Below the pieces are notes generated by a model that saw only the letters and a program-made list of their open reading frames with translations, was not told the origin of the DNA and did not search any database. Source: Butyrivibrio sp. (GTDB lineage Bacteria; Bacillota; Clostridia; Lachnospirales; Lachnospiraceae). From it: DNA of 64,000 nt. The stretch is taken from NCBI GenBank assembly GCA_016291375.1, contig JAEEXE010000005.1, positions 1 to 64,000 of the forward strand, in the 5' to 3' direction. A program made the translations under genes and the position numbers. Shown here in pieces: positions 1 to 64,000 of this stretch (positions within the stretch are counted from its first letter, which is position 1; each line of letters starts with the position of its first letter).

Positions 1-90
<90 letters not shown>

Positions 91-220
91 AAAAGTTTGA
101 TCTGGCCAGAACTCAAGCTTGGCTTTTGTTCTGTCCGTTAATTTACTATTTTGTTCTGAATTATTCTCTTGGAATCTTTCAGGGTTGCATTACTGTTTAT
201 TTGTCAAGGTACTGTGCTGC

Positions 221-238
221 GCTGTCCTCAGCGACAGC
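221..238 (-). promoter_or_regulatory. Hairpin at the 5' end of the rRNA leader
   Basis: GCTGTC and GACAGC form a perfect 6-bp inverted repeat around a 6-nt loop. The predicted transcription start, about 7 nt below the -10 box at 245-250, falls at about 238, so the pre-rRNA would begin directly with this stem. It could protect the 5' end or take part in antitermination or processing. The structure is seen; the role is inference. Confidence 0.45.
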
Positions 239-244
239 TTATTT

Positions 245-273
245 AGAATATCACAGGGTTATACCTGTGTCAA
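245..273 (-). promoter_or_regulatory. rRNA promoter (TTGACA-N17-TATTCT)
   Basis: On the minus strand TTGACA (268-273) and TATTCT (245-250) are separated by exactly 17 bp. The sequence upstream of -35 (274-300) is almost pure A/T and would serve as an UP element; it is also the end of the cvpA-like gene, whose stop codon is at 286-288. The spacer contains a perfect dyad, CACAGG-N6-CCTGTG (252-269), running from the -10 edge into the -35 box. This is the only strong promoter seen ahead of the 16S gene inside the window. Confidence 0.85.
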
Positions 274-285
274 TAACTTTTTTTA

Positions 286-738
286 TTATTTTATAAAAGT
301 TTTCTGAATGTGCTCAAACACGCTTAAACACACGGTTTTGAACGTGTCAAGCAACTCTATTTTTGTAATAAACTGAACAAGATAAATTATCAAAAAAGCC
401 TCCGCTGCGCCAAAAACAGCTCCAAAAAGTCTATTGATGCCGCTTAAAACGGGAACTTCTTTTACCTTGGAAAACGCTTCTCCTATGGCCTTCATGACGC
501 CATATATTAAGAACGCCACCACCAAATATCCTATCTTTGTGATAACCGTACCAAAATTGGCATTTATAACATCTCCGGCTATCTTCATTACGTAATATAT
601 GGAAATAAATGCCGCCAAAACAGAAACAAGGCCCGCCGCTTCCGCAAACAGGCCATTGTTGGCGCCATACGACATTCTCCACAAAAACAGGCAAACGACA
701 ACTGTCGTTATCACCACTTGTGAGATATCTAAATTCAT
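286..738 (-). CDS. CvpA family membrane protein
   Basis: A 150-residue integral membrane protein with four hydrophobic stretches (roughly residues 8-20, 33-52, 65-85 and 105-125) and the Gly/Ala-rich pattern of the CvpA (colicin V production) family, including the central segment leading into a conserved R-LFGA-FGA turn. The family is widespread; its role in Firmicutes is not settled (envelope homeostasis has been proposed). The ATG follows AAGGAG at a good distance. It lies 10 bp downstream of the DUF5711 gene, so the two are probably cotranscribed. Its last codons double as the A/T-rich upstream element of the rRNA promoter. Family assignment is fairly sure, function is not. Confidence 0.75.
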   Translation of the reverse strand: MNLDISQVVITTVVVCLFLWRMSYGANNGLFAEAAGLVSVLAAFISIYYVMKIAGDVINANFGTVITKIGYLVVAFLIYGVMKAIGEAFSKVKEVPVLSGINRLFGAVFGAAEAFLIIYLVQFITKIELLDTFKTVCLSVFEHIQKTFIK

Positions 739-748
739 GACTGTCTCC

Positions 749-1972
749 TTATTTAAGAATCAATGTATCTGCGCTTGTCTTAGTAGCAAGGATAAATTTA
801 CTCATTGTATCCGTAGGCACAACTGTTCTCACCGGATTCTCAAAAGCACCCTGATATTTAATATGTCCGTTCATATCCTTTAAGATTAATTCATCCTCAT
901 TGTATATTACAATCTGTTTGTTGCTGAATATAATCTCTGAATACTCAATATCAAAATAAGTCGTAAGCACCAGATTTCCGGATGTGTTATAAACCTGTAG
1001 TCTATAGGCCCCGTCGGTAGTATTGTTTGAAAATACCAATCCAACATAATTTTCATTATAGTATACCGATCTAACCTCATCATCTCCGGTGAAGTTCTCC
1101 GTCAGGCTCACAGGCTTCTCTGCGCCGCTAAAAAACATCACTCTATCATCCGATACTGCAAAGAGTTTATCTGCTGTCATAAACTGCACATACGGAACAA
1201 CAACTCCGGGATAATCATATCCACTGACATAGTTATCTATTGCATTCTGTCCTACCGACCCAAAGTTAAAGAAAGCCACACTGGTCTTAACCACTCCGTC
1301 TTTTGGATACAGATAAGAAACGCATGCCAGTTCTCCGTTAGGCGAAATGCTTATGCTAAGAGGATATCCGCTGTCCTTCATTGTTGTCTTAGAGTTGGCA
1401 AGAACATTGCCTTGCGCGTCATATAAGTAGATCCATGTGACATTGGTTCCGTCCAAAACAGCTGCAACTACGCCTTGAGAGGATACACAAAAATCTCTTA
1501 TAGGAAGATTGGTCTCCACCTCACCCAGTGCTCCGTTTACATTATTGACATAGATATTATGTCCGTTGTAATCACCTATCGCTATGGCATTTCCACACGT
1601 CCTTGCTATCGGACTCTGCATCTCATAGGTCTGATTCCATAGCGCCTGCCCGTTTGCATCCAAGCAACTGACACCGTCTTTACTATATTGAACAATACAT
1701 CCGCCCAAGCCGATAATCTTGGAGTCGCTTCCGTTTGTTATTGGAGCGCCCTTGGAATATACCGCCTCAGAATATTCCTTATCTCTCCAGCTTACATATA
1801 TAACAAAAGTAAGCAGTGATATAGTCGCCACTATGATTATTGTTCTAAAAAAGACAATAAGCTTATGGCTTCTTATCCTTTCCTTATAGGAAGTCCCTCT
1901 ATCGGAAGAATCCTGCAGACCTGCTTTATTAACTTTTCCCGCATATGTACTAAAATCACGTACTTCTGCCAA
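749..1972 (-). CDS. DUF5711-type membrane-anchored beta-propeller-like protein
   Basis: A 407-residue protein with a short basic cytoplasmic N-terminus, one membrane span at about residues 40-61, and a large outside domain of repeated short beta-strand units (for example LDANGQALWNQ, YDAQGNVLANS and YNTSGNLVLTT), as in PQQ-like or WD-like propellers. It fits the DUF5711 family that I know from Lachnospiraceae, often next to a CvpA gene as here. The start is TTG at 1972, preceded by GGAGG at 6 bp spacing. No catalytic motif is visible. A scaffold or sensing role at the envelope is inference. Confidence 0.65.
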   Translation of the reverse strand: MAEVRDFSTYAGKVNKAGLQDSSDRGTSYKERIRSHKLIVFFRTIIIVATISLLTFVIYVSWRDKEYSEAVYSKGAPITNGSDSKIIGLGGCIVQYSKDGVSCLDANGQALWNQTYEMQSPIARTCGNAIAIGDYNGHNIYVNNVNGALGEVETNLPIRDFCVSSQGVVAAVLDGTNVTWIYLYDAQGNVLANSKTTMKDSGYPLSISISPNGELACVSYLYPKDGVVKTSVAFFNFGSVGQNAIDNYVSGYDYPGVVVPYVQFMTADKLFAVSDDRVMFFSGAEKPVSLTENFTGDDEVRSVYYNENYVGLVFSNNTTDGAYRLQVYNTSGNLVLTTYFDIEYSEIIFSNKQIVIYNEDELILKDMNGHIKYQGAFENPVRTVVPTDTMSKFILATKTSADTLILK

Positions 1973-2016
1973 TTCTCGCCTCCAAAAAACCAGCCTCTAA
2001 ACGCTCAATACAAGCA

Positions 2017-3060
2017 TCAAACAAACTGGTAAATAGTTGTTGTATCGTAATCCTTGCCGGGACCAAATACAGGATCAGGGAATCCGGCTTCATTTATAGA
2101 ATTAGGATAGAACTGGGTTTCAAGACAAACACCATCTCTTGCCTTGTACTCAATTCCGCCCTTTGCATTCTTGGCTGAAAGGAAATTACCGGCATAAAGC
2201 TGCACTCCGGGAAGATCTGTAAAGCACTTCATTGATATACCGGTCTTGGAAGATGACAAAGTAGCAAACGCTCTCATAGTTCCGTCCGCTTCATCAATAA
2301 CGTAATTGTGATCATATCCTCCAACTGCCTTAAGCTGCTCGTTATCAGCATTAATATCCTGTCCTATTGTCTTCTCCTGAGTAAAATCAAAAGGAGTTCC
2401 CTTAACAGTTGCAATCTCACCTGTAGGTATAGCAGCAGAATCAATTACAGGTGTATAGTTAGAAGCACTGAGTAAAAGAGAATGATCAAGGATTGACCCA
2501 GATGCCTGACCGCCAAGGTTGAAATATGAATGGTTGGTCATGTTGATAAGAGTATCCGCGTCACTTGTTGCATGATAGTGAATTGAAAGCGCATTATCAT
2601 CCGTAAAAGTATATGTGATATTGAAAACTCTGTTTCCTGAAAATCCCATATCACCATCTGCTGAATTAAGTGTAAACTTCACAAAGTTGTCACCCTCTTC
2701 TGCATCCCAGATTCTCTTGTGGAATCCTTTATCCATATCTGTGTGAAGGTTGTTGGGTCCGTCGTTAACAGGAAGAGAAAACTCTTTTCCATTAATCTTA
2801 TACTTCGCATTTGCGATTCTGTTAGCTGTAGGTCCTACTGCCGCTCCAAGGAAACAGCTGTTTTCAAAATATCCTGTAACATCATCGAATCCAAGAACAA
2901 CGTCCACCTTGTTGCCATTATTATCTTTTACAAAAATGTTCTTAATGATACATCCATAATTAAGTATTACAGCTTCAGCATCATTGCCATTTGTGATGTG
3001 AAACGCATAAATAGTCTCGTTCTGTGGAGTTACCCCAACTTGCTCTTTTCTTACTGCCAT
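2017..3060 (-). CDS. galM: Aldose 1-epimerase (mutarotase)
   Basis: A 347-residue cytoplasmic enzyme that interconverts alpha and beta anomers of galactose and other hexoses, feeding the Leloir pathway. Seen in the protein: the N-terminal N-YGCIIKNI strand, the FLGAAVGPTANRIANA motif, the NLHTD loop, the catalytic histidine in the MTNHSYFNLGG signature, and the C-terminal glutamate region CLETQFYPNSIN, which carries the base. Length is normal for the family. It sits 34 bp below recR and 44 bp above the DUF5711 gene on the same strand, so it may be read through from the pfkA-dnaX-recR group; no other gal genes are near. Confidence 0.9.
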   Translation of the reverse strand: MAVRKEQVGVTPQNETIYAFHITNGNDAEAVILNYGCIIKNIFVKDNNGNKVDVVLGFDDVTGYFENSCFLGAAVGPTANRIANAKYKINGKEFSLPVNDGPNNLHTDMDKGFHKRIWDAEEGDNFVKFTLNSADGDMGFSGNRVFNITYTFTDDNALSIHYHATSDADTLINMTNHSYFNLGGQASGSILDHSLLLSASNYTPVIDSAAIPTGEIATVKGTPFDFTQEKTIGQDINADNEQLKAVGGYDHNYVIDEADGTMRAFATLSSSKTGISMKCFTDLPGVQLYAGNFLSAKNAKGGIEYKARDGVCLETQFYPNSINEAGFPDPVFGPGKDYDTTTIYQFV

Positions 3061-3094
3061 AATAATAACCTCCGTTTGGTATAAAAATAATGTG

Positions 3095-3694
3095 TCAAAG
3101 CTCCGTTCTACCTTCCAATGCCCTTAGAAGTGTAACTTCATCTATATACTCAAGGTCTCCTCCCACAGGAACGCCACTGGCGATCCTGGTAACCTTGATA
3201 CCTGTCGGTTTGATGAGTTTGCTGATATACATAGCCGTGGTCTCACCCTCAAGACTTGAATTGGTAGCAACTATAACCTCTTTAATGTCTTCAGTCTGAA
3301 GCCTCTGCATCAGCTCGGTTAGCCTGATATCTCCGGGGCCAATCCCCAACATGGGTGATATTGCCCCATGGAGAACATGATATACCCCGTCATATTTACC
3401 CGTCTTCTCATATGCTGCTAAATCCCTAGCATTTTCTACAACCATGATCGTACTGTGATCCCTTGCGGAATTACTGCAGATAGGGCAGACGTCATCATCC
3501 GTAAGTGTGCAACACACCTTACAGTAATGTACATTCTCCCTTGCGCTGGTAATAGAATCTGCCAATTTGGCAACTCTGTCTTTGGGCAGGTTTATTATAT
3601 AGAAAGCCAGCCTCTGGGCCGACTTACCTCCTATTCCCGGAAGAGCCGCCAGCTCATCGATCAGCCGGTTAATATGTCCGCTGTAAAGATCCAT
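3095..3694 (-). CDS. recR: Recombination mediator protein RecR
   Basis: A 199-residue protein of the RecFOR pathway, which loads RecA on gapped single-stranded DNA. The helix-hairpin-helix LPGIGGKSAQRLAF (residues 18-31), the four-cysteine zinc finger C-x2-C-x8-C-x2-C (about 58-73) and the Toprim domain with the E-ARDLAAYE and SLEGETTA segments are all present. The start codon overlaps the ybaB stop by one base (TAATG), showing translational coupling. The dnaX-ybaB-recR order is conserved in many bacteria and supports the call. Confidence 0.96.
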   Translation of the reverse strand: MDLYSGHINRLIDELAALPGIGGKSAQRLAFYIINLPKDRVAKLADSITSARENVHYCKVCCTLTDDDVCPICSNSARDHSTIMVVENARDLAAYEKTGKYDGVYHVLHGAISPMLGIGPGDIRLTELMQRLQTEDIKEVIVATNSSLEGETTAMYISKLIKPTGIKVTRIASGVPVGGDLEYIDEVTLLRALEGRTEL

Positions 3695-4041
3695 TAGAAA
3701 GGAAATCCTCCGCCTAAGCCACCTGTCATCTTTCCGATCATTGCTCCGCTTGCTTCATCAGCCTGCTTCATTGCTTCGTTAACAGCAGCAACAATCATGT
3801 CCTGGAGCATCTCAACATCATCGGGGTCAACCGCTTCAGGTGAGATCACAACGCTCTTAAGTGTTTTGCTTCCAAGAACAGTGGCCTCAACTGCACCACC
3901 GCCAGCCTTTGCAGTAAACTCCTTGGTCTCAAGTTCCTTCTGACTTTCCTCCATCTGGCGCTGCATTCTCTGCGCCTGCTTCATCAAATTGTTCATGTTT
4001 CCCGGCATTCCGCCTCCGGGAAATCCACCACGTCTTCCCAT
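3694..4041 (-). CDS. YbaB/EbfC family nucleoid-associated protein
   Basis: A 115-residue DNA-binding protein. The N-terminus is Gly/Met-rich (GRRGGFPGGGMPGNMNNLMKQ), followed by the family helix with the M-RQMEESQKELE pattern, a GGGAVEATVLGSKTLKSV strand core, and the helix EAVDPDDVEMLQDMIVAAVNEA. Homologs form dimers that coat or bend DNA without strong sequence preference. It lies 2 bp below dnaX and overlaps recR, the usual arrangement. The glycine-rich C-terminal tail (GGLGGGFPF) is also normal for the family. Confidence 0.93.
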   Translation of the reverse strand: MGRRGGFPGGGMPGNMNNLMKQAQRMQRQMEESQKELETKEFTAKAGGGAVEATVLGSKTLKSVVISPEAVDPDDVEMLQDMIVAAVNEAMKQADEASGAMIGKMTGGLGGGFPF

Positions 4042-4043
4042 TC

Positions 4044-5642
4044 TTAGTTCTCCTTTTCTTCATCTTCAGTAACAATATCAAATTTGATTGCCTGTAAATT
4101 TACGTAGTTCTCTTCAAAAGACTGTTGTTGTTCCAAAAATCTTGTTTCAAATTCAACATGCTTGCCTGAGGCTTGCTCAAGCACATTCATAAGATCCTCC
4201 GCAGACTGCCCGGCAGAGTATTTATCTGCCAATTGCTTATTGTCAAAGACAATCTGTAAAACATCGTTGTTCCCAAGGCTGAGCCTTGCTCTTTGCATGT
4301 ATGTCTTCATAGGATTCTCCATCCTTGCAAGAATCCTTGGCCATTCCTTCACAAGCTTTTGTATATCTTCCGGCACTGCTCTGTCAAGAACTTTCTTAAC
4401 CTTAGGCTGCGCCTGAACTCCGGGGGCCGCAGCACCTGAAACCGCAACAGCAACCTGCCCGGATCTGATACCATCCAAAATCTTACCATTTTCCTCATCA
4501 TGCTGCTCAAGCACTCTGATCCTGTCCTCAAGAGATTCATCAGACTCATCCATCTGAGGCTTGCACATCTTGATAAGAGTTATTTCTATCAATATACGCT
4601 TCTGAGTGGCATATCTTAGCTGTGAAGACAGTTCCGAAAAAATACGGATATATCTGATTATTGTATCTGTCTCAGCTCCTTCTGCCTGCTGCTTTAGATC
4701 CTTAAGGTTGTCAGACGAAACATCCACAACATCCTCCATCTGATCCGAAGCTTTTACAAGCATAAGGTTTCTTAAATACCAGACAAAATCATTTACAAAC
4801 TGCGCCAATTCCCTTCCCTGTATAACAACATCGGAGAGCACAGTAAGTGCAGAATTGGCATCCTGATTATATAATGCGGAAAAGAGCTTGCTAAAAACCT
4901 CTGTGTCAACGGCTCCAAGCACATTGAGCACCTTGTCATATGTAAGTTCCTCTCCGTAATTAAATGCTACGCACTGGTCAAGAAGACTAAGAGAATCTCT
5001 CATCGAACCATCAGCAGTCTTAGCGATATATCTAAGTGCTTTCTCCTCAACCTGTATTCCCTCGGCGTCAACAACTTCTCGAAGTCTTCCTTCTATGGTA
5101 TCTATAGTGATCCTGTGGAAATCATATCTCTGGCACCTTGAGAGAATCGTTATGGGAATCTTCTGCACTTCCGTTGTAGCCAAAATAAACATAACGTATT
5201 CCGGAGGTTCTTCCAAAGTCTTTAAAAGCGCATTAAAAGCACCGGCGGATAGCATATGCACCTCGTCGATGATATATACTTTGCGCTTTCCTTTTGTAGG
5301 GGAATACGACACCTCATCAATAATCTCACGGATATTATCTACACCGTTGTTGGATGCGGCGTCTATCTCGATAACATTCATGCTGTTGCCGGCGGCAATA
5401 GACTTGCACATCTCACATTCGCCACAAGGGCTTCCGTCAACCGGATGTTCACAGTTAACTGCTCTTGCCAGAATCTTGGCAACAGAAGTCTTACCTGTTC
5501 CGCGCGTTCCGCAAAACAGGTAAGCATGTCCGACTCTGTTAGATTTAATTTGATTTTTTAAAGTGGTTATTATATGGTCCTGGCCCTTAACGTCCTCGAA
5601 AACAGGAGGCCTGAACTTTCTGTATAAAGCTACATAACTCAT
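4044..5642 (-). CDS. dnaX: DNA polymerase III subunit gamma/tau
   Basis: The clamp-loader ATPase, 532 residues. Seen: the N-terminal YRKFRP-F-DV-GQ signature, Walker A GTRGTGKTS (about residues 45-53), the four-cysteine zinc module C-x8-C-x2-C-x2-C (about 64-79), Walker B DEVHML, and the sensor SRCQRYDF segment. The C-terminal third holds the alternating charged linker and a tau-type domain that would contact polymerase and helicase. I saw no long A-run near the domain III/IV boundary, so there is no sign of programmed frameshifting. It is 43 bp below pfkA; ATG 5642 has a weak GGAG site upstream. Confidence 0.95.
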   Translation of the reverse strand: MSYVALYRKFRPPVFEDVKGQDHIITTLKNQIKSNRVGHAYLFCGTRGTGKTSVAKILARAVNCEHPVDGSPCGECEMCKSIAAGNSMNVIEIDAASNNGVDNIREIIDEVSYSPTKGKRKVYIIDEVHMLSAGAFNALLKTLEEPPEYVMFILATTEVQKIPITILSRCQRYDFHRITIDTIEGRLREVVDAEGIQVEEKALRYIAKTADGSMRDSLSLLDQCVAFNYGEELTYDKVLNVLGAVDTEVFSKLFSALYNQDANSALTVLSDVVIQGRELAQFVNDFVWYLRNLMLVKASDQMEDVVDVSSDNLKDLKQQAEGAETDTIIRYIRIFSELSSQLRYATQKRILIEITLIKMCKPQMDESDESLEDRIRVLEQHDEENGKILDGIRSGQVAVAVSGAAAPGVQAQPKVKKVLDRAVPEDIQKLVKEWPRILARMENPMKTYMQRARLSLGNNDVLQIVFDNKQLADKYSAGQSAEDLMNVLEQASGKHVEFETRFLEQQQSFEENYVNLQAIKFDIVTEDEEKEN

Positions 5643-5685
5643 CTGGAAAAATACTCCGCCACCAAAACCCGTTTAGATGTATGCG

Positions 5686-6759
5686 TCAATCCCCAAAGCA
5701 TACACCAAGCATCTTGGCTTCTTTGATAATACTTGCATCAGGAGAAACAGATTTAAGCTTGCCTGCGATCTCGCTAAGAGGCACCTTTACAATCTCTCTG
5801 TTCTTATAGGCAACCATGAAGCCATACTCTTTTTTGAGAATAAGACGACCTGCTTCTGCCCCGAGTCTTGATGCAAAGACTCTGTCATAAGGATCCGGCG
5901 CTCCACCTCTTTGCATGTGTCCCGGAACCGTAACTCTCACTTCGTGTCCTGTGCGCTTCTGAATAGCTTCTGCAATCTCATAAGAAACAGAAGGATATTT
6001 GGATTTCTCCAATTTCTCCTTATACTCTTTCTTGGAAAGCTTAGCATCCTTCTTGGAAATAGCACCTTCCGCAACAGCTATGATCGTAAATCTGCTGCCT
6101 CTTCGGTCTCTTCCCTCAATAGCTTCGCACACCTTGTCTATATCATATGGAATCTCAGGGATAAGAATTACATCTGCTCCACCCGCAATACCGGCGTTTA
6201 GCGTAAGCCATCCAACCTTGTGTCCCATAACTTCAATGATGAAAACTCGTCCATGAGAATCAGCCGTAGTATGTATGTTATCTATCACTCCCGTAGCTAC
6301 ATCCACAGCACTCTGGAAACCAAATGTCATATCTGTTCCCCACAGATCGTTATCAATGGTCTTGGGAAGAGATACTATATTAAGTCCCTCCTGAGAAAGC
6401 AGATTGGCTGTCTTCTGAGAACCGTTACCTCCAAGAACCACAAGGCAGTCAAGCTTGAGCTTGTAATAGTTCTGCTTCATAGCCTCGACCTTGTCCAGAC
6501 CATTTTCATCAGGTTCTTTGATGGTCTTAAAAGGAGTTCTGGAGCTTCCAAGGATTGTTCCGCCCTTGGTAAGAATTCCCGAAAAATCATGAGATGTCAG
6601 CATGCGGAAATCGCTGTAGATAAGCCCTCTGTAACCATTCAAAAAGCCATAAAATTCAACTTCTTCGCCGCTGTTCGCAATGCATTTAACTACAGCTCGC
6701 ATAGCTGCATTTAACGCCTGACAATCGCCGCCACTGGTCAGCATACCTATTCTCATCAT
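5686..6759 (-). CDS. 6-phosphofructokinase (PfkA superfamily, PKTIDND type)
   Basis: Phosphorylates fructose 6-phosphate in glycolysis. Visible motifs are GMLTSGGDCQALNAAMR at the N-terminus, GGNGSQKTA at the phosphoryl-donor loop, PKTIDNDLWGTD with the catalytic TIDND, the MGHKVGWL substrate loop, and PGHMQRGG near the C-terminus. The lysine in PKTIDND and the Asn in GGNGS (classical ATP enzymes have GGDGS and PGTIDND) place it outside the E. coli-type group, so ATP versus pyrophosphate use cannot be decided here. The start is ATG 6759, 9 bp after AGGAGG. An in-frame start at 6840 is excluded because it lies in the -35 box of the promoter at 6812-6840. Confidence 0.88.
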   Translation of the reverse strand: MMRIGMLTSGGDCQALNAAMRAVVKCIANSGEEVEFYGFLNGYRGLIYSDFRMLTSHDFSGILTKGGTILGSSRTPFKTIKEPDENGLDKVEAMKQNYYKLKLDCLVVLGGNGSQKTANLLSQEGLNIVSLPKTIDNDLWGTDMTFGFQSAVDVATGVIDNIHTTADSHGRVFIIEVMGHKVGWLTLNAGIAGGADVILIPEIPYDIDKVCEAIEGRDRRGSRFTIIAVAEGAISKKDAKLSKKEYKEKLEKSKYPSVSYEIAEAIQKRTGHEVRVTVPGHMQRGGAPDPYDRVFASRLGAEAGRLILKKEYGFMVAYKNREIVKVPLSEIAGKLKSVSPDASIIKEAKMLGVCFGD

Positions 6760-6811
6760 GTGAAAAGTCCTCCTTTGGATTCCTTTTTTATTAAAACACA
6801 CACTACTAACA

Positions 6812-6840
6812 ATTATACAAAAGAATGGCTGTACTGCCAA
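6812..6840 (-). promoter_or_regulatory. pfkA promoter (TTGGCA-N17-TATAAT)
   Basis: On the minus strand TTGGCA (6835-6840) and TATAAT (6812-6817) are 17 bp apart, giving a start near 6805 and a leader of about 46 nt to the ATG at 6759. Its -35 edge is about 10 bp from the -35 box of the divergent tRNA promoter, so the two promoters are back to back. Confidence 0.8.
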
Positions 6841-6850
6841 GTAATACGCA

Positions 6851-6879
6851 TTGACGTGAACTTTATAAAAAAGTATAAT
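6851..6879 (+). promoter_or_regulatory. tRNA-Ser promoter (TTGACG-N17-TATAAT)
   Basis: TTGACG (6851-6856) and a perfect TATAAT (6874-6879) are spaced by 17 bp. The predicted start is about 6886, only some 24 nt before the mature tRNA 5' end, so the tRNA is transcribed on its own. Confidence 0.85.
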
Positions 6880-6883
6880 AAAA

Positions 6884-6908
6884 AACGCTTTGGAAAACCC
6901 AAAGCGTT
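6884..6908 (+). promoter_or_regulatory. Hairpin between tRNA promoter and tRNA 5' end
   Basis: AACGCTTTGG and CCAAAGCGTT form a perfect 10-bp stem with a 5-nt loop, ending one base before the tRNA begins. It starts at the predicted transcription start, so the primary transcript would fold into this stem followed directly by the tRNA acceptor arm. There is no U-tract after it in either direction that would make it a terminator. It could present the precursor to RNase P or protect the 5' end; the role is inference. Confidence 0.5.
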
Positions 6909-6909
6909 A

Positions 6910-6998
6910 GGAGTTGTACCCAAGTGGTTGAAGGGTCCGGATTCGAAATCCGGTAGGTCGGTTTTGCCGGCGCAGGGGTTCAAATCCCCTCAACTCCG
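6910..6998 (+). tRNA. tRNA-Ser (anticodon CGA)
   Basis: A class II tRNA. The acceptor stem GGAGTTG (6910-6916) pairs with CAACTCC (6991-6997), with discriminator G at 6998. The anticodon stem CCGGA/TCCGG encloses a TTCGAAA loop, anticodon CGA, reading the serine codon UCG. A long variable arm and the GGTTCAAATCC T-arm are present. CCA is not encoded. It is followed by a T-rich stretch (7000-7008). Confidence 0.96.
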
Positions 6999-7046
6999 TT
7001 CTTTTTTATCATTAAAAATCCCCTGATAAATCAAAACATATTTATT

Positions 7047-7331
7047 TTAAATCAACATAAAGCGTTCCATAAACGCCATTCCCATAGCGAAGAAAACCAT
7101 GACAATCACAAGAAATATTGCCCCTTTGTCATAGACAAGCTTTTCTCCTGTGAAATTGGATATCATAAGTTCAATCCCAAGTCCTATTAAGATAAGCGGC
7201 CACATATGGAAAATGAATTCATAACTGATCTTTCCCAGAAACATATGCGCCAAAAACGCATTTCCAAAGCTTATTAAACATATTCCTGTTGTTATGGTGC
7301 CGACTCTGTGCACCCTCACGCTCTTTTCCAT
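7047..7331 (-). CDS. Small membrane protein, LiaF/DUF5668-like
   Basis: A 94-residue protein with three hydrophobic segments (about residues 10-30, 38-58 and 70-92) and a W-PLILIGLGIE signature typical of the LiaI/LiaF-like transmembrane domain (DUF5668). It directly follows the 192-residue membrane protein with no gap (7331/7332), as the last gene of the ECF sigma operon. Proteins with this domain often act in envelope-stress circuits. The function here is inferred only from the domain type and the sigma/anti-sigma neighbours. Confidence 0.6.
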   Translation of the reverse strand: MEKSVRVHRVGTITTGICLISFGNAFLAHMFLGKISYEFIFHMWPLILIGLGIELMISNFTGEKLVYDKGAIFLVIVMVFFAMGMAFMERFMLI

Positions 7332-7910
7332 TTAGCCCTCCTTAGTTTGCTCAGCGATCAATGTAGTATTTTCTACAGTTTCCTCCTCAAACTTCTTTTT
7401 TCTGCCCTTGATAAGTTTAACGCCGATAACTACAAATAGTATTGCGATCACAAGCTGAGGCAGTTCCCTTATAGGAAGGTACAGATCATTCCAATATTCA
7501 TCAGGAATCTGTCTGATCAGAATTCCGGAAACATAATTCCATATTGCTGATGCGCCTAATACTATAAGAGCTATAGGAGCAGCCTTTTTCACAAAGCCAT
7601 CAGGAATAGAACTTTTCCTTTCATCTACAAAATCTTTCCAGATATATCCATCTTCCATCTGAGCTAAACGCTCCGGACTCTGAGAATAGATATTCCAACC
7701 ATGAAAAAAGGCATATATCCAAGTCACTATTGCGAAAGCTATAAAAAAGCCCTCAAGAAGTCCCGGCAAGAAGCTGGAAAGCACAATAGATGTCGCAAAA
7801 ATCAACAATATACTAAATCCGCTCTTCATAAGTCCCATATACATCTCAACTGCTCCGGGAACAAAAGAAAATATAAATGTAAAAAAGCCGTTCTTTTTCT
7901 TAATCTCCAT
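7332..7910 (-). CDS. Multispanning membrane protein of the ECF sigma operon
   Basis: A 192-residue protein with about four or five hydrophobic segments. The N-terminus (FIFSFVPGAVEMYMGLMKSG) resembles a TM2-like hairpin; the C-terminus (a span at about 150-170 followed by KGRKKKFEEE) has a LiaF-like span and a charged cytoplasmic tail. It lies 16 bp below the probable anti-sigma gene and abuts the next membrane gene. I do not recognise a named family with certainty. The context suggests that it is a target or effector of the ECF sigma factor at the membrane. Confidence 0.55.
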   Translation of the reverse strand: MEIKKKNGFFTFIFSFVPGAVEMYMGLMKSGFSILLIFATSIVLSSFLPGLLEGFFIAFAIVTWIYAFFHGWNIYSQSPERLAQMEDGYIWKDFVDERKSSIPDGFVKKAAPIALIVLGASAIWNYVSGILIRQIPDEYWNDLYLPIRELPQLVIAILFVVIGVKLIKGRKKKFEEETVENTTLIAEQTKEG

Positions 7911-7926
7911 TTTTAAATCCTCCTAT

Positions 7927-8349
7927 TTACTGATACAACTCTTCTATCTTTGACTGCAATTCCGACTGTAGCCTTTCAATACGCTCACGCCCCGTCGGTC
8001 TATTTAACACTTCATCTTTTTTGCCTGTATATTCCTTTGAAAGAAGCTCTTCCTTGCTAAGGGGTTCTTCTTGTACTACCACCTCTTCTTTAGCCGGAAT
8101 ACTATGATTATTTCCTTTAACCACAGGCAAAAGAACTAAAATAAAAACTGCGGCAGCCATTGAAGCCACTACTTTTGCGCAATAGATATAATAGCTTATC
8201 TTTTCACTCTTTTTGTTGTTCCTTTTATCCACGTACACAAGTACTGACTCTTCAATACTGCAAGGAGCAACCTTTTCGCCTTCCTCTTCTATTTCCGTGA
8301 TAAGCTTGTTAAGCTCTTCATCAGACAAGTATTCATTATAATTACTCAT
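7927..8349 (-). CDS. Probable anti-sigma factor (single-pass membrane protein)
   Basis: A 140-residue protein with an acidic, helical cytoplasmic part (residues 1-55, with E-EEEGEKVAPCSIEES), one membrane span at about 58-82, and a charged extracytoplasmic tail rich in Glu and Lys. Its start overlaps the stop of the ECF sigma gene in an ATGA arrangement, so the two are translationally coupled at near-equal levels, as for sigma/anti-sigma pairs. The zinc-binding HxxxCxxC motif of many anti-sigma factors is absent, so the call rests on topology and context. Confidence 0.55.
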   Translation of the reverse strand: MSNYNEYLSDEELNKLITEIEEEGEKVAPCSIEESVLVYVDKRNNKKSEKISYYIYCAKVVASMAAAVFILVLLPVVKGNNHSIPAKEEVVVQEEPLSKEELLSKEYTGKKDEVLNRPTGRERIERLQSELQSKIEELYQ

Positions 8350-8867
8350 GCAAGCAGGTCCTCCTTTCTTATATTTTTCCTCAACATCTCTCTTGCTCTG
8401 TAGATTTTGGTCTGTGTCGTCTTTAAAGGGATCCCAAGTTTTTGTGATATTTCTGCCGCCTTAAAGCCTTTGATAAAGTACATGTTAGCTATATTAGAAT
8501 ATCCATCGGGAAGGGCATTGCACTTTTTCTCCACATGCTCTATAACATCTCTTTTGACAGCTTCTTGCTCCGGACCTTCTTTAGAAAAGCTTTCTGCCGA
8601 TATCTGTACATCTTCAGAAGGCGCTGTTTTTCTATCTGCTGCCCGCAGATAATCAACACATTTGTTACTTGCTATCCTGCAGATCCAAGCTTTGTCATTG
8701 TTCCCATCAAACTCACCCAAATGCTCATAAGCAGAGATAAATGTTTCCTGCGTGATATCTTCCGCAACAAAATAATCACCGGTCATCTTGATACACAGTG
8801 AGAAAACCAGATTCTTGTACTTGGCCATAATCTCTATTAACTTTTCCTTAGAATCGATTTTTCTCAC
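8346..8867 (-). CDS. ECF (sigma-70 family, RpoE-like) sigma factor
   Basis: Region 2 is seen in YKNLVFSLCIKMTGDYFVAEDITQETFISAYEHL (long; key residues D-ITQETF) and region 4 in LGIPLKTTQTKIYRAREML, the helix-turn-helix that reads the -35 element. The linker is short, as in the ECF group. I chose GTG 8867, which gives 173 residues and has an A/G-rich AAAGAAGAAG stretch just upstream. The longer form from 8930 has no ribosome site and would start in a likely promoter (TATATTATAT near 8895-8905). The start is uncertain. First gene of a four-gene operon with the anti-sigma candidate and two membrane proteins. Confidence 0.85.
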   Translation of the reverse strand: MRKIDSKEKLIEIMAKYKNLVFSLCIKMTGDYFVAEDITQETFISAYEHLGEFDGNNDKAWICRIASNKCVDYLRAADRKTAPSEDVQISAESFSKEGPEQEAVKRDVIEHVEKKCNALPDGYSNIANMYFIKGFKAAEISQKLGIPLKTTQTKIYRAREMLRKNIRKEDLLA

Positions 8868-8953
8868 CTTCTTCTTTGTATGACATGTCCTACATATAAT
8901 ATAACGAAGCAGCCACACAAAAATCTTCACTTTTTTTATAAAAAATTTTTATG

Positions 8954-9001
8954 CAAAAAAAGCTTCGGAAAACAGAATCTAAATCCGTTTCCCGAAGCTC
9001 T
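8954..9001 (-). terminator. Rho-independent terminator of the DUF6033-like gene
   Basis: On the minus strand AGCTTCGGGAAAC pairs with GTTTTCCGAAGCT (one G-U pair) around a 13-nt loop and is followed by T7 (8954-8960). A short T-run also follows on the plus strand, but no plus-strand gene ends here. Confidence 0.85.
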
Positions 9002-9018
9002 TTTAAATCAATATATTA

Positions 9019-9765
9019 TTATCCCTTGAAATCTATTGTCTGTCCTATTGTTTTCTCATAAGGCGTCTTTATCGTATCTGCTCTATATGCAAAGTTATAA
9101 TCATCTATTTTCTTTATAAGATCCTCCACAGAGCTCGCCATGAGAATTACATAGTCCTCCTCATCATCGATAACTGTATCCGCAGATTTTTCCTGTATTT
9201 TCTCAAGCTGTTCCTCTTTGGCTTCTTTCTTAGCCTCAGCTTTTTTAGCTGCTTTTTCCTCTGCCTTCTTCTCTGCTCTCTTTTCTGCCAGCTTCTCTGT
9301 CATCTCCTGAGATGACTTGCGCATAACCGCAAAGAATGACGCAGTGCCGTTATCTTCAACCTGCATTCCTATGGTCTTAACATTACCCTTGGTCTGCATA
9401 ATAGACTTAAGCTCTGGCATCTTATTCTGAGCCTGTGCGATAAGTCCTTCGTACTTTGCACGGTACTCAGAGTCTGTAGCCATTCGTTCTATCTTTTCCT
9501 CATCGATAAGGACAACCATCCTATTGGCGTTTCCATACGAGCTGGCATTCTGCTTGGCATAGTCCTTCATGTCTGCACTTACAAGGACAAAATCCATTCC
9601 GGAGAATTTTTTCTTAAGCTCCTCATAGTACTTGGCTCCCTCTTCGGAGAGTTTGGCCTTACCTATAGTCTTGCCATAATTACCATATGTCTTTTCGGTT
9701 TTATTGACCTGGGGATTTTCGTACGTTCCGGATATTCCGGCAGATAATTCAGATATATTACTCAT
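9019..9765 (-). CDS. DUF6033-like protein, possibly in the motility regulon
   Basis: A 248-residue soluble protein. The N-terminal part (SNISELSAGISGTYENPQV) is low in structure; a globular part (about 40-155) carries the GMDFVLVSADMKDYAKQN and NRMVVLIDEEKIERMA segments. Residues about 155-200 form a highly charged Lys/Glu/Ala helix, probably coiled coil, followed by a C-terminal domain. I associate this layout with DUF6033. ATG 9765 is chosen because GGAGGG lies 5 bp upstream; the alternative at 9777 would put that site inside the gene. A weak SigD-like promoter lies at 9828-9854. Function unknown. Confidence 0.55.
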   Translation of the reverse strand: MSNISELSAGISGTYENPQVNKTEKTYGNYGKTIGKAKLSEEGAKYYEELKKKFSGMDFVLVSADMKDYAKQNASSYGNANRMVVLIDEEKIERMATDSEYRAKYEGLIAQAQNKMPELKSIMQTKGNVKTIGMQVEDNGTASFFAVMRKSSQEMTEKLAEKRAEKKAEEKAAKKAEAKKEAKEEQLEKIQEKSADTVIDDEEDYVILMASSVEDLIKKIDDYNFAYRADTIKTPYEKTIGQTIDFKG

Positions 9766-9827
9766 GGTTCCCTCCATTTCTCAAGAATAATCTTGCAGGC
9801 TTCCTTGCCTATTCGTTTCTTTTAAAT

Positions 9828-9854
9828 ATATCGGATGATACCAGCCAAAATATA
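9828..9854 (-). promoter_or_regulatory. Possible SigD (sigma-28) promoter
   Basis: On the minus strand TATA (9851-9854), 15 bp, then TCCGATAT (9828-9835). This resembles the sigma-28 pattern TAAA-N15-GCCGATAA with mismatches in both boxes but exact spacing. It is much weaker than the match at 48719-48745. Confidence 0.35.
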
Positions 9855-9904
9855 AGTATCTTTTATACGTTTTTTGATTTCAAAAAAGTTTTGCTCATAT
9901 GATA

Positions 9905-9945
9905 TAAAAAATAGGAGCAAAGAGTCGCTTTCAACTCTTCGCTCC
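9905..9945 (-). terminator. Rho-independent terminator after the NUDIX gene
   Basis: GGAGCGAAGAGT pairs with ACTCTTTGCTCC (minus strand; 9914-9945) around a TGAAAGCG loop, followed by a T-rich run (9905-9912). It lies 5 bp below the stop codon at 9951. Confidence 0.88.
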
Positions 9946-9950
9946 CACAT

Positions 9951-10610
9951 TCATTTCCACATATCAAGAGAAAAATACATAAGCGCCGCCCAAGTAAAAA
10001 TGGAATAGAAATGACCTCTGTCATCCACGCCATCCTTAAGAAGCTTCTTGGCTTCATCTTTGGTTATAAGCGAAAATCCATCAAAACACTCCTGGCCTTC
10101 CGCCCCATCCTGAGATAATCCCGAAAGATCATGATCCTTAAGAACCACACAAACAAGTGCATTGCTCTCATCTGTCATCCCCGGAGTACTGAAAAGAAGA
10201 GGATTGATAACCTTAACGTCATCCTTGCTCTCATCAACAACTATTCCGGTTTCTTCATGAATCTCTCTTATAGCTGTTGCAACAACAGGTTCCTTCTCTG
10301 CAGCGTCGCATGGGTCCAGAAGCCCTGCCGGAACACTCAAAAGAAATCTTCCGGTAGGATATCTGTACTCGTAGGATAAAAGGAGTCTTGGCTCCTCACC
10401 GGTTTTCTCTGAAATAACCACACAGCTAACCGCATCAGGAAGCATTTTTTTAAACTCCTCATCGGTCTTTGTGGCAACTATATTGTCTAAAGGTCTCCTT
10501 GTCGCATCAAAATAATGCTTTCCTTCAGCATACTGAAGATCAAATACCCTTAAGAACTTCTTGTCTGTAACTTCCACTACACAATCTTTTGTAATATTGG
10601 GTCCCTGCAT
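9951..10610 (-). CDS. NUDIX hydrolase (ADP-ribose pyrophosphatase-like)
   Basis: A 219-residue hydrolase of nucleoside diphosphates linked to another group. The NUDIX box is visible as G-LLDPCDAAE followed by the core REIHEETGI, whose glutamates bind Mg2+. The preceding YRYPTGRFLLSVPAGLLD segment is typical of the ADP-ribose pyrophosphatase subgroup. The C-terminal part is slightly longer than usual and ends in a Trp-rich tail. It is 20 bp downstream of the lipoprotein gene on the same strand. The substrate cannot be told from sequence. Confidence 0.85.
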   Translation of the reverse strand: MQGPNITKDCVVEVTDKKFLRVFDLQYAEGKHYFDATRRPLDNIVATKTDEEFKKMLPDAVSCVVISEKTGEEPRLLLSYEYRYPTGRFLLSVPAGLLDPCDAAEKEPVVATAIREIHEETGIVVDESKDDVKVINPLLFSTPGMTDESNALVCVVLKDHDLSGLSQDGAEGQECFDGFSLITKDEAKKLLKDGVDDRGHFYSIFTWAALMYFSLDMWK

Positions 10611-10630
10611 AGTTTCTCTCGTTTTAATCG

Positions 10631-11449
10631 TTATTTTACTGTTACTTTTGTGATGTGAGGGTTAACTCCCTGATACCAGTAAAGGAATCCTTCAAGATCC
10701 ACTGTCTGACCAACTTCAAGTCCCTCAACAGCCTTATATGCATCTGAATCCTTGTCGCAAAGGTAGGACTCAACGGTAAAGTTATATGTCTTTCCATCAA
10801 CAGAAACGTTGAAGTAAAGATCATCACCCTGTGAACCTGAACCATCCCATTTATAAAGGAATGCAACCTCGTTGCCGTTTGCATCAGTTGAAGGCTCAAC
10901 CGTCATTCCGCTGAATGAAACAAACTTATTCTGCTTGTCAATAATCGCATCTGTTCCAAGCATTGATGTAACATCCTCTGCTGTAGCAACATAGTTGCCG
11001 TCCTCAATTTCAAATGTTGCATCTGCAATCTCAACTTCGCCTTCCCACTCAGACTTATAGCCTGTAACCTTGATCTTGGTTCCGGGAGTGAGCTTAGCAT
11101 AATCTTCCTCAGAGCAAGCCATATCGTAAAGGAAATAAGCTCCGTCCTGATCCTGTGTATAAACAGTTGCTTTGTTTTCCCACCATGACTGCTTAGCCTG
11201 TACATAAGTCTCAACAACAACTTCGCTGTCGATATCTGCCGCAACATACTCTGCGTATGTCATAACGCCTTCTGACTTAGCTTCAGGAGCTATCTCTTCT
11301 GCAACTGATGCTGCTTCGCTCGCGATCTCTGCCGCCTCTGAAGCTGCTTCACTTGCTGCCTCTACTGCCTGATCAGCCTTCTTGGGTGTGCATCCGATAA
11401 CAGACAATGCAAGACCCATTGTCAAAACAAGTGCCAATGTCTTCTTCAT
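10631..11449 (-). CDS. Secreted lipoprotein with Ala/Glu/Ser repeat linker
   Basis: The start at 11449 is chosen because GGAGG lies 6 bp upstream; it gives a clean signal peptide (MKKTLALVLTMGLALSVIGC) with lipobox VIGC. After the cysteine comes a low-complexity stretch of EAASEAAS-type repeats (about residues 25-60), probably a helical spacer through the wall. Two OB-fold-like domains follow (for example TPGTKIKVTGYKSEWEGEVEI, then VEGLEVGQTVDLEGFLYWYQG). I do not recognise a named family. It lies upstream of the NUDIX gene. A leader hairpin, CGCGG-CAAT-CCGCG, lies at 11488-11501, below a possible -10 TATAAT at 11519-11524. Confidence 0.65.
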   Translation of the reverse strand: MKKTLALVLTMGLALSVIGCTPKKADQAVEAASEAASEAAEIASEAASVAEEIAPEAKSEGVMTYAEYVAADIDSEVVVETYVQAKQSWWENKATVYTQDQDGAYFLYDMACSEEDYAKLTPGTKIKVTGYKSEWEGEVEIADATFEIEDGNYVATAEDVTSMLGTDAIIDKQNKFVSFSGMTVEPSTDANGNEVAFLYKWDGSGSQGDDLYFNVSVDGKTYNFTVESYLCDKDSDAYKAVEGLEVGQTVDLEGFLYWYQGVNPHITKVTVK

Positions 11450-11576
11450 AATATTCCTCCCTGGTTCGTGCATGCGCACATTAGTGTCGCGGCAATCCGC
11501 GCCTTTTCAAACAATGAAATTATACTAGATATTATTAAAAATAAAAACAATTATTTAAGTAACAACAAGTTCCTAT

Positions 11577-13166
11577 TTATGAATTCTTTTTGTCCGAAGA
11601 TAATCTTTCACGGAGCGCATATGCACCAATCAATATCCAGGCAAGGGCAATAACTGTCAAAAGAGCTATCGACGCTGCCGGAAGTTTCCCAAGCTCCGCT
11701 TTTCCTCCAACATTTTCACCGCCATGATCAAGATGATATAAGGAACGAACGTCTTTATAGAGCCCATCGATATAAGCATCATCCACCGTCTTCTTACGCC
11801 TTACGGATTTTACAACATTCTCTATGAGCTGTCCCGAAGCATCCCTCACAGAAGCCGAGCCGTTAAACACAGGAGTGACAAAAGTATTCCCGGTATTAGC
11901 CATAAGAAGCTCCGCAGCTTCTATCTTTACATCATAGTGTTCTTTGTTATCCGCTCCTTTTTTACCCAGATAATCCCTGTACGCCGGATCATTCTGAGCT
12001 TTACTTGTTACCGGCACATATCCTTCAGTCTGAGAATATGCTATCTGAACATCATTGGTCAAAAGATATTGCGCAAAGAGCCAGGATGCCAGCACTTCCT
12101 GAGGATCTCTTTTATTAAACACGCAGATAGAAGGCCCCTGTGAGATCATGCAAGGATTGCTTGGATCATACTGCGGAACCGTCATAACCTTCGTATCAAA
12201 ATCCACCATCTTCTCTTTTGCTATATCAACCAGCGGCGCATTTGATCCCATCCAGGACGCCCCCGCCGTAGAATCCACCGCAAATATACACTGCCCCGCA
12301 TTTAAAAAGTTGGCAGGATAACCCGATATCTTAAATGTGGAAAAAGAGCCTGTTTTAGCATGTTCAGAAATATTCTTTAGAATATTTCTGGTATCATCGT
12401 TAAAAAGAAGAACATTACCGTTATCATCAGAATAACCTGCGTTCAGCTGCCGAAGGCTCTGTATCATCATGTTATCTGTAGATTTATAGATAAAAGGAAT
12501 CATTACCTGCTGCCCGTTTACCTTAAAAGTCCCATCGGCATTTTTCTCCATGGCAGCCTCCGAAACCTCCCAAACAAAATCCCAGGTAAGAACATCCGGA
12601 AGCTCGTATCCAAGCTTCTTAACATAAGTCTCATTTACATAACACGCTTCTGTAGACCTCATATAGGGAATTGCGTAATGCTTACCCTCAATAGCACACT
12701 CTTTCAAAAATTCAGGAACTATCTCCTCTTTAGATGGAGAGTCAAACTTAAGTTCAGAACCTCCAAGTCCATATTTCTCATCATCAAAAAGCGCGTCAAG
12801 GGACAGCACCGTATTATTACCCGTAAGATAAGTAGCGATGTGATCCGGATAAGTGACACACACATTTGGCGTGGTACCTGTCGAAATATTGGTGATAACA
12901 TCGTTGTATATCTTGCCGTAATCGGTATAAAACCTGACATTTACTTTAATATTGGGATAGAGCTTCTCAAAATCCGCTATTGCCTTGGAATAAATCCTGG
13001 TCTGATTGACATTGGTGTCATTCTTGGCCCAGAAGGTGAGCTCTATATTTTTTGATTCATCAAACTCATCCGGAATATCAAATTCCGCAGACTCTCTTGC
13101 CCCGTGACATCCAGTAAGGAGCACGGTCATAGCAACGATGAGCGTCAGTTTTTTTATTAATCTCAT
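11577..13166 (-). CDS. Sugar ABC transporter substrate-binding lipoprotein with C-terminal membrane span
   Basis: A family 1 type solute-binding protein of about 529 residues. It starts with a lipoprotein signal (LTLIVAMTVLLTGC), then the ELTFWAKND strand, a YPNIKVNVRFYTDY segment and IPYMRSTEACYVNE, all typical of sugar binders. Unusually, residues about 500-522 form a hydrophobic span (IALLTVIALAWILIGAYAL) followed by a basic tail, so the protein would be anchored at both ends. ATG 13166 is chosen over GTG 13178 from spacing to AAGGGG. Last gene of the ABC operon, below both permeases. The substrate is unknown; the nearby KdgF-like cupin hints at uronate oligosaccharides. Confidence 0.85.
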   Translation of the reverse strand: MRLIKKLTLIVAMTVLLTGCHGARESAEFDIPDEFDESKNIELTFWAKNDTNVNQTRIYSKAIADFEKLYPNIKVNVRFYTDYGKIYNDVITNISTGTTPNVCVTYPDHIATYLTGNNTVLSLDALFDDEKYGLGGSELKFDSPSKEEIVPEFLKECAIEGKHYAIPYMRSTEACYVNETYVKKLGYELPDVLTWDFVWEVSEAAMEKNADGTFKVNGQQVMIPFIYKSTDNMMIQSLRQLNAGYSDDNGNVLLFNDDTRNILKNISEHAKTGSFSTFKISGYPANFLNAGQCIFAVDSTAGASWMGSNAPLVDIAKEKMVDFDTKVMTVPQYDPSNPCMISQGPSICVFNKRDPQEVLASWLFAQYLLTNDVQIAYSQTEGYVPVTSKAQNDPAYRDYLGKKGADNKEHYDVKIEAAELLMANTGNTFVTPVFNGSASVRDASGQLIENVVKSVRRKKTVDDAYIDGLYKDVRSLYHLDHGGENVGGKAELGKLPAASIALLTVIALAWILIGAYALRERLSSDKKNS

Positions 13167-13174
13167 CTCGTTTC

Positions 13175-14047
13175 TCACCCCTTCGTTCCGCCTCTGGCAA
13201 CACCCGCCATAATCTTATGTCTAAAGATCAAGAACAACACTACAAGCGGAAAAGAAATTACTACAACCGCAGCCATCATCGCAGGAACATTCTCTCTTCC
13301 AAAGCCGTTTTCTCTAATCTCCTGAATGCCGTTTGAAACCAGGAAATAATTGGAATTGTCCGTTATAAGTCTTGGCCATACGTATGAATTCCAGCACTCT
13401 ATAACCTTAAGGATCGTTATAGTCACGATCGTAGGTTTTGATATAGGAAGCATAACTTTCCACAGATATCTAAAATCTGATGTACCGTCCACCTTGGCCG
13501 CCTTATACAGTTCTTCCGGAATCTGTTCAAAATTCTCTTTTAAAAGATATATATAAAAAACCGAAGTAACTGAAGGAAGAATCAGTCCCGTAAAAGTGTT
13601 TCTAAGATTAAGATTTGTTATGGTAACAAAATTTGTGATGATAACAAGCTCATTTGGAATCATCATAAGAGAAAGAAACAGCGAAAACACAATATTTTTT
13701 CCCTTGAAATCAAGTCTTGCAAAAGCAAATGCTGAAAGGATAACGACTAGCATCATTATGCATGTAGTAACAAGGGTAAAAATAAGGGTATTGGCAAAAT
13801 ATCTCGCAAGAGGAACCGCCGTGAAAGCTGTAACATAGTTCTCCAGAGTAGGACTTGTGGTAAAAAATCTGGGCACATATTCCGAATTATATGAGCCATA
13901 ACTTTTAACGGAACTTAGTAGCATCCAGTAGAACGGAAACAAGACAATGATACCCCAGATCGACAAAAACATATATGTTCCCGTCTTTCGAAGCCTATCC
14001 GTTATCCCTGCTCTTATCTCAATTTTCCTGTTATCTTTTTCGTTCAT
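13175..14047 (-). CDS. Carbohydrate ABC transporter permease (MalG-like)
   Basis: A 290-residue inner-membrane permease with six predicted spans. The EAA loop that docks the ATPase is seen as EELYKAAKVDGTSDFRYLWK followed by LPISKPT, close to the MalG/AraQ consensus. The N-terminal LFPFYWMLLSSVK motif is typical of this half of the permease pair. ATG 14047 has GGAG about 6 bp upstream; the longer TTG start is less likely. It sits between the other permease and the binding protein, almost without gaps. Confidence 0.93.
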   Translation of the reverse strand: MNEKDNRKIEIRAGITDRLRKTGTYMFLSIWGIIVLFPFYWMLLSSVKSYGSYNSEYVPRFFTTSPTLENYVTAFTAVPLARYFANTLIFTLVTTCIMMLVVILSAFAFARLDFKGKNIVFSLFLSLMMIPNELVIITNFVTITNLNLRNTFTGLILPSVTSVFYIYLLKENFEQIPEELYKAAKVDGTSDFRYLWKVMLPISKPTIVTITILKVIECWNSYVWPRLITDNSNYFLVSNGIQEIRENGFGRENVPAMMAAVVVISFPLVVLFLIFRHKIMAGVARGGTKG

Positions 14048-14063
14048 ACAAATCTCCAACCCC

Positions 14064-14954
14064 TCAGTTGTAGTACACTGTCTTCCTGCTCACCATCAGG
14101 TTTATGGTCGTAATAGTAAATACTATGATAAAAAGAATTAGCGCCGCCGCTGAAGCATACGAAGGATAACCTCCGCTGTTACCGTAAAGCATGTCATAGA
14201 CATATCCGACTATTGTATTCATACCCGCAGCATTTAGGTCAGTTCCAAACAAAGCAACCTCGTCGCTATATGCCTTGAATGCGCCGATAAATCCGGTGAT
14301 AACCAGATAGAAAACCATAGGTGATATCATCGGAAGTGTTATCTTCCAAAAAACTCTCCACTTAGGAGTAGCGTCTACCTGAGCCGCTTTATAATACATG
14401 GGATTAACCGACGCAAGGGAAGAAGTAAGGATCAATATCTTAAAAGGAAGGACTATCCAAATAGTGTAAAAACACATAACAAACATTTTGGCCCAATAAG
14501 GTCCTCCTATAAAATCAACAGAAGGGCCGCCAAAAACCTGTATCAGTAAAGAAATAAGTCCGTCCGAATATGCTGTTTTTTTGAAAAGGATCATGAAAAC
14601 AAGACCAACCGCCAAAGTGTTGGTTACATACGGAAGAAAATAAACTGTCTGAAAAAAATCTCTCAAAGCTTTGATGGAACTTAGCTCCATGGAGATCAAA
14701 AGAGCAATTCCCGTGGAAAGAGGAACTGTTATGATGACTATAATAAAGGTATTCTTCAGTGCCTGGATAAAGTAGGGGTCGTGAAGAACATAGGAATAGT
14801 TGTATAGTCCTGTTCCCCAGAATCTTCCCGATGCAAAATTATATCCTTCTTCAAAGGAATAGATAAAAACATCGAAAAGGGGATATACCATAAATACCAA
14901 AAGAAATAGCAAGGCCGGAAGAAGGCACAGCCATGCGATAAGATTCTTTTTCAT
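14064..14954 (-). CDS. Carbohydrate ABC transporter permease (MalF/UgpA-like)
   Basis: A 296-residue membrane protein with six predicted spans and the EAA loop NPMYYKAAQVDATPKWRVFWK followed by TLPMISPM. The N-terminal LPALLFLLVFMVYPLFDVFIYSF signature belongs to the MalF-like partner. Its ATG overlaps the ATPase stop codon (ATGA at 14951-14954), so it is coupled to the ATPase gene. It pairs with the MalG-like permease downstream. Confidence 0.93.
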   Translation of the reverse strand: MKKNLIAWLCLLPALLFLLVFMVYPLFDVFIYSFEEGYNFASGRFWGTGLYNYSYVLHDPYFIQALKNTFIIVIITVPLSTGIALLISMELSSIKALRDFFQTVYFLPYVTNTLAVGLVFMILFKKTAYSDGLISLLIQVFGGPSVDFIGGPYWAKMFVMCFYTIWIVLPFKILILTSSLASVNPMYYKAAQVDATPKWRVFWKITLPMISPMVFYLVITGFIGAFKAYSDEVALFGTDLNAAGMNTIVGYVYDMLYGNSGGYPSYASAAALILFIIVFTITTINLMVSRKTVYYN

Positions 14955-16045
14955 AGCTTGATCCTCTCCTCGGTTGTTTTATTAAACAACCTCACTTTGA
15001 ATGGTTTTAAAGAAAAGGACACTGTTCCGTCTTCGTGATCAACCACCTCTTCGGACGGAATGATCGCTCTGATATTGTCCCCAAGAAATCTATCATGAAG
15101 CGCCACAACACTCGTATCTCGCCCCATTACTTCGCGATTTACGAATCTGCATTTAAGAGGGCCGTTTTTATCAACAATAAACCCTTCGGGTCTTATGGCA
15201 ACATAAACGTCCTGATCTGATATTCCGGGTGCATCAAGCACGGATCTGTCATCTATATATACTTTGCCACCTGATATCTTACCTTCAAACACATTGATCT
15301 GAGGTGTTCCAAGAAACTTGGCAACAAAGAGATTAACAGGCTCATCGTATATCTCCTGAGGTTTACCCATCTGCTGAAGAAGTCCGTCCTTCATAACAAC
15401 GATCGTATCGGAAATGCTCATGGCTTCTTCCTGATCGTGAGTTACAAAGACTGTCGTTATGCCTGTCTCAACCTGTATCCTTTTGAGTTCCTCCCTTGTC
15501 TGGAGACGAAGTCTTGCATCAAGATTGGAAAGAGGCTCATCAAGTAAAAGAACTTTTGGCATCTTAACAAGAGCTCTTGCAATAGCAACTCTCTGCTGCT
15601 GTCCGCCAGACATCTCCGATGGTCTTCTCTCAAGTAGTTCTGATATCTGCACAAGCGCTGCCGCTTCCTGAACTCTTTTTTCCATCTCTTCTTTGGAGAG
15701 TTTATCTTTTCCTCTGAAATTCTCAAGAGGAAATCTTATATTTTCACGCACTGTAAGATGAGGATAAAGGGCGTAGTTTTGAAATACAAGTCCAACTCCT
15801 CTGTTTTCCGGAGGAAGATTTGTAACATCGATATCGTCAAAAAAGATTTTGCCTTCGGTAGGTTTTTCCAGGCCACAGATAAGGTTGAGGGCCGTGCTTT
15901 TACCGCACCCCGACGGGCCCAGAAGTCCTATGAGTTTGCCGCCCTCTATTTCGAAGTTAAAGTCGTTTACGGCTATAACATCCTCTTTTATCTTCTTATT
16001 CCTATTGGGAAATCTCTTGGTAAGATGTTTTAAAACTATTTTCAT
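14951..16045 (-). CDS. Sugar ABC transporter ATPase (MsmX/UgpC type)
   Basis: A 364-residue ATPase with Walker A GLLGPSGCGKSTALN (about residues 40-54), Q-loop, signature MSGGQQQRVAIARAL, Walker B VLLLDEPLSNLD and switch His in FVTHDQEEAM. A C-terminal TOBE/regulatory domain follows, as in MsmX/MalK. I chose ATG 16045 because homologs begin MKIVLKHLTKRF. A GTG at 16087 with an excellent AAAGGAG site 7 bp upstream is an alternative that would add 14 residues encoded partly by the repeat at 16060-16078. MsmX-type ATPases are often encoded away from their permeases; here it is the first gene of the operon. Confidence 0.92.
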   Translation of the reverse strand: MKIVLKHLTKRFPNRNKKIKEDVIAVNDFNFEIEGGKLIGLLGPSGCGKSTALNLICGLEKPTEGKIFFDDIDVTNLPPENRGVGLVFQNYALYPHLTVRENIRFPLENFRGKDKLSKEEMEKRVQEAAALVQISELLERRPSEMSGGQQQRVAIARALVKMPKVLLLDEPLSNLDARLRLQTREELKRIQVETGITTVFVTHDQEEAMSISDTIVVMKDGLLQQMGKPQEIYDEPVNLFVAKFLGTPQINVFEGKISGGKVYIDDRSVLDAPGISDQDVYVAIRPEGFIVDKNGPLKCRFVNREVMGRDTSVVALHDRFLGDNIRAIIPSEEVVDHEDGTVSFSLKPFKVRLFNKTTEERIKL

Positions 16046-16059
16046 AACTATCCTCTTCT

Positions 16060-16161
16060 GCGCTAGCGCGACATTGGAAATCCGCACTGCCGTGCTCCTT
16101 TCTCATGTACGTTCAGTCCTTTCATAAATCCAATGTCTCGCGCTAGCGCGACATTGGATTT
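16060..16161 (-). repeat. Palindromic element plus partial direct copy, between two operons
   Basis: 16126-16161 is a hairpin: AAATCCAATGTC and its exact complement GACATTGGATTT flank the GC-rich self-complementary core GCGCTAGCGC. The right part, GCGCTAGCGCGACATTGGA (19 bp), recurs exactly at 16060-16078, 80 bp away, just upstream of the ABC ATPase start. No U-tract follows, so it is not a simple terminator. In RNA the middle arm could pair with either copy, and the second pairing would enclose the AAAGGAG site at about 16095. This could be a regulator operator, an RNA switch or a dispersed repeat family. Confidence 0.7.
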
Positions 16162-16179
16162 ACTCAGTCCTTATATCGC

Positions 16180-16350
16180 TCACATCTGATGTCTGACTAC
16201 TTTGTATTCGTCGTCGTCCTGGTAGTAGGGGCACTCTTTGGAGCCGCCGCTCATGAATCTTGCATAGTCATCTTCGTCCATGTTCACCATGCAAGTGTAG
16301 CATTCCCAATCTTCGTCATAAACATAATTTGCGCATGTATCACAGATCAT
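16180..16350 (-). CDS. Small cysteine-rich protein, DUF6472-like
   Basis: A 56-residue protein that I read directly from the sequence: it begins MICDTCANYVYDED and ends DDEYKVVRHQM. Two CxxC pairs (Cys3-Cys6 and Cys17-Cys20), a later cysteine (Cys40, ECPYY) and many acidic residues suggest a small zinc-binding fold. It matches my memory of DUF6472, found in Lachnospiraceae. Its ATG overlaps the cupin stop codon (ATGA at 16347-16350), so it is translated with the cupin. Function unknown. Confidence 0.8.
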   Translation of the reverse strand: MICDTCANYVYDEDWECYTCMVNMDEDDYARFMSGGSKECPYYQDDDEYKVVRHQM

Positions 16351-16679
16351 ACAAAATCCTCTCTCATGGGATTAAAGATATCAAGAAGTACTCCCTTTTC
16401 AAGGCAGACACAACCATGTACCACGTCATTTGTTTTAAGCATTGTATCTCCGGCGCGAACAATCTTTTTGACACCGTCAATCTCAAACTCGAATTCACCA
16501 CTTACAATGTATGTTATCTGAGTATGGGGATGGTGATGAAGTGCCCCAACAGCACCCTTTTCAAAAGAATTCTCAACGCACATAAGGTCTTTGCTGTAAG
16601 CAAGAACTCGTCTTGTCACACCGCCTCCCATATCCTGCGGCTCTACATCTTTATAAAACACCCATCTATCGTCCTGCAT
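16347..16679 (-). CDS. Cupin protein, KdgF-like
   Basis: A 110-residue single-domain cupin. Motif 1 is visible as GALHHHPHTQITYIVSGEFEF (metal-binding histidines and the conserved Glu of EFEF) and motif 2 as GDTMLKTNDVVHGC. The N-terminal GVTRRVLAYSKDLM and the HHHPHTQ core are close to KdgF, which converts unsaturated uronates from pectin or alginate breakdown to linear ketoacids. ATG 16679 follows AGGAGG by 5 bp. It is coupled to the small DUF6472-like gene and lies upstream of a sugar ABC operon. A role in uronate handling is plausible but not proven. Confidence 0.75.
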   Translation of the reverse strand: MQDDRWVFYKDVEPQDMGGGVTRRVLAYSKDLMCVENSFEKGAVGALHHHPHTQITYIVSGEFEFEIDGVKKIVRAGDTMLKTNDVVHGCVCLEKGVLLDIFNPMREDFV

Positions 16680-16746
16680 AATAACCTCCTACAATTAGGT
16701 TCCGGGGCAAAAGAAATATTATGCCCCAACTGATGACATCATAGTA

Positions 16747-18300
16747 TCAAAAATTCATTGCCTCAACAAAAAATTCATCAAAGTCGTCTTTATTTGCAAG
16801 AATCAGTTCAACCGCTGACTCTTTTATTGCCAGAAGCTTTTCAGTTTCTTGTTTCTCTTGTTCATGTCCCATAAGGGCAGATAAAAGATATTTCAAAGCG
16901 CCCTTTAAAGCTGTATTCCCGGCGCCAACAAAGGCTCCCTCAATTGATTCAGGAAAAAGCTTAAGGAATCTGATAGAATCATAGTCTATATTGGTCCCAA
17001 AACCTCCGGATACAAAGACTTTTCCCGGCACATCCCCGTCCAAAAGCTGCTTTATCCCGGAATGAACTGCAGCTTTGGCAAGCTGAACATTTCTGATATC
17101 TTCCTGTCTTATCCTGATGTTTCCATCTTCCGTAACAGGAAAACCTTCTTCAAAATATTGATCTTGTAAAAGCCCTTCCGGTGAGACAATCCCAACTCTC
17201 ACAAGCTCTGATACAGCCTCCATTACACCTGTTCCGCACAATCCGATAGGAGCTTTGTTTCCTATTGTCTCATAACTTACTCCGTTTCCTTCATCAGCTA
17301 TCTTAATATGAGATATTGCTCCCGGGACAGATGCTACTCCGCAGGATATGGTTCCGCCCTCGAACACCGGACCTGCGGCGGTAGAGCATATCTTTAGCTC
17401 TTTTTGGTTATAATATGCCATCTCTCCGTTGGTGCCAAGGTCAAGAAGAAGTCTCTTTTCTCCCTCCCCGGAAAGCCTGGTATAATATACGCCGGATAAA
17501 ATATCTCCGCCCACAAAGGCAGTAAATCCCGGCATTATCACTGTCTTTATCCCACAAAAATCTATATTGTCAATATCAAGTCCCGTTGTTTTATAAGGAT
17601 ATCTTCCAAGACTCTCAACACTTATATTTCTGAAAATGTGCAGCATTGTGGTATTTCCTGTTATTACCATCAGTAAAACCTCCGGGCTCACATCGGATAC
17701 AAGCTCATCCACAAGCTCTTTTACATCAAAAACGACTATCTCGTTAAGTTTCTTAAGTCCCGCCTCATCAGATGCGTAGGAGATCCTTGATATTACATCA
17801 TCCCCGTACTGTCTCTGGTGATTGACCGTAGAGGCAGTTCTTAATACAGAACTCTCTCCGGATGTATTTACCCCAAGAAGAGCCGCTGCAATGGTGGTGG
17901 TTCCTATATCTACTGCAATCCCAAGCCTGTCATAGTCTTGTACCGCGACAGCTTCTTTCGTGACAGCATCCCTGATATCAACACTCTCTGCTACAATACT
18001 GTCTTCATCGACTTTATCGGCGATATCCACTTCGCAGTCATTTTCAACAACACTTCTGCACAGGAGCCTAAAGCCCTGCGAAAGCTCTTTTTCCGTAAAA
18101 AAGCTCTTATCCAATGAGGTCACCTTCGATGGCCCCTCAAGAAAACGCACCTTACATTTACCGCATCGTCCGGTTCCACCGCAAGGGAGCTTATATGAGA
18201 TCTTAGCTGCATCAAAAACGTCCTTTAAAAGCTTACCTTTAAAGGTCTCTGTGACAAAAGATCTGTTTGAAGTATTAATCTTAACCTTTATCTTCTTCAC
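16747..18300 (-). CDS. ASKHA/ferredoxin protein, reductive activator of corrinoid proteins type (DUF4445)
   Basis: About 517 residues. The N-terminus has a plant-type [2Fe-2S] ferredoxin domain (PCGGTGRCGKC, with a fourth Cys in LLCRSV). It is followed by an ASKHA ATPase: the phosphate-1 loop IAVDIGTTTIAAAL (about residue 130), MVITGNTTMLHIF, LLLDLGTNGE and the glycine-rich VFVSGGFGTN. This is the layout of RACo/RamA-type proteins, which reactivate Co(II) corrinoid methyltransferases using electrons and ATP. The start is GTG 18300, 5 bp after GGAG; the long form to 18420 lacks a site. No corrinoid protein or methyltransferase is nearby, so its partner is elsewhere. Confidence 0.82.
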   Translation of the reverse strand: MKKIKVKINTSNRSFVTETFKGKLLKDVFDAAKISYKLPCGGTGRCGKCKVRFLEGPSKVTSLDKSFFTEKELSQGFRLLCRSVVENDCEVDIADKVDEDSIVAESVDIRDAVTKEAVAVQDYDRLGIAVDIGTTTIAAALLGVNTSGESSVLRTASTVNHQRQYGDDVISRISYASDEAGLKKLNEIVVFDVKELVDELVSDVSPEVLLMVITGNTTMLHIFRNISVESLGRYPYKTTGLDIDNIDFCGIKTVIMPGFTAFVGGDILSGVYYTRLSGEGEKRLLLDLGTNGEMAYYNQKELKICSTAAGPVFEGGTISCGVASVPGAISHIKIADEGNGVSYETIGNKAPIGLCGTGVMEAVSELVRVGIVSPEGLLQDQYFEEGFPVTEDGNIRIRQEDIRNVQLAKAAVHSGIKQLLDGDVPGKVFVSGGFGTNIDYDSIRFLKLFPESIEGAFVGAGNTALKGALKYLLSALMGHEQEKQETEKLLAIKESAVELILANKDDFDEFFVEAMNF

Positions 18301-18464
18301 GATATCTCCGATCAATAAAAGCCTACTAAACATAATGATATCACAAAGGCTACATTTTTTTGCTGCGTTATGGTTTTTTAAATACAAATGTGCGAAAATA
18401 GATAATATCGGTGAATCCACCGAAAAACCTCGATAATAATGTATGGTTATGAAAGGAGATAGTT

Positions 18465-19577
18465 ATGGGGCTTATACATGCAGCAATGGCAGCAGGCGGA
18501 AGCGTGCTTGCAGATCAATGGAGAGAATACTTTTACTGTCCTGCTCTTTCAAATGATGTTCTTCTTACAAAGGGCGAAAAAAAGGCAGGCAGAGGATCAA
18601 ATAAGAAAGGCAATGATAATGTTATTTCCGACGGTTCCATCATCGCAATAAACGAAGGTCAGTGCATGATCCTTGTTGACCAGGGACAGATAACTGAAAT
18701 CTGTGCAGAAGCAGGTGAGTTCATTTATGACACATCAAGCGAGCCTTCCATCTTCTATGGAGACCTTGGCGAAGCCATCGTGAACAGTTTCAAGCAGTTT
18801 GGTAAAAGACTTGGCTTTGGCGGAGATGCAGCCAAGGACCAGCGAGTATATTTCATCAATACAAAAGAGATTCTGGGAAATAAGTACGGAACGGTTAATC
18901 CCATTCCTTTCCGTGTAGTTGACACAAATATCGGTCTTGATATGGACGTTAGTATCAAGTGCCACGGCGAATACAGCTATAGAGTTATCGATCCTGTGCT
19001 GTTCTACAAGAACATTTGCGGAAATGTATCCGGTGAATTCAGAAAGGATCAGATAGATTCACAGCTTAAGAGCGAACTTCTTACTGCTCTTCAGCCTGCA
19101 TTTGCCAAGATCTCTGAAATGGGCATCCGTTACAGCGCTCTTCCGGGACATACAACCGAGATCGCCAACGCCCTCAACGAAGTTCTTTCAGATAAGTGGG
19201 ATGATTTCTATGGAATCAAGATCTCAAGCTTTGGCGTAAGCTCTGTTGTGGCAGATGAAGAAGATGAGAAGACCATAAAAGAGCTTCAGAAAGCCGGAGC
19301 TCTTCGTAATCCCAACATGGCAGCAGCAACACTTGCAAGTGCACAGGCTCAGGCTATGCAAGACGCAGCCAAGAATACTTCAGCAGGCCCTATGATGGCA
19401 TTTGCAGGAATGAACATGGCTCAGCAGGCAGGAGGCATGAATCCCAATCAGCTGTTTAATATGGGCGCTGCTCAGACAGCTCCTCAGGCAAACGCCGGCA
19501 CATGGACATGTTCATGCGGAAACGTAAATACAGGAAACTTCTGCCCTAACTGCGGATCAGCCAGACCCGCCAACTGA
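18465..19577 (+). CDS. SPFH-domain protein with C-terminal zinc ribbon (YdjI-like)
   Basis: A 370-residue protein. Residues about 1-290 carry the SPFH (band 7-like) fold of the YdjI or 'virion core protein' type, with WREYFYCPALSNDVLL near the start and IIAINEGQCMILVDQGQI. A Gln/Ala/Met-rich linker follows, then a zinc ribbon C-x-C-x9-C-x2-C (TCSCGNVNTGNFCPNCG). A strong GAAAGGAG site precedes the ATG. It heads a three-gene plus-strand cassette with a zinc-ribbon protein and a TPM protein, like ydjI, ydjG and ydjH of Bacillus subtilis. In that species these proteins form a membrane-stress complex with PspA; no PspA gene is seen here. Confidence 0.82.
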   Translation: MGLIHAAMAAGGSVLADQWREYFYCPALSNDVLLTKGEKKAGRGSNKKGNDNVISDGSIIAINEGQCMILVDQGQITEICAEAGEFIYDTSSEPSIFYGDLGEAIVNSFKQFGKRLGFGGDAAKDQRVYFINTKEILGNKYGTVNPIPFRVVDTNIGLDMDVSIKCHGEYSYRVIDPVLFYKNICGNVSGEFRKDQIDSQLKSELLTALQPAFAKISEMGIRYSALPGHTTEIANALNEVLSDKWDDFYGIKISSFGVSSVVADEEDEKTIKELQKAGALRNPNMAAATLASAQAQAMQDAAKNTSAGPMMAFAGMNMAQQAGGMNPNQLFNMGAAQTAPQANAGTWTCSCGNVNTGNFCPNCGSARPAN

Positions 19578-19591
19578 TCATAGAGGATAAT

Positions 19592-20653
19592 ATGGCTTTA
19601 CAAGAATATGAATGCCCCGCCTGTGGCGGGGCAATGGAATTTAATCCGCATACACAAAAACTCAAATGTCCCTACTGTGATTCTGAATTTGATGTAAAAG
19701 ACTATGTTGCCAACCACAACTCTTCTTCACAGGGAGAGGCCGTGGAAAAACCTTCTTCTGAAGAAAATGCCTCTTCAGGCGAGCAGCTATATGTCTATTC
19801 CTGCGGTTCCTGTGGCGGTGAGATTCTGGCTACAGAATCACTTGGCTCTACCAAATGCCCTTTCTGCAATAACAACATTGTAGTAAAAGAGAAATTTACA
19901 GGCGAGTTCAAACCGGATTACATCATCCCTTTTCAGAAGACCAAAGAAGATGCTGTTGAGATATATAGAAACTATGTCAAATCCAAACGGCTCGTTCCTT
20001 CTGTCTTCCTTGAAGAGAATCACATCGACGAGATAAAAGGAGTATACGTTCCTTTCTGGTTGTTCGATGGCAAAGAAAGCTTTAACGGACAGTACGAGGC
20101 AACCAAGATAAGAACCTGGAGTGATGCGGCCTACAACTACAGAGAGACCAAATATTATAGCGTATCCCGTGCAGGCACAGAATCTTTTGAAAAAGTGCCC
20201 TGTGACGGTTCTAAGGAGATGCCCGACGATCTTATGGAATCTCTTGAGCCTTTTGATCACTCTAAGATGGTTCCCTTTAACATGGGGTACCTTGCCGGCT
20301 TTTTTGCCAACAAATACAATGTAGGCGCTTTGGAATGTAAGGCTCATGCCCTAAAGAGAATGGACGTTACGACTGCAGCTGATTTTAGAAACACCATCTC
20401 CGGATACACTTCTGTTATGCCTGTATCCGAGCACTGCGGAACCGTCACTTCTTCACACAAGTATGCGCTTTACCCCGTGTACATGCTAAGCACTACATGG
20501 AACAACAATAACTATATATTTGCAATGAACGGACAAAACGGAAGATTTGTGGGTGACCTGCCCTTTAGTATTAAGCAGGCGCTAAAATACTATATTCCCA
20601 TTGGTCTTATTGCCTCTGTTGTCGGATTCATTTGCATGTATCTTTTTAGATGA
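19592..20653 (+). CDS. TFIIB-type zinc ribbon membrane protein (YdjG-like)
   Basis: A 353-residue protein with two N-terminal zinc ribbons: CPACGG-x15-CPYCD (residues 8-30) and CGSCGG-x16-CPFCN (about 72-95). The central domain (about 110-320) has the YIIPFQKTKEDAVEIYRNYV and VPFWLFDGKESFNGQY segments typical of YdjG-like proteins. One membrane span near residues 328-350 ends in a short tail, so it is C-terminally anchored. It lies 14 bp downstream of the SPFH gene, and its stop overlaps a possible start of the TPM gene. Confidence 0.78.
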   Translation: MALQEYECPACGGAMEFNPHTQKLKCPYCDSEFDVKDYVANHNSSSQGEAVEKPSSEENASSGEQLYVYSCGSCGGEILATESLGSTKCPFCNNNIVVKEKFTGEFKPDYIIPFQKTKEDAVEIYRNYVKSKRLVPSVFLEENHIDEIKGVYVPFWLFDGKESFNGQYEATKIRTWSDAAYNYRETKYYSVSRAGTESFEKVPCDGSKEMPDDLMESLEPFDHSKMVPFNMGYLAGFFANKYNVGALECKAHALKRMDVTTAADFRNTISGYTSVMPVSEHCGTVTSSHKYALYPVYMLSTTWNNNNYIFAMNGQNGRFVGDLPFSIKQALKYYIPIGLIASVVGFICMYLFR

Positions 20654-20676
20654 CTTATAACGGAACGATTATCTAT

Positions 20677-21558
20677 ATGAATAAAAAAAGATTATTAGCA
20701 AGATTCATCCTGACCATTTTTATGGTTGCATTTATCGGAATACTCTGCCTTGAAACGGATTCCTATGCGGATTCCTCCGATCTGTGGGACAGCTACAACA
20801 TCCCTTCATCAAGACAAAAACCAAGGCTCCTTGATAACGCAGATCTTCTTTCTACGGATGAAGAAAAAGCTCTGGAAGCCAATCTTGATGCACTTAGCCA
20901 AAAATGGAAAAGCAATGTCTGCATACTTACAGTAGACTCGCATTCCGGTCCCATTCAGGCTTTCGCCGATGATTATTTTGACTACAACGGATTTGGTGCT
21001 GACTACAACGACAGCGGTGTTCTGTTTATGCTTAGTATGAGGGACAGAGAATGGGCCATAAGTACTTCCGGAAGTGCCATCCAGGTATATACGGATTATG
21101 GTCAGTCCGAGATGATGGATCAGATGATTCCTTATCTCAAGGACAGATCCTACTATGGTGCCTTTAATAAATTTCTAGAGATATCGGATCGGTATTATGA
21201 CCTTTATTCAAAGGGAACTCCCTTTGATGTTGGTTATAAGCCACCTCTTACAAGAAATGACATCATACAGATGATCCTCATAAGCCTTGCCATAGGTTTT
21301 GGAATTGCCATAATACCTATTGTTGTTATGGCCTCACATCTTAAAACAGTAAAGAGACAGCTTGCCGCCAACGATTACAGATCTCATGACGGACTAGTTG
21401 TAAGTACACACCTTGACACCTTTATAAGAAGCAGCGTGACACGTCATCGCAGGGACACTGACAGCGGTGGTAGCAGGGGCGGCCACTACGGCGGCGGAAG
21501 CTCCACGCATCATTCAAGTTCTGGCCATTCCCACGGCGGAAGTCATGGACACTTTTGA
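20677..21558 (+). CDS. TPM-domain membrane protein (YdjH-like)
   Basis: About 293 residues from ATG 20677; a start at 20650 that overlaps the previous stop is possible. There is a signal sequence (KRLLARFILTIFMVAFIGIL), then a TPM domain: RLLDNADLLSTDEEKALEANL, VDSHSGPIQAFADDYFDYNGFG and the LSMRDREWAISTSG strand. One membrane span follows at about residues 200-222, then a cytoplasmic tail that ends in Gly/Ser/His-rich sequence (GGHYGGGSSTHHSSSGHSHG), perhaps metal-binding. This architecture is that of YdjH, the third member of the cassette. Confidence 0.8.
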   Translation: MNKKRLLARFILTIFMVAFIGILCLETDSYADSSDLWDSYNIPSSRQKPRLLDNADLLSTDEEKALEANLDALSQKWKSNVCILTVDSHSGPIQAFADDYFDYNGFGADYNDSGVLFMLSMRDREWAISTSGSAIQVYTDYGQSEMMDQMIPYLKDRSYYGAFNKFLEISDRYYDLYSKGTPFDVGYKPPLTRNDIIQMILISLAIGFGIAIIPIVVMASHLKTVKRQLAANDYRSHDGLVVSTHLDTFIRSSVTRHRRDTDSGGSRGGHYGGGSSTHHSSSGHSHGGSHGHF

Positions 21559-21646
21559 TTCTTATATCATCTTTTTGTTATCTAAATACAGTACAAAGCT
21601 TCCTCATTTTGAGCTATACTAGATATGTAGCATAGGAGGATCGTCT

Positions 21647-23419
21647 TTGAAAATCAGAACTAGGATGCAGGCAGCTGTGTTATCGATCCTCGCGATTGTT
21701 ATAACAGCTGCCGCAGTTATCTTCTTAGGCGGAGATAAATACAATACACCAAACAAACATCCTATAGTTCAGCTTGAAGAAGGCTGGACTCTTTATCGTG
21801 GAGATTCTTCCTATCCCATTGAACATCTGTCATCCACAAGCATTGATATGATGGATAAGTATGACAAGATTACTCTTATAAGCACTCTTCCAAGATCAGA
21901 TCTTAAACCGGCAACCCTCCATTTTCGCTCTTTTCTGTCCACAGTTGATGTGTTTGTAGATGGAAAAAAGATTTATTCTTTTGGAAAAGAATATGCCGAT
22001 AAGCAAAAGATGATTCCAAAAGTGCACAACTTCATTCCGCTTCCCGATAACTATGGAGGAAAAGAAATAAGGATCGTCATAAAATCCTATGAAAACAATG
22101 CTTTCTCAGGACTTCCCACCATTTCATTGGGTGACTGCGAAGATATATCAAAATCTCTTTTGCAACAGCACAGGCTCCCTTTGGTAGTCGGTGTATTTAT
22201 GTGCGTCTTTGGTTTTTTGACACTTATCCTTTCTCCGTATATCATCTTTTACAATCACCATGACTACAGCATCATCCTCAGCGCTTTCGTAACATTGATA
22301 CTGGGGCTTTATGTTCTGTGCTTTAACGATCTCTTTTCACAGATTTCCAATAAACCCGGTATTTTTTCTTTTATAGAATATCTGGCTCTTTTCATGATTC
22401 CGGGAACTATACTCGCATTTGTGCTTGCAGCTGATCAGCTGGATCAGAAATATCTGGGATATATCATACTCATCTTCAATTCCATGTTTGTGGTTGCTAC
22501 AGCGCTTCTTCACATTTTAAACATCTGTCATATATGCGCCTTTGTTTCCTGGCTCCACATATTATCAATCATTGAAGGTATTCTTGTAATATCGATCATC
22601 ATCGTCAATAACGTAAGAAAGGCCAGATCCAACAAAGAGGATCTTCGCAAAAGAGCCATGTCCACAAATATACTCGTGGCCGGCCTGATAATCACTCTTT
22701 TGTTCTCGATAATAGACATTGTTAAATACAATATTCTCAAATACATTGGCATGAAAGAGGTTAATGCAAATATTGATTTTATGACAGTTGGTGCCCTTAT
22801 CTTCTCCATATGTCTACTACTTAATTACTTCTACCACTGTATAGAATATATAAGCGAAGAGTCAGTCAAGAATCAGCTGGAGGGCTTAGCATACACAGAT
22901 CCCCTCACCGGACTATATAACAGGACTAAATGCGAGCTGACACTTGCTTCTCTCAAGGGAAAATATACAATAATCAGTTTCGATCTTGATTACCTTAAAT
23001 ACACTAACGATAACTACGGGCACGCCGCAGGAGATGAACTTCTCAAAGGTTTTGCTGATCTTCTGAGACAGAGCTTTTTTGACTCCTCAATAATCGGAAG
23101 GATGGGCGGCGACGAGTTCATTGTTATTCTTCCTTACGTAGACGATAATCGAACAGAAAACGGGCTTGCCCTTCTAACAGATCTTATGACGGACAAAAAC
23201 AATAACGAATCCACCTTAAGATATTCTGCTTCCTGGGGCTATGCAAGTAGTGAATCAGCCAAAATCAAATTCACGTCTGAGGCACAGTCTGTATATCTTC
23301 TTGCGGATAAGCGCATGTATACAATGAAAAAGGCTCATCACAACGAATCTTTGGGTCGTTTATATGAAGACCTTATTAAGAGTGTAGATCCGGAGGGAGG
23401 TGCGCAATATGCTAAATAG
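21647..23419 (+). CDS. Membrane receptor with GGDEF (diguanylate cyclase) domain
   Basis: A 590-residue protein. One span near the N-terminus, then an outside beta-sandwich-like sensor (about residues 40-175, with a TLHFRSFLSTVDVFVDGKKI core), seven hydrophobic segments (about 180-400), and a C-terminal GGDEF domain with the active-site motif GRMGGDEFIVI at about 486. This is the 7TMR-DISM layout. The inhibitory RxxD site usually found five residues before GGDEF is absent (FDSS there). It should make cyclic di-GMP. The start is TTG 21647, after AGGAGGA. It overlaps the next gene by 11 bp. Confidence 0.87.
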   Translation: MKIRTRMQAAVLSILAIVITAAAVIFLGGDKYNTPNKHPIVQLEEGWTLYRGDSSYPIEHLSSTSIDMMDKYDKITLISTLPRSDLKPATLHFRSFLSTVDVFVDGKKIYSFGKEYADKQKMIPKVHNFIPLPDNYGGKEIRIVIKSYENNAFSGLPTISLGDCEDISKSLLQQHRLPLVVGVFMCVFGFLTLILSPYIIFYNHHDYSIILSAFVTLILGLYVLCFNDLFSQISNKPGIFSFIEYLALFMIPGTILAFVLAADQLDQKYLGYIILIFNSMFVVATALLHILNICHICAFVSWLHILSIIEGILVISIIIVNNVRKARSNKEDLRKRAMSTNILVAGLIITLLFSIIDIVKYNILKYIGMKEVNANIDFMTVGALIFSICLLLNYFYHCIEYISEESVKNQLEGLAYTDPLTGLYNRTKCELTLASLKGKYTIISFDLDYLKYTNDNYGHAAGDELLKGFADLLRQSFFDSSIIGRMGGDEFIVILPYVDDNRTENGLALLTDLMTDKNNNESTLRYSASWGYASSESAKIKFTSEAQSVYLLADKRMYTMKKAHHNESLGRLYEDLIKSVDPEGGAQYAK

Positions 23420-25103
23420 AAAGCGTATCATCGCAACACTCCTTTCAATACTTGTGATGATATCCATAATCTCACTCTGTCACTATGCCCTCACAACAAG
23501 TCACGATTATCCTATTGAAATATTGGACGAAGGCTGGGATGTCGCAATTAATGGCGAAAATTATCACAATGTTAAGATGTCGGAAGTTTATTCCGTTATG
23601 AATGGAAAGCTAAAACACGGAGATATCATCTCCATGTCCAGAGATCTTCCGGATCTTGGCGCAATACCGTTCCCTGCCATATCCTTCAGAAGCAGATACA
23701 CTACACTTGAATGTTTTGTGGACAACCGGACTGTATATCAATACGGGCTCAAACAGTTTGCTCAGGATAAATTTATAGGAAAGAGCATACACTTTATCAC
23801 ACTTCCAAATGACTACGCCGGAAGGCGCCTTACTTTGTTTATGCATGCGGAAGAAAACGATGCCTTTACTGTTCTTGAAGGTCCATCTCTGGGCTCCACG
23901 CCAGAACTTCGTATGAATTATATTAATTCACACATATTTATTATCTCCGCCGGCATGGCACTGTTCATTTTCGGAATCGTATTTCTAATGCTGAGCCTTT
24001 TATTTGTAACCGCAATCCCGGATATCGCAGTCCAGCTCTACACTTCACTTATGTGTATCAACCTGGGTGTATGGCTGCTTTCTTACTACAATGTTTTGTC
24101 ACTGTTTGTTTTTGCCCCTGTGGAAACTCAACTTGAGTACTTCACACTGTATCTTATAGTTCCGTTCTGCTATATCATTTTGTACTACATACAAAAGCCA
24201 AAGAGAAAGAAGCTGTTTATACTGGCGCTTATAGTCAGCAGCCTTGTACCGTTTTTCCAGTTTATGCTTCATTTCTGCTTTAACATACATTTGAGAGCAA
24301 CTCTCCCAATGTATCATATAGACTGCATTGTGGGCTTTATTGTTGTGGTTTCTTATACTGTCAGAAATGTTGTCAAAAAAGATATCCCTGTTCCCGACAT
24401 GATACAGATGGCAGGCCTGTTTATCTTTACTCTGGCGGAATTTATTCACCTTGTTGTATATGCCCTAGGTCCCCAGAAAGCACAGATAACTTCGTTTTCT
24501 GCCAAAGTAATTATTGCAGGAGGATGTCTGTTCTTTGTAATCTGCCAGATTGCATATTATCTTTTGTTTATAACCCAGACCTTTGCTCAGAGACAAGAAT
24601 ATGCGTCACTTTCCCGTCTTGCTTATGCTGACGGACTTACCAATCTTCCAAACAGAGCCAAATCCGATAAAGCACTTTTGGATCTGAATGATATCAAGAC
24701 CGATTACTGCATAATCAGCATCGATCTAAACGGACTAAAGCCCATAAACGATAAATACGGCCATCTCTCCGGAGATAAGTATATAAAAGACTTCGCAAAT
24801 GTTCTCACCAATACCTTTGCAGAGCTTGGACTGTGTGCGAGAATAGGAGGCGATGAATTCCTAGTTATAATTGAGGACGCCTCGGATATTGAAGTTGATG
24901 CGCTCGTAGGAAGAATGAACAGCGCTCTTAATGTCATGAATGTTCTTTATCCTGAATATCAAAGAAGCGTAGCCACCGGCTACGCTTATAAGCACGAATG
25001 TCCGGACAAGGATTCACATGAAGTTTACCTTCTCGCAGACCAGCGCATGTATGAAAACAAAAGACGAATGCACGAAGAACTTGGAATCACTGCCCGCGTG
25101 TAA
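23409..25103 (+). CDS. Second membrane receptor with GGDEF domain (paralog)
   Basis: A 564-residue protein with the same layout as its upstream neighbour: an N-terminal span, an outside sensor (FPAISFRSRYTTLECFVDNR), seven spans (about 180-395) and a GGDEF domain with ARIGGDEFLVI at about residue 480. The I-site RxxD is again missing. ATG 23409 is favoured because GGAGG lies 8 bp upstream; an in-frame GTG at 23400 lies inside that spacing. The two genes are clearly a tandem duplication that has diverged in the sensor part, so they probably read different ligands. Confidence 0.87.
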   Translation: MLNRKRIIATLLSILVMISIISLCHYALTTSHDYPIEILDEGWDVAINGENYHNVKMSEVYSVMNGKLKHGDIISMSRDLPDLGAIPFPAISFRSRYTTLECFVDNRTVYQYGLKQFAQDKFIGKSIHFITLPNDYAGRRLTLFMHAEENDAFTVLEGPSLGSTPELRMNYINSHIFIISAGMALFIFGIVFLMLSLLFVTAIPDIAVQLYTSLMCINLGVWLLSYYNVLSLFVFAPVETQLEYFTLYLIVPFCYIILYYIQKPKRKKLFILALIVSSLVPFFQFMLHFCFNIHLRATLPMYHIDCIVGFIVVVSYTVRNVVKKDIPVPDMIQMAGLFIFTLAEFIHLVVYALGPQKAQITSFSAKVIIAGGCLFFVICQIAYYLLFITQTFAQRQEYASLSRLAYADGLTNLPNRAKSDKALLDLNDIKTDYCIISIDLNGLKPINDKYGHLSGDKYIKDFANVLTNTFAELGLCARIGGDEFLVIIEDASDIEVDALVGRMNSALNVMNVLYPEYQRSVATGYAYKHECPDKDSHEVYLLADQRMYENKRRMHEELGITARV

Positions 25104-25123
25104 GTGCTGCTATTACTTGACCA

Positions 25124-25693
25124 TCACTTGCAGAGCACTGCATTCCTAAGTACAGGATATGTCTCACCATCCTCGTCATATACGTCAAAGACACCCTCTA
25201 CAACTATTTCTTCCCCATCAGAAGGATAATCGTCGGGAAATTTGTATTCATCTTTCAATTCAAATTCAAGACCCTGAGTACAGCACGCTGTTGCATCCGT
25301 AACAAGACATGCAAAATAGTGTCTGTCTCTTTCTTCTATATACATGTCTGAATATGCTCCTTTTATCTTAATGGTCTTACCCATAAAGTTATCACGATAC
25401 ATACTCATATTGAAAATAAAAGTGTATACCATAGATGACGGTTCCGCACTCAGATCTATATAGTCACCTGTAGGTACACTTTCTTTCTCAGGAGCATCAG
25501 ACTGCGCACTATCCTCTGCAGAAGGTGTATCTGTAGTTTCATCCTCTATATCTTCTCCGGCGTCCTGCGCCTCTACTTTCTCTTCCACACTATCGCTTCC
25601 CTGTGGATTTCTGGAAGACGTACCTGCCACCTCTCCGCAGCCGCAAAGGCACAGCACAGAGATCAGCATCAGTATGACCATTCTTTTACTCAT
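25124..25693 (-). CDS. Lipoprotein of the metal transporter operon
   Basis: About 189 residues from ATG 25693, which overlaps the permease stop and follows GGGAGG by 6 bp. The signal peptide ends in lipobox LCGC. An acidic low-complexity linker (about residues 25-75, rich in Asp, Glu and Ser) leads into an OB-like domain with the segment TDATACCTQGLEFEL, whose vicinal cysteines recall the CC motif of DUF1980/YcgQ-type proteins linked to zinc supply. It is not a ZnuA-type binding protein. It is the last gene of the znuCB-like operon; a role in metal handling is inference. Confidence 0.6.
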   Translation of the reverse strand: MSKRMVILMLISVLCLCGCGEVAGTSSRNPQGSDSVEEKVEAQDAGEDIEDETTDTPSAEDSAQSDAPEKESVPTGDYIDLSAEPSSMVYTFIFNMSMYRDNFMGKTIKIKGAYSDMYIEERDRHYFACLVTDATACCTQGLEFELKDEYKFPDDYPSDGEEIVVEGVFDVYDEDGETYPVLRNAVLCK

Positions 25694-26532
25694 CATGCAC
25701 CTCCCTTTATCGCACCTATTCCGGATATTATTGCAAAAGCAAGGACATCTGTCACAACAATCGTAGATCCAACAGGTGTTCCCGTAAGTATTGAAATGAT
25801 CATGCCCGCAAATGCACATACTACTGAGAGAACCGCTGAGAAAATCGTTACACCTCTAAAGCTGTTAAAGAGCCTCATGGCAGATATTGCAGGGAATATA
25901 ACCAGAGCAGAGATAAGAAGCGATCCCACAAGATTCATGGAAATCACGATTATAAGCGCTATCATTATGGCGATCATAAGATTATATACATCAGCCCTTA
26001 CTCCCGTTGCCCTTGAAAAATTCTCATCAAAAGTAACCGCAAAGATTTTGTTGTATAGTAATATAAACATCACAACAACCACTGCGGAAAGTACAGCGCA
26101 AAGAACCACTTCATCTTTGGTAAGCGTAAGTATAGATGCTGAGCCAAAAAGAGTACTGCACACATCACCGGAAACATTTGCTGATGCCGAAAAAACATTC
26201 ATCAGAATATAACCAAAGGCAAGAGATCCCACTGATAACATTGCTATTGCAGCATCTCCCTTGATCATTGCTCTCTGTCCGGTTCTAAGAAGCACAATAG
26301 CGCACAGAACCGTAACGGGAAGAATGAGTAATTCCTGATTTGCTATTTTGAGTACACTTGCAACTGCCATGGCTCCAAATGCCACATGCGACAGTCCGTC
26401 ACCTATATATGAAAAACGCTTAAGCACCAAAGTAACACCCAAAAGAGATGATGAAAGGGCGATAAATACACCAACTATCAGAGCGTATCTGACATAAGGG
26501 AAACTCATATATAAAGTAAGCTTATCTATCAT
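25693..26532 (-). CDS. Metal (zinc/manganese) ABC transporter permease, ZnuB type
   Basis: A 279-residue membrane protein with about eight hydrophobic segments. The family signatures GVFIALSSSLLGVTLVLKRFSYIGDGLSHVAFG (key residues S-GDGLSH) and the later LLISALVIFPAISAMRL are those of ABC-3 family permeases for Zn2+ or Mn2+. The start overlaps the ATPase stop by 4 bp, so the two are coupled. No periplasmic-type metal-binding protein is encoded next to it. The metal cannot be told from sequence. Confidence 0.9.
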   Translation of the reverse strand: MIDKLTLYMSFPYVRYALIVGVFIALSSSLLGVTLVLKRFSYIGDGLSHVAFGAMAVASVLKIANQELLILPVTVLCAIVLLRTGQRAMIKGDAAIAMLSVGSLAFGYILMNVFSASANVSGDVCSTLFGSASILTLTKDEVVLCAVLSAVVVVMFILLYNKIFAVTFDENFSRATGVRADVYNLMIAIMIALIIVISMNLVGSLLISALVIFPAISAMRLFNSFRGVTIFSAVLSVVCAFAGMIISILTGTPVGSTIVVTDVLAFAIISGIGAIKGGA

Positions 26533-27236
26533 GCCAGATCACCTCCGTTTCTAAGGAAAAATCTTCCCTCTTCACTGTTTACATACTCTTCTTTGGTGCC
26601 AAAATATACTTCCTTTCCTATATGCAGGATATGGCTTGCATATCTGACTGCTGCCTGAATATCATGAGATATCATGATAATAGTGATACCACTGTCGTTT
26701 AATTCTTTGATAAGCTCATACATCTCCGCAGTGACCTTAGGATCAAGTCCCGAAACAGGCTCATCAAGCAAAAGAACTTTTCTTGTAGCACACAGCGCCC
26801 TTGCCAGAAGGACTCTTTGCTGCTGTCCCCCGGAAAGCTCTCTGTAGCTTCTTTTCTTAAACTCGGATATGCCCATGTGCGCCATATTTTCAAGAGCGAT
26901 CTTTTTCTCTTCCGCTGTGTAAAAAGGTCTCAGTCCCATATGTGACTGAAAACCGGAAAGAACAATCTCCCACACGGATGCCGGGAAGTCTCTCTGTACC
27001 ACGGTCTGCTGCGGAAGATAACCTATCTCATCGGCTTTTAATCCATCACCGACTTCAATGCTGCCACTGATGGGTGCTTGTAAATGCAAAAGAGTTTTCA
27101 TAAGAGTACTCTTCCCTGAGCCGTTTTCACCAACTATGCAAAGATAATCGCCCTCATTAACTTCAAAATTGATCCCATCTGCCACAGTCATCCTGTCATA
27201 ACCAAGTGCGAGATCTTTTATGGAAATAAGTGCCAT
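26529..27236 (-). CDS. Metal (zinc/manganese) ABC transporter ATPase, ZnuC type
   Basis: A 235-residue ATPase with Walker A CIVGENGSGKSTLMKTL (about residue 35), the Q-loop in GYLPQQT, signature ELSGGQQQRVLLARAL, Walker B VLLLDEPVSGLD and switch His in MISHD. GYLPQ and the short length are typical of the ZnuC/MntB group. It is the first gene of the operon and lies 19 bp below the 30-bp palindrome at 27255-27284. Confidence 0.9.
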   Translation of the reverse strand: MALISIKDLALGYDRMTVADGINFEVNEGDYLCIVGENGSGKSTLMKTLLHLQAPISGSIEVGDGLKADEIGYLPQQTVVQRDFPASVWEIVLSGFQSHMGLRPFYTAEEKKIALENMAHMGISEFKKRSYRELSGGQQQRVLLARALCATRKVLLLDEPVSGLDPKVTAEMYELIKELNDSGITIIMISHDIQAAVRYASHILHIGKEVYFGTKEEYVNSEEGRFFLRNGGDLA

Positions 27237-27254
27237 ATAATCAGCCTCCTAAAC

Positions 27255-27284
27255 ATAATGCATGACAGCGCTGCCTTGCATTAT
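27255..27284 (-). promoter_or_regulatory. 30-bp palindrome upstream of znuC-like gene (candidate operator)
   Basis: ATAATGCA (27255-27262) and TGCATTAT (27277-27284) are perfect arms; the centre CAGCGCTG is also self-complementary, so 13 of 15 positions pair across the dyad. It lies between the stop codon of the SLC13 gene and the znuC ribosome site. No T-run follows on the minus strand, so it is a poor terminator. It could be the operator of a Zur/MntR-like regulator or an mRNA hairpin; it does not match a consensus that I can name. Confidence 0.55.
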
Positions 27285-28402
27285 CACAAAAAACTGTGCA
27301 ACACCACCATACAGATAAGCATAATGACGTTAACAGCAGTAAATCTGAGCAAATAAGCTCCTTTTTTATCGGAATACTCATTTGCATAATTCTTATAAGA
27401 TATCAGACTTGCCATAGATGCGATCAGCGTTCCGAGTCCTCCCACATTAACACCTGCAATTATCTCCCTGATATCAGATGCAAATCCTATAAGAAGGAAG
27501 GTTGCGGGAACATTGCTTATTACCTGACTTGCAAGTATGGAGACAATGAATTCTCTGCCTCTAACAACATCTTTTAATATCTCTGATAAGCGATCTATCC
27601 TGCCAAGATTACCTGTAAACACAAAGAAACCTATAAATGTAAGAAGCAGGACGTAGTCTGCTCTAAACAGAATCTTGGGGTCCATGCCCAGTACAACAAC
27701 AAAGATCGCTGCCACAGAAATATACCATGGAATATATCCAAGAACAGTCATAAGCGCAGCTGCGAATAAAATTCCATAGACTATGATCTGCCTTGATGAT
27801 CCGAACTTCTCAACCGTACTTACTTCTTCTTTTAATCTGATGGGCTCGGCTCCTCTTGGCAAAAGGAATACTCCGCCCAATATGATCACAAAAGAAAGTA
27901 CTGTATACGGAAGAGTCACTGCCATAAATCCGGCAAGTCCCATGCCACTTGTTCCGTACAGATACAGATTCTGCGGATTCCCCAAAGGAGTGAGCATACT
28001 TCCCAGATTGGCCGCAACGGTCTGAAGTATCACAACCCACACCGTAAGATCTTCCCTCTTGCAGCTACTTAGCATCATGAGTGCAAAAGGAACAAATGTT
28101 ATAAGCGCAACATCATTGGTGATAAACATACTGCTGAAAAAGCAAAGAAAAACGAGAGTCGCTGAAAGCTGACGTCCGTTTTTTACTTTGGATAAAAGCG
28201 CTGTTGCTATTTTCTCAAACACAGAATTCTCTTTGAAGCCCTGTATAACTACCATAAGCCCCCACAATATACCAAGAGACCTAAAATCTATATAACCTAT
28301 GTACTCTTTTCCGGGCTTTACTATAAAAGCAGAGATTACAGCAAGAATACATGCTATACACAAAACAGGATCCACAGAGATCTTACGCTTTTCTTTTTCC
28401 AT
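27284..28402 (-). CDS. SLC13/CitMHS-type anion permease
   Basis: A 372-residue membrane protein with about ten hydrophobic segments. The motif FFSSMFITNDVALITFVPF and the NLGSMLTPLGNPQNLYLY loop (the N-P-Q-N region contacts sodium and carboxylate in relatives) point to the citrate/dicarboxylate/arsenite-antiporter superfamily. ATG 28402 is chosen because the upstream candidate at 28474 lies in the -35 box of the promoter at 28446-28474; its ribosome site is weak. The substrate is unknown. The gene ends where the palindrome ahead of the metal transporter begins. Confidence 0.78.
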   Translation of the reverse strand: MEKEKRKISVDPVLCIACILAVISAFIVKPGKEYIGYIDFRSLGILWGLMVVIQGFKENSVFEKIATALLSKVKNGRQLSATLVFLCFFSSMFITNDVALITFVPFALMMLSSCKREDLTVWVVILQTVAANLGSMLTPLGNPQNLYLYGTSGMGLAGFMAVTLPYTVLSFVIILGGVFLLPRGAEPIRLKEEVSTVEKFGSSRQIIVYGILFAAALMTVLGYIPWYISVAAIFVVVLGMDPKILFRADYVLLLTFIGFFVFTGNLGRIDRLSEILKDVVRGREFIVSILASQVISNVPATFLLIGFASDIREIIAGVNVGGLGTLIASMASLISYKNYANEYSDKKGAYLLRFTAVNVIMLICMVVLHSFL

Positions 28403-28445
28403 TTCAATGTCCAATCCAATATTCTTAATTGTTTTTCCGTGACAT

Positions 28446-28474
28446 ATTATATGCTGACATTTTAAAAAGGTCAA
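28446..28474 (-). promoter_or_regulatory. Promoter of the SLC13 permease gene (TTGACC-N17-TATAAT)
   Basis: On the minus strand TTGACC (28469-28474), 17 bp, then TATAAT (28446-28451). Transcription should begin near 28439, leaving a leader of about 37 nt before ATG 28402. It decides the start codon of the gene. Confidence 0.82.
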
Positions 28475-28514
28475 AGGAATTTGCTAATAATTTGCAAATT
28501 TATCACAATATAAC

Positions 28515-28546
28515 AAAAAAGCGCAGCAGCCATTAAACTGCTACGC
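28515..28546 (-). terminator. Terminator after sstT
   Basis: On the minus strand GCGTAGCAG pairs with CTGCTGCGC (8 Watson-Crick pairs and one T-G) around an 8-nt loop, followed by T6 (28515-28520). It lies about 55 bp below the sstT stop codon. Confidence 0.85.
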
Positions 28547-28600
28547 CTTGATATATCTAAAGTTGTTATGGTGTAAGTATCGTCGTTGTGTGAAGTCCTA

Positions 28601-29854
28601 TCAGATATCAACCTCAGTTGTTCCGCCAAGGAAAGTCGGAAGCGATTTGCCGTCTCTCTTCCACTGAGCATACTCAGCAGTTGCGGCAAACATAACGTCT
28701 CCCGATGAATTAAGTGCTGTCTCGACAGAATCCTGAACAACACCGATTATAAATCCTACTGCTACAACCTGCATAGCAACGTCCGGATTTACTCCAAAGA
28801 GTGAGCATGCCATCGGTATAAGAAGGAGTGATCCTCCTGCAACACCTGACGCTCCGCAAGCTGCAAGTGTTGATATAACAGCAAGTATAAGCGCTGTTAC
28901 AAATGACACCTGAATTCCAACAGTATTTGCGGCGGCAAGAGCCATAACAGCGATTGTGATCGCCGCACCGTCCATGTTGATGGTTGCTCCAAGCGGAATA
29001 GAAACAGCATACAATTCTTTATCCATTCCAAGCTTCTCGCAAAGCTCCATATTTACAGGGATGTTTGCAGCTGAACTTCTTGTAAAGAAAGCGGTAACCC
29101 CCGATTCTCTCAAGCATCTGAATACAAGCGGATAAGGATTGACCTTAAGTGTTATAGCCGCAAGAAGAGGATCTATAACAAGTGCAACAACAAGCATGCA
29201 TCCAACAAGAAGTGCCAGGAGTTTTCCGTAATCCGTAAAGATCGCAAGACCGTTGGTTGAAACATTCTCATAAACAAGTCCCATTATTCCAAAGGGTGCA
29301 AGATTGATTATCCACTTAACCGCTGTGGAAACCATCTTTGAAAAATCTTCAAGTACCTTCTTGGTGCTGTCGCTTGCGACTCTCTTAGCCGCAACCCCCA
29401 AGATAACAGCCCAGAACAGTATACCTATATATCTGCCCTCAAGAAGTGCTCCAATAGGGTTGGCAACCATATTTATCAATAGATTGGAAAGCACTTCTCC
29501 GACTCCCGTAGGAACAGCCTCTGCTGTGGCTGCCTCGCTCAGCATAATAGTCTGAGGAAAGATATAGCTTCCAACAACCGCTACCACTGATGCGAGAAGT
29601 GTACTTACCATATACAAAACTATTACAGAAACAAATCTTCTGTCGAGCTTGTCGTTGCCCTGTGCAAGAGCCGAAACAACAAGCACAAATACAAGTACCG
29701 GAGCAACTGCCTTAAGTGCTCCTACAAATATCTTTCCAAGAAGTGCAATAACTGCTATATCCTTGAAAAGTAACCCCAAAATTGTTCCAAGCACTAGACC
29801 GCATAAAATACGAATAATCAAACTTACGCTGTTATAAGCCTTTACTATTTTCAT
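28601..29854 (-). CDS. sstT: Serine/threonine sodium symporter SstT
   Basis: A 417-residue member of the dicarboxylate/amino acid:cation symporter family. The signatures ILCGLVLGTILGLLF at the N-terminus, TAFFTRSSAANIPVNMELCEKLG (the serine-rich reentrant loop; key residues TRSSAANIP), PLGATINMDGAAI and a second reentrant loop AACGASGVAGGSLLLIP match SstT. It takes up serine and threonine with Na+. The length is that of E. coli SstT. It has its own terminator and stands alone on the minus strand. Confidence 0.9.
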   Translation of the reverse strand: MKIVKAYNSVSLIIRILCGLVLGTILGLLFKDIAVIALLGKIFVGALKAVAPVLVFVLVVSALAQGNDKLDRRFVSVIVLYMVSTLLASVVAVVGSYIFPQTIMLSEAATAEAVPTGVGEVLSNLLINMVANPIGALLEGRYIGILFWAVILGVAAKRVASDSTKKVLEDFSKMVSTAVKWIINLAPFGIMGLVYENVSTNGLAIFTDYGKLLALLVGCMLVVALVIDPLLAAITLKVNPYPLVFRCLRESGVTAFFTRSSAANIPVNMELCEKLGMDKELYAVSIPLGATINMDGAAITIAVMALAAANTVGIQVSFVTALILAVISTLAACGASGVAGGSLLLIPMACSLFGVNPDVAMQVVAVGFIIGVVQDSVETALNSSGDVMFAATAEYAQWKRDGKSLPTFLGGTTEVDI

Positions 29855-29918
29855 ACCTTCTCCTTTCTAGTTAACATAGGATAATTTTAACACTTCAACA
29901 TGATAGCGTACAATAGGC

Positions 29919-31013
29919 TCATACCAAAGATATGACCCATCCAAATATAGGTGACAACGCCATCATAACGATTGAGAAGGTAAAAGAATTGATTGATACA
30001 AGTGTTGCACGTTGCTCAGAAGGGATCATGGTATTTAGATGTACATCGCTTCTGACACAAAGCACGGTATCCGAAAAAGAACCTATCATTCCGCCTATTA
30101 TCATGAGATAACAATTTCCCGTAAACATAGAGACAATAGCAATTATTACGCCTATAATTCCGATCTTACAGACAAGTTCAAATCTGCTCCCTGCCATGTG
30201 TTTTGCTACAAACGCTCCAATAACGGCTCCCATTCCCATAATAAACAGCGCCGGTCCAAGCAGTATTTGAGGCAATCCGACAAGAGGAAGCTTAGCCTGC
30301 AAAAAGAATAGAATAAGCGTCGCCGATGCTCCTACCACTGCGTTAAGTATGATAATAAGCCTTGCTTCTCTGTTCCCTCTGATAAATGAAGCGCTCTTCT
30401 TAGCGACCTCTACAAATCTTTTTTTAATGTTTGTTTCCTTGAAAAGATCCGTCTCTACCTCTTTTAAGGATAGCGCCACCGCAACACATAGCATTCCTAT
30501 AAACACATCGATCGCATACGCTCTTTTGTATCCAAGCATCAATGCAACACCAGCAAGAAGCGTTGCAATTGAACTTGTAATCTTATAGACCACCATATCC
30601 GCTGAGGCGAATCCGTCATATTCTTTTTCTATACCAGCTTCCTTAAGACTATCAAAAGCAAGGGCTTCTCTTGTTCCGGATGCCAGATTATAACTAAGGG
30701 CACATGGGATCATTGCAAGTGCGATTATCCAAAACGAATCTGACACGATCATAATGATTCCGGATATTACTGACATGACCCTGGCGGCCACCATTACCTT
30801 CTTTCGTCCAAAGACATCAGCAACAGCTCCCGACGGAACCTCAAATATCATGCTGGCAACATGAAATATGCTTTCCGCAAATCCTATCTCAACCATGGAA
30901 AAGCCTCTCGCCGCAAGAAGCGCAACCCATGAGGCTCCCGCCAGCATCAAAGCTCCCGCTCCGTCCAACAACAATAATTTCTTTATCTGATTTCTCGCAA
31001 TATTTTTATTCAT
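29919..31013 (-). CDS. MFS transporter, probable drug exporter
   Basis: A 364-residue major facilitator superfamily protein. The loop 2-3 motif is visible as GAVADVFGRKKVMVAAR, the N-half core reads EVPSGAVAD, and ten to twelve hydrophobic segments follow. The length is a little short for a 12-span exporter. ATG 31013 is 7 bp after AAGGAG. The leader encodes a 22-residue peptide and two competing stems (31014-31176), which suggests induction by ribosome stalling, a scheme known for several antibiotic efflux and ribosome-protection genes. The substrate is unknown; macrolide-, lincosamide- or phenicol-like compounds are only a guess. Confidence 0.82.
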   Translation of the reverse strand: MNKNIARNQIKKLLLLDGAGALMLAGASWVALLAARGFSMVEIGFAESIFHVASMIFEVPSGAVADVFGRKKVMVAARVMSVISGIIMIVSDSFWIIALAMIPCALSYNLASGTREALAFDSLKEAGIEKEYDGFASADMVVYKITSSIATLLAGVALMLGYKRAYAIDVFIGMLCVAVALSLKEVETDLFKETNIKKRFVEVAKKSASFIRGNREARLIIILNAVVGASATLILFFLQAKLPLVGLPQILLGPALFIMGMGAVIGAFVAKHMAGSRFELVCKIGIIGVIIAIVSMFTGNCYLMIIGGMIGSFSDTVLCVRSDVHLNTMIPSEQRATLVSINSFTFSIVMMALSPIFGWVISLV

Positions 31014-31115
31014 AAAAAAACTCCTTATCTTTTTTGTTCAAAAAATAAGGAGATAAATACGCTTTATAGATGTTGATATAATCTGAATTCACCTAAAAAA
31101 GAGCGCACTATCCCC
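31014..31115 (-). promoter_or_regulatory. Attenuator: competing stems, terminator overlapping the MFS ribosome site
   Basis: Terminator: CTCCTTAT (in 31039-31052) pairs with ATAAGGAG (31021-31028), the stem continuing through U/A pairs, and is followed immediately by T7 (31014-31020) and the start codon. The same 3' arm is the Shine-Dalgarno site, so the stem would also block translation. Anti-terminator: GGGGATAGTGCGCT (31102-31115), which includes the end of the leader ORF and its stop codon, can pair with AGCGTATTTATCTCC (31049-31063), using up the CTCC needed by the terminator. A ribosome stopped early in the leader would favour the open form. Seen in sequence; the mechanism is inference. 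Confidence 0.75.
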
Positions 31116-31176
31116 GTAAACCGCCAAAAAGTTGCCTTTCATCAGATGAATATTGGTTGTTTTCCAGGACATTCAT
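31108..31176 (-). CDS. Leader peptide of the MFS gene (22 residues)
   Basis: An ATG at 31176 preceded by AAGGAAAGGAG (31180-31190) opens a frame that reads MNVLENNQYSSDERQL and then FGGLRG before TAG at 31108-31110. It begins about 28 nt after the predicted transcription start. The last codons lie in the 5' arm of the anti-terminator stem, so the position of a translating ribosome decides which stem forms. The C-terminal Leu-Arg-Gly recalls arginine-containing stall motifs of some drug-sensing leader peptides, but no exact known motif is recognised. Confidence 0.7.
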   Translation of the reverse strand: MNVLENNQYSSDERQLFGGLRG

Positions 31177-31210
31177 GTGCTCCTTTCCTTGAAAAATTAA
31201 ATCTTGATAA

Positions 31211-31239
31211 AGTCTAAAACAATATATGATTTTAGTCAA
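31211..31239 (-). promoter_or_regulatory. Promoter of the leader-MFS transcript (TTGACT-N17-TAGACT)
   Basis: On the minus strand TTGACT (31234-31239), 17 bp, TAGACT (31211-31216), giving a start near 31204 and a leader of about 190 nt before the MFS ATG. A strong promoter with a long structured leader fits attenuation control. Confidence 0.72.
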
Positions 31240-31317
31240 CCTACACTAGATATTGTGGTATGATTAATCATAGGAACTATATTTCTGTTTATTTCAATTA
31301 ATCCACAGGAGGCCAAT

Positions 31318-31881
31318 ATGTACGCTGAAAAATTAGCAGTTATTTTTCCGGGTATCGGTTACACCCACGACAAGCCTCTTTTATACTATGCAAAAGAGAT
31401 GGCTAGAGAGCATGGGTATAAGATTATCGAAATAACCTACAAATTGCCCTATAAAGCCCACGAAGTAAAGGGAAAAGAAGAAATGATGCATGCGGTCTTC
31501 GATATTGCGCTTAAGCAGACTATCGAGCAGCTCTCACATGTAGAATTTGATAGATACGAGGAAGTGCTCTTTATAGGAAAGAGCATCGGAACCACCATTG
31601 CAGGCTACTATGCTTGGAAAAATGAACTAAATACAACTCAGGTAGTACTCACTCCTGTTGCTGAAACTTTTAAATTCCTCGAGAATGTAAAGGCAATAGT
31701 CTTTCACGGAACGGCTGATGCCTGGTGCGATACTGACCTTGCCAGGAAACAATGCAACGAACTCAATCTTCCGCTTCATGAATTCCAAGGTGCAAACCAC
31801 TCCCTTGAGACAAAAGAGACTATAAAAGACATCAAAAATCTTAAAGTAATATTCAAACAAATAGAGGTCTTTTTGTTTTGA
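31318..31881 (+). CDS. Small alpha/beta hydrolase
   Basis: A 187-residue single-domain hydrolase. The nucleophile elbow GKSIGT (Ser near residue 89), the acid in HGTADAW and the histidine in GANHSLET form a catalytic triad in the expected order. The N-terminal FPGIGYTHDKPLLYYA supplies the oxyanion-hole region. It is preceded by CAGGAGG and is divergent from the MFS gene, sharing its upstream region. The end is only 6 bp from the convergent gene at 31888. The substrate is unknown. Confidence 0.78.
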   Translation: MYAEKLAVIFPGIGYTHDKPLLYYAKEMAREHGYKIIEITYKLPYKAHEVKGKEEMMHAVFDIALKQTIEQLSHVEFDRYEEVLFIGKSIGTTIAGYYAWKNELNTTQVVLTPVAETFKFLENVKAIVFHGTADAWCDTDLARKQCNELNLPLHEFQGANHSLETKETIKDIKNLKVIFKQIEVFLF

Positions 31882-31887
31882 GCTTAC

Positions 31888-33108
31888 TTATGAAAGTGCA
31901 AGCATTATTCTGCTCTCTCTAAGTGTCTTGGACTGCTCGTAGTCGTATTCTATCGTGTTGATATTTGCCTCAGGATACATCTGCCGAAGCTTTTTTAGAA
32001 TCCCTCTCTCCGCGACATGGCTTACAAGACACCCAAACGGATGCACTATCAGTATCTTGTCATATCCCTTTTGAAGCATATCGATCACTTCCGCAAGAAC
32101 AAGCCAGCCGTCACCTATGTTGTAATACTCGCTTAGAAGTTCATTTGCCTTTTCTTTCATTTCATAAAACGATCCGTCAGCAATAAATCCGTTTTGCTCC
32201 AAAAGCTCTTTTATCTTATTCTGCATCTTGATCATTCGATCCATAAAAAACTTATAGGCTTTCAACATTGCTTTGGGCGCCATATTGAGTTCTGCAGATT
32301 TCATCTCTGTATAAACGACATAAATACAGTAATTTAAAAAGCCTCCCATTCTGTAATCCATGTCGTGGTCTTTAAGAAAATCCTCAAGATGCCTGTTTCC
32401 TATAGGTGAGCATTTTATATATATTTCTCCTGCCACACCGACTTTGGTAAGCATTCTCTCATCCTTGGAATAACAAGGTATCTTTTGGAATTCGGAAATG
32501 ATCTCCTGATAAATATTGTCCTTTAATAATATATTTTTCCCTATGGAAATATACCCGGAAAGCTTGTCGATCCATTTGTGATAAAGCAATTCCGTCTCCC
32601 CCTTATTCTTTTCATAGGGTCTTATCTGCTGATAAAGGCTCATTAGAAGGTCGCCATAGCACACTGCTGCGATCGCGCCAAAGAGCATCTTTAGATTTAT
32701 CTTAAACCCGGGGTGACTCTCCGCACCCCTAAAGTTTAAGGAAAGAACAGGAATCTTGTATCCGCTCTTTTTCATACATTGAATGATAAGATCATAATAA
32801 TTACCTGCTCTACATGCGCCTCCGGCCTGAGGTTCAAGTATCGCGGTCCTAGCAGGATCAACATTCCCCGATGCAATATGTGCCAGAAGATTTCCGATAA
32901 TATCTATCGCACAAGTGCAGTAGGAAGAGTTGATAAATCTAAATGCATTCTCTGGGACTCTTTTATACTCAGGCACAACCGCAAGGTCATAGCCACCATA
33001 TTTAAACGCCGCAATAAGAAGCTCATTGTGATAATGGAGCATATCCGGCATGTATATGGTATATGTCTTTTTCATTTTTTGAGTAAAAAGCGTGTTGTCC
33101 CTGTTCAA
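31888..33108 (-). CDS. HgdB/acyl-CoA dehydratase activase-related protein
   Basis: A 406-residue protein that resembles the C-terminal part of the very large activase-like proteins of Clostridia (BcrAD/BadFG, DUF2229 and HgdB-like domains). Seen are the segment EPQAGGACRAGNYYDL, equivalent to the G-PCR-GxY motif of that family, IKCSPIGNRHLEDFL and the C-terminal HPFGCLVSHVAERG. Here the part stands alone, without the ASKHA ATPase half. The start is TTG 33108 with AAGGA upstream; a later ATG at 33075 has no site. It lies 24 bp below the hydrogenase-like gene. The reaction is unknown. Confidence 0.65.
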   Translation of the reverse strand: MNRDNTLFTQKMKKTYTIYMPDMLHYHNELLIAAFKYGGYDLAVVPEYKRVPENAFRFINSSYCTCAIDIIGNLLAHIASGNVDPARTAILEPQAGGACRAGNYYDLIIQCMKKSGYKIPVLSLNFRGAESHPGFKINLKMLFGAIAAVCYGDLLMSLYQQIRPYEKNKGETELLYHKWIDKLSGYISIGKNILLKDNIYQEIISEFQKIPCYSKDERMLTKVGVAGEIYIKCSPIGNRHLEDFLKDHDMDYRMGGFLNYCIYVVYTEMKSAELNMAPKAMLKAYKFFMDRMIKMQNKIKELLEQNGFIADGSFYEMKEKANELLSEYYNIGDGWLVLAEVIDMLQKGYDKILIVHPFGCLVSHVAERGILKKLRQMYPEANINTIEYDYEQSKTLRESRIMLALS

Positions 33109-33131
33109 TTCACAATTCCTTGTCCAAATAG

Positions 33132-34619
33132 TTAATCGGGAAGATCGATCTTCACACCATCCCTGTGCATCGAGAATTTATCCATAGGATATTTCTTGAG
33201 ATTCTCAAGCACTTTTCTGTCATCAGCCTTTGAAAGAAGGCTCTCTCTTGCCTTGGTTATCTCTATCTCGGTCTTGTGCTTGGAAGGTCCTCCAACGCAT
33301 CCTCCCGGACAGATCATTCCCTCTATAAAATCATCCGGGAATCTTCCGGCCTTTAGAAGAAGCAAGGCTTTCTTACACTCGGTACCACCTGCAACTTGAT
33401 GAAGCTTAAGTCCGCTTACATCTTCACCGCGTTCTTTCATGCATTCTAGAACAGCATTCGCAACTCCGCCGCTTGTTGCAAAACGCTTGCCCCAAATAGA
33501 TGATTCCTGGTACTCATCGGTTACAGGCTCAAAATCTATATCTTTTGATCTCATAAGAGCACGTAGCTCACCATAAGTCACTACATAATCTGCATTTCCG
33601 GGAACACTTTCATCCAGTGCTTCTGACTTTTTGGCTATACAAGGGCCCACGAATACCGTAACGCATCCGGGACGAGTTGCCTTAAGATACCTGGATATTG
33701 CGCACATGGGAGAAACTGTAGAGGACATATTCTCCTTAAACTGCTCTGGGAAGTGTTTTTTTAGCATATTGATAAATGCCGGGCAGCAGGAAGTTGTCAT
33801 CTTCTTACCTTCCGCATATGCTTCAGCCCACTCTTTTGACTCATAAGCTGCTGTCATATCGCCGCCAAGTCCTACCTCCACCATATCAGCAAATCCAAGC
33901 TTAATAAGAGCATTCTTAACTGAAGCCATGGTGATATCTTCTCCAAACTGTCCTTCAGTTGCAGGCGCACACATTGCTATAACTTCTTTGCCGGATCTGA
34001 TGGCTTCTATTATCTGAACAAGAAATGTCTTGGAGCCGATAGCGCCGAAAGGACAGCTGTGAATACAATGTCCGCACTGAATACACTTGCTCTCATCAAT
34101 CTTACAATAACCGTTTTCATCATATGTGATGGCGCCTACTGGGCATGCCTTGTGGCATGGTCTCTCAAGATGAACGATTGCTCCATAGGGACAAGCATTT
34201 GAACACATTCCGCACTCTTTACACTTGGCAGAATCGATATGCATCTTGACTTCTCCGGGATGAATCGCATCAAACTTACATGAATTCTGACAAGCCTTTC
34301 CCATACAGAAACGACAATTATCGGTTACAGAAAAAGCATGGATAGGGCACTCATCACAAGCAGGATCAATTACCTGCACTATGTTCTTGGATCCCTCATT
34401 GTATGTTGTACTCTGCCCGCAGGCAAGGCGTATTCTCTGTCGCACGATCTCGCGCTCTTTGTATACGCAGCATCTGTAAACAGGCTTTGGTCCCGGAGCA
34501 AGTTCATATACAAGCTTATCCTTATGCTCCTCATCAAGCTCGCCTTTCCATGCCAGCCTGCAGACCTCTTCCATGATCCTGTGTTTAAACCCTACAAGTC
34601 CCTTATCATTTGTAATCAT
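33132..34619 (-). CDS. [FeFe]-hydrogenase-like protein with ferredoxin domains
   Basis: A 495-residue protein. The N-terminal half carries several [4Fe-4S] motifs, including CKECGMCSNACPYGA (about residues 135-150) and CIQCGHCIHSCPFGA. The C-terminal half has the H-cluster motifs: TSCCPAF (about 274), GPCIAKK (about 323) and CPGGCVGG (about 435), so all four cluster cysteines are present. The first residue of the second motif is Gly rather than the usual Met of catalytic group A enzymes (MPC). That variation is seen in the less-studied group B or sensory types. It forms a pair with the HgdB-like gene downstream. Confidence 0.85.
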   Translation of the reverse strand: MITNDKGLVGFKHRIMEEVCRLAWKGELDEEHKDKLVYELAPGPKPVYRCCVYKEREIVRQRIRLACGQSTTYNEGSKNIVQVIDPACDECPIHAFSVTDNCRFCMGKACQNSCKFDAIHPGEVKMHIDSAKCKECGMCSNACPYGAIVHLERPCHKACPVGAITYDENGYCKIDESKCIQCGHCIHSCPFGAIGSKTFLVQIIEAIRSGKEVIAMCAPATEGQFGEDITMASVKNALIKLGFADMVEVGLGGDMTAAYESKEWAEAYAEGKKMTTSCCPAFINMLKKHFPEQFKENMSSTVSPMCAISRYLKATRPGCVTVFVGPCIAKKSEALDESVPGNADYVVTYGELRALMRSKDIDFEPVTDEYQESSIWGKRFATSGGVANAVLECMKERGEDVSGLKLHQVAGGTECKKALLLLKAGRFPDDFIEGMICPGGCVGGPSKHKTEIEITKARESLLSKADDRKVLENLKKYPMDKFSMHRDGVKIDLPD

Positions 34620-34739
34620 AATATTCTCCCACCTGATATATTATTTAGTTTCTTGCCAAACCTTTAGTTACAAATAATCTTACGTGTATGAAATTATTAA
34701 AGCTTTAGTGTGCGGCATTGCCGGTACCGCCACTTACTG

Positions 34740-35558
34740 TCAGAACTCTTTTACCAGCCCCACATGAAGCTGCTCGAGTTTATCTCCAAGTTCCTCTTTC
34801 ATAATTTTATAAGCTCTGTTCATAGTGCAGTGACCGGTACAAACATATTCAATACCCGTACCCAGTATGTTCTTTGCCACTTCCTCAACTTCGCTCTTAC
34901 TCTTATTATACAGGTGAAATCCACCTATGAGTCCATAAATATGCTTATCCGGAAATGTATCTTTTATTTCATTTATGATATTAACTGCTCCTGCGTGTGA
35001 ACAGCTGTTAAAGATAACCAATCCTTTTTCCGTTTCCACAACAAGGCTTTGTTCATGAGAAAAATTATCGGGTATCAGCCTTCTTCCAACTTTAGTATAC
35101 ATTTTTTCGCGCTTACCTATTAGGTCCAGGCAGGGCGTTTTGTGCGGTATCAGATATACTCCCTCGCACAGCTTGTAATCACCGGAAACAAATTCTATCC
35201 GCTCTCTGTAATCTCTGATAACATTCCTGGGAATGCCTATATATCTCCTGAAAATAAGATAATCTATCGCAAAACAGTTCTCTGCAGTTGTCTCTCTTAG
35301 ATAAAACTTAGCCTTCTTATTATCCCTAAAAAATCTCGGCATTCCGTTGGCATGATCATAATGCGCATGGCTAAGCACCGCATAATCTATGTCTTTGATA
35401 TCAAATCCCAACTTTTGTAGATTTTCCGCAAACAGTTCTGATCCTCCGGCATCGAGAAGTATCTTTTTATCATCTCGCTCGATCAGGATTGATAAGCCCC
35501 ACTCTCCGTCTAGTTCGTCGCTCTTTACGTTATCTACTACCACTGTAAATTTAGTCAT
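34740..35558 (-). CDS. MBL-fold metallo-hydrolase
   Basis: A 272-residue metallo-beta-lactamase-fold hydrolase. Metal ligands are visible in SHAHYDHANG (about residues 61-70), in the SCSHAGAVN strand (about 187) and in the late TGHCT motif. The overall layout is that of MBL proteins near the dihydropterin/AIM-1-like group, and the N-terminus (VVDNVKSDELDGEWGLSILIE) is typical. ATG 35558 follows AAGGG by 7 bp. It lies 120 bp upstream of the hydrogenase-like gene on the same strand. The substrate is unknown. Confidence 0.82.
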   Translation of the reverse strand: MTKFTVVVDNVKSDELDGEWGLSILIERDDKKILLDAGGSELFAENLQKLGFDIKDIDYAVLSHAHYDHANGMPRFFRDNKKAKFYLRETTAENCFAIDYLIFRRYIGIPRNVIRDYRERIEFVSGDYKLCEGVYLIPHKTPCLDLIGKREKMYTKVGRRLIPDNFSHEQSLVVETEKGLVIFNSCSHAGAVNIINEIKDTFPDKHIYGLIGGFHLYNKSKSEVEEVAKNILGTGIEYVCTGHCTMNRAYKIMKEELGDKLEQLHVGLVKEF

Positions 35559-35694
35559 TTATGTTCCCTTTCATGCTGTCTTATCACAATGTACTCCTTT
35601 ATTGTCCAATAACAATTATACGCGCACACGGCGTTCCCGCCAATGAGCCGTCAATCTGATTTTGAGAATTTTTATATTAAAAAAACCCGGATTA

Positions 35695-35722
35695 TGGACA
35701 AAACAAGTTTTTTTGCTATAAG
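35695..35722 (+). promoter_or_regulatory. Promoter of the GNAT gene (TGGACA-N16-TATAAG, extended -10)
   Basis: TGGACA (35695-35700), 16 bp, TATAAG (35717-35722), with TG one base before the -10 box. A small stem AAGATA-GCTT-TATCTT overlaps the predicted start. The distance to the ATG at 35759 is about 30 nt. Confidence 0.6.
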
Positions 35723-35758
35723 ATAGCTTTATCTTTTTACAGCATAGGAGGAGACCTG

Positions 35759-36223
35759 ATGGAATACAGAATTGCAACAATCGATGACATTGATATGCTT
35801 ACAACTACGCGCATTGAAGTACTGCGTGCAGCCAACAAACTTGATAACCTTACCGATATGGCGGAAGTTGAAGCCGCATCAAGAGATTATTATAAAAAAG
35901 CTTTAGAAGACGGTTCACACGTTGCCATTCTGGTAACGGACGGTGATACTTTTGTCGGGGCTGGCGGTGTAAGTTATTACGAAGTAATGCCAACCTATCA
36001 CAATCCAAGCGGCAAAAAGGCGTATATCATGAACATGTACACCAATCCACAATACAGAAGACAAGGCATCGCCATAAAAACTTTGGACATGCTTGTAAAG
36101 GATGCCAAAGGCAAGGGAATTGAGCAGATTTCACTTGAAGCAACAGATATGGGAAAACCCCTTTATGAAAAATACGGATTCACTCCTATGAACGCAGAAA
36201 TGGAACTGGTAAACGCTGATTGA
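35759..36223 (+). CDS. GNAT family N-acetyltransferase
   Basis: A 154-residue acetyl-CoA-dependent acetyltransferase. The central beta-strand and pyrophosphate-binding loop are seen in AYIMNMYTNPQYRRQGIAIKT (R-RQGIA motif). The C-terminal EATDMGKPLYEKYGF segment is the usual closing strand. AGGAGG precedes the ATG. It lies convergent to the XRE gene, with 39 bp between the two stops and no clear terminator. The substrate is unknown. Confidence 0.88.
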   Translation: MEYRIATIDDIDMLTTTRIEVLRAANKLDNLTDMAEVEAASRDYYKKALEDGSHVAILVTDGDTFVGAGGVSYYEVMPTYHNPSGKKAYIMNMYTNPQYRRQGIAIKTLDMLVKDAKGKGIEQISLEATDMGKPLYEKYGFTPMNAEMELVNAD

Positions 36224-36262
36224 TTCAGCGCTTCCGGCTCCATTATATTTACTATTGGTCTT

Positions 36263-37306
36263 TTAATTTTTTAGTTTTTTCCTTACTGACTCCCAGTAGC
36301 TATTTCCCTTCATATAATCGAATCTCTTTTCATCACGGAAAAGTTCCTCCAAAGTGGCTCGTACTTTTTCACCGGATTCCTTGCTGTAATTTGTTTTTTC
36401 CAGATGAGAAAACAGCTTAGATTTTTGGTAATCAAGGATAGAATCACAGCTCTTAAAAAGAATCTTCATAATTCTCACAGTCTCCTCAACATCCTTTTCT
36501 AGTGCTGCCAGTTCAAGCTTAGTATGGTTTTCCTGATACGGTCCCAGCCCAAAACATTTGGCTATGCAACTTCCTGTATCCGCCGCAGCATGTGCAAATT
36601 CATAGTTTTCTTCTTGCTGACCAAACGCCTGCAGAGCGTAAATTATTATTTGAAGTCTCATTACTTCTTCCAGCAGCAGTGACTCATATGCGGCATAGGC
36701 CATATCTGCGCTCTTAGTCTTAGCACATAAATTAGCCTGATTCAGCTTACGCTCAAAAGAATCCTCCGGTATATATTCAAGGCACTTCTCTGCATTCTTA
36801 TAATCCCCTTTTCCATAGTATACGCCGAAAAGATATTCCGCTGATCTTCTCCTGATGTTATCATCTTCTGATTTTAATAACTGAGATAGCCATGAACAGA
36901 CAACCTTATCGTATTTTTCCCTGTTCTTATTTGGAACATGGAGACGGACGAAACACAGCAGTAATGCCGCTTTCCATTTTAAGTTCTCGTTATTGGGATA
37001 TTCTTTTACTTTCTTTTGAACTTCTTTAAAGATATCCTCATAATTCTCGCTTCTTAACTTTCCATGTATTCCTTTTATGAAAATATCTATCTCTGTATCT
37101 GATATATCCCCTTTAAAAGACAGAAGTTCATCAGTTGTTATCCCGAGAAGCCTTGCAATCGGCACAAGCAAACTGATGTCAGGGAGCGCATTTCCGTTTT
37201 CCCATTTGTTAACTGCAGGTGTTGTTACTCCAAGCCTTGAAGCCATATCCTCCTGCGTTAATCCCATTTCTTTTCGATGGTCTCTTATTATCTTTCCTAT
37301 ATTCAT
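36263..37306 (-). CDS. XRE family transcriptional regulator with helical repeat domain
   Basis: About 347 residues. The N-terminal helix-turn-helix (GKIIRDHRKEMGLTQEDMA, then LGVTTPAVNKWENG) is typical of Cro/C1 type. The remaining 280 residues are all helical with TPR-like periodicity (YLFGVYYGKGDYKNAEKCL), often a ligand- or peptide-binding part. ATG 37306 has GGAGG at good spacing; the longer start at 37348 would overlap the inverted repeat at 37335-37382, a candidate autoregulatory site. The target is unknown. It marks the left edge of the accessory patch. Confidence 0.87.
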   Translation of the reverse strand: MNIGKIIRDHRKEMGLTQEDMASRLGVTTPAVNKWENGNALPDISLLVPIARLLGITTDELLSFKGDISDTEIDIFIKGIHGKLRSENYEDIFKEVQKKVKEYPNNENLKWKAALLLCFVRLHVPNKNREKYDKVVCSWLSQLLKSEDDNIRRRSAEYLFGVYYGKGDYKNAEKCLEYIPEDSFERKLNQANLCAKTKSADMAYAAYESLLLEEVMRLQIIIYALQAFGQQEENYEFAHAAADTGSCIAKCFGLGPYQENHTKLELAALEKDVEETVRIMKILFKSCDSILDYQKSKLFSHLEKTNYSKESGEKVRATLEELFRDEKRFDYMKGNSYWESVRKKLKN

Positions 37307-37334
37307 CTCTTTTCCTCCAAGCGTTATTGGAACC

Positions 37335-37382
37335 GATTCAATAATCATGATACATTTCTTTTTAAAAAAATACTATTGAATC
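37335..37382. promoter_or_regulatory. Inverted repeat upstream of the XRE gene
   Basis: GATTCAATA (37335-37343) and TATTGAATC (37374-37382) are perfect 9-bp arms, 30 bp apart, each flanked by CCG/CGG on the outer side. They frame the XRE promoter region. Two operator half-sites for the regulator itself are the likeliest reading. Confidence 0.45.
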
Positions 37383-37712
37383 TCGGTTAATTATTAGGAA
37401 AATTATTTAATCCATAAGAAACCCATTGATTATTGTTGTATTATGGATTATTGTAGAAAAAAGATTGGAACTATACTTGAGTATAAAGTTCCCATGGAAA
37501 TCACTAAGGAAAAAGATCAATATGACAAGCTTTCTACTGATTGGTTTTTTAATAATGGTCTGTTATGGCAGGTACAACAGCTTTAGGATCATGAAAATAG
37601 CCATGCAGGATATAACTGAATTGTTTAACTATGCATTCCTGCGGCAAACACACATCAGTACTTCTTTATCAGTGCAGACATAATATAACATCAAAAGAAA
37701 GAGGTACTTACA
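37383..37712. other. Intergenic stretch between XRE and VOC genes
   Basis: A/T-rich DNA without a gene that I can support. It holds a 47-codon frame at 37443-37586 (MDYCRKKIGT start, ending GLLWQVQQL) and an overlapping 85-codon frame, both without a ribosome site or recognisable family. They may be remnants of a lost gene. A/T-rich sequence near 37650-37690 probably holds the VOC gene promoter, but I see no good -35/-10 pair. Confidence 0.4.
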
Positions 37713-38099
37713 ATGAAGACCAAGATAACACATATCGGAATATATACTATTGATTTAGAGAGAATGAAGGATTTTTACGTAAAATACTTTGATGCAAAGT
37801 GTAATGATAAGTACGTAAATCAAAAAGGTTTCTCAAGCTATTTTCTTACTTTTGACAGCGACGTCAGAATCGAGATAATGGCCAATACAAATCTCTCATA
37901 TCATGAATTTAGAGATCTGGATTCAGGACTGAATCACTTAGCTTTTTCAGTCGGTTCTAAAGAAAATGTCATCGCGCTTACCAAACAGCTTGAAGATGAT
38001 GGATACAATATCATCTCCCAGCCTCGAACAACGGGCGATGGATATTTTGAAAGTAAGATTGCGGATCCTGACGGAAACAGTATTGAAATAACAGAATAA
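37713..38099 (+). CDS. VOC family (glyoxalase/bleomycin-resistance fold) protein
   Basis: A 128-residue protein with two beta-alpha-beta-beta-beta units. The first begins ITHIGIYTIDLERMKDFYVKYF with the metal-ligand-position His4-like residue; the second begins GLNHLAFSVGSKENV and ends with DPDGNSIEITE, carrying the closing Glu. The fold serves lyases, dioxygenases and drug-binding proteins. AAAGAGG precedes the ATG. It is followed by a strong terminator. In this accessory patch a resistance or detoxification role is possible but not shown. Confidence 0.88.
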   Translation: MKTKITHIGIYTIDLERMKDFYVKYFDAKCNDKYVNQKGFSSYFLTFDSDVRIEIMANTNLSYHEFRDLDSGLNHLAFSVGSKENVIALTKQLEDDGYNIISQPRTTGDGYFESKIADPDGNSIEITE

Positions 38100-38104
38100 A
38101 CAAG

Positions 38105-38149
38105 AAAAGTACAGCAGCGCATTAATCATATGCTTTGCTGTACTTTTTT
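38105..38149 (+). terminator. Terminator after the VOC gene
   Basis: AAAAGTACAGCA (38105-38116) and TGCTGTACTTTT (38136-38147) form a 12-bp stem with an inner partial stem, followed by TT. It begins 5 bp after the VOC stop. The terminal codons of the convergent broken CPBP gene lie inside this hairpin. Confidence 0.85.
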
Positions 38150-38457
38150 ACAAACTCATATACTTTTTCTGACCAGCTCCAGATATCTTTACAATCATTA
38201 TCCAGATAAAACGTTCTCTCCTCCAACTCAGGTTGCAAGAAGTCGCGCCATCCGGTCTCCTCAGCGAATCCGACAAAAGGTAACATAATAAGGAATCCCA
38301 GCGGCATCAAATACCATGGTGAACCATTCGGCTCGCCGCAAGCAAGCGCTTATATAAAAGCACATACGCAAAAAATCCCGTTATCAATATCGTTTTGATT
38401 TTATAGGGAGTCTTAAAGAAACGTCTCAAAAATTCTTTTACCGTGATCTGTTCTTCT
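38122..38457 (-). pseudogene. Broken CPBP-family intramembrane protease gene
   Basis: Two pieces in different frames. The upstream piece (about 38346-38457) reads VKEFLRRFFKTPYKIKTILI and continues into a hydrophobic helix. The downstream piece (to 38122) reads GEPNGSPWYLMPLGFLIML and then the CPBP signature EETGWRDFLQPELEE, with the conserved EExxxR. The frames change near 38345, the N-terminus is missing, and the C-terminal motifs 2-4 are replaced by unrelated codons that run into the VOC terminator. An intact protein would be about 250-300 residues. It is clearly inactive. Confidence 0.7.
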
Positions 38458-38477
38458 TTTCATCAACCCACATTTTT

Positions 38478-39236
38478 TCACTCTTTCATAATTCCTTCAA
38501 TCTCTCCCACCATGTATCCGGCATATTCTTTCGCAAGATTCATATTATAAGATATACCAGCCCCATCAGCATACTCGTTCATTGCTTCCTGTATCAAGCT
38601 ATGATATCTTTCAGGAACATTTTTAAGTGCCCATTCGCCGCCTTCCTTTTTGGAAAGGACTAAGCCGTCTTTCAAATACGCATGTACTCTAGCGAGATTC
38701 AATATCAGATACATCGGATTATCTATAATTTCTTCCTCCGCATCAGCAATATCATTCCAGATGGAATCTATGTAATCCTGTGTCGGCACATCTGCAAACG
38801 TATCCTTGATAGAGGCACCGTAAAGGCACTTACCCCTATGTGTTATGATCGTAAAATGCGCTGCAAGGTCTTTATCTTCACCCTTCATTTTGGAAATATA
38901 ATTATCAAGATCTTTTCTATACCAATCAATATGTGCAACGGAAAAATGCAGTTCAAAAGGAGTAGGATAAACAAAAGGTTTGCAAACACTCTTTTTAACA
39001 ATACTCATTTCTATTCCTTTTGATGGTCCCTTACTGTTTAATTCCACCACCATATCCATAAAGGATCTTTTAACTGCTTCCGTCATAGGATCATTAACCA
39101 CAACTATCAGATCAAGGTCGCTCTTGTCAGGATTGTAGCATCCCATAACAGCAGATCCATGAAGATATATTCCCACAAGATTGTCCTTAAGGATTTCTTG
39201 TGATCTTTTCACAAAGCTATCTATAACTGTATCCAT
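38478..39236 (-). CDS. Aminoglycoside nucleotidyltransferase-like protein (AadA/ANT family domain)
   Basis: About 252 residues. The nucleotidyltransferase motif is seen as YLHGSAVMGCYNPDKSDLDLIVVV (G-S, then D-D metal ligands in SDLDL; about residues 24-47). The C-terminal helical domain (NLARVHAYLKDGLVLSKKEGGEWAL) is that of the DUF4111/AadA group. ATG 39236 is chosen because homologs start near this point and the extra codons up to 39308 are the tail of a decayed GNAT gene in another frame. Many relatives in Firmicutes have no tested activity, so resistance cannot be assumed. Confidence 0.8.
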   Translation of the reverse strand: MDTVIDSFVKRSQEILKDNLVGIYLHGSAVMGCYNPDKSDLDLIVVVNDPMTEAVKRSFMDMVVELNSKGPSKGIEMSIVKKSVCKPFVYPTPFELHFSVAHIDWYRKDLDNYISKMKGEDKDLAAHFTIITHRGKCLYGASIKDTFADVPTQDYIDSIWNDIADAEEEIIDNPMYLILNLARVHAYLKDGLVLSKKEGGEWALKNVPERYHSLIQEAMNEYADGAGISYNMNLAKEYAGYMVGEIEGIMKE

Positions 39237-39240
39237 TTGT

Positions 39241-39393
39241 TTACTTATCCATTCCCAGCCATTGTATAAATGCTGTTTTATCGCTGCTGTTATATCCCGC
39301 CTTTTCATAAAAATGGCGTGTCTCCGGCTTTTTGTTGCAAGAATAGCGCATCCCTACATCTTTGGCGACATATATCTCGCCCTCAACGTTTGA
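39241..39393 (-). pseudogene. Remnant of a GNAT acetyltransferase gene (3' end)
   Basis: In a frame different from both neighbours the DNA reads KKPETRHFYEKAGYNSSDKTAFIQWLGMDK and then TAA at 39241, the closing strand and tail of a GNAT (key residues HFYEKAGYN and KTAF). Upstream, VAKDVG fits the preceding helix, but a small frameshift disrupts the part between. The 5' two thirds are missing. The remnant overlaps the last codons of the TetR gene, so the tetR stop appears to come from GNAT-derived DNA. Confidence 0.6.
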
Positions 39394-39911
39394 AGTAGTT
39401 CCTGTGCCGGAATAACCATATCGTTATCGATCCATTTTGTCAGCAGACTAAACACACCACCTATGCTGTACGACAAGAGGTACGGGAGCAACAAAGAGTT
39501 TTTCTGTGCCGTTTCCTTGGAGTAGACAGACTCAAACACCTTGATTGCGTTGTCCTCAATATATTCGAAAAAAAACGAGATAACATTGTGCTTCTTCAGA
39601 AGTAAAATCATGTCTTTATTTTGCTCGCAGAAATCGAAGTAGCACCGAACCACATCCCAATAGCTATGGAGCTGCTCTTCTATCACGTGCTCATAAATTT
39701 GGCTGAACCATTTCTCACTCTGATATCTCAAGATATCATCCTTTGTAGAAAAAAGCCTGTAAAATGTTTTTCTCGAGAGTCCGGCCTCTTGGGCAATCTG
39801 GGTAACGGTTATTTCCCTGTAATCATACTGTTCCATTATGGTAAAAAGAGCCTGCGCCATTTTCCGCCTTGACTGTTCCGATATTTTCCCATTTGTATTA
39901 TTCACAGCCAT
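39354..39911 (-). CDS. TetR/AcrR family transcriptional regulator
   Basis: A 185-residue repressor-type protein. The N-terminal helix-turn-helix is seen as EITVTQIAQEAGLSRKTFYRLF (about residues 33-54), preceded by the usual amphipathic helix. The C-terminal ligand domain is diverged. The last residues (RARYMSPKM) are encoded in DNA that matches a GNAT remnant in another frame. GAGGG precedes the ATG. It is divergent from the vanZ-like gene; repeats between them (39922-40023) are probable operators, so it likely controls both itself and vanZ. Confidence 0.88.
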   Translation of the reverse strand: MAVNNTNGKISEQSRRKMAQALFTIMEQYDYREITVTQIAQEAGLSRKTFYRLFSTKDDILRYQSEKWFSQIYEHVIEEQLHSYWDVVRCYFDFCEQNKDMILLLKKHNVISFFFEYIEDNAIKVFESVYSKETAQKNSLLLPYLLSYSIGGVFSLLTKWIDNDMVIPAQELLQTLRARYMSPKM

Positions 39912-39921
39912 CTTGTCCCTC

Positions 39922-40023
39922 TGTCACACTTTTTATAAATGTGTGACACATTAAACAATCCTGTTGATTTCAGCTAAAAACATCATATAATACTGATAAG
40001 TGCAGCGCAAGTGTGACACATTA
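39922..40023. promoter_or_regulatory. Operator repeats between tetR and vanZ-like genes
   Basis: GTGTGACACATTA occurs twice in direct orientation (39941-39953 and 40011-40023). The core also occurs inverted as TGTCACAC at 39922-39929, giving a dyad with GTGTGACA at 39941-39948 (11-bp centre). One site lies just upstream of the tetR ATG and one just below the vanZ promoter. This is the expected layout for a TetR repressor acting on both genes. Confidence 0.7.
39964..39991 (+). promoter_or_regulatory. Promoter of the vanZ-like gene (TTGATT-N16-TATAAT)
   Basis: TTGATT (39964-39969), 16 bp, TATAAT (39986-39991). The predicted start near 39998 is about 13 bp before the operator copy at 40011-40023, so a bound repressor would block elongation. 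Confidence 0.7.
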
Positions 40024-40037
40024 GAAGAGGTGTAAAT

Positions 40038-40574
40038 ATGTTAGAAATAAACATTCAGATGATTGTAGGATTCCTTACTTTATGCTGGATTATTACCAGA
40101 TTAACGGTAATCCTATTAAAGAGAAAATTTATTATTTTAAGAGAAGTGCAGCTCATCCTCGTCTATATCTGCATGGTAGTTATTGCGAGATTTATCTTTC
40201 TTCCGCTCGAACGTGTAGACGGGCATCTGGGAACTTTAATCTTTGATGCTTCAAGGATTTTACCTTTCTGGATTAACCTTATGCCTTTTACGTTTTTAAA
40301 CGATTTTTATGATGGTTGGCAGATAAACATAATCGGAAATATCGCAATGTTTATTCCTGTCGGAATTGTATGGCCCATTTGCTTTAAAAAGCTTAATACC
40401 ATAGGAAAATCAATTCTTGCCGGTGGAAGCTTTTCCCTTTTTATTGAGATTGTGCAACTGCTCTTCTTCGACCGTTGCAGCGATGTGGATGACTTACTCT
40501 TAAACACTATCGGTGTATCAATCGGAAGCGTCATATATTTCGGAATAAAAAAAGCAGCTCGGATAAAGAAATAA
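40038..40574 (+). CDS. VanZ family membrane protein
   Basis: A 178-residue protein with five hydrophobic segments and the VanZ-like core: LMPFTFLNDF, NIIGNIAMFIPVGIVWP and the acidic SLFIEIVQLLFFDRCSDVDDLLLNTIG. VanZ itself gives low-level teicoplanin resistance by an unclear route; most homologs are of unknown function. AGAAGAGG precedes the ATG. It is divergent from tetR with operator repeats between them. No van ligase or dehydrogenase is nearby. Confidence 0.85.
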   Translation: MLEINIQMIVGFLTLCWIITRLTVILLKRKFIILREVQLILVYICMVVIARFIFLPLERVDGHLGTLIFDASRILPFWINLMPFTFLNDFYDGWQINIIGNIAMFIPVGIVWPICFKKLNTIGKSILAGGSFSLFIEIVQLLFFDRCSDVDDLLLNTIGVSIGSVIYFGIKKAARIKK

Positions 40575-40576
40575 AC

Positions 40577-40703
40577 TTAACTATGTAGCCTAAGTGCATT
40601 CTTATCAATTTGGGTTATTAGAGCATCTATCTCCTCACGTAATCTGTCTTCTTTGTCTATTATTTTGGAAATTATCAAGCTGTCCCGGAAAGAACAGCCA
40701 TTA
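40577..40703 (-). pseudogene. Possible 3' remnant of a gene (coiled-coil tail)
   Basis: A frame without any start codon reads SFRDSLIISKIIDKEDRLRE and then EIDALITQIDKNALRLHS before TAA at 40577-40579. It looks like a genuine helical protein tail, but its upstream part ends at the guaA terminator. I do not recognise the family. It may be the end of a gene deleted during rearrangement of this patch, or noise. Confidence 0.3.
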
Positions 40704-40746
40704 TAACAACAAAGCCCAAGAAGTCGCACATATGCGCTTCTTGGGC
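40704..40746 (-). terminator. guaA terminator
   Basis: On the minus strand GCCCAAGAAG (40737-40746) pairs with CTTCTTGGGC (40714-40723), with a further CGCA/TGCG inner stem, followed by a T-rich run (40704-40713). It lies about 30 bp below the guaA stop. Confidence 0.88.
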
Positions 40747-40777
40747 TCAATATAATAACACTCGCTTTACTCGTTTA

Positions 40778-42328
40778 TTACTCCATCTCCACTGTTCCGG
40801 GCGGCTTGGAAGTAAGGTCGTACATTACTCTGTTTACTCCCTTGACCTCGTTTATGATGCGGCTCATAACCTTCTGAAGCACATCAAATGGAATCTCGGA
40901 TGCTTCAGCTGTCATGAAATCTACTGTCTCAACGGCGCGGAGAACAATAGCATAATCATAAGTTCTCTCATCACCCATAACGCCTACGGAACGCATATTG
41001 GAAAGAGCTGCAAAATACTGATCCGGAAGTTTCTCAAGTCCGGCAGCCGCAATCTCTTCTCTGTAGATATAATCGGCGTCCTGAACAATTCTAACCTTAT
41101 CGGCTGTTACTTCGCCGATAATCCTAATACCTAGTCCGGGACCCGGGAAAGGCTGACGGAAAACAAGATATTCAGGAAGTCCAAGCTCAAGGCCTGCCTT
41201 ACGAACTTCGTCCTTAAACAAAGTCTTGAGAGGCTCAATAATCTCCTTGAAATCAACGAAATCAGGAAGTCCGCCTACGTTGTGGTGAGACTTGATAACT
41301 GCGGACTCTCCGCCAAGACCTGATTCAACAACGTCGGGATAAATTGTACCCTGTGCAAGGAAATCAACGGCTCCTATTTTCTTGGCCTCTTCCTCAAACA
41401 CACGAATAAACTCTTCACCTATTATCTTGCGCTTACGCTCAGGCTCTTCTACACCCGCAAGCTTAGCATAGTATCTCTCGGCTGCATTAACACGGATAAA
41501 GTTAATATCAAAATTACCTTTTTCTCCGAATACACCCTCAACCTCATCTCCCTCATTCTTACGAAGAAGACCGTGATCTACAAATACACAGGTGAGTTGC
41601 TTTCCAATTGCTTTTGCCAAAAGAGCTGCAAGGACAGAAGAATCAACTCCGCCGGAAAGGGCAAGAAGCACTTTTCCGTCTCCAACCTTCTCCTTGATCT
41701 CTTTAATTGTATTCTCAACGAAGGAATCCATTCTCCATGTACCTGCAGTCTGACAGATACCTCTTACGAAGTTATGGAGAATCTCTTTACCTCTTACTGT
41801 ATGTAAAACTTCAGGGTGGAACTGTATAGCATATAACTTCTTATCTTCACAAGCAGCCGCTGCAACAGGGCAATCCGCTGTATGTGCAATAATATCAAAA
41901 CCGGGCGCAACCTTGCTGATATAATCAAAATGGCTCATCCATACGATAGTATCATTCTCAACTCCTGCAAAAAGAGTATCCTTTGAACCGTCTATAAATG
42001 TCTGTGTCTTACCGTATTCTCTGACAGGAGCCTTCTCAACTTTGCCGCCAAGTACGTGCATCATAAGCTGAGCGCCATAGCAAAGGCCAAGTACCGGAAT
42101 ACCAAGCTCAAACAATTCCTTTGTATAAGTAGGTGCTCCCTCTTCATAACATGAATTGGGGCCTCCTGTAAGAATAATACCCTTTGGAGCCATTGCCTTG
42201 ATCTGCTCTATCGGAGTGCGATATGAATAGATCTCACAATAAACATTGCATTCTCTGACACGACGAGCTACCAACTGATTGTACTGTCCGCCGAAATCAA
42301 GAACTATAACCTTTTCTTCTGAAGTCAT
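40778..42328 (-). CDS. guaA: GMP synthase (glutamine-hydrolysing)
   Basis: A 516-residue enzyme that converts XMP to GMP with glutamine and ATP, the last step of guanine nucleotide synthesis. The class I glutaminase domain (residues 1-190) shows the nucleophile in [11 protein letters not shown] and the His/Glu of FHPEVLHT. The ATP pyrophosphatase domain has the P-loop [15 protein letters not shown] (about residue 222) and the C-terminal dimerisation domain ends [20 protein letters not shown]. Length is normal. It is a single-gene unit with promoter 42390-42418 and a terminator. Confidence 0.97.
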
Positions 42329-42389
42329 TGATTCCTCCCAAAAACAAGTCTATGACTCTTTACTGCTTTTGCATAATTTATTCTGTACG

Positions 42390-42418
42390 ATTATACACTA
42401 CTGCATAACTACAAACAA
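42390..42418 (-). promoter_or_regulatory. guaA promoter (TTGTTT-N17-TATAAT)
   Basis: On the minus strand TTGTTT (42413-42418), 17 bp, TATAAT (42390-42395). The start is near 42383, giving a leader of about 55 nt. No purine riboswitch structure is evident in it. Confidence 0.72.
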
Positions 42419-42425
42419 CTTATAA

Positions 42426-43763
42426 TTACAGATATCTTCTTACGCATATGATAGATCTGTACATAGCGGAACTATACTTAATTCCGGTCTTCTGCGTACT
42501 TGCATGAACTATCTGTCCGCCGCCAATATATATTCCGACATGTCCGCCGTAGTAGATAACATCACCCGGCTGAGCTTCGGAGTATGAAACCTCTCTGCCG
42601 TAAGCACCCTGTTCCCAAGATGTTCTCGGAACAGAAACGCCAAATGCCTTATAAACTGAATATACAAAGCCTGAACAATCTGCGCCATCAGTAAGACTTG
42701 TTCCTCCCGGAACATAAGGATTACCCACAAACTGGCAGGCATAATTTGCTACATTTGATCCCGATGCACTTCCTGCAGGAGCATAACTCTTGGATCCTCC
42801 TGATGAACTCGAGCCTCCTGAGTTACCGGTTTTTCCGGATCCACCGGAACTACCGGACCCTTCCGATCCGTCGGAGCTATCGGCATATGCTCTATTTCTC
42901 TCAGCCTCTTCAGCGTCCTTGGCGGCCTGTGTTGCTTTCCTTGCCTCATCAACTTCCTTCTGCTTGGATTCTATCTGTTTCTGAAGGCTTGCCATGCCCG
43001 ACTGCTGACTCTTAATCTGCGCCGTATAGACCGCTGCGTCCTGTTTAGCTTTTGCAAGCTTCACCTCGTAATCTGCATAAGTGGCTTTGTACTCTGCAAG
43101 CAGTTCTTCCATATATCCCTGCTCTTCTTCCAACTCATACTGCGAAGTTTCCAGTTCACCCTTCTCAACTTCAAGCTGTTCCTTGATAGCCTTGGCTGTT
43201 TCCTTCGCATCTATATATTCCAATAACTTATTTCTGTCATAGTCATACAGCTCTTCTACATATTGAGCCTTGTTAAGAGCATCCGCGTAACTTGTAGCCG
43301 TCAAAAGAATCTGTACATACGATAGGTTACCCTTCTCGTACATAAACTTAACTCTCTGAACCATGGCGCCATAAAGCGTCTCCTCATTAGCCTTGGCTAC
43401 TTCATACTCTTTTTGCTTAACATCTATCTCTGCCTGCTTCTTGGCTATATCTTCTTTTATCATCTCGATATCTGCCATGATCGCCACGATCTCACCATTG
43501 GTCTCATCTATGGCCTCTTGAGTTTCTCCCTGAGCCTCTGAGATTGAACCGATCCGTCCGTTTGCGCTGTCGAGATTCTTCTGACTTTCTTTCTTTTGCT
43601 TCTCAAGCTCTTTTTTCTGATTTCGAAGATCTTGCTCTTCCTTCTCAAGCTTGTCCTGTTTTTCCTGTAAATCAGTACTGGTGGTAGCCCACACAGGGTC
43701 CACCACCAGCATGCTAAGGACTAAGGAAAGAATTATTGCAGAAAAAGTATTTCTTTTTTTCAT
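42426..43763 (-). CDS. NlpC/P60 (C40) peptidoglycan hydrolase with coiled-coil domain (PcsB-like)
   Basis: A 445-residue secreted protein. Signal peptide (residues 1-27, ending VWA), a long coiled coil (about 30-285, rich in Glu, Lys and Gln), a Gly/Ser-rich linker (about 290-325), and a C-terminal NlpC/P60 domain with catalytic Cys in GADCSGFVY, His in GGHVGIYIGG and the third polar residue in IVHAST. This is the PcsB/CwlO layout; such proteins cut peptide stems during division or elongation and are often gated by FtsEX, not seen here. The start is ATG 43763 after AGGAGG. Confidence 0.9.
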   Translation of the reverse strand: MKKRNTFSAIILSLVLSMLVVDPVWATTSTDLQEKQDKLEKEEQDLRNQKKELEKQKKESQKNLDSANGRIGSISEAQGETQEAIDETNGEIVAIMADIEMIKEDIAKKQAEIDVKQKEYEVAKANEETLYGAMVQRVKFMYEKGNLSYVQILLTATSYADALNKAQYVEELYDYDRNKLLEYIDAKETAKAIKEQLEVEKGELETSQYELEEEQGYMEELLAEYKATYADYEVKLAKAKQDAAVYTAQIKSQQSGMASLQKQIESKQKEVDEARKATQAAKDAEEAERNRAYADSSDGSEGSGSSGGSGKTGNSGGSSSSGGSKSYAPAGSASGSNVANYACQFVGNPYVPGGTSLTDGADCSGFVYSVYKAFGVSVPRTSWEQGAYGREVSYSEAQPGDVIYYGGHVGIYIGGGQIVHASTQKTGIKYSSAMYRSIICVRRYL

Positions 43764-43853
43764 TTCATCCTCCTTGTCCTTTAATATTCAAAAATCTCTA
43801 TAACTATAATAACACGTTGACCAGGCAAAAAGAAATTTCACCCGTCCGTCAAT

Positions 43854-45248
43854 TTAAAGCTCGCAATTACCTACTGTTCTGGGGAATGACTCAACGTCTC
43901 TGATGTTGCCCATTCCTGTAAGATACATAACGCAGCGCTCAAATCCAAGACCAAATCCTGCATGACGAACACTTCCGTATCTTCTAAGATCAAGATAGAA
44001 CTGGTAATCGTCCTTCTTCATTCCAAGCTCATCCATACGCTTCTCAAGGATCTCAAGATCATCCTCTCTCTGGCTTCCACCGATGATCTCGCCGATTCCG
44101 GGAACAAGACAATCAGCTGCTGCAACAGTCTTGCCATCCTCGTTGAGCTTCATGTAGAAGGCCTTGATCTCCTTGGGATAATCAGTTACAAATACAGGCT
44201 TCTTGAATACTTCCTCTGTGAGGAATCTCTCATGCTCTGTCTGAAGATCGCATCCCCAAGAAACTTTGTAATCAAATTTGTCATTGTGCTTAGAAAGAAT
44301 ATCAATTGCCTCTGTGTATGTAATACGACCAAATTCGTTATTAACAACGTTATTGAGTCTGTCGATAAGGCCCTTATCGATGAATTCATTAAAGAATGCC
44401 ATCTCCTCAGGGCAATGCTCGAGAACGTAGTTGATAACATACTTAAGCATAGCCTCTGCTGTATCACAATCGTCCTTAAGATCGGCAAAACACATCTCAG
44501 GCTCGATCATCCAGAACTCAGCTGCGTGTCTTGTTGTGTTAGAATTCTCCGCACGGAATGTAGGTCCAAATGTATAAACATTCTTAAATGCGAATGCATA
44601 AGTCTCTACATTGAGCTGGCCACTAACAGTGAGGTTAACAGGCTTTCCGAAAAAGTCCTTGGAGAAATCAACCGCACCATCCTCAGTCTTAGGTACGTTA
44701 TTAAGGTCAAGGGTTGTAACCTGGAACATCTCTCCGGCACCCTCACAGTCACTTCCGGTAATAAGAGGTGTGTGAACGTATACAAAATTTCTCTCCTGGA
44801 AGAAAGAATGAATTGCATAAGCTGCAACGGAACGAACTTTGAAAACTGCTTCAAATGTGTTTGTTCTGGCACGAAGATGAGGAATTGTCCTAAGGAACTC
44901 AAGCGTATGTCTCTTCTTCTGAAGAGGATAATCTGAAGTAGAAGCGCCCTCGATCTCAACAGTCTCAGCCTGCATCTCAAAAGGCTGTTTAGCTCCCGGT
45001 GTTGCAACAATTGTTCCTGTTGCAATGATCGCAGCACCTACATTTAACTTGCTGATCTCAGCAAAGTTTGAAAGCGCATCAGAATATACAATCTGTAAAG
45101 GCTTGAAATATGTTCCGTCATTGAGGACGATAAATCCTATAGCCTTGGAATCACGTATACTTCTGATCCAACCGCCTACTATAACCTTCTGTCCTACGTA
45201 TTTATCCTGTTCTTCAAATAATGCTCTGATATCTGTAAGTTCCATAGC
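43854..45248 (-). CDS. asnS: Asparagine--tRNA ligase
   Basis: A 464-residue class II aminoacyl-tRNA synthetase. The N-terminal OB-fold reads [22 protein letters not shown]. Motif 2 is seen in [23 protein letters not shown] and motif 3 in [15 protein letters not shown]. The TRHAAEFWM segment and the absence of the Asp-specific loop favour AsnS over AspS. ATG 45248 has GGGAGG at good spacing; the ATG at 45263 does not. It lies 19 bp below the trigger-factor-like lipoprotein and is probably cotranscribed. No T-box is seen upstream. Confidence 0.95.
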
Positions 45249-45267
45249 ATCCTCCCTAATCAAAAAA

Positions 45268-46476
45268 TCATTCTACGGGCTCAACAACATTGGCGTTGTC
45301 TGTCAAGAATGTCATTACAGTCTCTGCGATAAGTCCTTCTCTGACCATCTCAGTATCAACTTTCTCTCTAAAGCTCTCATATGAGCTTCCTGCTGTTCCC
45401 GCATCATCACCGTATATCTTCTTGATACGGTTCTCTATATCCTCATCAGTGATAGAAATGCCTTCCTTCTTCGCAATAGCAGAGAGTAATACAAACTTAC
45501 TTGCATTGTCCTTAACGACATTCTTGATGTAATCCTCAGCTTCTCCGGTAGCACCATCGTTCTGCATCATCATATTAACCATGTCCTTGTCGGTTACCTG
45601 CTGTCCGCTGTACATAAGATACTGATTGATATAGCTCTTTATTACATCTTTTTCCTCTTTGAGGAATCTGTTTATAAGCTTCTCGGGAAGTTCCTTAACA
45701 GTGCTGTTGTCTACTACTGTATTGAGTACCTCTTCTCTGAGAGTATCATCATAATTTTCTTTAGCTGAATTAAGAAGGTCTTCATTTACCTTCTTCTTGA
45801 GGCTGTCAAGATCAGTAATGTCACTCATACCAAGGCTCTTAGCCCATTCATCGGTAATATCGGTTGACTTCTGTGAAATCTTGTTTACTTTAACAGTGAA
45901 AATAACATCTTTACCTGCAAGATTGGCAGCGCCATAGTCATCAGGGAATTTAAGATTAAGATCCTTGCTCTCTCCAAGTGCTACACCAATGAGCCCATCC
46001 TCAAAACCGGGGATAAAAGAATTAGAACCGATCTCAAGGTCGTAACCCTGCGCTGTACCGCCGTCAAAAGCCTCTCCGGAATCAGCATATTTACCTTCAA
46101 AATCAATATTAACAACATCGCCTTTCTCAATGGCTCTGTCAGTAATCTCAACCATAAGAGGTGAGCTCACGGAAAGATTCTTGATATATTCCTCAACATC
46201 CTCATCAGAAACAGATGCTGGTGCAAGCTCAACAGTGATCATCTTGTACTCGCCAAGCTCAACATAATCATCAGGATTGATATCATTTAAAGTCATAGTC
46301 TCCAAGCTTTCTACGCCCTTAAATATCTCCATTGTTGTTGTCGGATCATCCTCGGATGAAGCTGCCGCTGCTGAAGAGCTTCCGGCATCAGAGGAGCTAC
46401 TTCCGGGTTTGGTACAAGCTGTCAGTGAAACAGTCATCAAAACACCGGCTAAAATCAAAGCCAATTTTTTATTCAT
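45268..46476 (-). CDS. Trigger-factor-like lipoprotein with FKBP-type PPIase domain
   Basis: A 402-residue surface lipoprotein: signal [17 protein letters not shown], a Ser/Ala-rich linker, a short domain (about 55-105), an FKBP domain ([22 protein letters not shown], then [16 protein letters not shown]; about residues 120-205) and a helical trigger-factor C-terminal part (about 215-400). The ribosome-docking motif of cytoplasmic trigger factor is absent, and the lipobox places it outside the membrane. It is probably a folding helper for exported proteins, comparable in place to PrsA but of a different fold. It is upstream of asnS. Confidence 0.85.
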
Positions 46477-46595
46477 AATATACTCCTTATTTAATGCAAT
46501 ATTTCATAAAAACAATATTTTTTATACTACCACACCTTGCAGAATGATTAAAGTATTTATTTGCCTAACGCTCCAAAGAATGCTACAATACTTCT

Positions 46596-46604
46596 TGCTA
46601 TAAT
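46596..46604 (+). promoter_or_regulatory. Extended -10 promoter of the 157-residue membrane protein gene
   Basis: TGCTATAAT (46596-46604) is a perfect extended -10 element; no good -35 box lies 17 bp upstream. The start would be near 46611, leaving only about 15 nt before the TTG start codon, so the ribosome site lies at the 5' end of the mRNA. Confidence 0.6.
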
Positions 46605-46625
46605 TTGTTTTTGGAGGAATGAAAA

Positions 46626-47099
46626 TTGAGTACAGCACTTATCGTTACCATCGTAATTGCAGTAATATTAGTTGCGCTTATTGTTGCGCTCATCATCATA
46701 GGTAAAAAAGCTGAAAAGAGACAGGCAGAGCAGCAGGTTCAGCTCGACGCCATGAAGCAGACAGTTGCAATGCTTATAATTGACAAAAAGAGAATGAAGA
46801 TTAACGAATCAGGTCTTCCTCAGTCTGTTATTGAGCAGACTCCCAAGCTTCTTAGAAGATCAAGACTCCCCATCCTCAAGGTTAGGGTTGGCAACAGAGT
46901 CATGAGCCTTATCTGCGATGAGAAGATTTTTGAATCTGTTCCTGTTAAAAAAGAGGTTAAGGCTACCGTTAGCGGTATCTACGTAACAGAGGTTAAAGGC
47001 CTTCACGGCAAGGCCGTTGTTGCTCAGAAGAAAAAAGGCTTCTTTAAAGACCTTATTGCTAAGGCACAAGAAAAAGCCGGAGCTAAGATGGTTAAATAA
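46626..47099 (+). CDS. Single-pass membrane protein of unknown function
   Basis: A 157-residue protein with an N-terminal membrane anchor (residues 4-27), a basic amphipathic helix (about 28-60) and a compact domain with two beta-rich segments (LPILKVRVGNRVMSLICDEK and EVKATVSGIYVTEVKGL), ending in a Lys-rich tail. TTG 46626 is the start, with GGAGG 8 bp upstream. I do not recognise the family. It has its own promoter and terminator and is divergent from the trigger-factor-like lipoprotein. Confidence 0.7.
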   Translation: MSTALIVTIVIAVILVALIVALIIIGKKAEKRQAEQQVQLDAMKQTVAMLIIDKKRMKINESGLPQSVIEQTPKLLRRSRLPILKVRVGNRVMSLICDEKIFESVPVKKEVKATVSGIYVTEVKGLHGKAVVAQKKKGFFKDLIAKAQEKAGAKMVK

Positions 47100-47114
47100 A
47101 TACCTGAATGTACT

Positions 47115-47153
47115 AAAGGCTTTCGCATCGGATTTGATGCGAAAGCCTTTTTT
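47115..47153 (+). terminator. Terminator of the 157-residue membrane protein gene
   Basis: AAAGGCTTTCGCATC and GATGCGAAAGCCTTT form a perfect 15-bp stem with a 6-nt loop, followed by TTT. An A-run on the other side is short, so it mainly serves the plus strand. Confidence 0.9.
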
Positions 47154-47181
47154 CTGTGCTTCTCTTGTATGCTCTGATTCT

Positions 47182-47622
47182 TTACCTTGCTTTAGTTTCT
47201 ATGGTTATCACTGAATCTGATACGACCTCATCGTCCATCTTGATAGCATACTCAGCGACAGCCTTGATAACACCGGCATCGCCTTCCTCGAATACAAGTC
47301 TCTTTGTGACCACTTTCATAAACATCTTACCGTAAGGAGTATTGTACTCGGTCTCATGCTCTTTGCCTTCAGTAAATACAAGTCCGGTACTCATTGCGCC
47401 ACCCCTTTGAATCTCCAGTGTTGTCCTGTCGGAGGAGATAATTGCTTTATTATGAAACACAAGTCTGTGCCCGTCTGCCTCCTGAATTTCCTTGTACTCA
47501 ATGATACCCGTCCCGTCAGAGCTAATCTCATAAACTCCCTCTGATACGGTATTTATCTGTTCTTCCGGCTCACCTTGCCTATTGTGGATACCGGATACAT
47601 TTACTTCTACTTTTTTTTTCAT
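47182..47622 (-). CDS. DUF1934 family protein (YwiB-like)
   Basis: About 146 residues. A lipocalin-like beta-barrel pattern is visible: KVEVNVSGIHNRQGE, then GTGIIEYKEIQEADG, the short ERTTLEI-like segment DRTTLEIQRGG, and YNTPYGKMFMKVVTKRLVFEEGD, all typical of DUF1934. ATG 47622 is preferred; a TTG at 47637 has no site upstream. The role of the family is not established. It lies downstream of ispE on the same strand, 90 bp apart. Confidence 0.8.
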   Translation of the reverse strand: MKKKVEVNVSGIHNRQGEPEEQINTVSEGVYEISSDGTGIIEYKEIQEADGHRLVFHNKAIISSDRTTLEIQRGGAMSTGLVFTEGKEHETEYNTPYGKMFMKVVTKRLVFEEGDAGVIKAVAEYAIKMDDEVVSDSVITIETKAR

Positions 47623-47712
47623 ATCTTTTCTGTCCAAATTCTATTTTTAACAACACAATGCTATCAGAGAGCTTTTTCTTTTAATCCCTACTCCTCACAG
47701 CCAATACGTAGC

Positions 47713-48588
47713 TCACCTTTTATGACCCGGATTAATGGGTGTAGTCAAAAACAACTGAGGTGCCAGGCCACTCTCTTTAACTGCGTTATAGGCTCCTTCT
47801 GCCGTGGTCTTATCATCAAAGATTCCAAAAACAGTGGGACCGCTTCCGGTCATAAATGCTCTGATCGCACCGTTATCCTCCAAGATCTTCTCAAGTTTGC
47901 CAATAACTTCATGTTCGCCGGCCGTAACAGGCTCAAGCACATTTCCTATTAGCTCGCAAATCTTATGAACATCGCCATCCTCTATCGCAGATCTGACGCC
48001 ATCAATATCGGGATGCGATTCAATTCCCTTATTATCAAGCTCTTTGTACACCCAAGGTGTAGATACTCCTATCGAAGGCTTGGCAACTACGATATAACAA
48101 CTTGGCATATCCCTGATTACCGTAAGTTCTTCGCCGATTCCTTCAGCGAGCGCTGTTCCTCCGATTATACAGTAGGGTATATCTGCCCCCAGCTTAACTG
48201 CAAGCTCACAAAGCTCTCCACTATCAAGTCCAAGCCCCCAAAGCTCGTTGAGAGCCAGATATGCAGCTGCAGCATCCGTACTTCCGCCTGCCATTCCCGC
48301 AGCCACGGGGATTCTTTTTATAAGCTCAATATCAGCGCCTTTATTTACACCATATTTCTCTTTTAACTGGTTTGCAACCTTACAGATCAGATTATCTTTT
48401 CCAAGAGGTAGATCGCTTCCCGGAATTGAAAGATTAATGTCACCAGTGTCATTTTCTTCAAAAGTGAGAGTGTCGTATATATTCACGTTTTGCATTATCA
48501 TACGCACGATATGGTATCCATCTTCACGCCTTCCCACAACATCTAGTCCAAGATTTATTTTTGCATAAGCATTTCTTTCTATTTTCAT
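47713..48588 (-). CDS. ispE: 4-diphosphocytidyl-2-C-methyl-D-erythritol kinase
   Basis: A 291-residue GHMP kinase of the non-mevalonate isoprenoid pathway. The N-terminal AYAKINLGLDVVGRREDGYH motif, the ATP-binding PVAAGMAGGSTDAAAAYLALN loop (about residues 93-113) and the C-terminal AFMTGSGPTVFGIF are all present. Length is normal. The start is ATG 48588. Its upstream region faces the divergent SigD-type gene. Confidence 0.95.
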   Translation of the reverse strand: MKIERNAYAKINLGLDVVGRREDGYHIVRMIMQNVNIYDTLTFEENDTGDINLSIPGSDLPLGKDNLICKVANQLKEKYGVNKGADIELIKRIPVAAGMAGGSTDAAAAYLALNELWGLGLDSGELCELAVKLGADIPYCIIGGTALAEGIGEELTVIRDMPSCYIVVAKPSIGVSTPWVYKELDNKGIESHPDIDGVRSAIEDGDVHKICELIGNVLEPVTAGEHEVIGKLEKILEDNGAIRAFMTGSGPTVFGIFDDKTTAEGAYNAVKESGLAPQLFLTTPINPGHKR

Positions 48589-48718
48589 ATTATCTCCATC
48601 TTGTCGTCGCTAATATGCTTTCCACAATATAAAGTGTTTTCCGACAAAGCTATTATAGCAAAAAGAAAATTTTTCTCCCAGATAATATAAATTTAATAAT
48701 TTTTTTTCGTTTTTCCGC

Positions 48719-48745
48719 TAAATTATTTGATAAAATAGCCGATAA
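48719..48745 (+). promoter_or_regulatory. SigD (sigma-28) promoter, near-perfect
   Basis: TAAA (48719-48722), exactly 15 bp, then GCCGATAA (48738-48745). This matches the sigma-28 consensus TAAA-N15-GCCGATAA of flagellar and chemotaxis genes at every position. Start near 48752, about 64 nt upstream of ATG 48816. Confidence 0.85.
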
Positions 48746-48815
48746 GACAGATAGGTAAACTATAGTTTCGTTTCAGCGCGGTATTTAGTATCCTGTCGCG
48801 GAAAAGGAGTTCACT

Positions 48816-49439
48816 ATGGGCGTAAACGGAGTTACCGAGGTTACTAACAACATCGCAACCGCCTATGCTTCATCAGTCAATCCTTCCTCTGTCGAAGAGA
48901 AAAAGAAAGACAATGAAGTACAGGAAAAAGCTCAAGCTGCGGCTGTATACGAGAAGTCCGAGGACAAAAAAGAGACCTCTGCTTCCCAGAATACAGACAG
49001 AACCAAGATCATTAAACAGATGCAAGCTGATGTTGCAGCACGCCAGCAGCAGTTGCTGGATATTGTTCACAAGATGATGGGCAAGCAGGCAAAGGCATAC
49101 GGCATTGCTAATTCTGACAATGATGCTGATTCTATTTGGAAGTTCCTTGCAAAAGGTGATTTCACCGTAGACGCGGCTACAAAGGCTCAGGCTGAAGCAG
49201 ACATCGCCGAGGACGGCTATTGGGGCGTTAAACAGACCTCTGAGCGTATCCTTGACTTTGCACAGGCTTTGGCAGGAACCGACCCGGACAAGCTTGAAAA
49301 AATGCGTTCAGCTTTCGAGAAGGGTTATGCGCAGGCAGAAAAAACATGGGGAGGCGAACTTCCCGATATCTCAAAGCGCACCTTTGAGGCAGTCATGAAA
49401 GGATTTGACGAGCTTACCGGCAAAACAGAGACAGAATAA
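48816..49439 (+). CDS. SigD-type regulon protein of unknown function
   Basis: A 207-residue soluble protein. Residues 1-60 are low-complexity and polar (NIATAYASSVNPSSVEEKKK), followed by a helical part (TKIIKQMQADVAARQQQLLDIV) and a C-terminal domain with AEDGYWGVKQTSERILDFAQ and ISKRTFEAVMKGFDELTG. The C-terminal pattern resembles the DUF5610-like helical proteins sometimes linked to flagellar loci, but I am not certain. AAAAGGAG precedes the ATG. The sigma-28 promoter upstream suggests a motility-linked role, perhaps at the cell surface or hook; no flagellar gene is adjacent. Confidence 0.6.
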   Translation: MGVNGVTEVTNNIATAYASSVNPSSVEEKKKDNEVQEKAQAAAVYEKSEDKKETSASQNTDRTKIIKQMQADVAARQQQLLDIVHKMMGKQAKAYGIANSDNDADSIWKFLAKGDFTVDAATKAQAEADIAEDGYWGVKQTSERILDFAQALAGTDPDKLEKMRSAFEKGYAQAEKTWGGELPDISKRTFEAVMKGFDELTGKTETE

Positions 49440-49453
49440 TCGTTGCTAGTAAT

Positions 49454-49488
49454 CAAAAGGAAGAGTCAAAAAAGACTCTTCCTTTTAC
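49454..49488. terminator. Bidirectional terminator between the SigD-type gene and pyrD
   Basis: GGAAGAGTC (49459-49467) and GACTCTTCC (49474-49482) form a perfect 9-bp stem around A6. T-runs flank it on both strands, so it can stop both convergent transcripts. Confidence 0.88.
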
Positions 49489-49514
49489 TTTGCATATATT
49501 ATTCAATTAAAACA

Positions 49515-50414
49515 TTAGACTATTCCGCGAATCTCATTGATATCATCAACGTTACATCTCTTCATGTACTCTTCTATTCCATCGACAACCTTTTCAGTTG
49601 TATACGGATCGTGGAAATTCATAGCTCCGACTGCAATTGCCGTAGCTCCCGCCATGATAAACTCTATGGCATCCTCGGCACTCGCAATTCCGCCCATTCC
49701 AATTATGGGAATATTAACAGCATGCGCTGCCTCATACACCATTCTAACAGCCACAGGTTTAATTGCAGGACCGGACATTCCGCCTGTTTTATTTGCAAGA
49801 GCGAACTGCCTCTTATAAATATCAATCTTCATTCCCGTAATGGTGTTAATAAGCGAGATTGCATCAGCACCTGCTGCCTCAGCAGCTTTTGCCATCTCCG
49901 CAATGCTGGTAACGTTGGGACTAAGCTTCATAATAATGGGCTGCTTAGCCTTTTCTTTTATCCTCTTTGTAATATCATAAAGAGCATCCTTGTTCTGCCC
50001 AAAGGCAATGGCACCTTCCTTAACATTGGGGCATGAAACGTTGATCTCAAGCATGTCTACCTTCTGATCTCCCAGCCTCTCAACAACTTCAAGATAGTCC
50101 TCAACGCTCTTTCCACACACATTCACAATTACTTTGGTGTCATATTTGGACAAAAAACTAAGATCTCTATCGATAAAAACATCTATCCCGGGATTCTGAA
50201 GACCTATAGCATTTAGCATTCCGCCGTATACTTCCGCAACTCTGGGAGTTGGATTCCCCGGCCAGGGCACATTGGCAACGCCCTTGGTCACAACTGCGCC
50301 CAGTTTGTTAAGGTCTACAAATTCCGAATATTCCATTCCCGATCCGAAGGTTCCTGAAGCCGTCATTACGGGGTTCTTGAATTCTACTCCTGCTATCTCA
50401 ACTTTAGTATTCAT
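49515..50414 (-). CDS. pyrD: Dihydroorotate dehydrogenase B, catalytic subunit
   Basis: A 299-residue FMN enzyme oxidising dihydroorotate to orotate. The class 1B features are MTASGTFGSG near the N-terminus, LEINVSCPNVKEG with the active-site Cys (about residue 130), IIMKLSPNVT, ISLINTITGM and the FMN-phosphate loop IGMGGIASAEDA. The class B type needs the PyrK subunit, whose gene lies 3 bp upstream. It is the last gene of the pyr operon. Confidence 0.95.
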   Translation of the reverse strand: MNTKVEIAGVEFKNPVMTASGTFGSGMEYSEFVDLNKLGAVVTKGVANVPWPGNPTPRVAEVYGGMLNAIGLQNPGIDVFIDRDLSFLSKYDTKVIVNVCGKSVEDYLEVVERLGDQKVDMLEINVSCPNVKEGAIAFGQNKDALYDITKRIKEKAKQPIIMKLSPNVTSIAEMAKAAEAAGADAISLINTITGMKIDIYKRQFALANKTGGMSGPAIKPVAVRMVYEAAHAVNIPIIGMGGIASAEDAIEFIMAGATAIAVGAMNFHDPYTTEKVVDGIEEYMKRCNVDDINEIRGIV

Positions 50415-50417
50415 ATA

Positions 50418-51197
50418 TCACATCTCCAAATCATCAGCATCAAATACGGGACCGTCAGTACATATCCTTGCGTTATGCACACGAGAGTGGTCATCAATCT
50501 CTTTTGTCTTAGTTATACATCCAAGACATGCGCCTACTCCGCAAGCCATCCTCTCCTCAAGAGAAAGATAAGCCTTAGCTCCAATTTCCTGTGCATAAGC
50601 CTTGATTGCTCTGAGCATTGGCATAGGGCCACATGCAAAGATAACGTCACATTTAATGTCATTTTCTTTTATTGCATCTATGACATTTCCCTTTGTTCCT
50701 ACGCTGCCGTCTTCAGTTGCGATGTACATATCGGAATACTTCTTGAACTCCTCGGAAAGAAATGTCTCACTATTTCTGTATCCCATAACAGCGCTTACTT
50801 TAGCATCAGTAAGACGTTTGGCTGTCTCAAGAAGCGGTGGAACTCCAATTCCTCCGCCCATTACTACAACATTTTTCCCTTTTGCCTTATCAAGAGGAAA
50901 ACCGTTGCCGAGAGGGCCAAGTATCATAATATAATCATCCGGCTGATAAAGTGAAAACTCCGCCGTTCCGCTTCCAACAACTCTGTATACCAGTCTTATG
51001 GCCGACCTATCGGCATCCACCTCGCATACGCTTATGGGTCTGGGTAAAAGAGTTGCCTTATTAACGGGGTATACTCCAACAAACTGCCCCGGAACAACAT
51101 CTTTTGCAAAAGGTGTCTCAAGCCACAGCTCATATATGCCTTCGGCAAGAAGCCCGCAGCTAAGTACCTTCGCTTCTTTTTTCATCTTGTTAGCCAT
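50418..51197 (-). CDS. pyrK: Dihydroorotate dehydrogenase B, electron transfer subunit
   Basis: A 259-residue FAD and [2Fe-2S] protein passing electrons from PyrD to NAD+. The flavin motif RPISVCEVD (about residues 53-61), the NAD-binding GGGIGVPPL and ACGPMPML segments, and the C-terminal cysteine cluster CGVGACLGC with a later ICTDGPVF cysteine are visible. It lies 36 bp below the lipoprotein and 3 bp above pyrD. Confidence 0.94.
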   Translation of the reverse strand: MANKMKKEAKVLSCGLLAEGIYELWLETPFAKDVVPGQFVGVYPVNKATLLPRPISVCEVDADRSAIRLVYRVVGSGTAEFSLYQPDDYIMILGPLGNGFPLDKAKGKNVVVMGGGIGVPPLLETAKRLTDAKVSAVMGYRNSETFLSEEFKKYSDMYIATEDGSVGTKGNVIDAIKENDIKCDVIFACGPMPMLRAIKAYAQEIGAKAYLSLEERMACGVGACLGCITKTKEIDDHSRVHNARICTDGPVFDADDLEM

Positions 51198-51233
51198 CAG
51201 ATTTCTCCTTAATATCTTAATTGCAAAAATGCA

Positions 51234-52247
51234 TTATTTCTTTTCGACGAATCCATTACTTATAAGGTCATCAATCGCTTCCTCATCGTAACTTGAAAAC
51301 TCACCTAAAGGATCATTGCCGGTATTGTCGAAGCCTGTGTGATCGTCATAGTACTTTTTGTACTCTCTCCACTTATACTGGATCGCGCTGTCCAAATAAT
51401 CTTCCTCAAAGGTTCTTACGTATACGGTAGCTTTCTTGGTAGGCGCAGCAGGCTCAACAAAAGGTGTGAACTCGGTGAACTCATAGCCATGCTTATCTAT
51501 AATCTCTTTCCACTTTTCGAATGTGATCTTTTCTGCGCTGTCTCCTGTAGGATCACTGTCAGAACGATAGTAGATTACATCATCTCCTGCCAGATCATAT
51601 CTGATTCCTTCTACGACCTCAAGCTTGTCCTTATTGAAATTATTAAATGTAGCAACAGCCACCATTGTATCTGAATTGGAATCTCCGACTTCTTTGATGA
51701 TTGTTCCGTCTGTTCCGAAATAGTACTGATCGTAGCCTTCACACTTAACTACATGCTCGGGCTTGCCATCTTTCATAGTAAAAATATCGTATATAAGAGA
51801 ATTGTATCTTCCTCTTGCCTGAAGATTGGTATCAACTATGTAACTGGTCGATCCGAGAATAAGCTCATCTGTGCCGTCACCGTCAAGGTCCTTTATAAGA
51901 TAACCATATCTTACATCGGTATCCATATCCATCTCTCCGGCCTTTATCTTGGTGCTTGCAGAAACATCTACTCCGCTTATATCGCCCTTTTCTACAACTG
52001 CCTTGATCTCAGAAATAAGATCTTCATATGATCCTTCCTGGCCTGCTTTATCTTCAGAATCATTCACTGTCTCGTTCTCTGTCAAACTTTCTTCTGCAGC
52101 GCCGGCATCAGTTCCTGTATCGACACTCACTTCGCCATCATTTACAGTTACCTGAAAATCATTCGTATCATCGACTGAATCTGGCACAGCCTGACACCCG
52201 TTAAGTACAATACACGCCATCAACATTGCCAATATTTTTCTATTCAT
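51234..52247 (-). CDS. Lipoprotein of unknown function inside the pyr operon
   Basis: A 337-residue lipoprotein: signal KILAMLMACIVLNGC, an acidic linker (about 20-75, rich in Asp, Glu and Thr), then a soluble domain with an EF-hand-like calcium loop DLDGDGTDELILG (about residue 124) as found in FG-GAP or VCBS-type repeats, and a Tyr/Lys-rich C-terminus (QYKWREYKKYYDDHTG). I do not recognise the family. It sits between pyrC and pyrK with short gaps, so it is transcribed with pyrimidine genes; I can see no reason in its sequence. Confidence 0.65.
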   Translation of the reverse strand: MNRKILAMLMACIVLNGCQAVPDSVDDTNDFQVTVNDGEVSVDTGTDAGAAEESLTENETVNDSEDKAGQEGSYEDLISEIKAVVEKGDISGVDVSASTKIKAGEMDMDTDVRYGYLIKDLDGDGTDELILGSTSYIVDTNLQARGRYNSLIYDIFTMKDGKPEHVVKCEGYDQYYFGTDGTIIKEVGDSNSDTMVAVATFNNFNKDKLEVVEGIRYDLAGDDVIYYRSDSDPTGDSAEKITFEKWKEIIDKHGYEFTEFTPFVEPAAPTKKATVYVRTFEEDYLDSAIQYKWREYKKYYDDHTGFDNTGNDPLGEFSSYDEEAIDDLISNGFVEKK

Positions 52248-52285
52248 TTTTCTCTCCTTTCAAAGCTGCATATATAAAGCACTTA

Positions 52286-53572
52286 TCATGCCTTATAAAC
52301 TATCTTACCTGAACATATAGTATAGTAAATCTTTCCCGGCAGTGTCTCTCCCAGGAAAGGTGTATTTGTTGCCTTGGAAACACTCTTATCAAATACCCAC
52401 ATCTCATCCTTGGAAAAGATAACAAGGTCTCCCCTTCCGCCTTCTCTTACTTCTCCGGCATCTAATCCGTATATCCTGGCGGGATTTACTGTCATCTTCT
52501 TAAGAAGGCCTAGCATGCTCATGTAGCCTTTATTTACAATCTCTCTTATACCAAGTGAAAGAGATGTCTCAAGCCCTGTGATTCCACTGGGCGCTGCTGT
52601 TATAGGCCTTTCTTTTTCTTCCTTGGAATGGGGAGCATGATCTGTTGCAATTGTCTCTATAGTGCCGTCTTTAAGACCTTGAATTATGGCCTGCCTGTCA
52701 CTTTCAAGTCGCAGGGGCGGATTCATCTTGGCAAGCGTTCCATGCTCAAGAACTGCTTCCTCCGTAAGCGTAAAGTGGTGAGGTGTTGCCTCGGCGTATA
52801 CTAACACGCCTCTCTTTTTGGCTTGTCTTATAAGCTCAACCGACTCTGCCGCGCTTATGTGCTGAACAGTGATCTTGGCTCCGGTTCTCTCCGCGATCTC
52901 GATATCTCTTTTGACCATAACTATCTCTGCATCTCTGGGTGACCCCTTAATGCCCAGCTTCTTGGCTACAACTCCAGCATTAATTCCATTATCAGAAATA
53001 TACGCAGGATCTTCCTCGTGAAGACTTATAACCTTGTCATACTTGCATGCCTTCTCACATGCCTTTTCCATAAGCTTTGCATCCGTTATGGGTTTGCCAT
53101 CATCAGTAAAAAGAACTGCTCCCGCTTCTATGAGTTTACTCATATCGGTAAGTTCTTTTCCCTCCATGTCCTTAGTAACATTGCCGCAAGTATAAACATT
53201 TATTCCGGTTTCCTTACCTTTATCCAGGACATACTTAAGCGTATCCACATTGTCCATATGAGGATTGGTATTTCCCATCATGACTACTGTGGTAAAGCCG
53301 CCTCTTTTGGCCGCCTCTGCTCCGGTATAGATATCTTCCTTGTAAGTTGCCCCCGGATCTCTGAAATGAACATGTGCATCGACAAGGCCTGCCGTTACGA
53401 TCAGACCTGAAGCATCTATAACTTCATTTCTGCCATCATTCAAAAGATCGGCTACATGATCACTTCCGGGATCAGCTATTGTAGTTATCTTCCCATTGTC
53501 GATCACTATGTCTTTTACTCCGGAAACTTCTGATCCGGGATCTATCAAAAATCCGTTTCTAATAATTAACAT
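52286..53572 (-). CDS. pyrC: Dihydroorotase
   Basis: A 428-residue metallo-amidohydrolase of pyrimidine synthesis. Metal ligands are visible in DAHVHFRDPGATYKEDI (about residues 58-74), the later His in ISLHEED, and the catalytic Asp in ATDHAPHS (about 305). The GGFTTVVMMGNTNP segment is typical of class I dihydroorotases. ATG 53572 has GGAG about 7 bp upstream; a longer frame to 53608 has none. First gene of the pyrC-lipoprotein-pyrK-pyrD unit; carA/B, pyrB and pyrF are not in the window. Confidence 0.95.
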   Translation of the reverse strand: MLIIRNGFLIDPGSEVSGVKDIVIDNGKITTIADPGSDHVADLLNDGRNEVIDASGLIVTAGLVDAHVHFRDPGATYKEDIYTGAEAAKRGGFTTVVMMGNTNPHMDNVDTLKYVLDKGKETGINVYTCGNVTKDMEGKELTDMSKLIEAGAVLFTDDGKPITDAKLMEKACEKACKYDKVISLHEEDPAYISDNGINAGVVAKKLGIKGSPRDAEIVMVKRDIEIAERTGAKITVQHISAAESVELIRQAKKRGVLVYAEATPHHFTLTEEAVLEHGTLAKMNPPLRLESDRQAIIQGLKDGTIETIATDHAPHSKEEKERPITAAPSGITGLETSLSLGIREIVNKGYMSMLGLLKKMTVNPARIYGLDAGEVREGGRGDLVIFSKDEMWVFDKSVSKATNTPFLGETLPGKIYYTICSGKIVYKA

Positions 53573-53725
53573 GCACTGTCTCCAATATTTATCTAATGAA
53601 TCATACAAGATTCAACCAACACTTTTTACTCCTGCCCCATTATACGACAAATTATTGGATAATGGGATTAAAATATGTGGTAAAATAGCTTTTGATAAAA
53701 TTTATATATGTGAAAAGAGGTCTAC

Positions 53726-54454
53726 ATGATTCGTTTAATACTTGCGTTTTTATTTATTGTTATTTTTCTTATTGTCAGCATTCCGATCCAGCTTGTTTTG
53801 CTGATCATTAAGAAATTCAATCCTCAAAGTGTTAAGATCGCATCACTTGCCATCGTCGGATGGGCCTTTAGATGCATTATTTTCATAAGCGGAATAAAAC
53901 AGACCGTCATTGGTGAAGAAAACGTGCCAAAGGATAAAGCGGTTCTCTATGTCGGTAACCACAGAAGTTATTTCGATATTGTCCTTACATATCCAAGGGT
54001 TCCCGGACCAACAGGTTTCATCTCCAAGGATGTCATCAAAAAGATTCCTATACTTGGCTTCTGGATGGTATTCCTTGATTGCCTGTTCCTTGACAGATCC
54101 GATCTTCGAAAAGGACTTGAGATGGTTCTTACCGCGATCGACAAGGTTAAAAACGGCATCTCAATGTTTATCTTCCCTGAGGGAACAAGAAACACCACAG
54201 ATGCTCCGCTCCTTGATTTCCACAAAGGAAGCTTTAAAATAGCCCAGAAATCAGGTTGTCCGATCGTTCCTGTTGTTATCAATAATTCAAGAGATATATT
54301 TGAAAATCATTTTCCGTTTATAAAATCAACTCACGTAACTATTGAGTATTGTCCTCCTGTCTATATCAACGAGCTTGATAAGGAGGATCAGAAAAATATA
54401 GATGTCTATGTAAAGAACATAATAGAAAAGACATATATCAAAAATTCCAAATAA
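53726..54454 (+). CDS. plsC: 1-acyl-sn-glycerol-3-phosphate acyltransferase
   Basis: A 242-residue membrane enzyme making phosphatidic acid from lysophosphatidic acid. One N-terminal span (residues 3-28) precedes the acyltransferase domain: the catalytic HX4D motif in GNHRSYFDIV (about residue 77) and the glycerophosphate-binding FPEGTRN (about 152). Length is normal. It is divergent from pyrC and closes with a bidirectional terminator. Confidence 0.92.
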   Translation: MIRLILAFLFIVIFLIVSIPIQLVLLIIKKFNPQSVKIASLAIVGWAFRCIIFISGIKQTVIGEENVPKDKAVLYVGNHRSYFDIVLTYPRVPGPTGFISKDVIKKIPILGFWMVFLDCLFLDRSDLRKGLEMVLTAIDKVKNGISMFIFPEGTRNTTDAPLLDFHKGSFKIAQKSGCPIVPVVINNSRDIFENHFPFIKSTHVTIEYCPPVYINELDKEDQKNIDVYVKNIIEKTYIKNSK

Positions 54455-54459
54455 TAGTA

Positions 54460-54489
54460 AAAGCGCTTCTATCACCATAGAAGCGCTTT
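54460..54489. terminator. Bidirectional terminator between plsC and ddl
   Basis: AAAGCGCTTCTAT (54460-54472) and ATAGAAGCGCTTT (54477-54489) form a perfect 13-bp stem with a CACC loop. It lies 5 bp after the plsC stop and 7 bp before the ddl stop, stopping both genes. Confidence 0.9.
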
Positions 54490-54496
54490 ATTATTG

Positions 54497-55702
54497 TTAC
54501 ATCTTACTTCCTTTTGCACCGCCGCCAAAGGAAACTCCTTCAAGTACGTTGGTCTCAAAAGAATACACTACCTTATGATTCTCTCTGTCAGCCTTAAGAG
54601 CAAGTTCAATCATATTGTCCAAAAGATGCTCGTACTTCATTCCAAGAGGCTCCCAGAGATAGAATGAAAGTGATCCTGGGATAGTATTTATCTCGTTGAG
54701 ATAAACATTGTTGTTATCCATATCGATCATGAAATCTATTCTGGATACGCCGCTGCATCCAAGGCATTTGAATGCATCCACAGCCATCGTTCTTATCTTA
54801 TCTCTCATCTCATCGGATATATCAGCAGGAATCTTTCTCTTAAGAGATGCCATTCCCTTACTTCCGGAAGACTTGGCACCCTTGGCGCCGCCCTTTGCTC
54901 CGCCTATATATTTATCCTCAAAACTAAGGATCTCGTCTGAGTTAATAGGCTCCTCACACTCTGAAGCCTCAGCCTCCTCATAATCTCCAAGAACCGAACA
55001 GTTAATCTCTTTAAGATTCTCAATCGCAGGCTCTACAAGAATCTTTTTGGAAAACTCAAATCCAAGCTCAAGAGCTTCAACAAGTCCATCTCTGTCAGAA
55101 GCCTTCTTGATTCCGATACTTGATCCAAGGTTAAGAGGCTTTATGATCACAGGGTACTTAAATGCAGCTTCAATCTTGGAAATAAGAGCATTTTCATCCT
55201 CGTAATCTTTCCATGTATAGCACTTACAATCAAGAACAGGAATATTGTTATCCTTAAGAACAGTCTTCATAACGTACTTGTTCATTCCAACAGCTGATGA
55301 AAGAACATCGCATCCAACAACGGGAAGACCGAGAGTTGCAAGGAATCCCTGAAGAGTTCCATCCTCAACATTTGTTCCGTGGACTATAGGAAAAGCAACA
55401 TCAACTGTAGTTATAACGTTATTTCCAAACTTCTTCATGGGGTATCTTACAAGAGACACCTTATCATTTTCTTTTACCCAGATAACCTGAGTGCTCTTTT
55501 TAAGAAGCTGGGGGATATGAGTGTATTCTTCGATATTGCCGATGAACTCTCCCACATAATAATCATTGTTCTTGGTCATATAAACAGGGATAATATCGTA
55601 TTTGTCCTTGTTCATGCTTCTGATAGCCTGAATTGCAGAGATAATGGAAATCTCATGCTCTGTACTTTTTCCGCCGAATAAAACCGCTAATTTAAGTTTC
55701 AT
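54497..55702 (-). CDS. ddl: D-alanine--D-alanine ligase with Gly/Lys-rich insert
   Basis: A 401-residue ATP-grasp enzyme making the D-Ala-D-Ala end of peptidoglycan. The N-terminal LFGGKSTEHEISIISA, HGTNVEDGTLQG, the ATP loop LNLGSSIGIKKA, and metal-binding NEINTIPGSLSFYLWEPLGM are present. Residues 267-284 form an insert with GGAKG and KGAKSSG repeats next to the omega loop, and the C-terminus ends GGGAKGSKM, a related motif. Typical Ddl is about 350-370 residues without these. ATG 55702 follows AGAGGG. It is 28 bp below murF. Confidence 0.92.
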   Translation of the reverse strand: MKLKLAVLFGGKSTEHEISIISAIQAIRSMNKDKYDIIPVYMTKNNDYYVGEFIGNIEEYTHIPQLLKKSTQVIWVKENDKVSLVRYPMKKFGNNVITTVDVAFPIVHGTNVEDGTLQGFLATLGLPVVGCDVLSSAVGMNKYVMKTVLKDNNIPVLDCKCYTWKDYEDENALISKIEAAFKYPVIIKPLNLGSSIGIKKASDRDGLVEALELGFEFSKKILVEPAIENLKEINCSVLGDYEEAEASECEEPINSDEILSFEDKYIGGAKGGAKGAKSSGSKGMASLKRKIPADISDEMRDKIRTMAVDAFKCLGCSGVSRIDFMIDMDNNNVYLNEINTIPGSLSFYLWEPLGMKYEHLLDNMIELALKADRENHKVVYSFETNVLEGVSFGGGAKGSKM

Positions 55703-55730
55703 AGTATTCCCTCTTTCGTGATCCTTGTAA

Positions 55731-57377
55731 TCATGTATAGTTATCGGGAAGATCGTTCTCCAAAAGGATAACCTTCTCTTTTCCCGCTTCAAGCTCATAC
55801 ATAAGCTGCGTTGCCTCTGTAAGCGTATTCTTTACAAAGAGTTTATCTGTAGCAAATCCCGCTTCCTCAGCACCCTTCTTGATAGCCTTCGTGTTCTTTT
55901 CTCCAACAAGAATGATATAATCGCACACCTTAGCAGCCTGCTCACCAAACTCCTTGTTATACTCATCCTCTTTGGCTCCCAGTTCAACCATTCCGGGGGT
56001 TACCAGAATCTTTACCTTGTTTTCAAAAAGATCCAGAGTCTCAAGGGCAACCTTGGCTCCGCTGGGGTTAGAATTATATGCGTCATCCAAAATGGAAACC
56101 GCTCCGTGCTTAACAAGCTCCAATCTATGCGGCACGGACTGGATACGTCTTACTCCCATCTTGAGCTTGTTCATGGGAACCCCCATTTTATAAGCTGCTG
56201 CGATAGCTCCCATAATGTTCTCAACGTTGTGTCTTCCTACAAGCTTGGTATTAAACTCACCGCTCTCCCCATCAGGTGTCGTAACAGTAAATGAAGTTCC
56301 TGCACTTGTAACCTTGATATCCGTTGCTCTGAATTCACACCCTTCAGACAAGCCATAAGTAATGGCGTCTTTGTACTTCATATTGGCTCTTATTATCTCA
56401 TTGTCGCCGTTTACAAACTTAAGGTGCTCACCCTTATCCTCACGGCTCTTCTCCTCAACCGCATCAAGAAGCTCATACTTGGTGCTCACAATATTCTCAA
56501 GTGAATGGAAAGTCTCCAAATGCTGGTAACCTATAGAAGTAAGTATTCCATCATCGGGATGAACAATATCCGTAATCTCTTTAATATCGTGAAGATGCCT
56601 TGCACCCATCTCACACACAAATATCTCGTGAGTAGGTTGCATATGCTCTCTGATCGTTCTCACAATTCCCATTGGAGTGTTAAAACTCTCCGGTGTCATA
56701 AGAACTCTATATTTCTCAGATAAAAGAGTGGTCAGGTAATACTTAACACTGGTTTTTCCAAAACTTCCGGTGATACCTACAATCCTAAGACCTTCGTGTT
56801 CTTTAAGAATGCGCTTTGCATCATCTATATACCACTTGGATATTCTCTTTTCCACAGGTTTATTTATAAGATTTGAAAGGGCAACTACCAAAGGCAAAAG
56901 CATAAGGTATATTCCCATAAGCGTTACCAGAGCATTTACTCCGCATTCTGCGGATCTCTGCGCATATATTACAGAGATAAGAATGCTTACCGCAAAGAGA
57001 ATACCATATGTGACAAAGAGTCTTTTTACTCTGTCTGTAACCACAAACTTCTTCTTGGCATCGCCGGGTTTATAAGCAATTACAAAAGCCAAAAGAACCA
57101 GAGCTTCTCCGATTGCTCTTAGAAATAGTGCCGGACGGATTTCGGAAATCCCACTTACTGTATTTAATAAAACCTCTGAACTAAATCCGTTAAGGACAAG
57201 CAGGCCAAAAACACAAAGATGAATTATCCCATACTTAACAGCAACGCTCTTTAAAAAGCGAAAATATCCTTGGAACTGATAGCTTGAAAGCTGAAGCATG
57301 TGCGTATAATATCTAAGTCCCAGTATTACAGCCGCAATAAATATAACGGCCTGTATAACTATAATCGCAATATTCAT
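55731..57377 (-). CDS. MurF-type Mur ligase with N-terminal membrane domain
   Basis: A 548-residue protein. Residues 1-170 hold about five hydrophobic segments, not part of standard MurF. The Mur ligase follows: GITGSFGKTSVKYYL (ATP P-loop, about 201-215), MTPESFNTPMGIVRTI, VCEMGARHLHDI (central domain), and the C-terminal ILDDAYNSNPSGA signature of MurF, which adds D-Ala-D-Ala to the tripeptide precursor. It lies directly upstream of ddl, which makes that dipeptide. The membrane part may hold the enzyme near MraY or the divisome; this is inference. Confidence 0.85.
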   Translation of the reverse strand: MNIAIIVIQAVIFIAAVILGLRYYTHMLQLSSYQFQGYFRFLKSVAVKYGIIHLCVFGLLVLNGFSSEVLLNTVSGISEIRPALFLRAIGEALVLLAFVIAYKPGDAKKKFVVTDRVKRLFVTYGILFAVSILISVIYAQRSAECGVNALVTLMGIYLMLLPLVVALSNLINKPVEKRISKWYIDDAKRILKEHEGLRIVGITGSFGKTSVKYYLTTLLSEKYRVLMTPESFNTPMGIVRTIREHMQPTHEIFVCEMGARHLHDIKEITDIVHPDDGILTSIGYQHLETFHSLENIVSTKYELLDAVEEKSREDKGEHLKFVNGDNEIIRANMKYKDAITYGLSEGCEFRATDIKVTSAGTSFTVTTPDGESGEFNTKLVGRHNVENIMGAIAAAYKMGVPMNKLKMGVRRIQSVPHRLELVKHGAVSILDDAYNSNPSGAKVALETLDLFENKVKILVTPGMVELGAKEDEYNKEFGEQAAKVCDYIILVGEKNTKAIKKGAEEAGFATDKLFVKNTLTEATQLMYELEAGKEKVILLENDLPDNYT

Positions 57378-57386
57378 AACTTATCC

Positions 57387-58181
57387 TCAATTCTTAATTC
57401 CAAGAAAACTTCCCAGAATCTTATTGTACACATACAGATTATCAAGGAACGAATAATGTCCCGCGCCGTTTATAACAGCAAGCCCTGCATCCGGCATCAG
57501 CTCTTCCATTTTCTGTCCATCAGAAAGAGGTGTGGCCGTATCCGCATCTCCCCAGATTAAAAGAACCGGCTGAGTAACTGAAGGCATATAAGGCACCATA
57601 TCCTCATTGACCGCCAAGACAAGACTCTTTCTCATAACAGGCGAAGCCGCGGCGTAATCAGCACTTCCAAACTTCTTCTGAAGCTTATCCAAAGCCTTAG
57701 GATAGATCTTAATAAGACCGCTCTTGGTGATAAGGTTCTTATAAAACTTGTATCTGTTACTCCTCTTCTTCTGCGCAGCTGTCTTAACAGGTATAACTCC
57801 CGCAGAATCCGTAAGTATTATCTTGGGAATGGTAAAGCCAGTCTTTATCCTACCGCCATTGATTCCTGAAGCAAGCTTGATAATGATCCTGCCTCCCATG
57901 GAATGACCAAGGAATATAATCTCCTTCTCGTCCGGATAAAGCTCTTTTATAAAATCAAGAACAAAGGAAACGTAATCATCAACGCTCATAGGCTCTGCCG
58001 GCTCATCGCTCTTACCAAAGCCCGGCATATCCATCGCCACAACATGATAGCCTCTCTTTGCAAAAGAAATAACTCCCTTGAAAAGCTCGATGTTGGAGCC
58101 CCATCCGTGGAGCATAACAAGCAGTGTTCCGCTTCCCTCATCTATGTAATTAATATTAAGATCGCCTACTTTTACATTCAT
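57387..58181 (-). CDS. Alpha/beta hydrolase
   Basis: A 264-residue hydrolase with the oxyanion-hole motif LHGWGSNIELF, the nucleophile elbow GHSMGG (Ser near residue 99), the acid in LIWGDADTATPL and the His in NGAGHYSFLDN. A cap domain of about 60 residues lies between. It is the first gene of the unit with murF (9 bp apart) and ddl. Wall-related or membrane-ester hydrolysis is possible; the substrate is unknown. Confidence 0.85.
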   Translation of the reverse strand: MNVKVGDLNINYIDEGSGTLLVMLHGWGSNIELFKGVISFAKRGYHVVAMDMPGFGKSDEPAEPMSVDDYVSFVLDFIKELYPDEKEIIFLGHSMGGRIIIKLASGINGGRIKTGFTIPKIILTDSAGVIPVKTAAQKKRSNRYKFYKNLITKSGLIKIYPKALDKLQKKFGSADYAAASPVMRKSLVLAVNEDMVPYMPSVTQPVLLIWGDADTATPLSDGQKMEELMPDAGLAVINGAGHYSFLDNLYVYNKILGSFLGIKN

Positions 58182-58255
58182 ATCATCACCACTATATCAC
58201 CGGGGGCCGTGCGCAATCAATCCGCATCAATGCCCTGATTATTGTAAAATGTGCT

Positions 58256-59836
58256 CTAATGACATAGAACGCTCATCATAAATACAAAAAGAGCATCCTT
58301 CTGAGGATCATTTAGTATTCCTGTTTTTGCGGTATCTTCAAGGAAAGTTCTCTCGGAATCCTCCGAAACATAGTTCATGGCCTCCGGATTCATTCCCATA
58401 AGGTAATGCACATGGTTCTCTATTATCGTTGTGTACTCATGATTGTAGATTATATGATCTGTCACCGAAAGACATCGCATGTCATATAAAAGTTTAAGGT
58501 AGTTTTCCTCTCCAACCCTGGTTACAAGATACTTGGAAGAAGAGGCATCATTTGCAATCTTTTCCGCTTTGTTCATGAGAAGCTTCATAAGCGCAGTACA
58601 CCTGTCCACATCAACATTCTGATTAGTTGACAGATATGTCACACTACCAATAAAAATATCCTCATCTTCCATGAATAAGTCGTTAAAATTATTCTTGGTA
58701 AAATACAGATTCAGAACATCCTCGTAGCTCTTTCCTCCGGTGGCTCTGTAAAGCTGCGCTGCCGCTTTAAAACATGCCGTACTGTCATCGCTTCTCTGAT
58801 TGTTAAAAAAGCATGTCCAAGCCCTGTCAGCAGCTTTAAGACATATTGTCGCATATTCCGAATCATACTGCTGATAAATATAACTAAACCTCGCCATCAT
58901 GGAGGCAAATCCTATAGTTGCATCCATGGATATAGGCGTAACGTACACGGGATAAGTAAAAAGCTCTCCGCCTTTGCTTGGATCTGTCATTGCTGCTCCG
59001 TAAACGCCTCCGGTCTTGGAGTCCTGCATCTTAAGGAGCCAATCTGCTTCATATTTAACTTCATCAAGAATATCCGGAACCCCGTTTCGGCTCTCAGGTA
59101 TTCCCGTATCATCAGTGAATGCTTCCGCATTCATCTCGTAGGCAAGAAGGAAATTCTCTGCAATTGCACATCCAAGTACAGCATCTCTGTCAGCCATCTC
59201 ATCCATATGCCATCCACCGGTCACATCAATCTCAACCTGCGCATTGTCTTGAAGATGAGATACCGCAGTATGACACGCGCTGTGAGCATTTTCTCCGGCA
59301 TATTCTTCAGAAAGAGCTATACCACATCTGTTTATATAGAATTTCTTACAGGCGTCATTATATACTTTCGAAAAGACATCCTCTGATACTGTAAAAGGAT
59401 AAGATTCACCGAGAATATCTCCGTAAATATAGTAATCACCTGCGCTTTTAACATCGGTAAAGTATCCAAGAGCAGTGTATTCATCTGCCTCTTTATCATA
59501 CACAGCCTTCACCGGACTTCCGGAATACACCGGCTTTCCCGTGCTTTTATCGCATACATAAAAGATATCCGGAAGATCTTTTCCCCTAAATACAGCGACT
59601 TTCTCATCCTCTGGTCTAAAGCCGTTCTGATCCACTAAGATATTCGGAATCTGAACCGGAACCTCGTAATCCGCCACTTCTCCGGATCCCTGAATAAAAG
59701 GTAAGTTCTCCTGGATATCCACCTGCTTTTCAGCAGAAGAAGCGCCGCAGCCTGCGACGCTTCCCATAAGGGCAATTACCATGCCCGTAGTTATTATTCT
59801 GTTCTTCCCTCTCATAACAGAAAACATATCAATCAA
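58256..59836 (-). CDS. GH9-like lipoprotein with altered catalytic motifs
   Basis: About 526 residues: a lipoprotein signal (MRGKNRIITTGMVIALMGS, then VAGC), an Ig-like CelD_N domain (IPNILVDQNGFRPEDEKVAV; about 60-150) and an (alpha/alpha)6 barrel of glycoside hydrolase family 9 type. In true GH9 cellulases the first motif reads GGWYDAGD with the catalytic Asp; here it is GGWHMDEMADRD (about residue 205). The PHHR motif and the C-terminal catalytic Glu region are also unrecognisable. It may have changed activity or only bind glycan. TTG 59836 has AAGGGG upstream; ATG 59827 or 59815 are alternatives. Confidence 0.7.
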   Translation of the reverse strand: MIDMFSVMRGKNRIITTGMVIALMGSVAGCGASSAEKQVDIQENLPFIQGSGEVADYEVPVQIPNILVDQNGFRPEDEKVAVFRGKDLPDIFYVCDKSTGKPVYSGSPVKAVYDKEADEYTALGYFTDVKSAGDYYIYGDILGESYPFTVSEDVFSKVYNDACKKFYINRCGIALSEEYAGENAHSACHTAVSHLQDNAQVEIDVTGGWHMDEMADRDAVLGCAIAENFLLAYEMNAEAFTDDTGIPESRNGVPDILDEVKYEADWLLKMQDSKTGGVYGAAMTDPSKGGELFTYPVYVTPISMDATIGFASMMARFSYIYQQYDSEYATICLKAADRAWTCFFNNQRSDDSTACFKAAAQLYRATGGKSYEDVLNLYFTKNNFNDLFMEDEDIFIGSVTYLSTNQNVDVDRCTALMKLLMNKAEKIANDASSSKYLVTRVGEENYLKLLYDMRCLSVTDHIIYNHEYTTIIENHVHYLMGMNPEAMNYVSEDSERTFLEDTAKTGILNDPQKDALFVFMMSVLCH

Positions 59837-59844
59837 ATATCCCC

Positions 59845-62133
59845 TTATTTAACACGATTAAAGTTAATAAGGCATCCGTCGAGAATGATCTGTCTCTCAT
59901 CGTCTGTAAGGTTGCCGAGCTTCAAAGTGAATTCCTTCATCTTACCGTCTGCAACGGCATATGCCTTAATGGTCTCGCTCTTATTTATAACCGCACTTCT
60001 GATTCCCGGGAAAAAGATATAATCTTTGTTCTTGAAAGGAAGCTCTCCCTCATCAATGATGAATGGAAGCATTCCCCAGTTAATAAGGTTGGAACGATAT
60101 CTCTTTGTTGCATACTCATTGGCGATATTAGCCCATCCTCCAAGCACCTTCTGACAAGAAGCAGCCTGCTCTCTGGCTGAACCATCACCGGGTTTAACAG
60201 CAAAGATTGTTGATCCAAATCCCACATTTGAGTTGTTGACGTCGGCAAAATCCTTACCGATAACTGCCAATACCTCACCAAGCTCATTGACTGCCTCAAC
60301 AGGATCTTTTCCTTCTACAAGTGCATCCTGAGCTGCTCTTACTTCCTTGGCAAGTCCTACGTAAGCAGGATCCTTTCTTGAAAGTGTAAACTCAGCAAGT
60401 CCGAGAGGATTGGATCTGTATGATGAAGTCTCACCTGAAGGAATGAGCTCATCAGTTGTTGTGACAGGATCGTGAATCTCTGATACAACCTTGAGAACAA
60501 GGTTCTCAGGAAGAGCAGACATCTTAGGCCAATCCTTGATGTTAGGTCCGAGCTGAAGCTCAACACTTGGATCAGCAACACCGTGAGAATCAAATACACG
60601 GTTCTTGTAAATCTCACTGTCAAAGTGATATGTATACTTATTGAACTCACCGTCAAAAGCAGTAGCGGGAGTAAGAACACCCTTGTTAGCTGCTGTTGCC
60701 GCGATAGATCTTGCATCCATAAGTGCAACTGATGCAACCTGTCCGTTCTGTACCTTAGAGCCTTCACGGTTAGGGAAGTTTCTGGTTGAATGTCTGATAC
60801 TGAATGCGTTGTTGGAAGGAGTATCTCCTGCGCCGAAGCAAGGTCCGCAGAATGCAGTCTTAAGGATCGCACCTGACTCAAGGATTGCTGCTGCCGCGCC
60901 GTTCTTAACAACTTCCATAAATATAGGTGTAGAAGCAGGATATACACTGAGTGTAAATCTGTCGTTTCCAATGAAGTGTCCCTTGAGAATGTCAGCTGCT
61001 GCACAGATATTCTCAAATCCACCGCCGGCACAACCTGCGATGATACCCTGATCAACCATGAACTTGCCGTTCTTGATCTTATTCTGAAGTGAGAACTCTA
61101 CGCTGTCACCAAAGCTAACCTTAGCTCTCTTCTCAACATCTGCAAGAATGTCAGCAGCGTTTCTGTTAACCTCATCAATCTCATATACATTGCTTGGATG
61201 GAAAGGCATAGCGATCATAGGATTGAGGCTGTCAAGATCTACCTTTACAAGTCCATCATAGTAAGCCACATCACCGGGCTTAAGTTCCTTGTACTCGCCG
61301 ATCCTTCCGTGAATATCATAAAACTCTTTTACTGTCTCGTCTGTCTGCCAAATGGATGAAAGACATGTTGTCTCTGTAGTCATTACATCCACACCGATTC
61401 TGAAATCTGCGCTGAGATTCTTAACGCCGGGGCCTACAAACTCCATAACTTTATTCTTAACATAGCCGCTTGCAAATACCTTACCGATGATAGCAAGTGC
61501 AACGTCCTGAGGACCTACACCCTTCTTGGGAGTTCCCTCAAGATAGATTGCTACAACACCCGGCATATCAACATCGTATGTCTGGCCAAGAAGCTGCTTA
61601 ACAAGCTCAGGTCCGCCCTCACCGATAGCCATGGTTCCGAGAGCACCGTATCTTGTGTGAGAGTCTGATCCAAGGATCATGCTGCCTGCAGATGCAAGCA
61701 TCTCTCTAGCGTACTGATGGATAACCGCCTGATGAGGTGGTACATAGATTCCGCCGTATTTCTGAGCAGCTGTAAGGCCAAATACGTGATCGTCTTCATT
61801 GATAGTACCGCCTACTGCACAAAGTGAGTTGTGACAGTTAGTAAGTACATAAGGAATAGGAAATTTCTCAAGCCCTGATGCTCTGGCTGTCTGAATAATT
61901 CCTACATAAGTAATATCATGAGAAGTAAGCTTATCAAACTTTACACATAACTTATCCATATTGCCTGATGTGTTGTGTGCCTTTAAGATTCCATAAGCTA
62001 TAGTATTCTCTTTTGCCTGATCTTTAGTTGCGTTAACTCCCTTAGATGCAAGAACCTGCTGTGCCTGCGCATCATCGGGTACGATTGTGTTACCGTTTAA
62101 AAGATAACATCCAGTGTCGAATGTTGTTACCAT
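59845..62133 (-). CDS. Aconitase-family hydratase (YbhJ-like)
   Basis: A 762-residue protein of the aconitase superfamily. The [12 protein letters not shown] motif (about residue 155), the cluster cysteine in [12 protein letters not shown] and the [15 protein letters not shown] loop supply the three [4Fe-4S] ligands. The C-terminal swivel domain carries the [15 protein letters not shown] segment (S-R-type substrate contact). It differs from the canonical GSCTNSR loop, as in the poorly characterised YbhJ group, so citrate may not be the substrate. ATG 62133 is chosen because AGGAGG is 7 bp upstream; an ATG at 62139 is too close to it. Confidence 0.82.
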
Positions 62134-62160
62134 TGCCATTCCTCCTGCCTAGTATTTCGA

Positions 62161-62193
62161 AGCGCTATACATGTATACAATTTCACAGGCGCT
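62161..62193 (-). promoter_or_regulatory. Palindrome upstream of the hydratase gene
   Basis: TATACATGTATA (62166-62177) is a perfect 12-bp palindrome, with TTGTATACA read on the minus strand. AGCGC (62161-62165) and GCGCT (62189-62193) form a wider pair. It lies about 30 bp before the hydratase start codon and looks like an operator of a dimeric regulator (GntR-type sites often contain TTGTATAC). No -35/-10 pair is clear. Confidence 0.4.
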
Positions 62194-62231
62194 ATTTTAT
62201 CATAGATTACTCTCGGTTGGTAGGATATTTT

Positions 62232-63773
62232 TTAATCAGAATCCAAAATCTTTTGAAGTTCAGCAGTTATTTCTTCAATTCCGGCTGCTTTAAGCTCTTC
62301 TCTAAATAATCTGACTTCCTCTTCGGGTGTGACATCATATTGCCCGTATGCTATAACCGGCACGTATTTTTCGCACACCTTGTTTATACCCTGTATCTTA
62401 TCATTTATCTCCGGTTTGGAAAAAGACACTCTGTCCCAGGGATACTCTTTGGCTATTACATTATAATTTTTTAACAGCTCATTGTAATCTTCCCAGGCAT
62501 AAGAAGAATTCTTTATCTCAAATTCATCTCTTCTTCCCCACCAGAAATTGGTCACGATTCCATCTCTCTCGTTATTGTATCCACTTGGTTTCTCAAGCAT
62601 TCCGTCCTTATTGATAACGTACTGAACACCCTCGATTCCATAGTTGAGAAGCCTGTAGCAATCCTCATCATTTCGAAGAATATCATAAACCATAAGGGCT
62701 CTCTCCGGATTCTTGGATTTGGCGCTTACACCTATAGCTCCGTGAAGGATACTTGTCTTGACAAGATTACCGTTTTCCTGACCAAAGTAAAAGAACTTGG
62801 TTCTGGCGTCAGGTTTAACTATTTCCATATTTGGTTTGATTATTGTATAGAAATTCTGAGTATGATGCTGGATAACAGCCGTCTCACCCGCATAGAACTC
62901 ATCCTCGTTCTTGCCTGCGTAGTTGAGGTCTTCTCTCCAAACGCCTATCTTATCCCACTCTTTCATAAGCTTGGCGAATTTAATAAATGCTTCCCCTTCA
63001 TAATAAGGTGAAACAATCTTGCCTGGGTCTATTGAGTAAGCTCCCCACATTCCGTATATACCAAGCTCATATATGGGAACATACTGCTTTACGGACATAA
63101 TATATCCAAGTGCATGAATTATATTCGTGCCGTCTGCATCCCAGGGAACCATTCTGGGTCTTGTAGTCCTGATGTATTTAAAATAGGTATCCAGATCTCC
63201 CCAGCACTTAATCTCACTAAGTCCCGCTTCCCTTGCAATATCTTCTCTGTAAATAAAACCATGATTGGTCCACTGTGTATACTCATTTTCAGGAATAAGG
63301 TATATCTTGCCGTCGTAGGAACAATAATCCCAATCCTTTTCCGACACATTTGCATATGTTCGCGGGCAATACTGTTTTAGCATATCTTCGCTAAGTGCCA
63401 AGAAATTACCGCGAAGTACGTTGGGCCATGCATCCAGCCAATCACTTCCCGTACCCACAAGATCTATCTCGTCACCATCCAGAGAAAGCGCACTGTTATA
63501 ATTATTGAGATAATCATCCCAGGCGACATAATAGATATCAAGCTTGGCATTTGCTTTCTTTAACAAAATCTTATTGAGCTCACCTATAACCTTCTCGGTC
63601 ATGCCGTTGGTGGGCTTATCGCCTATTGTAAGGTAAGTGATGGTCACCGGCTTACCTGATATATCTATCCCCTCGTAGCAATCATCCTTGTCATACTTCT
63701 TGGGTGATGCACATGATATGCACGAAAAAAGCATGCTCATCATTAAGACTATTGCCGTAATTCTCTTCTTCAC
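62232..63773 (-). CDS. Extracellular solute-binding lipoprotein
   Basis: A 513-residue binding protein with lipoprotein signal (AIVLMMSMLFSCISC), then ITYLTIGDKPTNGMTEKVIGELN, typical of the large family 1 or LIPL-type binders of oligosaccharides (DUF3502-like in the C-terminal third). The DYLNNYNSALSLDGDEIDLVG strand and many Trp and Tyr residues in the cleft suggest a sugar ligand. GTG 63773 is preceded by GAGGGG. No permease genes are adjacent; its transporter may be elsewhere. It is followed by the hydratase gene after a 98-bp gap. Confidence 0.82.
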   Translation of the reverse strand: MKKRITAIVLMMSMLFSCISCASPKKYDKDDCYEGIDISGKPVTITYLTIGDKPTNGMTEKVIGELNKILLKKANAKLDIYYVAWDDYLNNYNSALSLDGDEIDLVGTGSDWLDAWPNVLRGNFLALSEDMLKQYCPRTYANVSEKDWDYCSYDGKIYLIPENEYTQWTNHGFIYREDIAREAGLSEIKCWGDLDTYFKYIRTTRPRMVPWDADGTNIIHALGYIMSVKQYVPIYELGIYGMWGAYSIDPGKIVSPYYEGEAFIKFAKLMKEWDKIGVWREDLNYAGKNEDEFYAGETAVIQHHTQNFYTIIKPNMEIVKPDARTKFFYFGQENGNLVKTSILHGAIGVSAKSKNPERALMVYDILRNDEDCYRLLNYGIEGVQYVINKDGMLEKPSGYNNERDGIVTNFWWGRRDEFEIKNSSYAWEDYNELLKNYNVIAKEYPWDRVSFSKPEINDKIQGINKVCEKYVPVIAYGQYDVTPEEEVRLFREELKAAGIEEITAELQKILDSD

Positions 63774-63796
63774 TACAGTATCCCCTCATTATCTGC

Positions 63797-64000
63797 CTAT
63801 ATATTCTTTTTTTCTTTTTCGGCTTTATTCCTGATCCTAAGTTCTGCAAAAAATTTCTTTAGCAATTCGCTGCATTCTTCCTGCAGTATTCCTTTTTTGA
63901 CCGATACCTGATGATTGAAATCAGGATTATTTAATATATCCATAACGGAACCGGCACATCCTGCCTTGGGATTAACTGCCGCCATTATCACTTCAGGAAT
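63797..64000 (-). CDS. tadA: tRNA adenosine(34) deaminase, C-terminal part (runs off the right edge)
   Basis: The last 67 or so codons of a deaminase. NPKAGCAGSVMDILNNPDFNH matches the C-terminal end of TadA (G-CGS-L-NH pattern), followed by the closing helix LQEECSELLKKFFAELR. The zinc and catalytic motifs lie outside the window. TadA makes inosine at position 34 of tRNA-Arg(ACG). A short Lys/Glu tail ends the protein. Confidence 0.85.
   Translation of the reverse strand: MPEVIMAAVNPKAGCAGSVMDILNNPDFNHQVSVKKGILQEECSELLKKFFAELRIRNKAEKEKKNI

Follow-up and report, generated by a model that had tools for sequence, protein, structure and literature searches.

The exporter gene and its upstream region

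The DNA analysed here, referred to below as the window, is a stretch of 64,000 nt from Butyrivibrio sp. (assembly GCA_016291375.1, contig JAEEXE010000005.1) which encodes on its minus strand (29919..31013) an MFS transporter of 364 amino acids that matches the Pfam family MFS_1 (PF07690, 3e-14). Distant profile matches suggest that this protein is exporter-like. The NCBIfam models HP1165 (38.9 bits, cut-off 700), TetA(P) (23.7 bits, cut-off 750) and 2A0121 match it far under their cut-offs and the Tet(40) model is absent from its matches, so that it reaches no NCBIfam cut-off for the named MFS resistance families (TetA(P), Tet(40), HP1165). For 17 other members of the exporter family, compared by E-values only, the best values for these three families are 1.6e-12, 4.7e-9 and 6.7e-6. 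Among solved structures, the protein of the window gives weak sequence matches only, to the efflux protein EfpA. A small alpha/beta-hydrolase-like gene (31318-31881), with a weak Pfam match under the cut-off, adjoins the exporter in divergent orientation.

A sigma-70-type promoter, TTGACT-N17-TAGACT, is found upstream of the exporter at 31211..31239 of the minus strand, as a previous sequence-only reading of this DNA had noted. The promoter scan of the whole stretch is near chance (9 promoter-like sequences found versus 6.3 expected), and TTGAC-N17-19-TANNNT recurs 5' of the leader in 26 of the 71 named relatives examined, compared with a mean of 0.3 in shuffles. The ribosome-binding site (RBS) of the leader claimed in that reading is likewise present as AAGGAAAGGAG (31180..31190, minus strand), and in the minimum-free-energy fold it is also the 5' arm of a hairpin.

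The conserved leader ORF and its two halves

Most of the comparisons described below (helix partners, pN/pS, ribosome footprints, covariation, ORF usage and codon recount) start from 100 upstream regions, corresponding to the window, 80 named relatives and 19 others, some of them near-duplicates. Eight regions with no core by pattern (L079, L083, L084, L085, L093, L104, L111, and L144) and L139, which lacked a start, were left out, and 91 remained.

Two short overlapping ORFs follow the Shine-Dalgarno (SD) sequence of the leader. The one proposed originally, with 22 codons (31108..31176, minus strand), an ATG 3 nt from the SD and a peptide ending in FGGLRG, exists but is not the conserved frame. 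Among 86 leaders, its start appears in eight, one of them that of the window, and in the other seven the frame closes after 7-14 residues; this rarity and shortness led to its rejection as the leader. The conserved leader ORF, MSWKTTNIHLMKGNFLAVYGDSALFFR (31089..31172, minus strand; 27 codons), begins 4 nt later, at a distance of 7 nt from the SD, and lies 38 nt downstream of the promoter. According to the upstream regions read, this frame is the one common across genera, starting as MSWKTCNIHLMKGNNSDLYGDSALFFR... and MTWKTMNIHLMKGNYLCVYGDSALFFR... elsewhere. In the comparison of homologs which had been suggested as a check, the stems covary and the leader region is conserved, but the 22-codon ORF is not.

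Codons 1-13 of this ORF (31134..31172, minus strand), which read M-x-W-K-x-x-N-x-x-L-x-K-G, are conserved as a peptide. For codons 2-14, the conserved frame has a pN/pS of 0.41 and the two remaining frames have values of 0.86 and 1.25, using pairs at least 60% identical among 80 distinct leaders. This set comprises 84 leaders in total, after leaving out L074 and L137 (extraction cut short) and those with another start, namely the second-type leaders L011, L013, L014, and L066, described below, and the rearranged L105. The most constrained residues are Gly13 (79/80), Leu10 (72/80), Lys12 (71/80), Lys4 (68/80, replaced by Thr, Ile, Arg or Leu in the other 12) and Asn7 (67/80). Trp3 stands at 100% in this set because the start was located by TGG at codon 3. 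In A3, a model-based alignment of 67 leaders picked by similarity, codon 3 is TGG in all 67, and the start codon is ATG in 62, TTG in 4 and GTG in 1; in L139, the Trp is at codon 2. At codons 7, 10 and 13 the third positions are free and the amino acids constrained, and Lys codons 4 and 12 are nearly always AAA. This coding-type constraint, together with the set of start codons, argues for a short translated ORF between the promoter and the exporter gene.

The remainder of the ORF shows a different pattern. The frame closes before codon 24 in 9 of 86 leaders, 8 of them at codon 19, and all 8 early-closing leaders with the GATAGTG motif retain GGGGATAGTGCGC. Where the frame stays open through codon 23, as it does in 77 leaders, Gly20 is always GGG (62/62), Asp21 GAT (65/65), Ser22 AGT (68/68) and Ala23 GCG (72/72), without any synonymous change. 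These figures come from a recount, since a first codon tally fixed the GAT AGT codons by construction, and the core pattern itself could miss leaders with synonymous changes at codons 20-23. The full leaders that it did miss (L084, L104, L111 and L144; three or four such leaders in the recount) show no synonymous change either. The use of single codons from Gly20 to Ala23 therefore indicates that the 3' half of the leader is kept as RNA. Judged by these substitutions, the first 13 codons are conserved as peptide and the remainder as RNA. The two parts are held at a nearly fixed distance, as GATAGTG starts exactly 60 nt past the first base of the start codon in 66 of the 69 leaders of the pN/pS set that carry it.

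The stop at codon 19, just before the core, is found in L008, L010, L012, L049, L136, L142, L146, and L148. In the first three, inspected by eye, the codons before the stop are TATCTCC-like and form a hairpin with GGGGATA, which would be a local anti-antiterminator. A +1 frameshift considered for L008 and L012 was dropped because other short-ORF leaders carry the motif in frame 0 after the stop.

Three competing helices

The 191-nt leader, the folding of which had been suggested by the sequence-only reading, folds better than each of 200 shuffles (z -4.69), and three mutually exclusive helices covary across homologs: a leader hairpin, an antiterminator, and a hairpin that hides the exporter SD.

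The leader hairpin, overlooked in the previous reading, pairs the leader RBS (31190-31176) with TGCGCTCTTTTTT, around the first T-run; this 3' arm with T6 spans 31095..31107 of the minus strand. In the lowest-energy folds of 91 leaders, the leader end pairs mainly with the RBS in 65, inside the ORF in 23, and with neither in 3, and the ORF-internal partner is often, by eye, the AAAGG of codons 12-13. In the leader hairpin, tested over 21 distinct arms, each arm pairs better with its cognate partner than with that of another homolog (z -3.1 to -4.1). The alternative pairing with codons 12-13 shows weak covariation (z -2.0 to -2.5), and a control ORF segment none (z +0.7 to +1.6). This hairpin probably acts as an anti-antiterminator and possibly as a first terminator; its large loop lies outside the range of the terminator scan.

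The antiterminator pairs GGGGATAGTGCGC (31103..31115, minus strand), which covers the last codons and stop of the 22-codon ORF, as had been described, with GCGTATTTATCTCC (31049..31062, minus strand). The consensus pairing is that of GGGGATAGTGC with GCAYTATCTCC. Its covariation was analysed in 94 leaders with 19 distinct arms, a set from which three GCTATAAGTG-type leaders, four second-type leaders and L139 were left out and to which ten leaders from the class and order scans were added. With one representative per distinct arm, z is -7.05, and none of 10,000 permutations equals the cognate sum. In this test, the 3' arm was selected by its pairing to the exporter SD and not to the 5' arm under test. 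The mean pairing energy of 89 leader pairs is -16.4 kcal/mol for cognate arms, -14.4 for swapped arms, and -7.0 when one arm is shuffled. The helix is also kept with other letters in L131 (GGAGTACTATGC/GCATAGACTCC), L135 (GGGAGGTG/CACCTCCC) and L138 (GGAGTATTGCG/CGCAGTGCTCC). In the 89-pair analysis, the antiterminator was not found as anchored in the three GCTATAAGTG-type leaders and L011. Separately, a third arm set was observed by eye in L009, L057 and L062, with CTATAAGTGCGCCCATTTT / AAAATGGGCATTAT as arms, GCATTATCT/AGGATAATGC as SD hairpin and the leader peptide MGWKTPFLMIxKGxFF.

The third helix, CTCCTTATTTTTT/AAAAAAGATAAGGAG (31021..31052, minus strand), was recovered by the terminator scan and runs into a T7 (31014..31020, minus strand) located between the exporter SD and its ATG, which gives the hairpin a terminator-like form. 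Both this stem and the CTCC that it has in common with the antiterminator (31052-31049) agree with what had been reported. The terminator scan of the whole stretch is near chance (2 terminator-like sequences versus 1.6 expected). Across homologs, the upper stem of the SD hairpin covaries even with the SD pairs left out (z -8.6 to -9.7; 50 distinct arms), and 4-5 of the 5 SD positions are paired in 87 of 90 folded relatives (fewer in L009, L057, and L014). Of 76 SD-led starts at the exporter position, 71 have T6 or more in the SD-ATG spacer, a feature seen in 3 of the 140 SD-led starts found elsewhere in these loci; in the window, the exporter is the only one of 29 SD-led starts with such a run. 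This selection for a T-run after the exporter SD implies that transcription termination is involved as well.

The covariation and the common CTCC argue for a putative hairpin serving as terminator and SD lock and an antiterminator that share an arm and exclude each other. The permutations used one sequence per distinct arm and did not model the phylogenetic tree. No useful consensus emerged from RNAalifold when applied to 11 leaders (-1.03 kcal/mol), an outcome to be expected with alternative helices.

Ribosome position and proposed mechanism

Each leader was also folded with 29 nt barred from pairing, as the footprint of a ribosome whose edge lies about 16 nt from its P-site. Eighty-one leaders were used, after leaving out L074, L137, L105, L009, L057, L062 and the four second-type leaders. 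In truncated transcripts, which end just after the shared arm and before the exporter SD exists, the antiterminator exceeds a probability of 0.5 in 34 of 81 leaders without a ribosome, in 47 to 74 with the P-site at codons 1-12, in 66 at codons 13 and 15, and in 74 at codon 14. The count falls to 10 at codon 16 and to none at codons 17-26, and rises to 13 at codon 27 and 40 at codon 28. In the window, the antiterminator reaches 0.98-0.99 at codons 13-14 and 0.01 without a ribosome, when the leader hairpin takes 0.84. The loss past codon 17 is dictated by geometry alone. What evolution appears to have added is the nearly constant spacing, which would place the antiterminator arm a few bases past the edge of a ribosome at Gly13. 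At equilibrium in the full-length transcript, whichever codon the ribosome occupies, the hairpin over the SD prevails on average (mean SD-free at most 0.13), so that the switch would have to be kinetic, decided during transcription.

According to these data, it is likely that a ribosome-operated attenuator, dependent on ribosome stalling, controls the MFS exporter. The sequence-only reading, which had postulated a leader peptide and exclusive hairpins ahead of this gene, is supported in its logic (by conservation, the covariation of three helices and the T-run) and not in the peptide that it proposed. The transcript would begin with a short leader containing the 27-codon ORF and the three mutually excluding helices seen in the sequence. 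Freely translating ribosomes would pass codon 16 and cover GGGGATAGTGC, blocking the antiterminator, so that the later hairpin would form and transcription would stop at T7, the exporter SD would be hidden, or both. When no ribosome is present, the leader RBS would pair with the leader end, perhaps itself a terminator, and the system would also be OFF. A ribosome that halts somewhere in roughly the first 15 codons, with Lys12-Gly13 or the codon after it as the likeliest place, would occupy the RBS arm or the interior of the leader hairpin and leave GGGGATAGTGC just outside its footprint. This segment, being free, would pair with GCAYTATCTCC, the SD-hiding terminator could not form, and the exporter would be transcribed and translated. 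In the least certain step, the ribosome may be held by a ribosome-targeting compound acting together with the conserved nascent peptide, and the exporter may pump out that compound. A ribosome-targeting antibiotic is a plausible candidate inducer.

Alternative explanations

The same helices could also serve a general translation-stress attenuator, in which any slowing of the ribosome in the first 15 codons would induce the exporter and the constraints would be those of codons and RNA alone, with no role for the peptide. The antiterminator exceeds 0.5 in at least 47 of 81 leaders at every ribosome position from 1 to 15, the AAAGG of codons 12-13 can pair with the leader end with the covariation given above, and Lys4 and Lys12 are nearly always AAA, all of which fit this proposal. 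Furthermore, the available part of PMC4191407 presents the bmrB leader of B. subtilis as a sensor of drugs that target the ribosome, which it detects when they disturb its own translation. We nevertheless regard a peptide without any role as rather doubtful, given that amino acids are constrained at codons 7, 10 and 13 despite free third positions, that all 67 leaders of the model-based alignment have TGG at codon 3, and that both the length of 13 codons and the spacing of 60 nt are fixed or nearly so.

A purely translational attenuator, as in ermC, in which the exporter hairpin would hide the SD only and transcription would not be terminated, agrees with the pairing of the SD in nearly all the folded relatives. 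We know of no translational reason for a T-run in the SD-ATG spacer, and the excess of such runs at exporter starts (71/76 versus 3/140) makes this explanation unlikely.

An attenuator responding to starvation for Trp or Lys, which would control a nutrient transporter, might be suspected from the invariant Trp codon and the conserved Lys codons of the leader, but it is highly improbable: there is a single Trp and no run of regulatory codons, Lys4 is replaced in 12 of 80 distinct leaders, and distant profile matches point to an exporter-like transporter. That the hairpins and ORFs arose by chance because the intergenic DNA is rich in A and T, as the near-chance results of the promoter and terminator scans alone might have suggested, can be practically dismissed, being contradicted by fold stability, leader conservation, pN/pS, helix covariation and T-run selection.

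Distribution and variants of the leader

Relatives of the MFS protein were found in 24 of 150 genomes of the family, and a DNA search with the leader gave matches in nine of these 150. Six of the nine (the own genome, G034, G112, G118, G070 and G003) align over the region of the leader ORF, those in G060 and G006 cover a short part only, and that in G110 is probably due to chance. R1, a sequence-only model of 11 leaders, matches 43 of 397 family genomes at E ≤0.001, with 22 strong matches (1.5e-14 or better), 11 of them outside the model. Twenty of these strong matches precede an MFS gene with a long open frame, while the MFS gene is truncated in G034 and interrupted in G329 (L062).

With a profile built from 18 MFS relatives, 549 relatives were found in named genomes, and the 80 that scored best were retained. 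These 80 belong to Butyrivibrio, Pseudobutyrivibrio, Lachnospira, Roseburia, Blautia, Fusicatenibacter, Eisenbergiella and Agathobacter, and include various Clostridiales or Oscillospiraceae MAGs. R1 matches 78 of these 80 (79 rows, with L127 twice), on the strand of the exporter and upstream of it, and gives no match in L079 and L093. A wider model, R2, built from 67 leaders, matches at E ≤0.001 in 17 of 391 genomes of the class, 19 of 295 of the order and 8 of 299 of the phylum; several of the weak matches are not leaders, and the sole strong match of the phylum scan is the own genome of the window. Presence is patchy, with 3 of 9 other species of the same genus matched among those listed in the order scan. 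Neither the leader nor an MFS relative with at least 30% identity was found in 72,556 plasmid records, where the MFS proteins matched all fell under that level, and none of 4227 Rfam models gave a gathering-score match at the leader of the window and 13 relatives. The literature search, in which few subscription papers were reachable, led to vmlR, mef(E), bmrB and others; it returned no relevant paper with this peptide and, among the entries listed, none on such a leader in these bacteria.

The gene following the leader is nearly always the same. The search by tblastn for the MFS gene was positive in 32 of 35 loci (only partially in L062 and L065), the exceptions being L063, L032 and L153. Other downstream genes (ABC-F, tet, cfr) were considered and rejected, as the inspected leader loci carry the same MFS family or a remnant of it, except L153. 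In this locus, 1.5 kb after the leader contain no MFS match, and the leader peptide is that of L084, where the leader lies 1.7 kb from the exporter. A transposase-like gene, identified by eye, stands between the intact leader and the exporter in L084 (about 690-1920) and probably also in L153.

Several loci show other signs of decay or divergence. Three are decayed copies: in L063 a leader with a deletion precedes a broken exporter, in L032 the leader is intact and the exporter breaks off after about 16 codons, and in L062 the leader precedes the interrupted exporter. In L083 and L085, the R1 match covers a reduced leader, MTWKTVN[LI]HLMKGNV..., which lacks the GGGGATAG core and is separated from the exporter by 91 nt. 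L139, a degenerate leader with an MFS gene, comes from a MAG labelled Treponema, into which its contig may have been misbinned.

A second leader peptide, MNGLGYxPxCSSSSxSKT, with a GGGATTACTGCG-type core, is found in L011, L013, L014/L065, L066 and L176 before a sister MFS clade that is 29-38% identical to the exporter of the window. For L176, the reading covers the core and the end of such a leader. The search pattern for this leader matched 2 of 299 genomes, a lower bound since the pattern wrongly left out one codon choice.

Look-alikes of the leader were also encountered. L064, L067 and L188 contain repeats of the GGGGTAAGTGCGCCCTTTTTTAG kind, many of which lie at the ends of contigs. Weak multi-copy matches, mainly to the 3' half of the leader (G339, G301, G176, G1040, and G1086), were taken for GGGGTAAGTGCGCCCTTTTTTAG-like repeats and not for leaders, the sequence having been read for G339, G301 and G1040 only. 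These repeats resemble the 3' half by their letters and are possibly insertion-sequence ends.

Comparison with known attenuators and significance

In the erm and cat systems, a ribosome that a drug has stalled during translation of a leader peptide causes the hairpins to rearrange and the SD to become accessible. They act mostly at translation, whereas the T-run selected in the leaders described here implies transcription termination too. The efflux gene mef(E) is of MFS type, and this kind of controlled gene is what mef(E)/mel shares with the leader of the window. The erm and cat translational attenuators are cited as such in the portion of PMC4191407 available.

The leader is best read as an attenuator similar to those of vmlR and mef(E), and its peptide as one not yet described. 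The vmlR leader of Bacillus subtilis (Takada et al. 2022, PMC9226507) comprises, according to the accessible part of that study, a short uORF, an anti-antiterminator, an antiterminator, an intrinsic terminator and an SD hairpin, and ribosome stalling on the uORF releases both transcription and translation; the distance of about 16 nt from P-site to ribosome edge is also used there. The helix logic proposed for the window would work alike (anti-antiterminator, antiterminator, terminator, SD hairpin). However, as far as that text describes it, the uORF of vmlR consists of three codons (Met-Ile-Asn), its terminator and SD hairpin are two distinct structures, and the gene under its control encodes an ABC-F protein. 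The leader studied here has instead a 27-codon ORF with a conserved 13-codon peptide, a single hairpin that seems to serve both purposes, an MFS exporter, and an RBS that is an arm of the first helix; a Met-Ile-Asn uORF inside the anti-antiterminator, as in vmlR, is not found in it.

In mef(E)/mel from Streptococcus pneumoniae (PMC4335068), as presented in the part of the paper available, a leader peptide, a Rho-independent terminator and an anti-attenuator pairing precede the efflux gene. Its leader, MTASMRLR, is unrelated to M-x-W-K-x-x-N-x-x-L-x-K-G, which does not match the mef/msr/ermD type (MTxSMRLR) in the portion of Table 3 of the same paper that was compared. Its final stem-loop was considered not to act as a terminator, while the last hairpin of the leader studied here runs into a T-run. 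Moreover, mef elements are mobile, in contrast to the lack of plasmid matches reported above.

The bmrB leader of B. subtilis bmrCD (PMC4191407), in the part of the article available, encodes 53 residues, with the terminator within the leader ORF, and precedes an ABC transporter. The likeness lies in the ribosome-mediated transcription attenuation of a multidrug transporter, with a terminator, an antiterminator and an anti-antiterminator predicted. That part mentions no SD-hiding terminator, whereas the SD-hiding hairpin of the window runs into a T-run.

On a broader view, the leaders may constitute a nascent-peptide sensor family of rumen and gut Clostridia, in which M-x-W-K-x-x-N-x-x-L-x-K-G would arrest the ribosome at Gly13 or the next codon under a specific translation inhibitor and switch on a dedicated MFS exporter, the MNGLGYxPxCSSSSxSKT leader of the sister clade using the same RNA chassis for another compound. 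Taken jointly, we see these proposals as evenly poised between right and wrong. The design is compact, as the RBS of the leader doubles as a switch arm and a single hairpin would be both terminator and SD lock. To our knowledge, the known drug-sensing leader peptides come mostly from Bacilli, streptococci and mobile resistance genes, and the M-x-W-K leader is found in many commensal Clostridia, including Butyrivibrio, Roseburia, Blautia and Fusicatenibacter. If it is a true arrest peptide, it would provide a new peptide for studies of ribosome arrest and a ready reporter for the compounds that these commensals meet and pump out.
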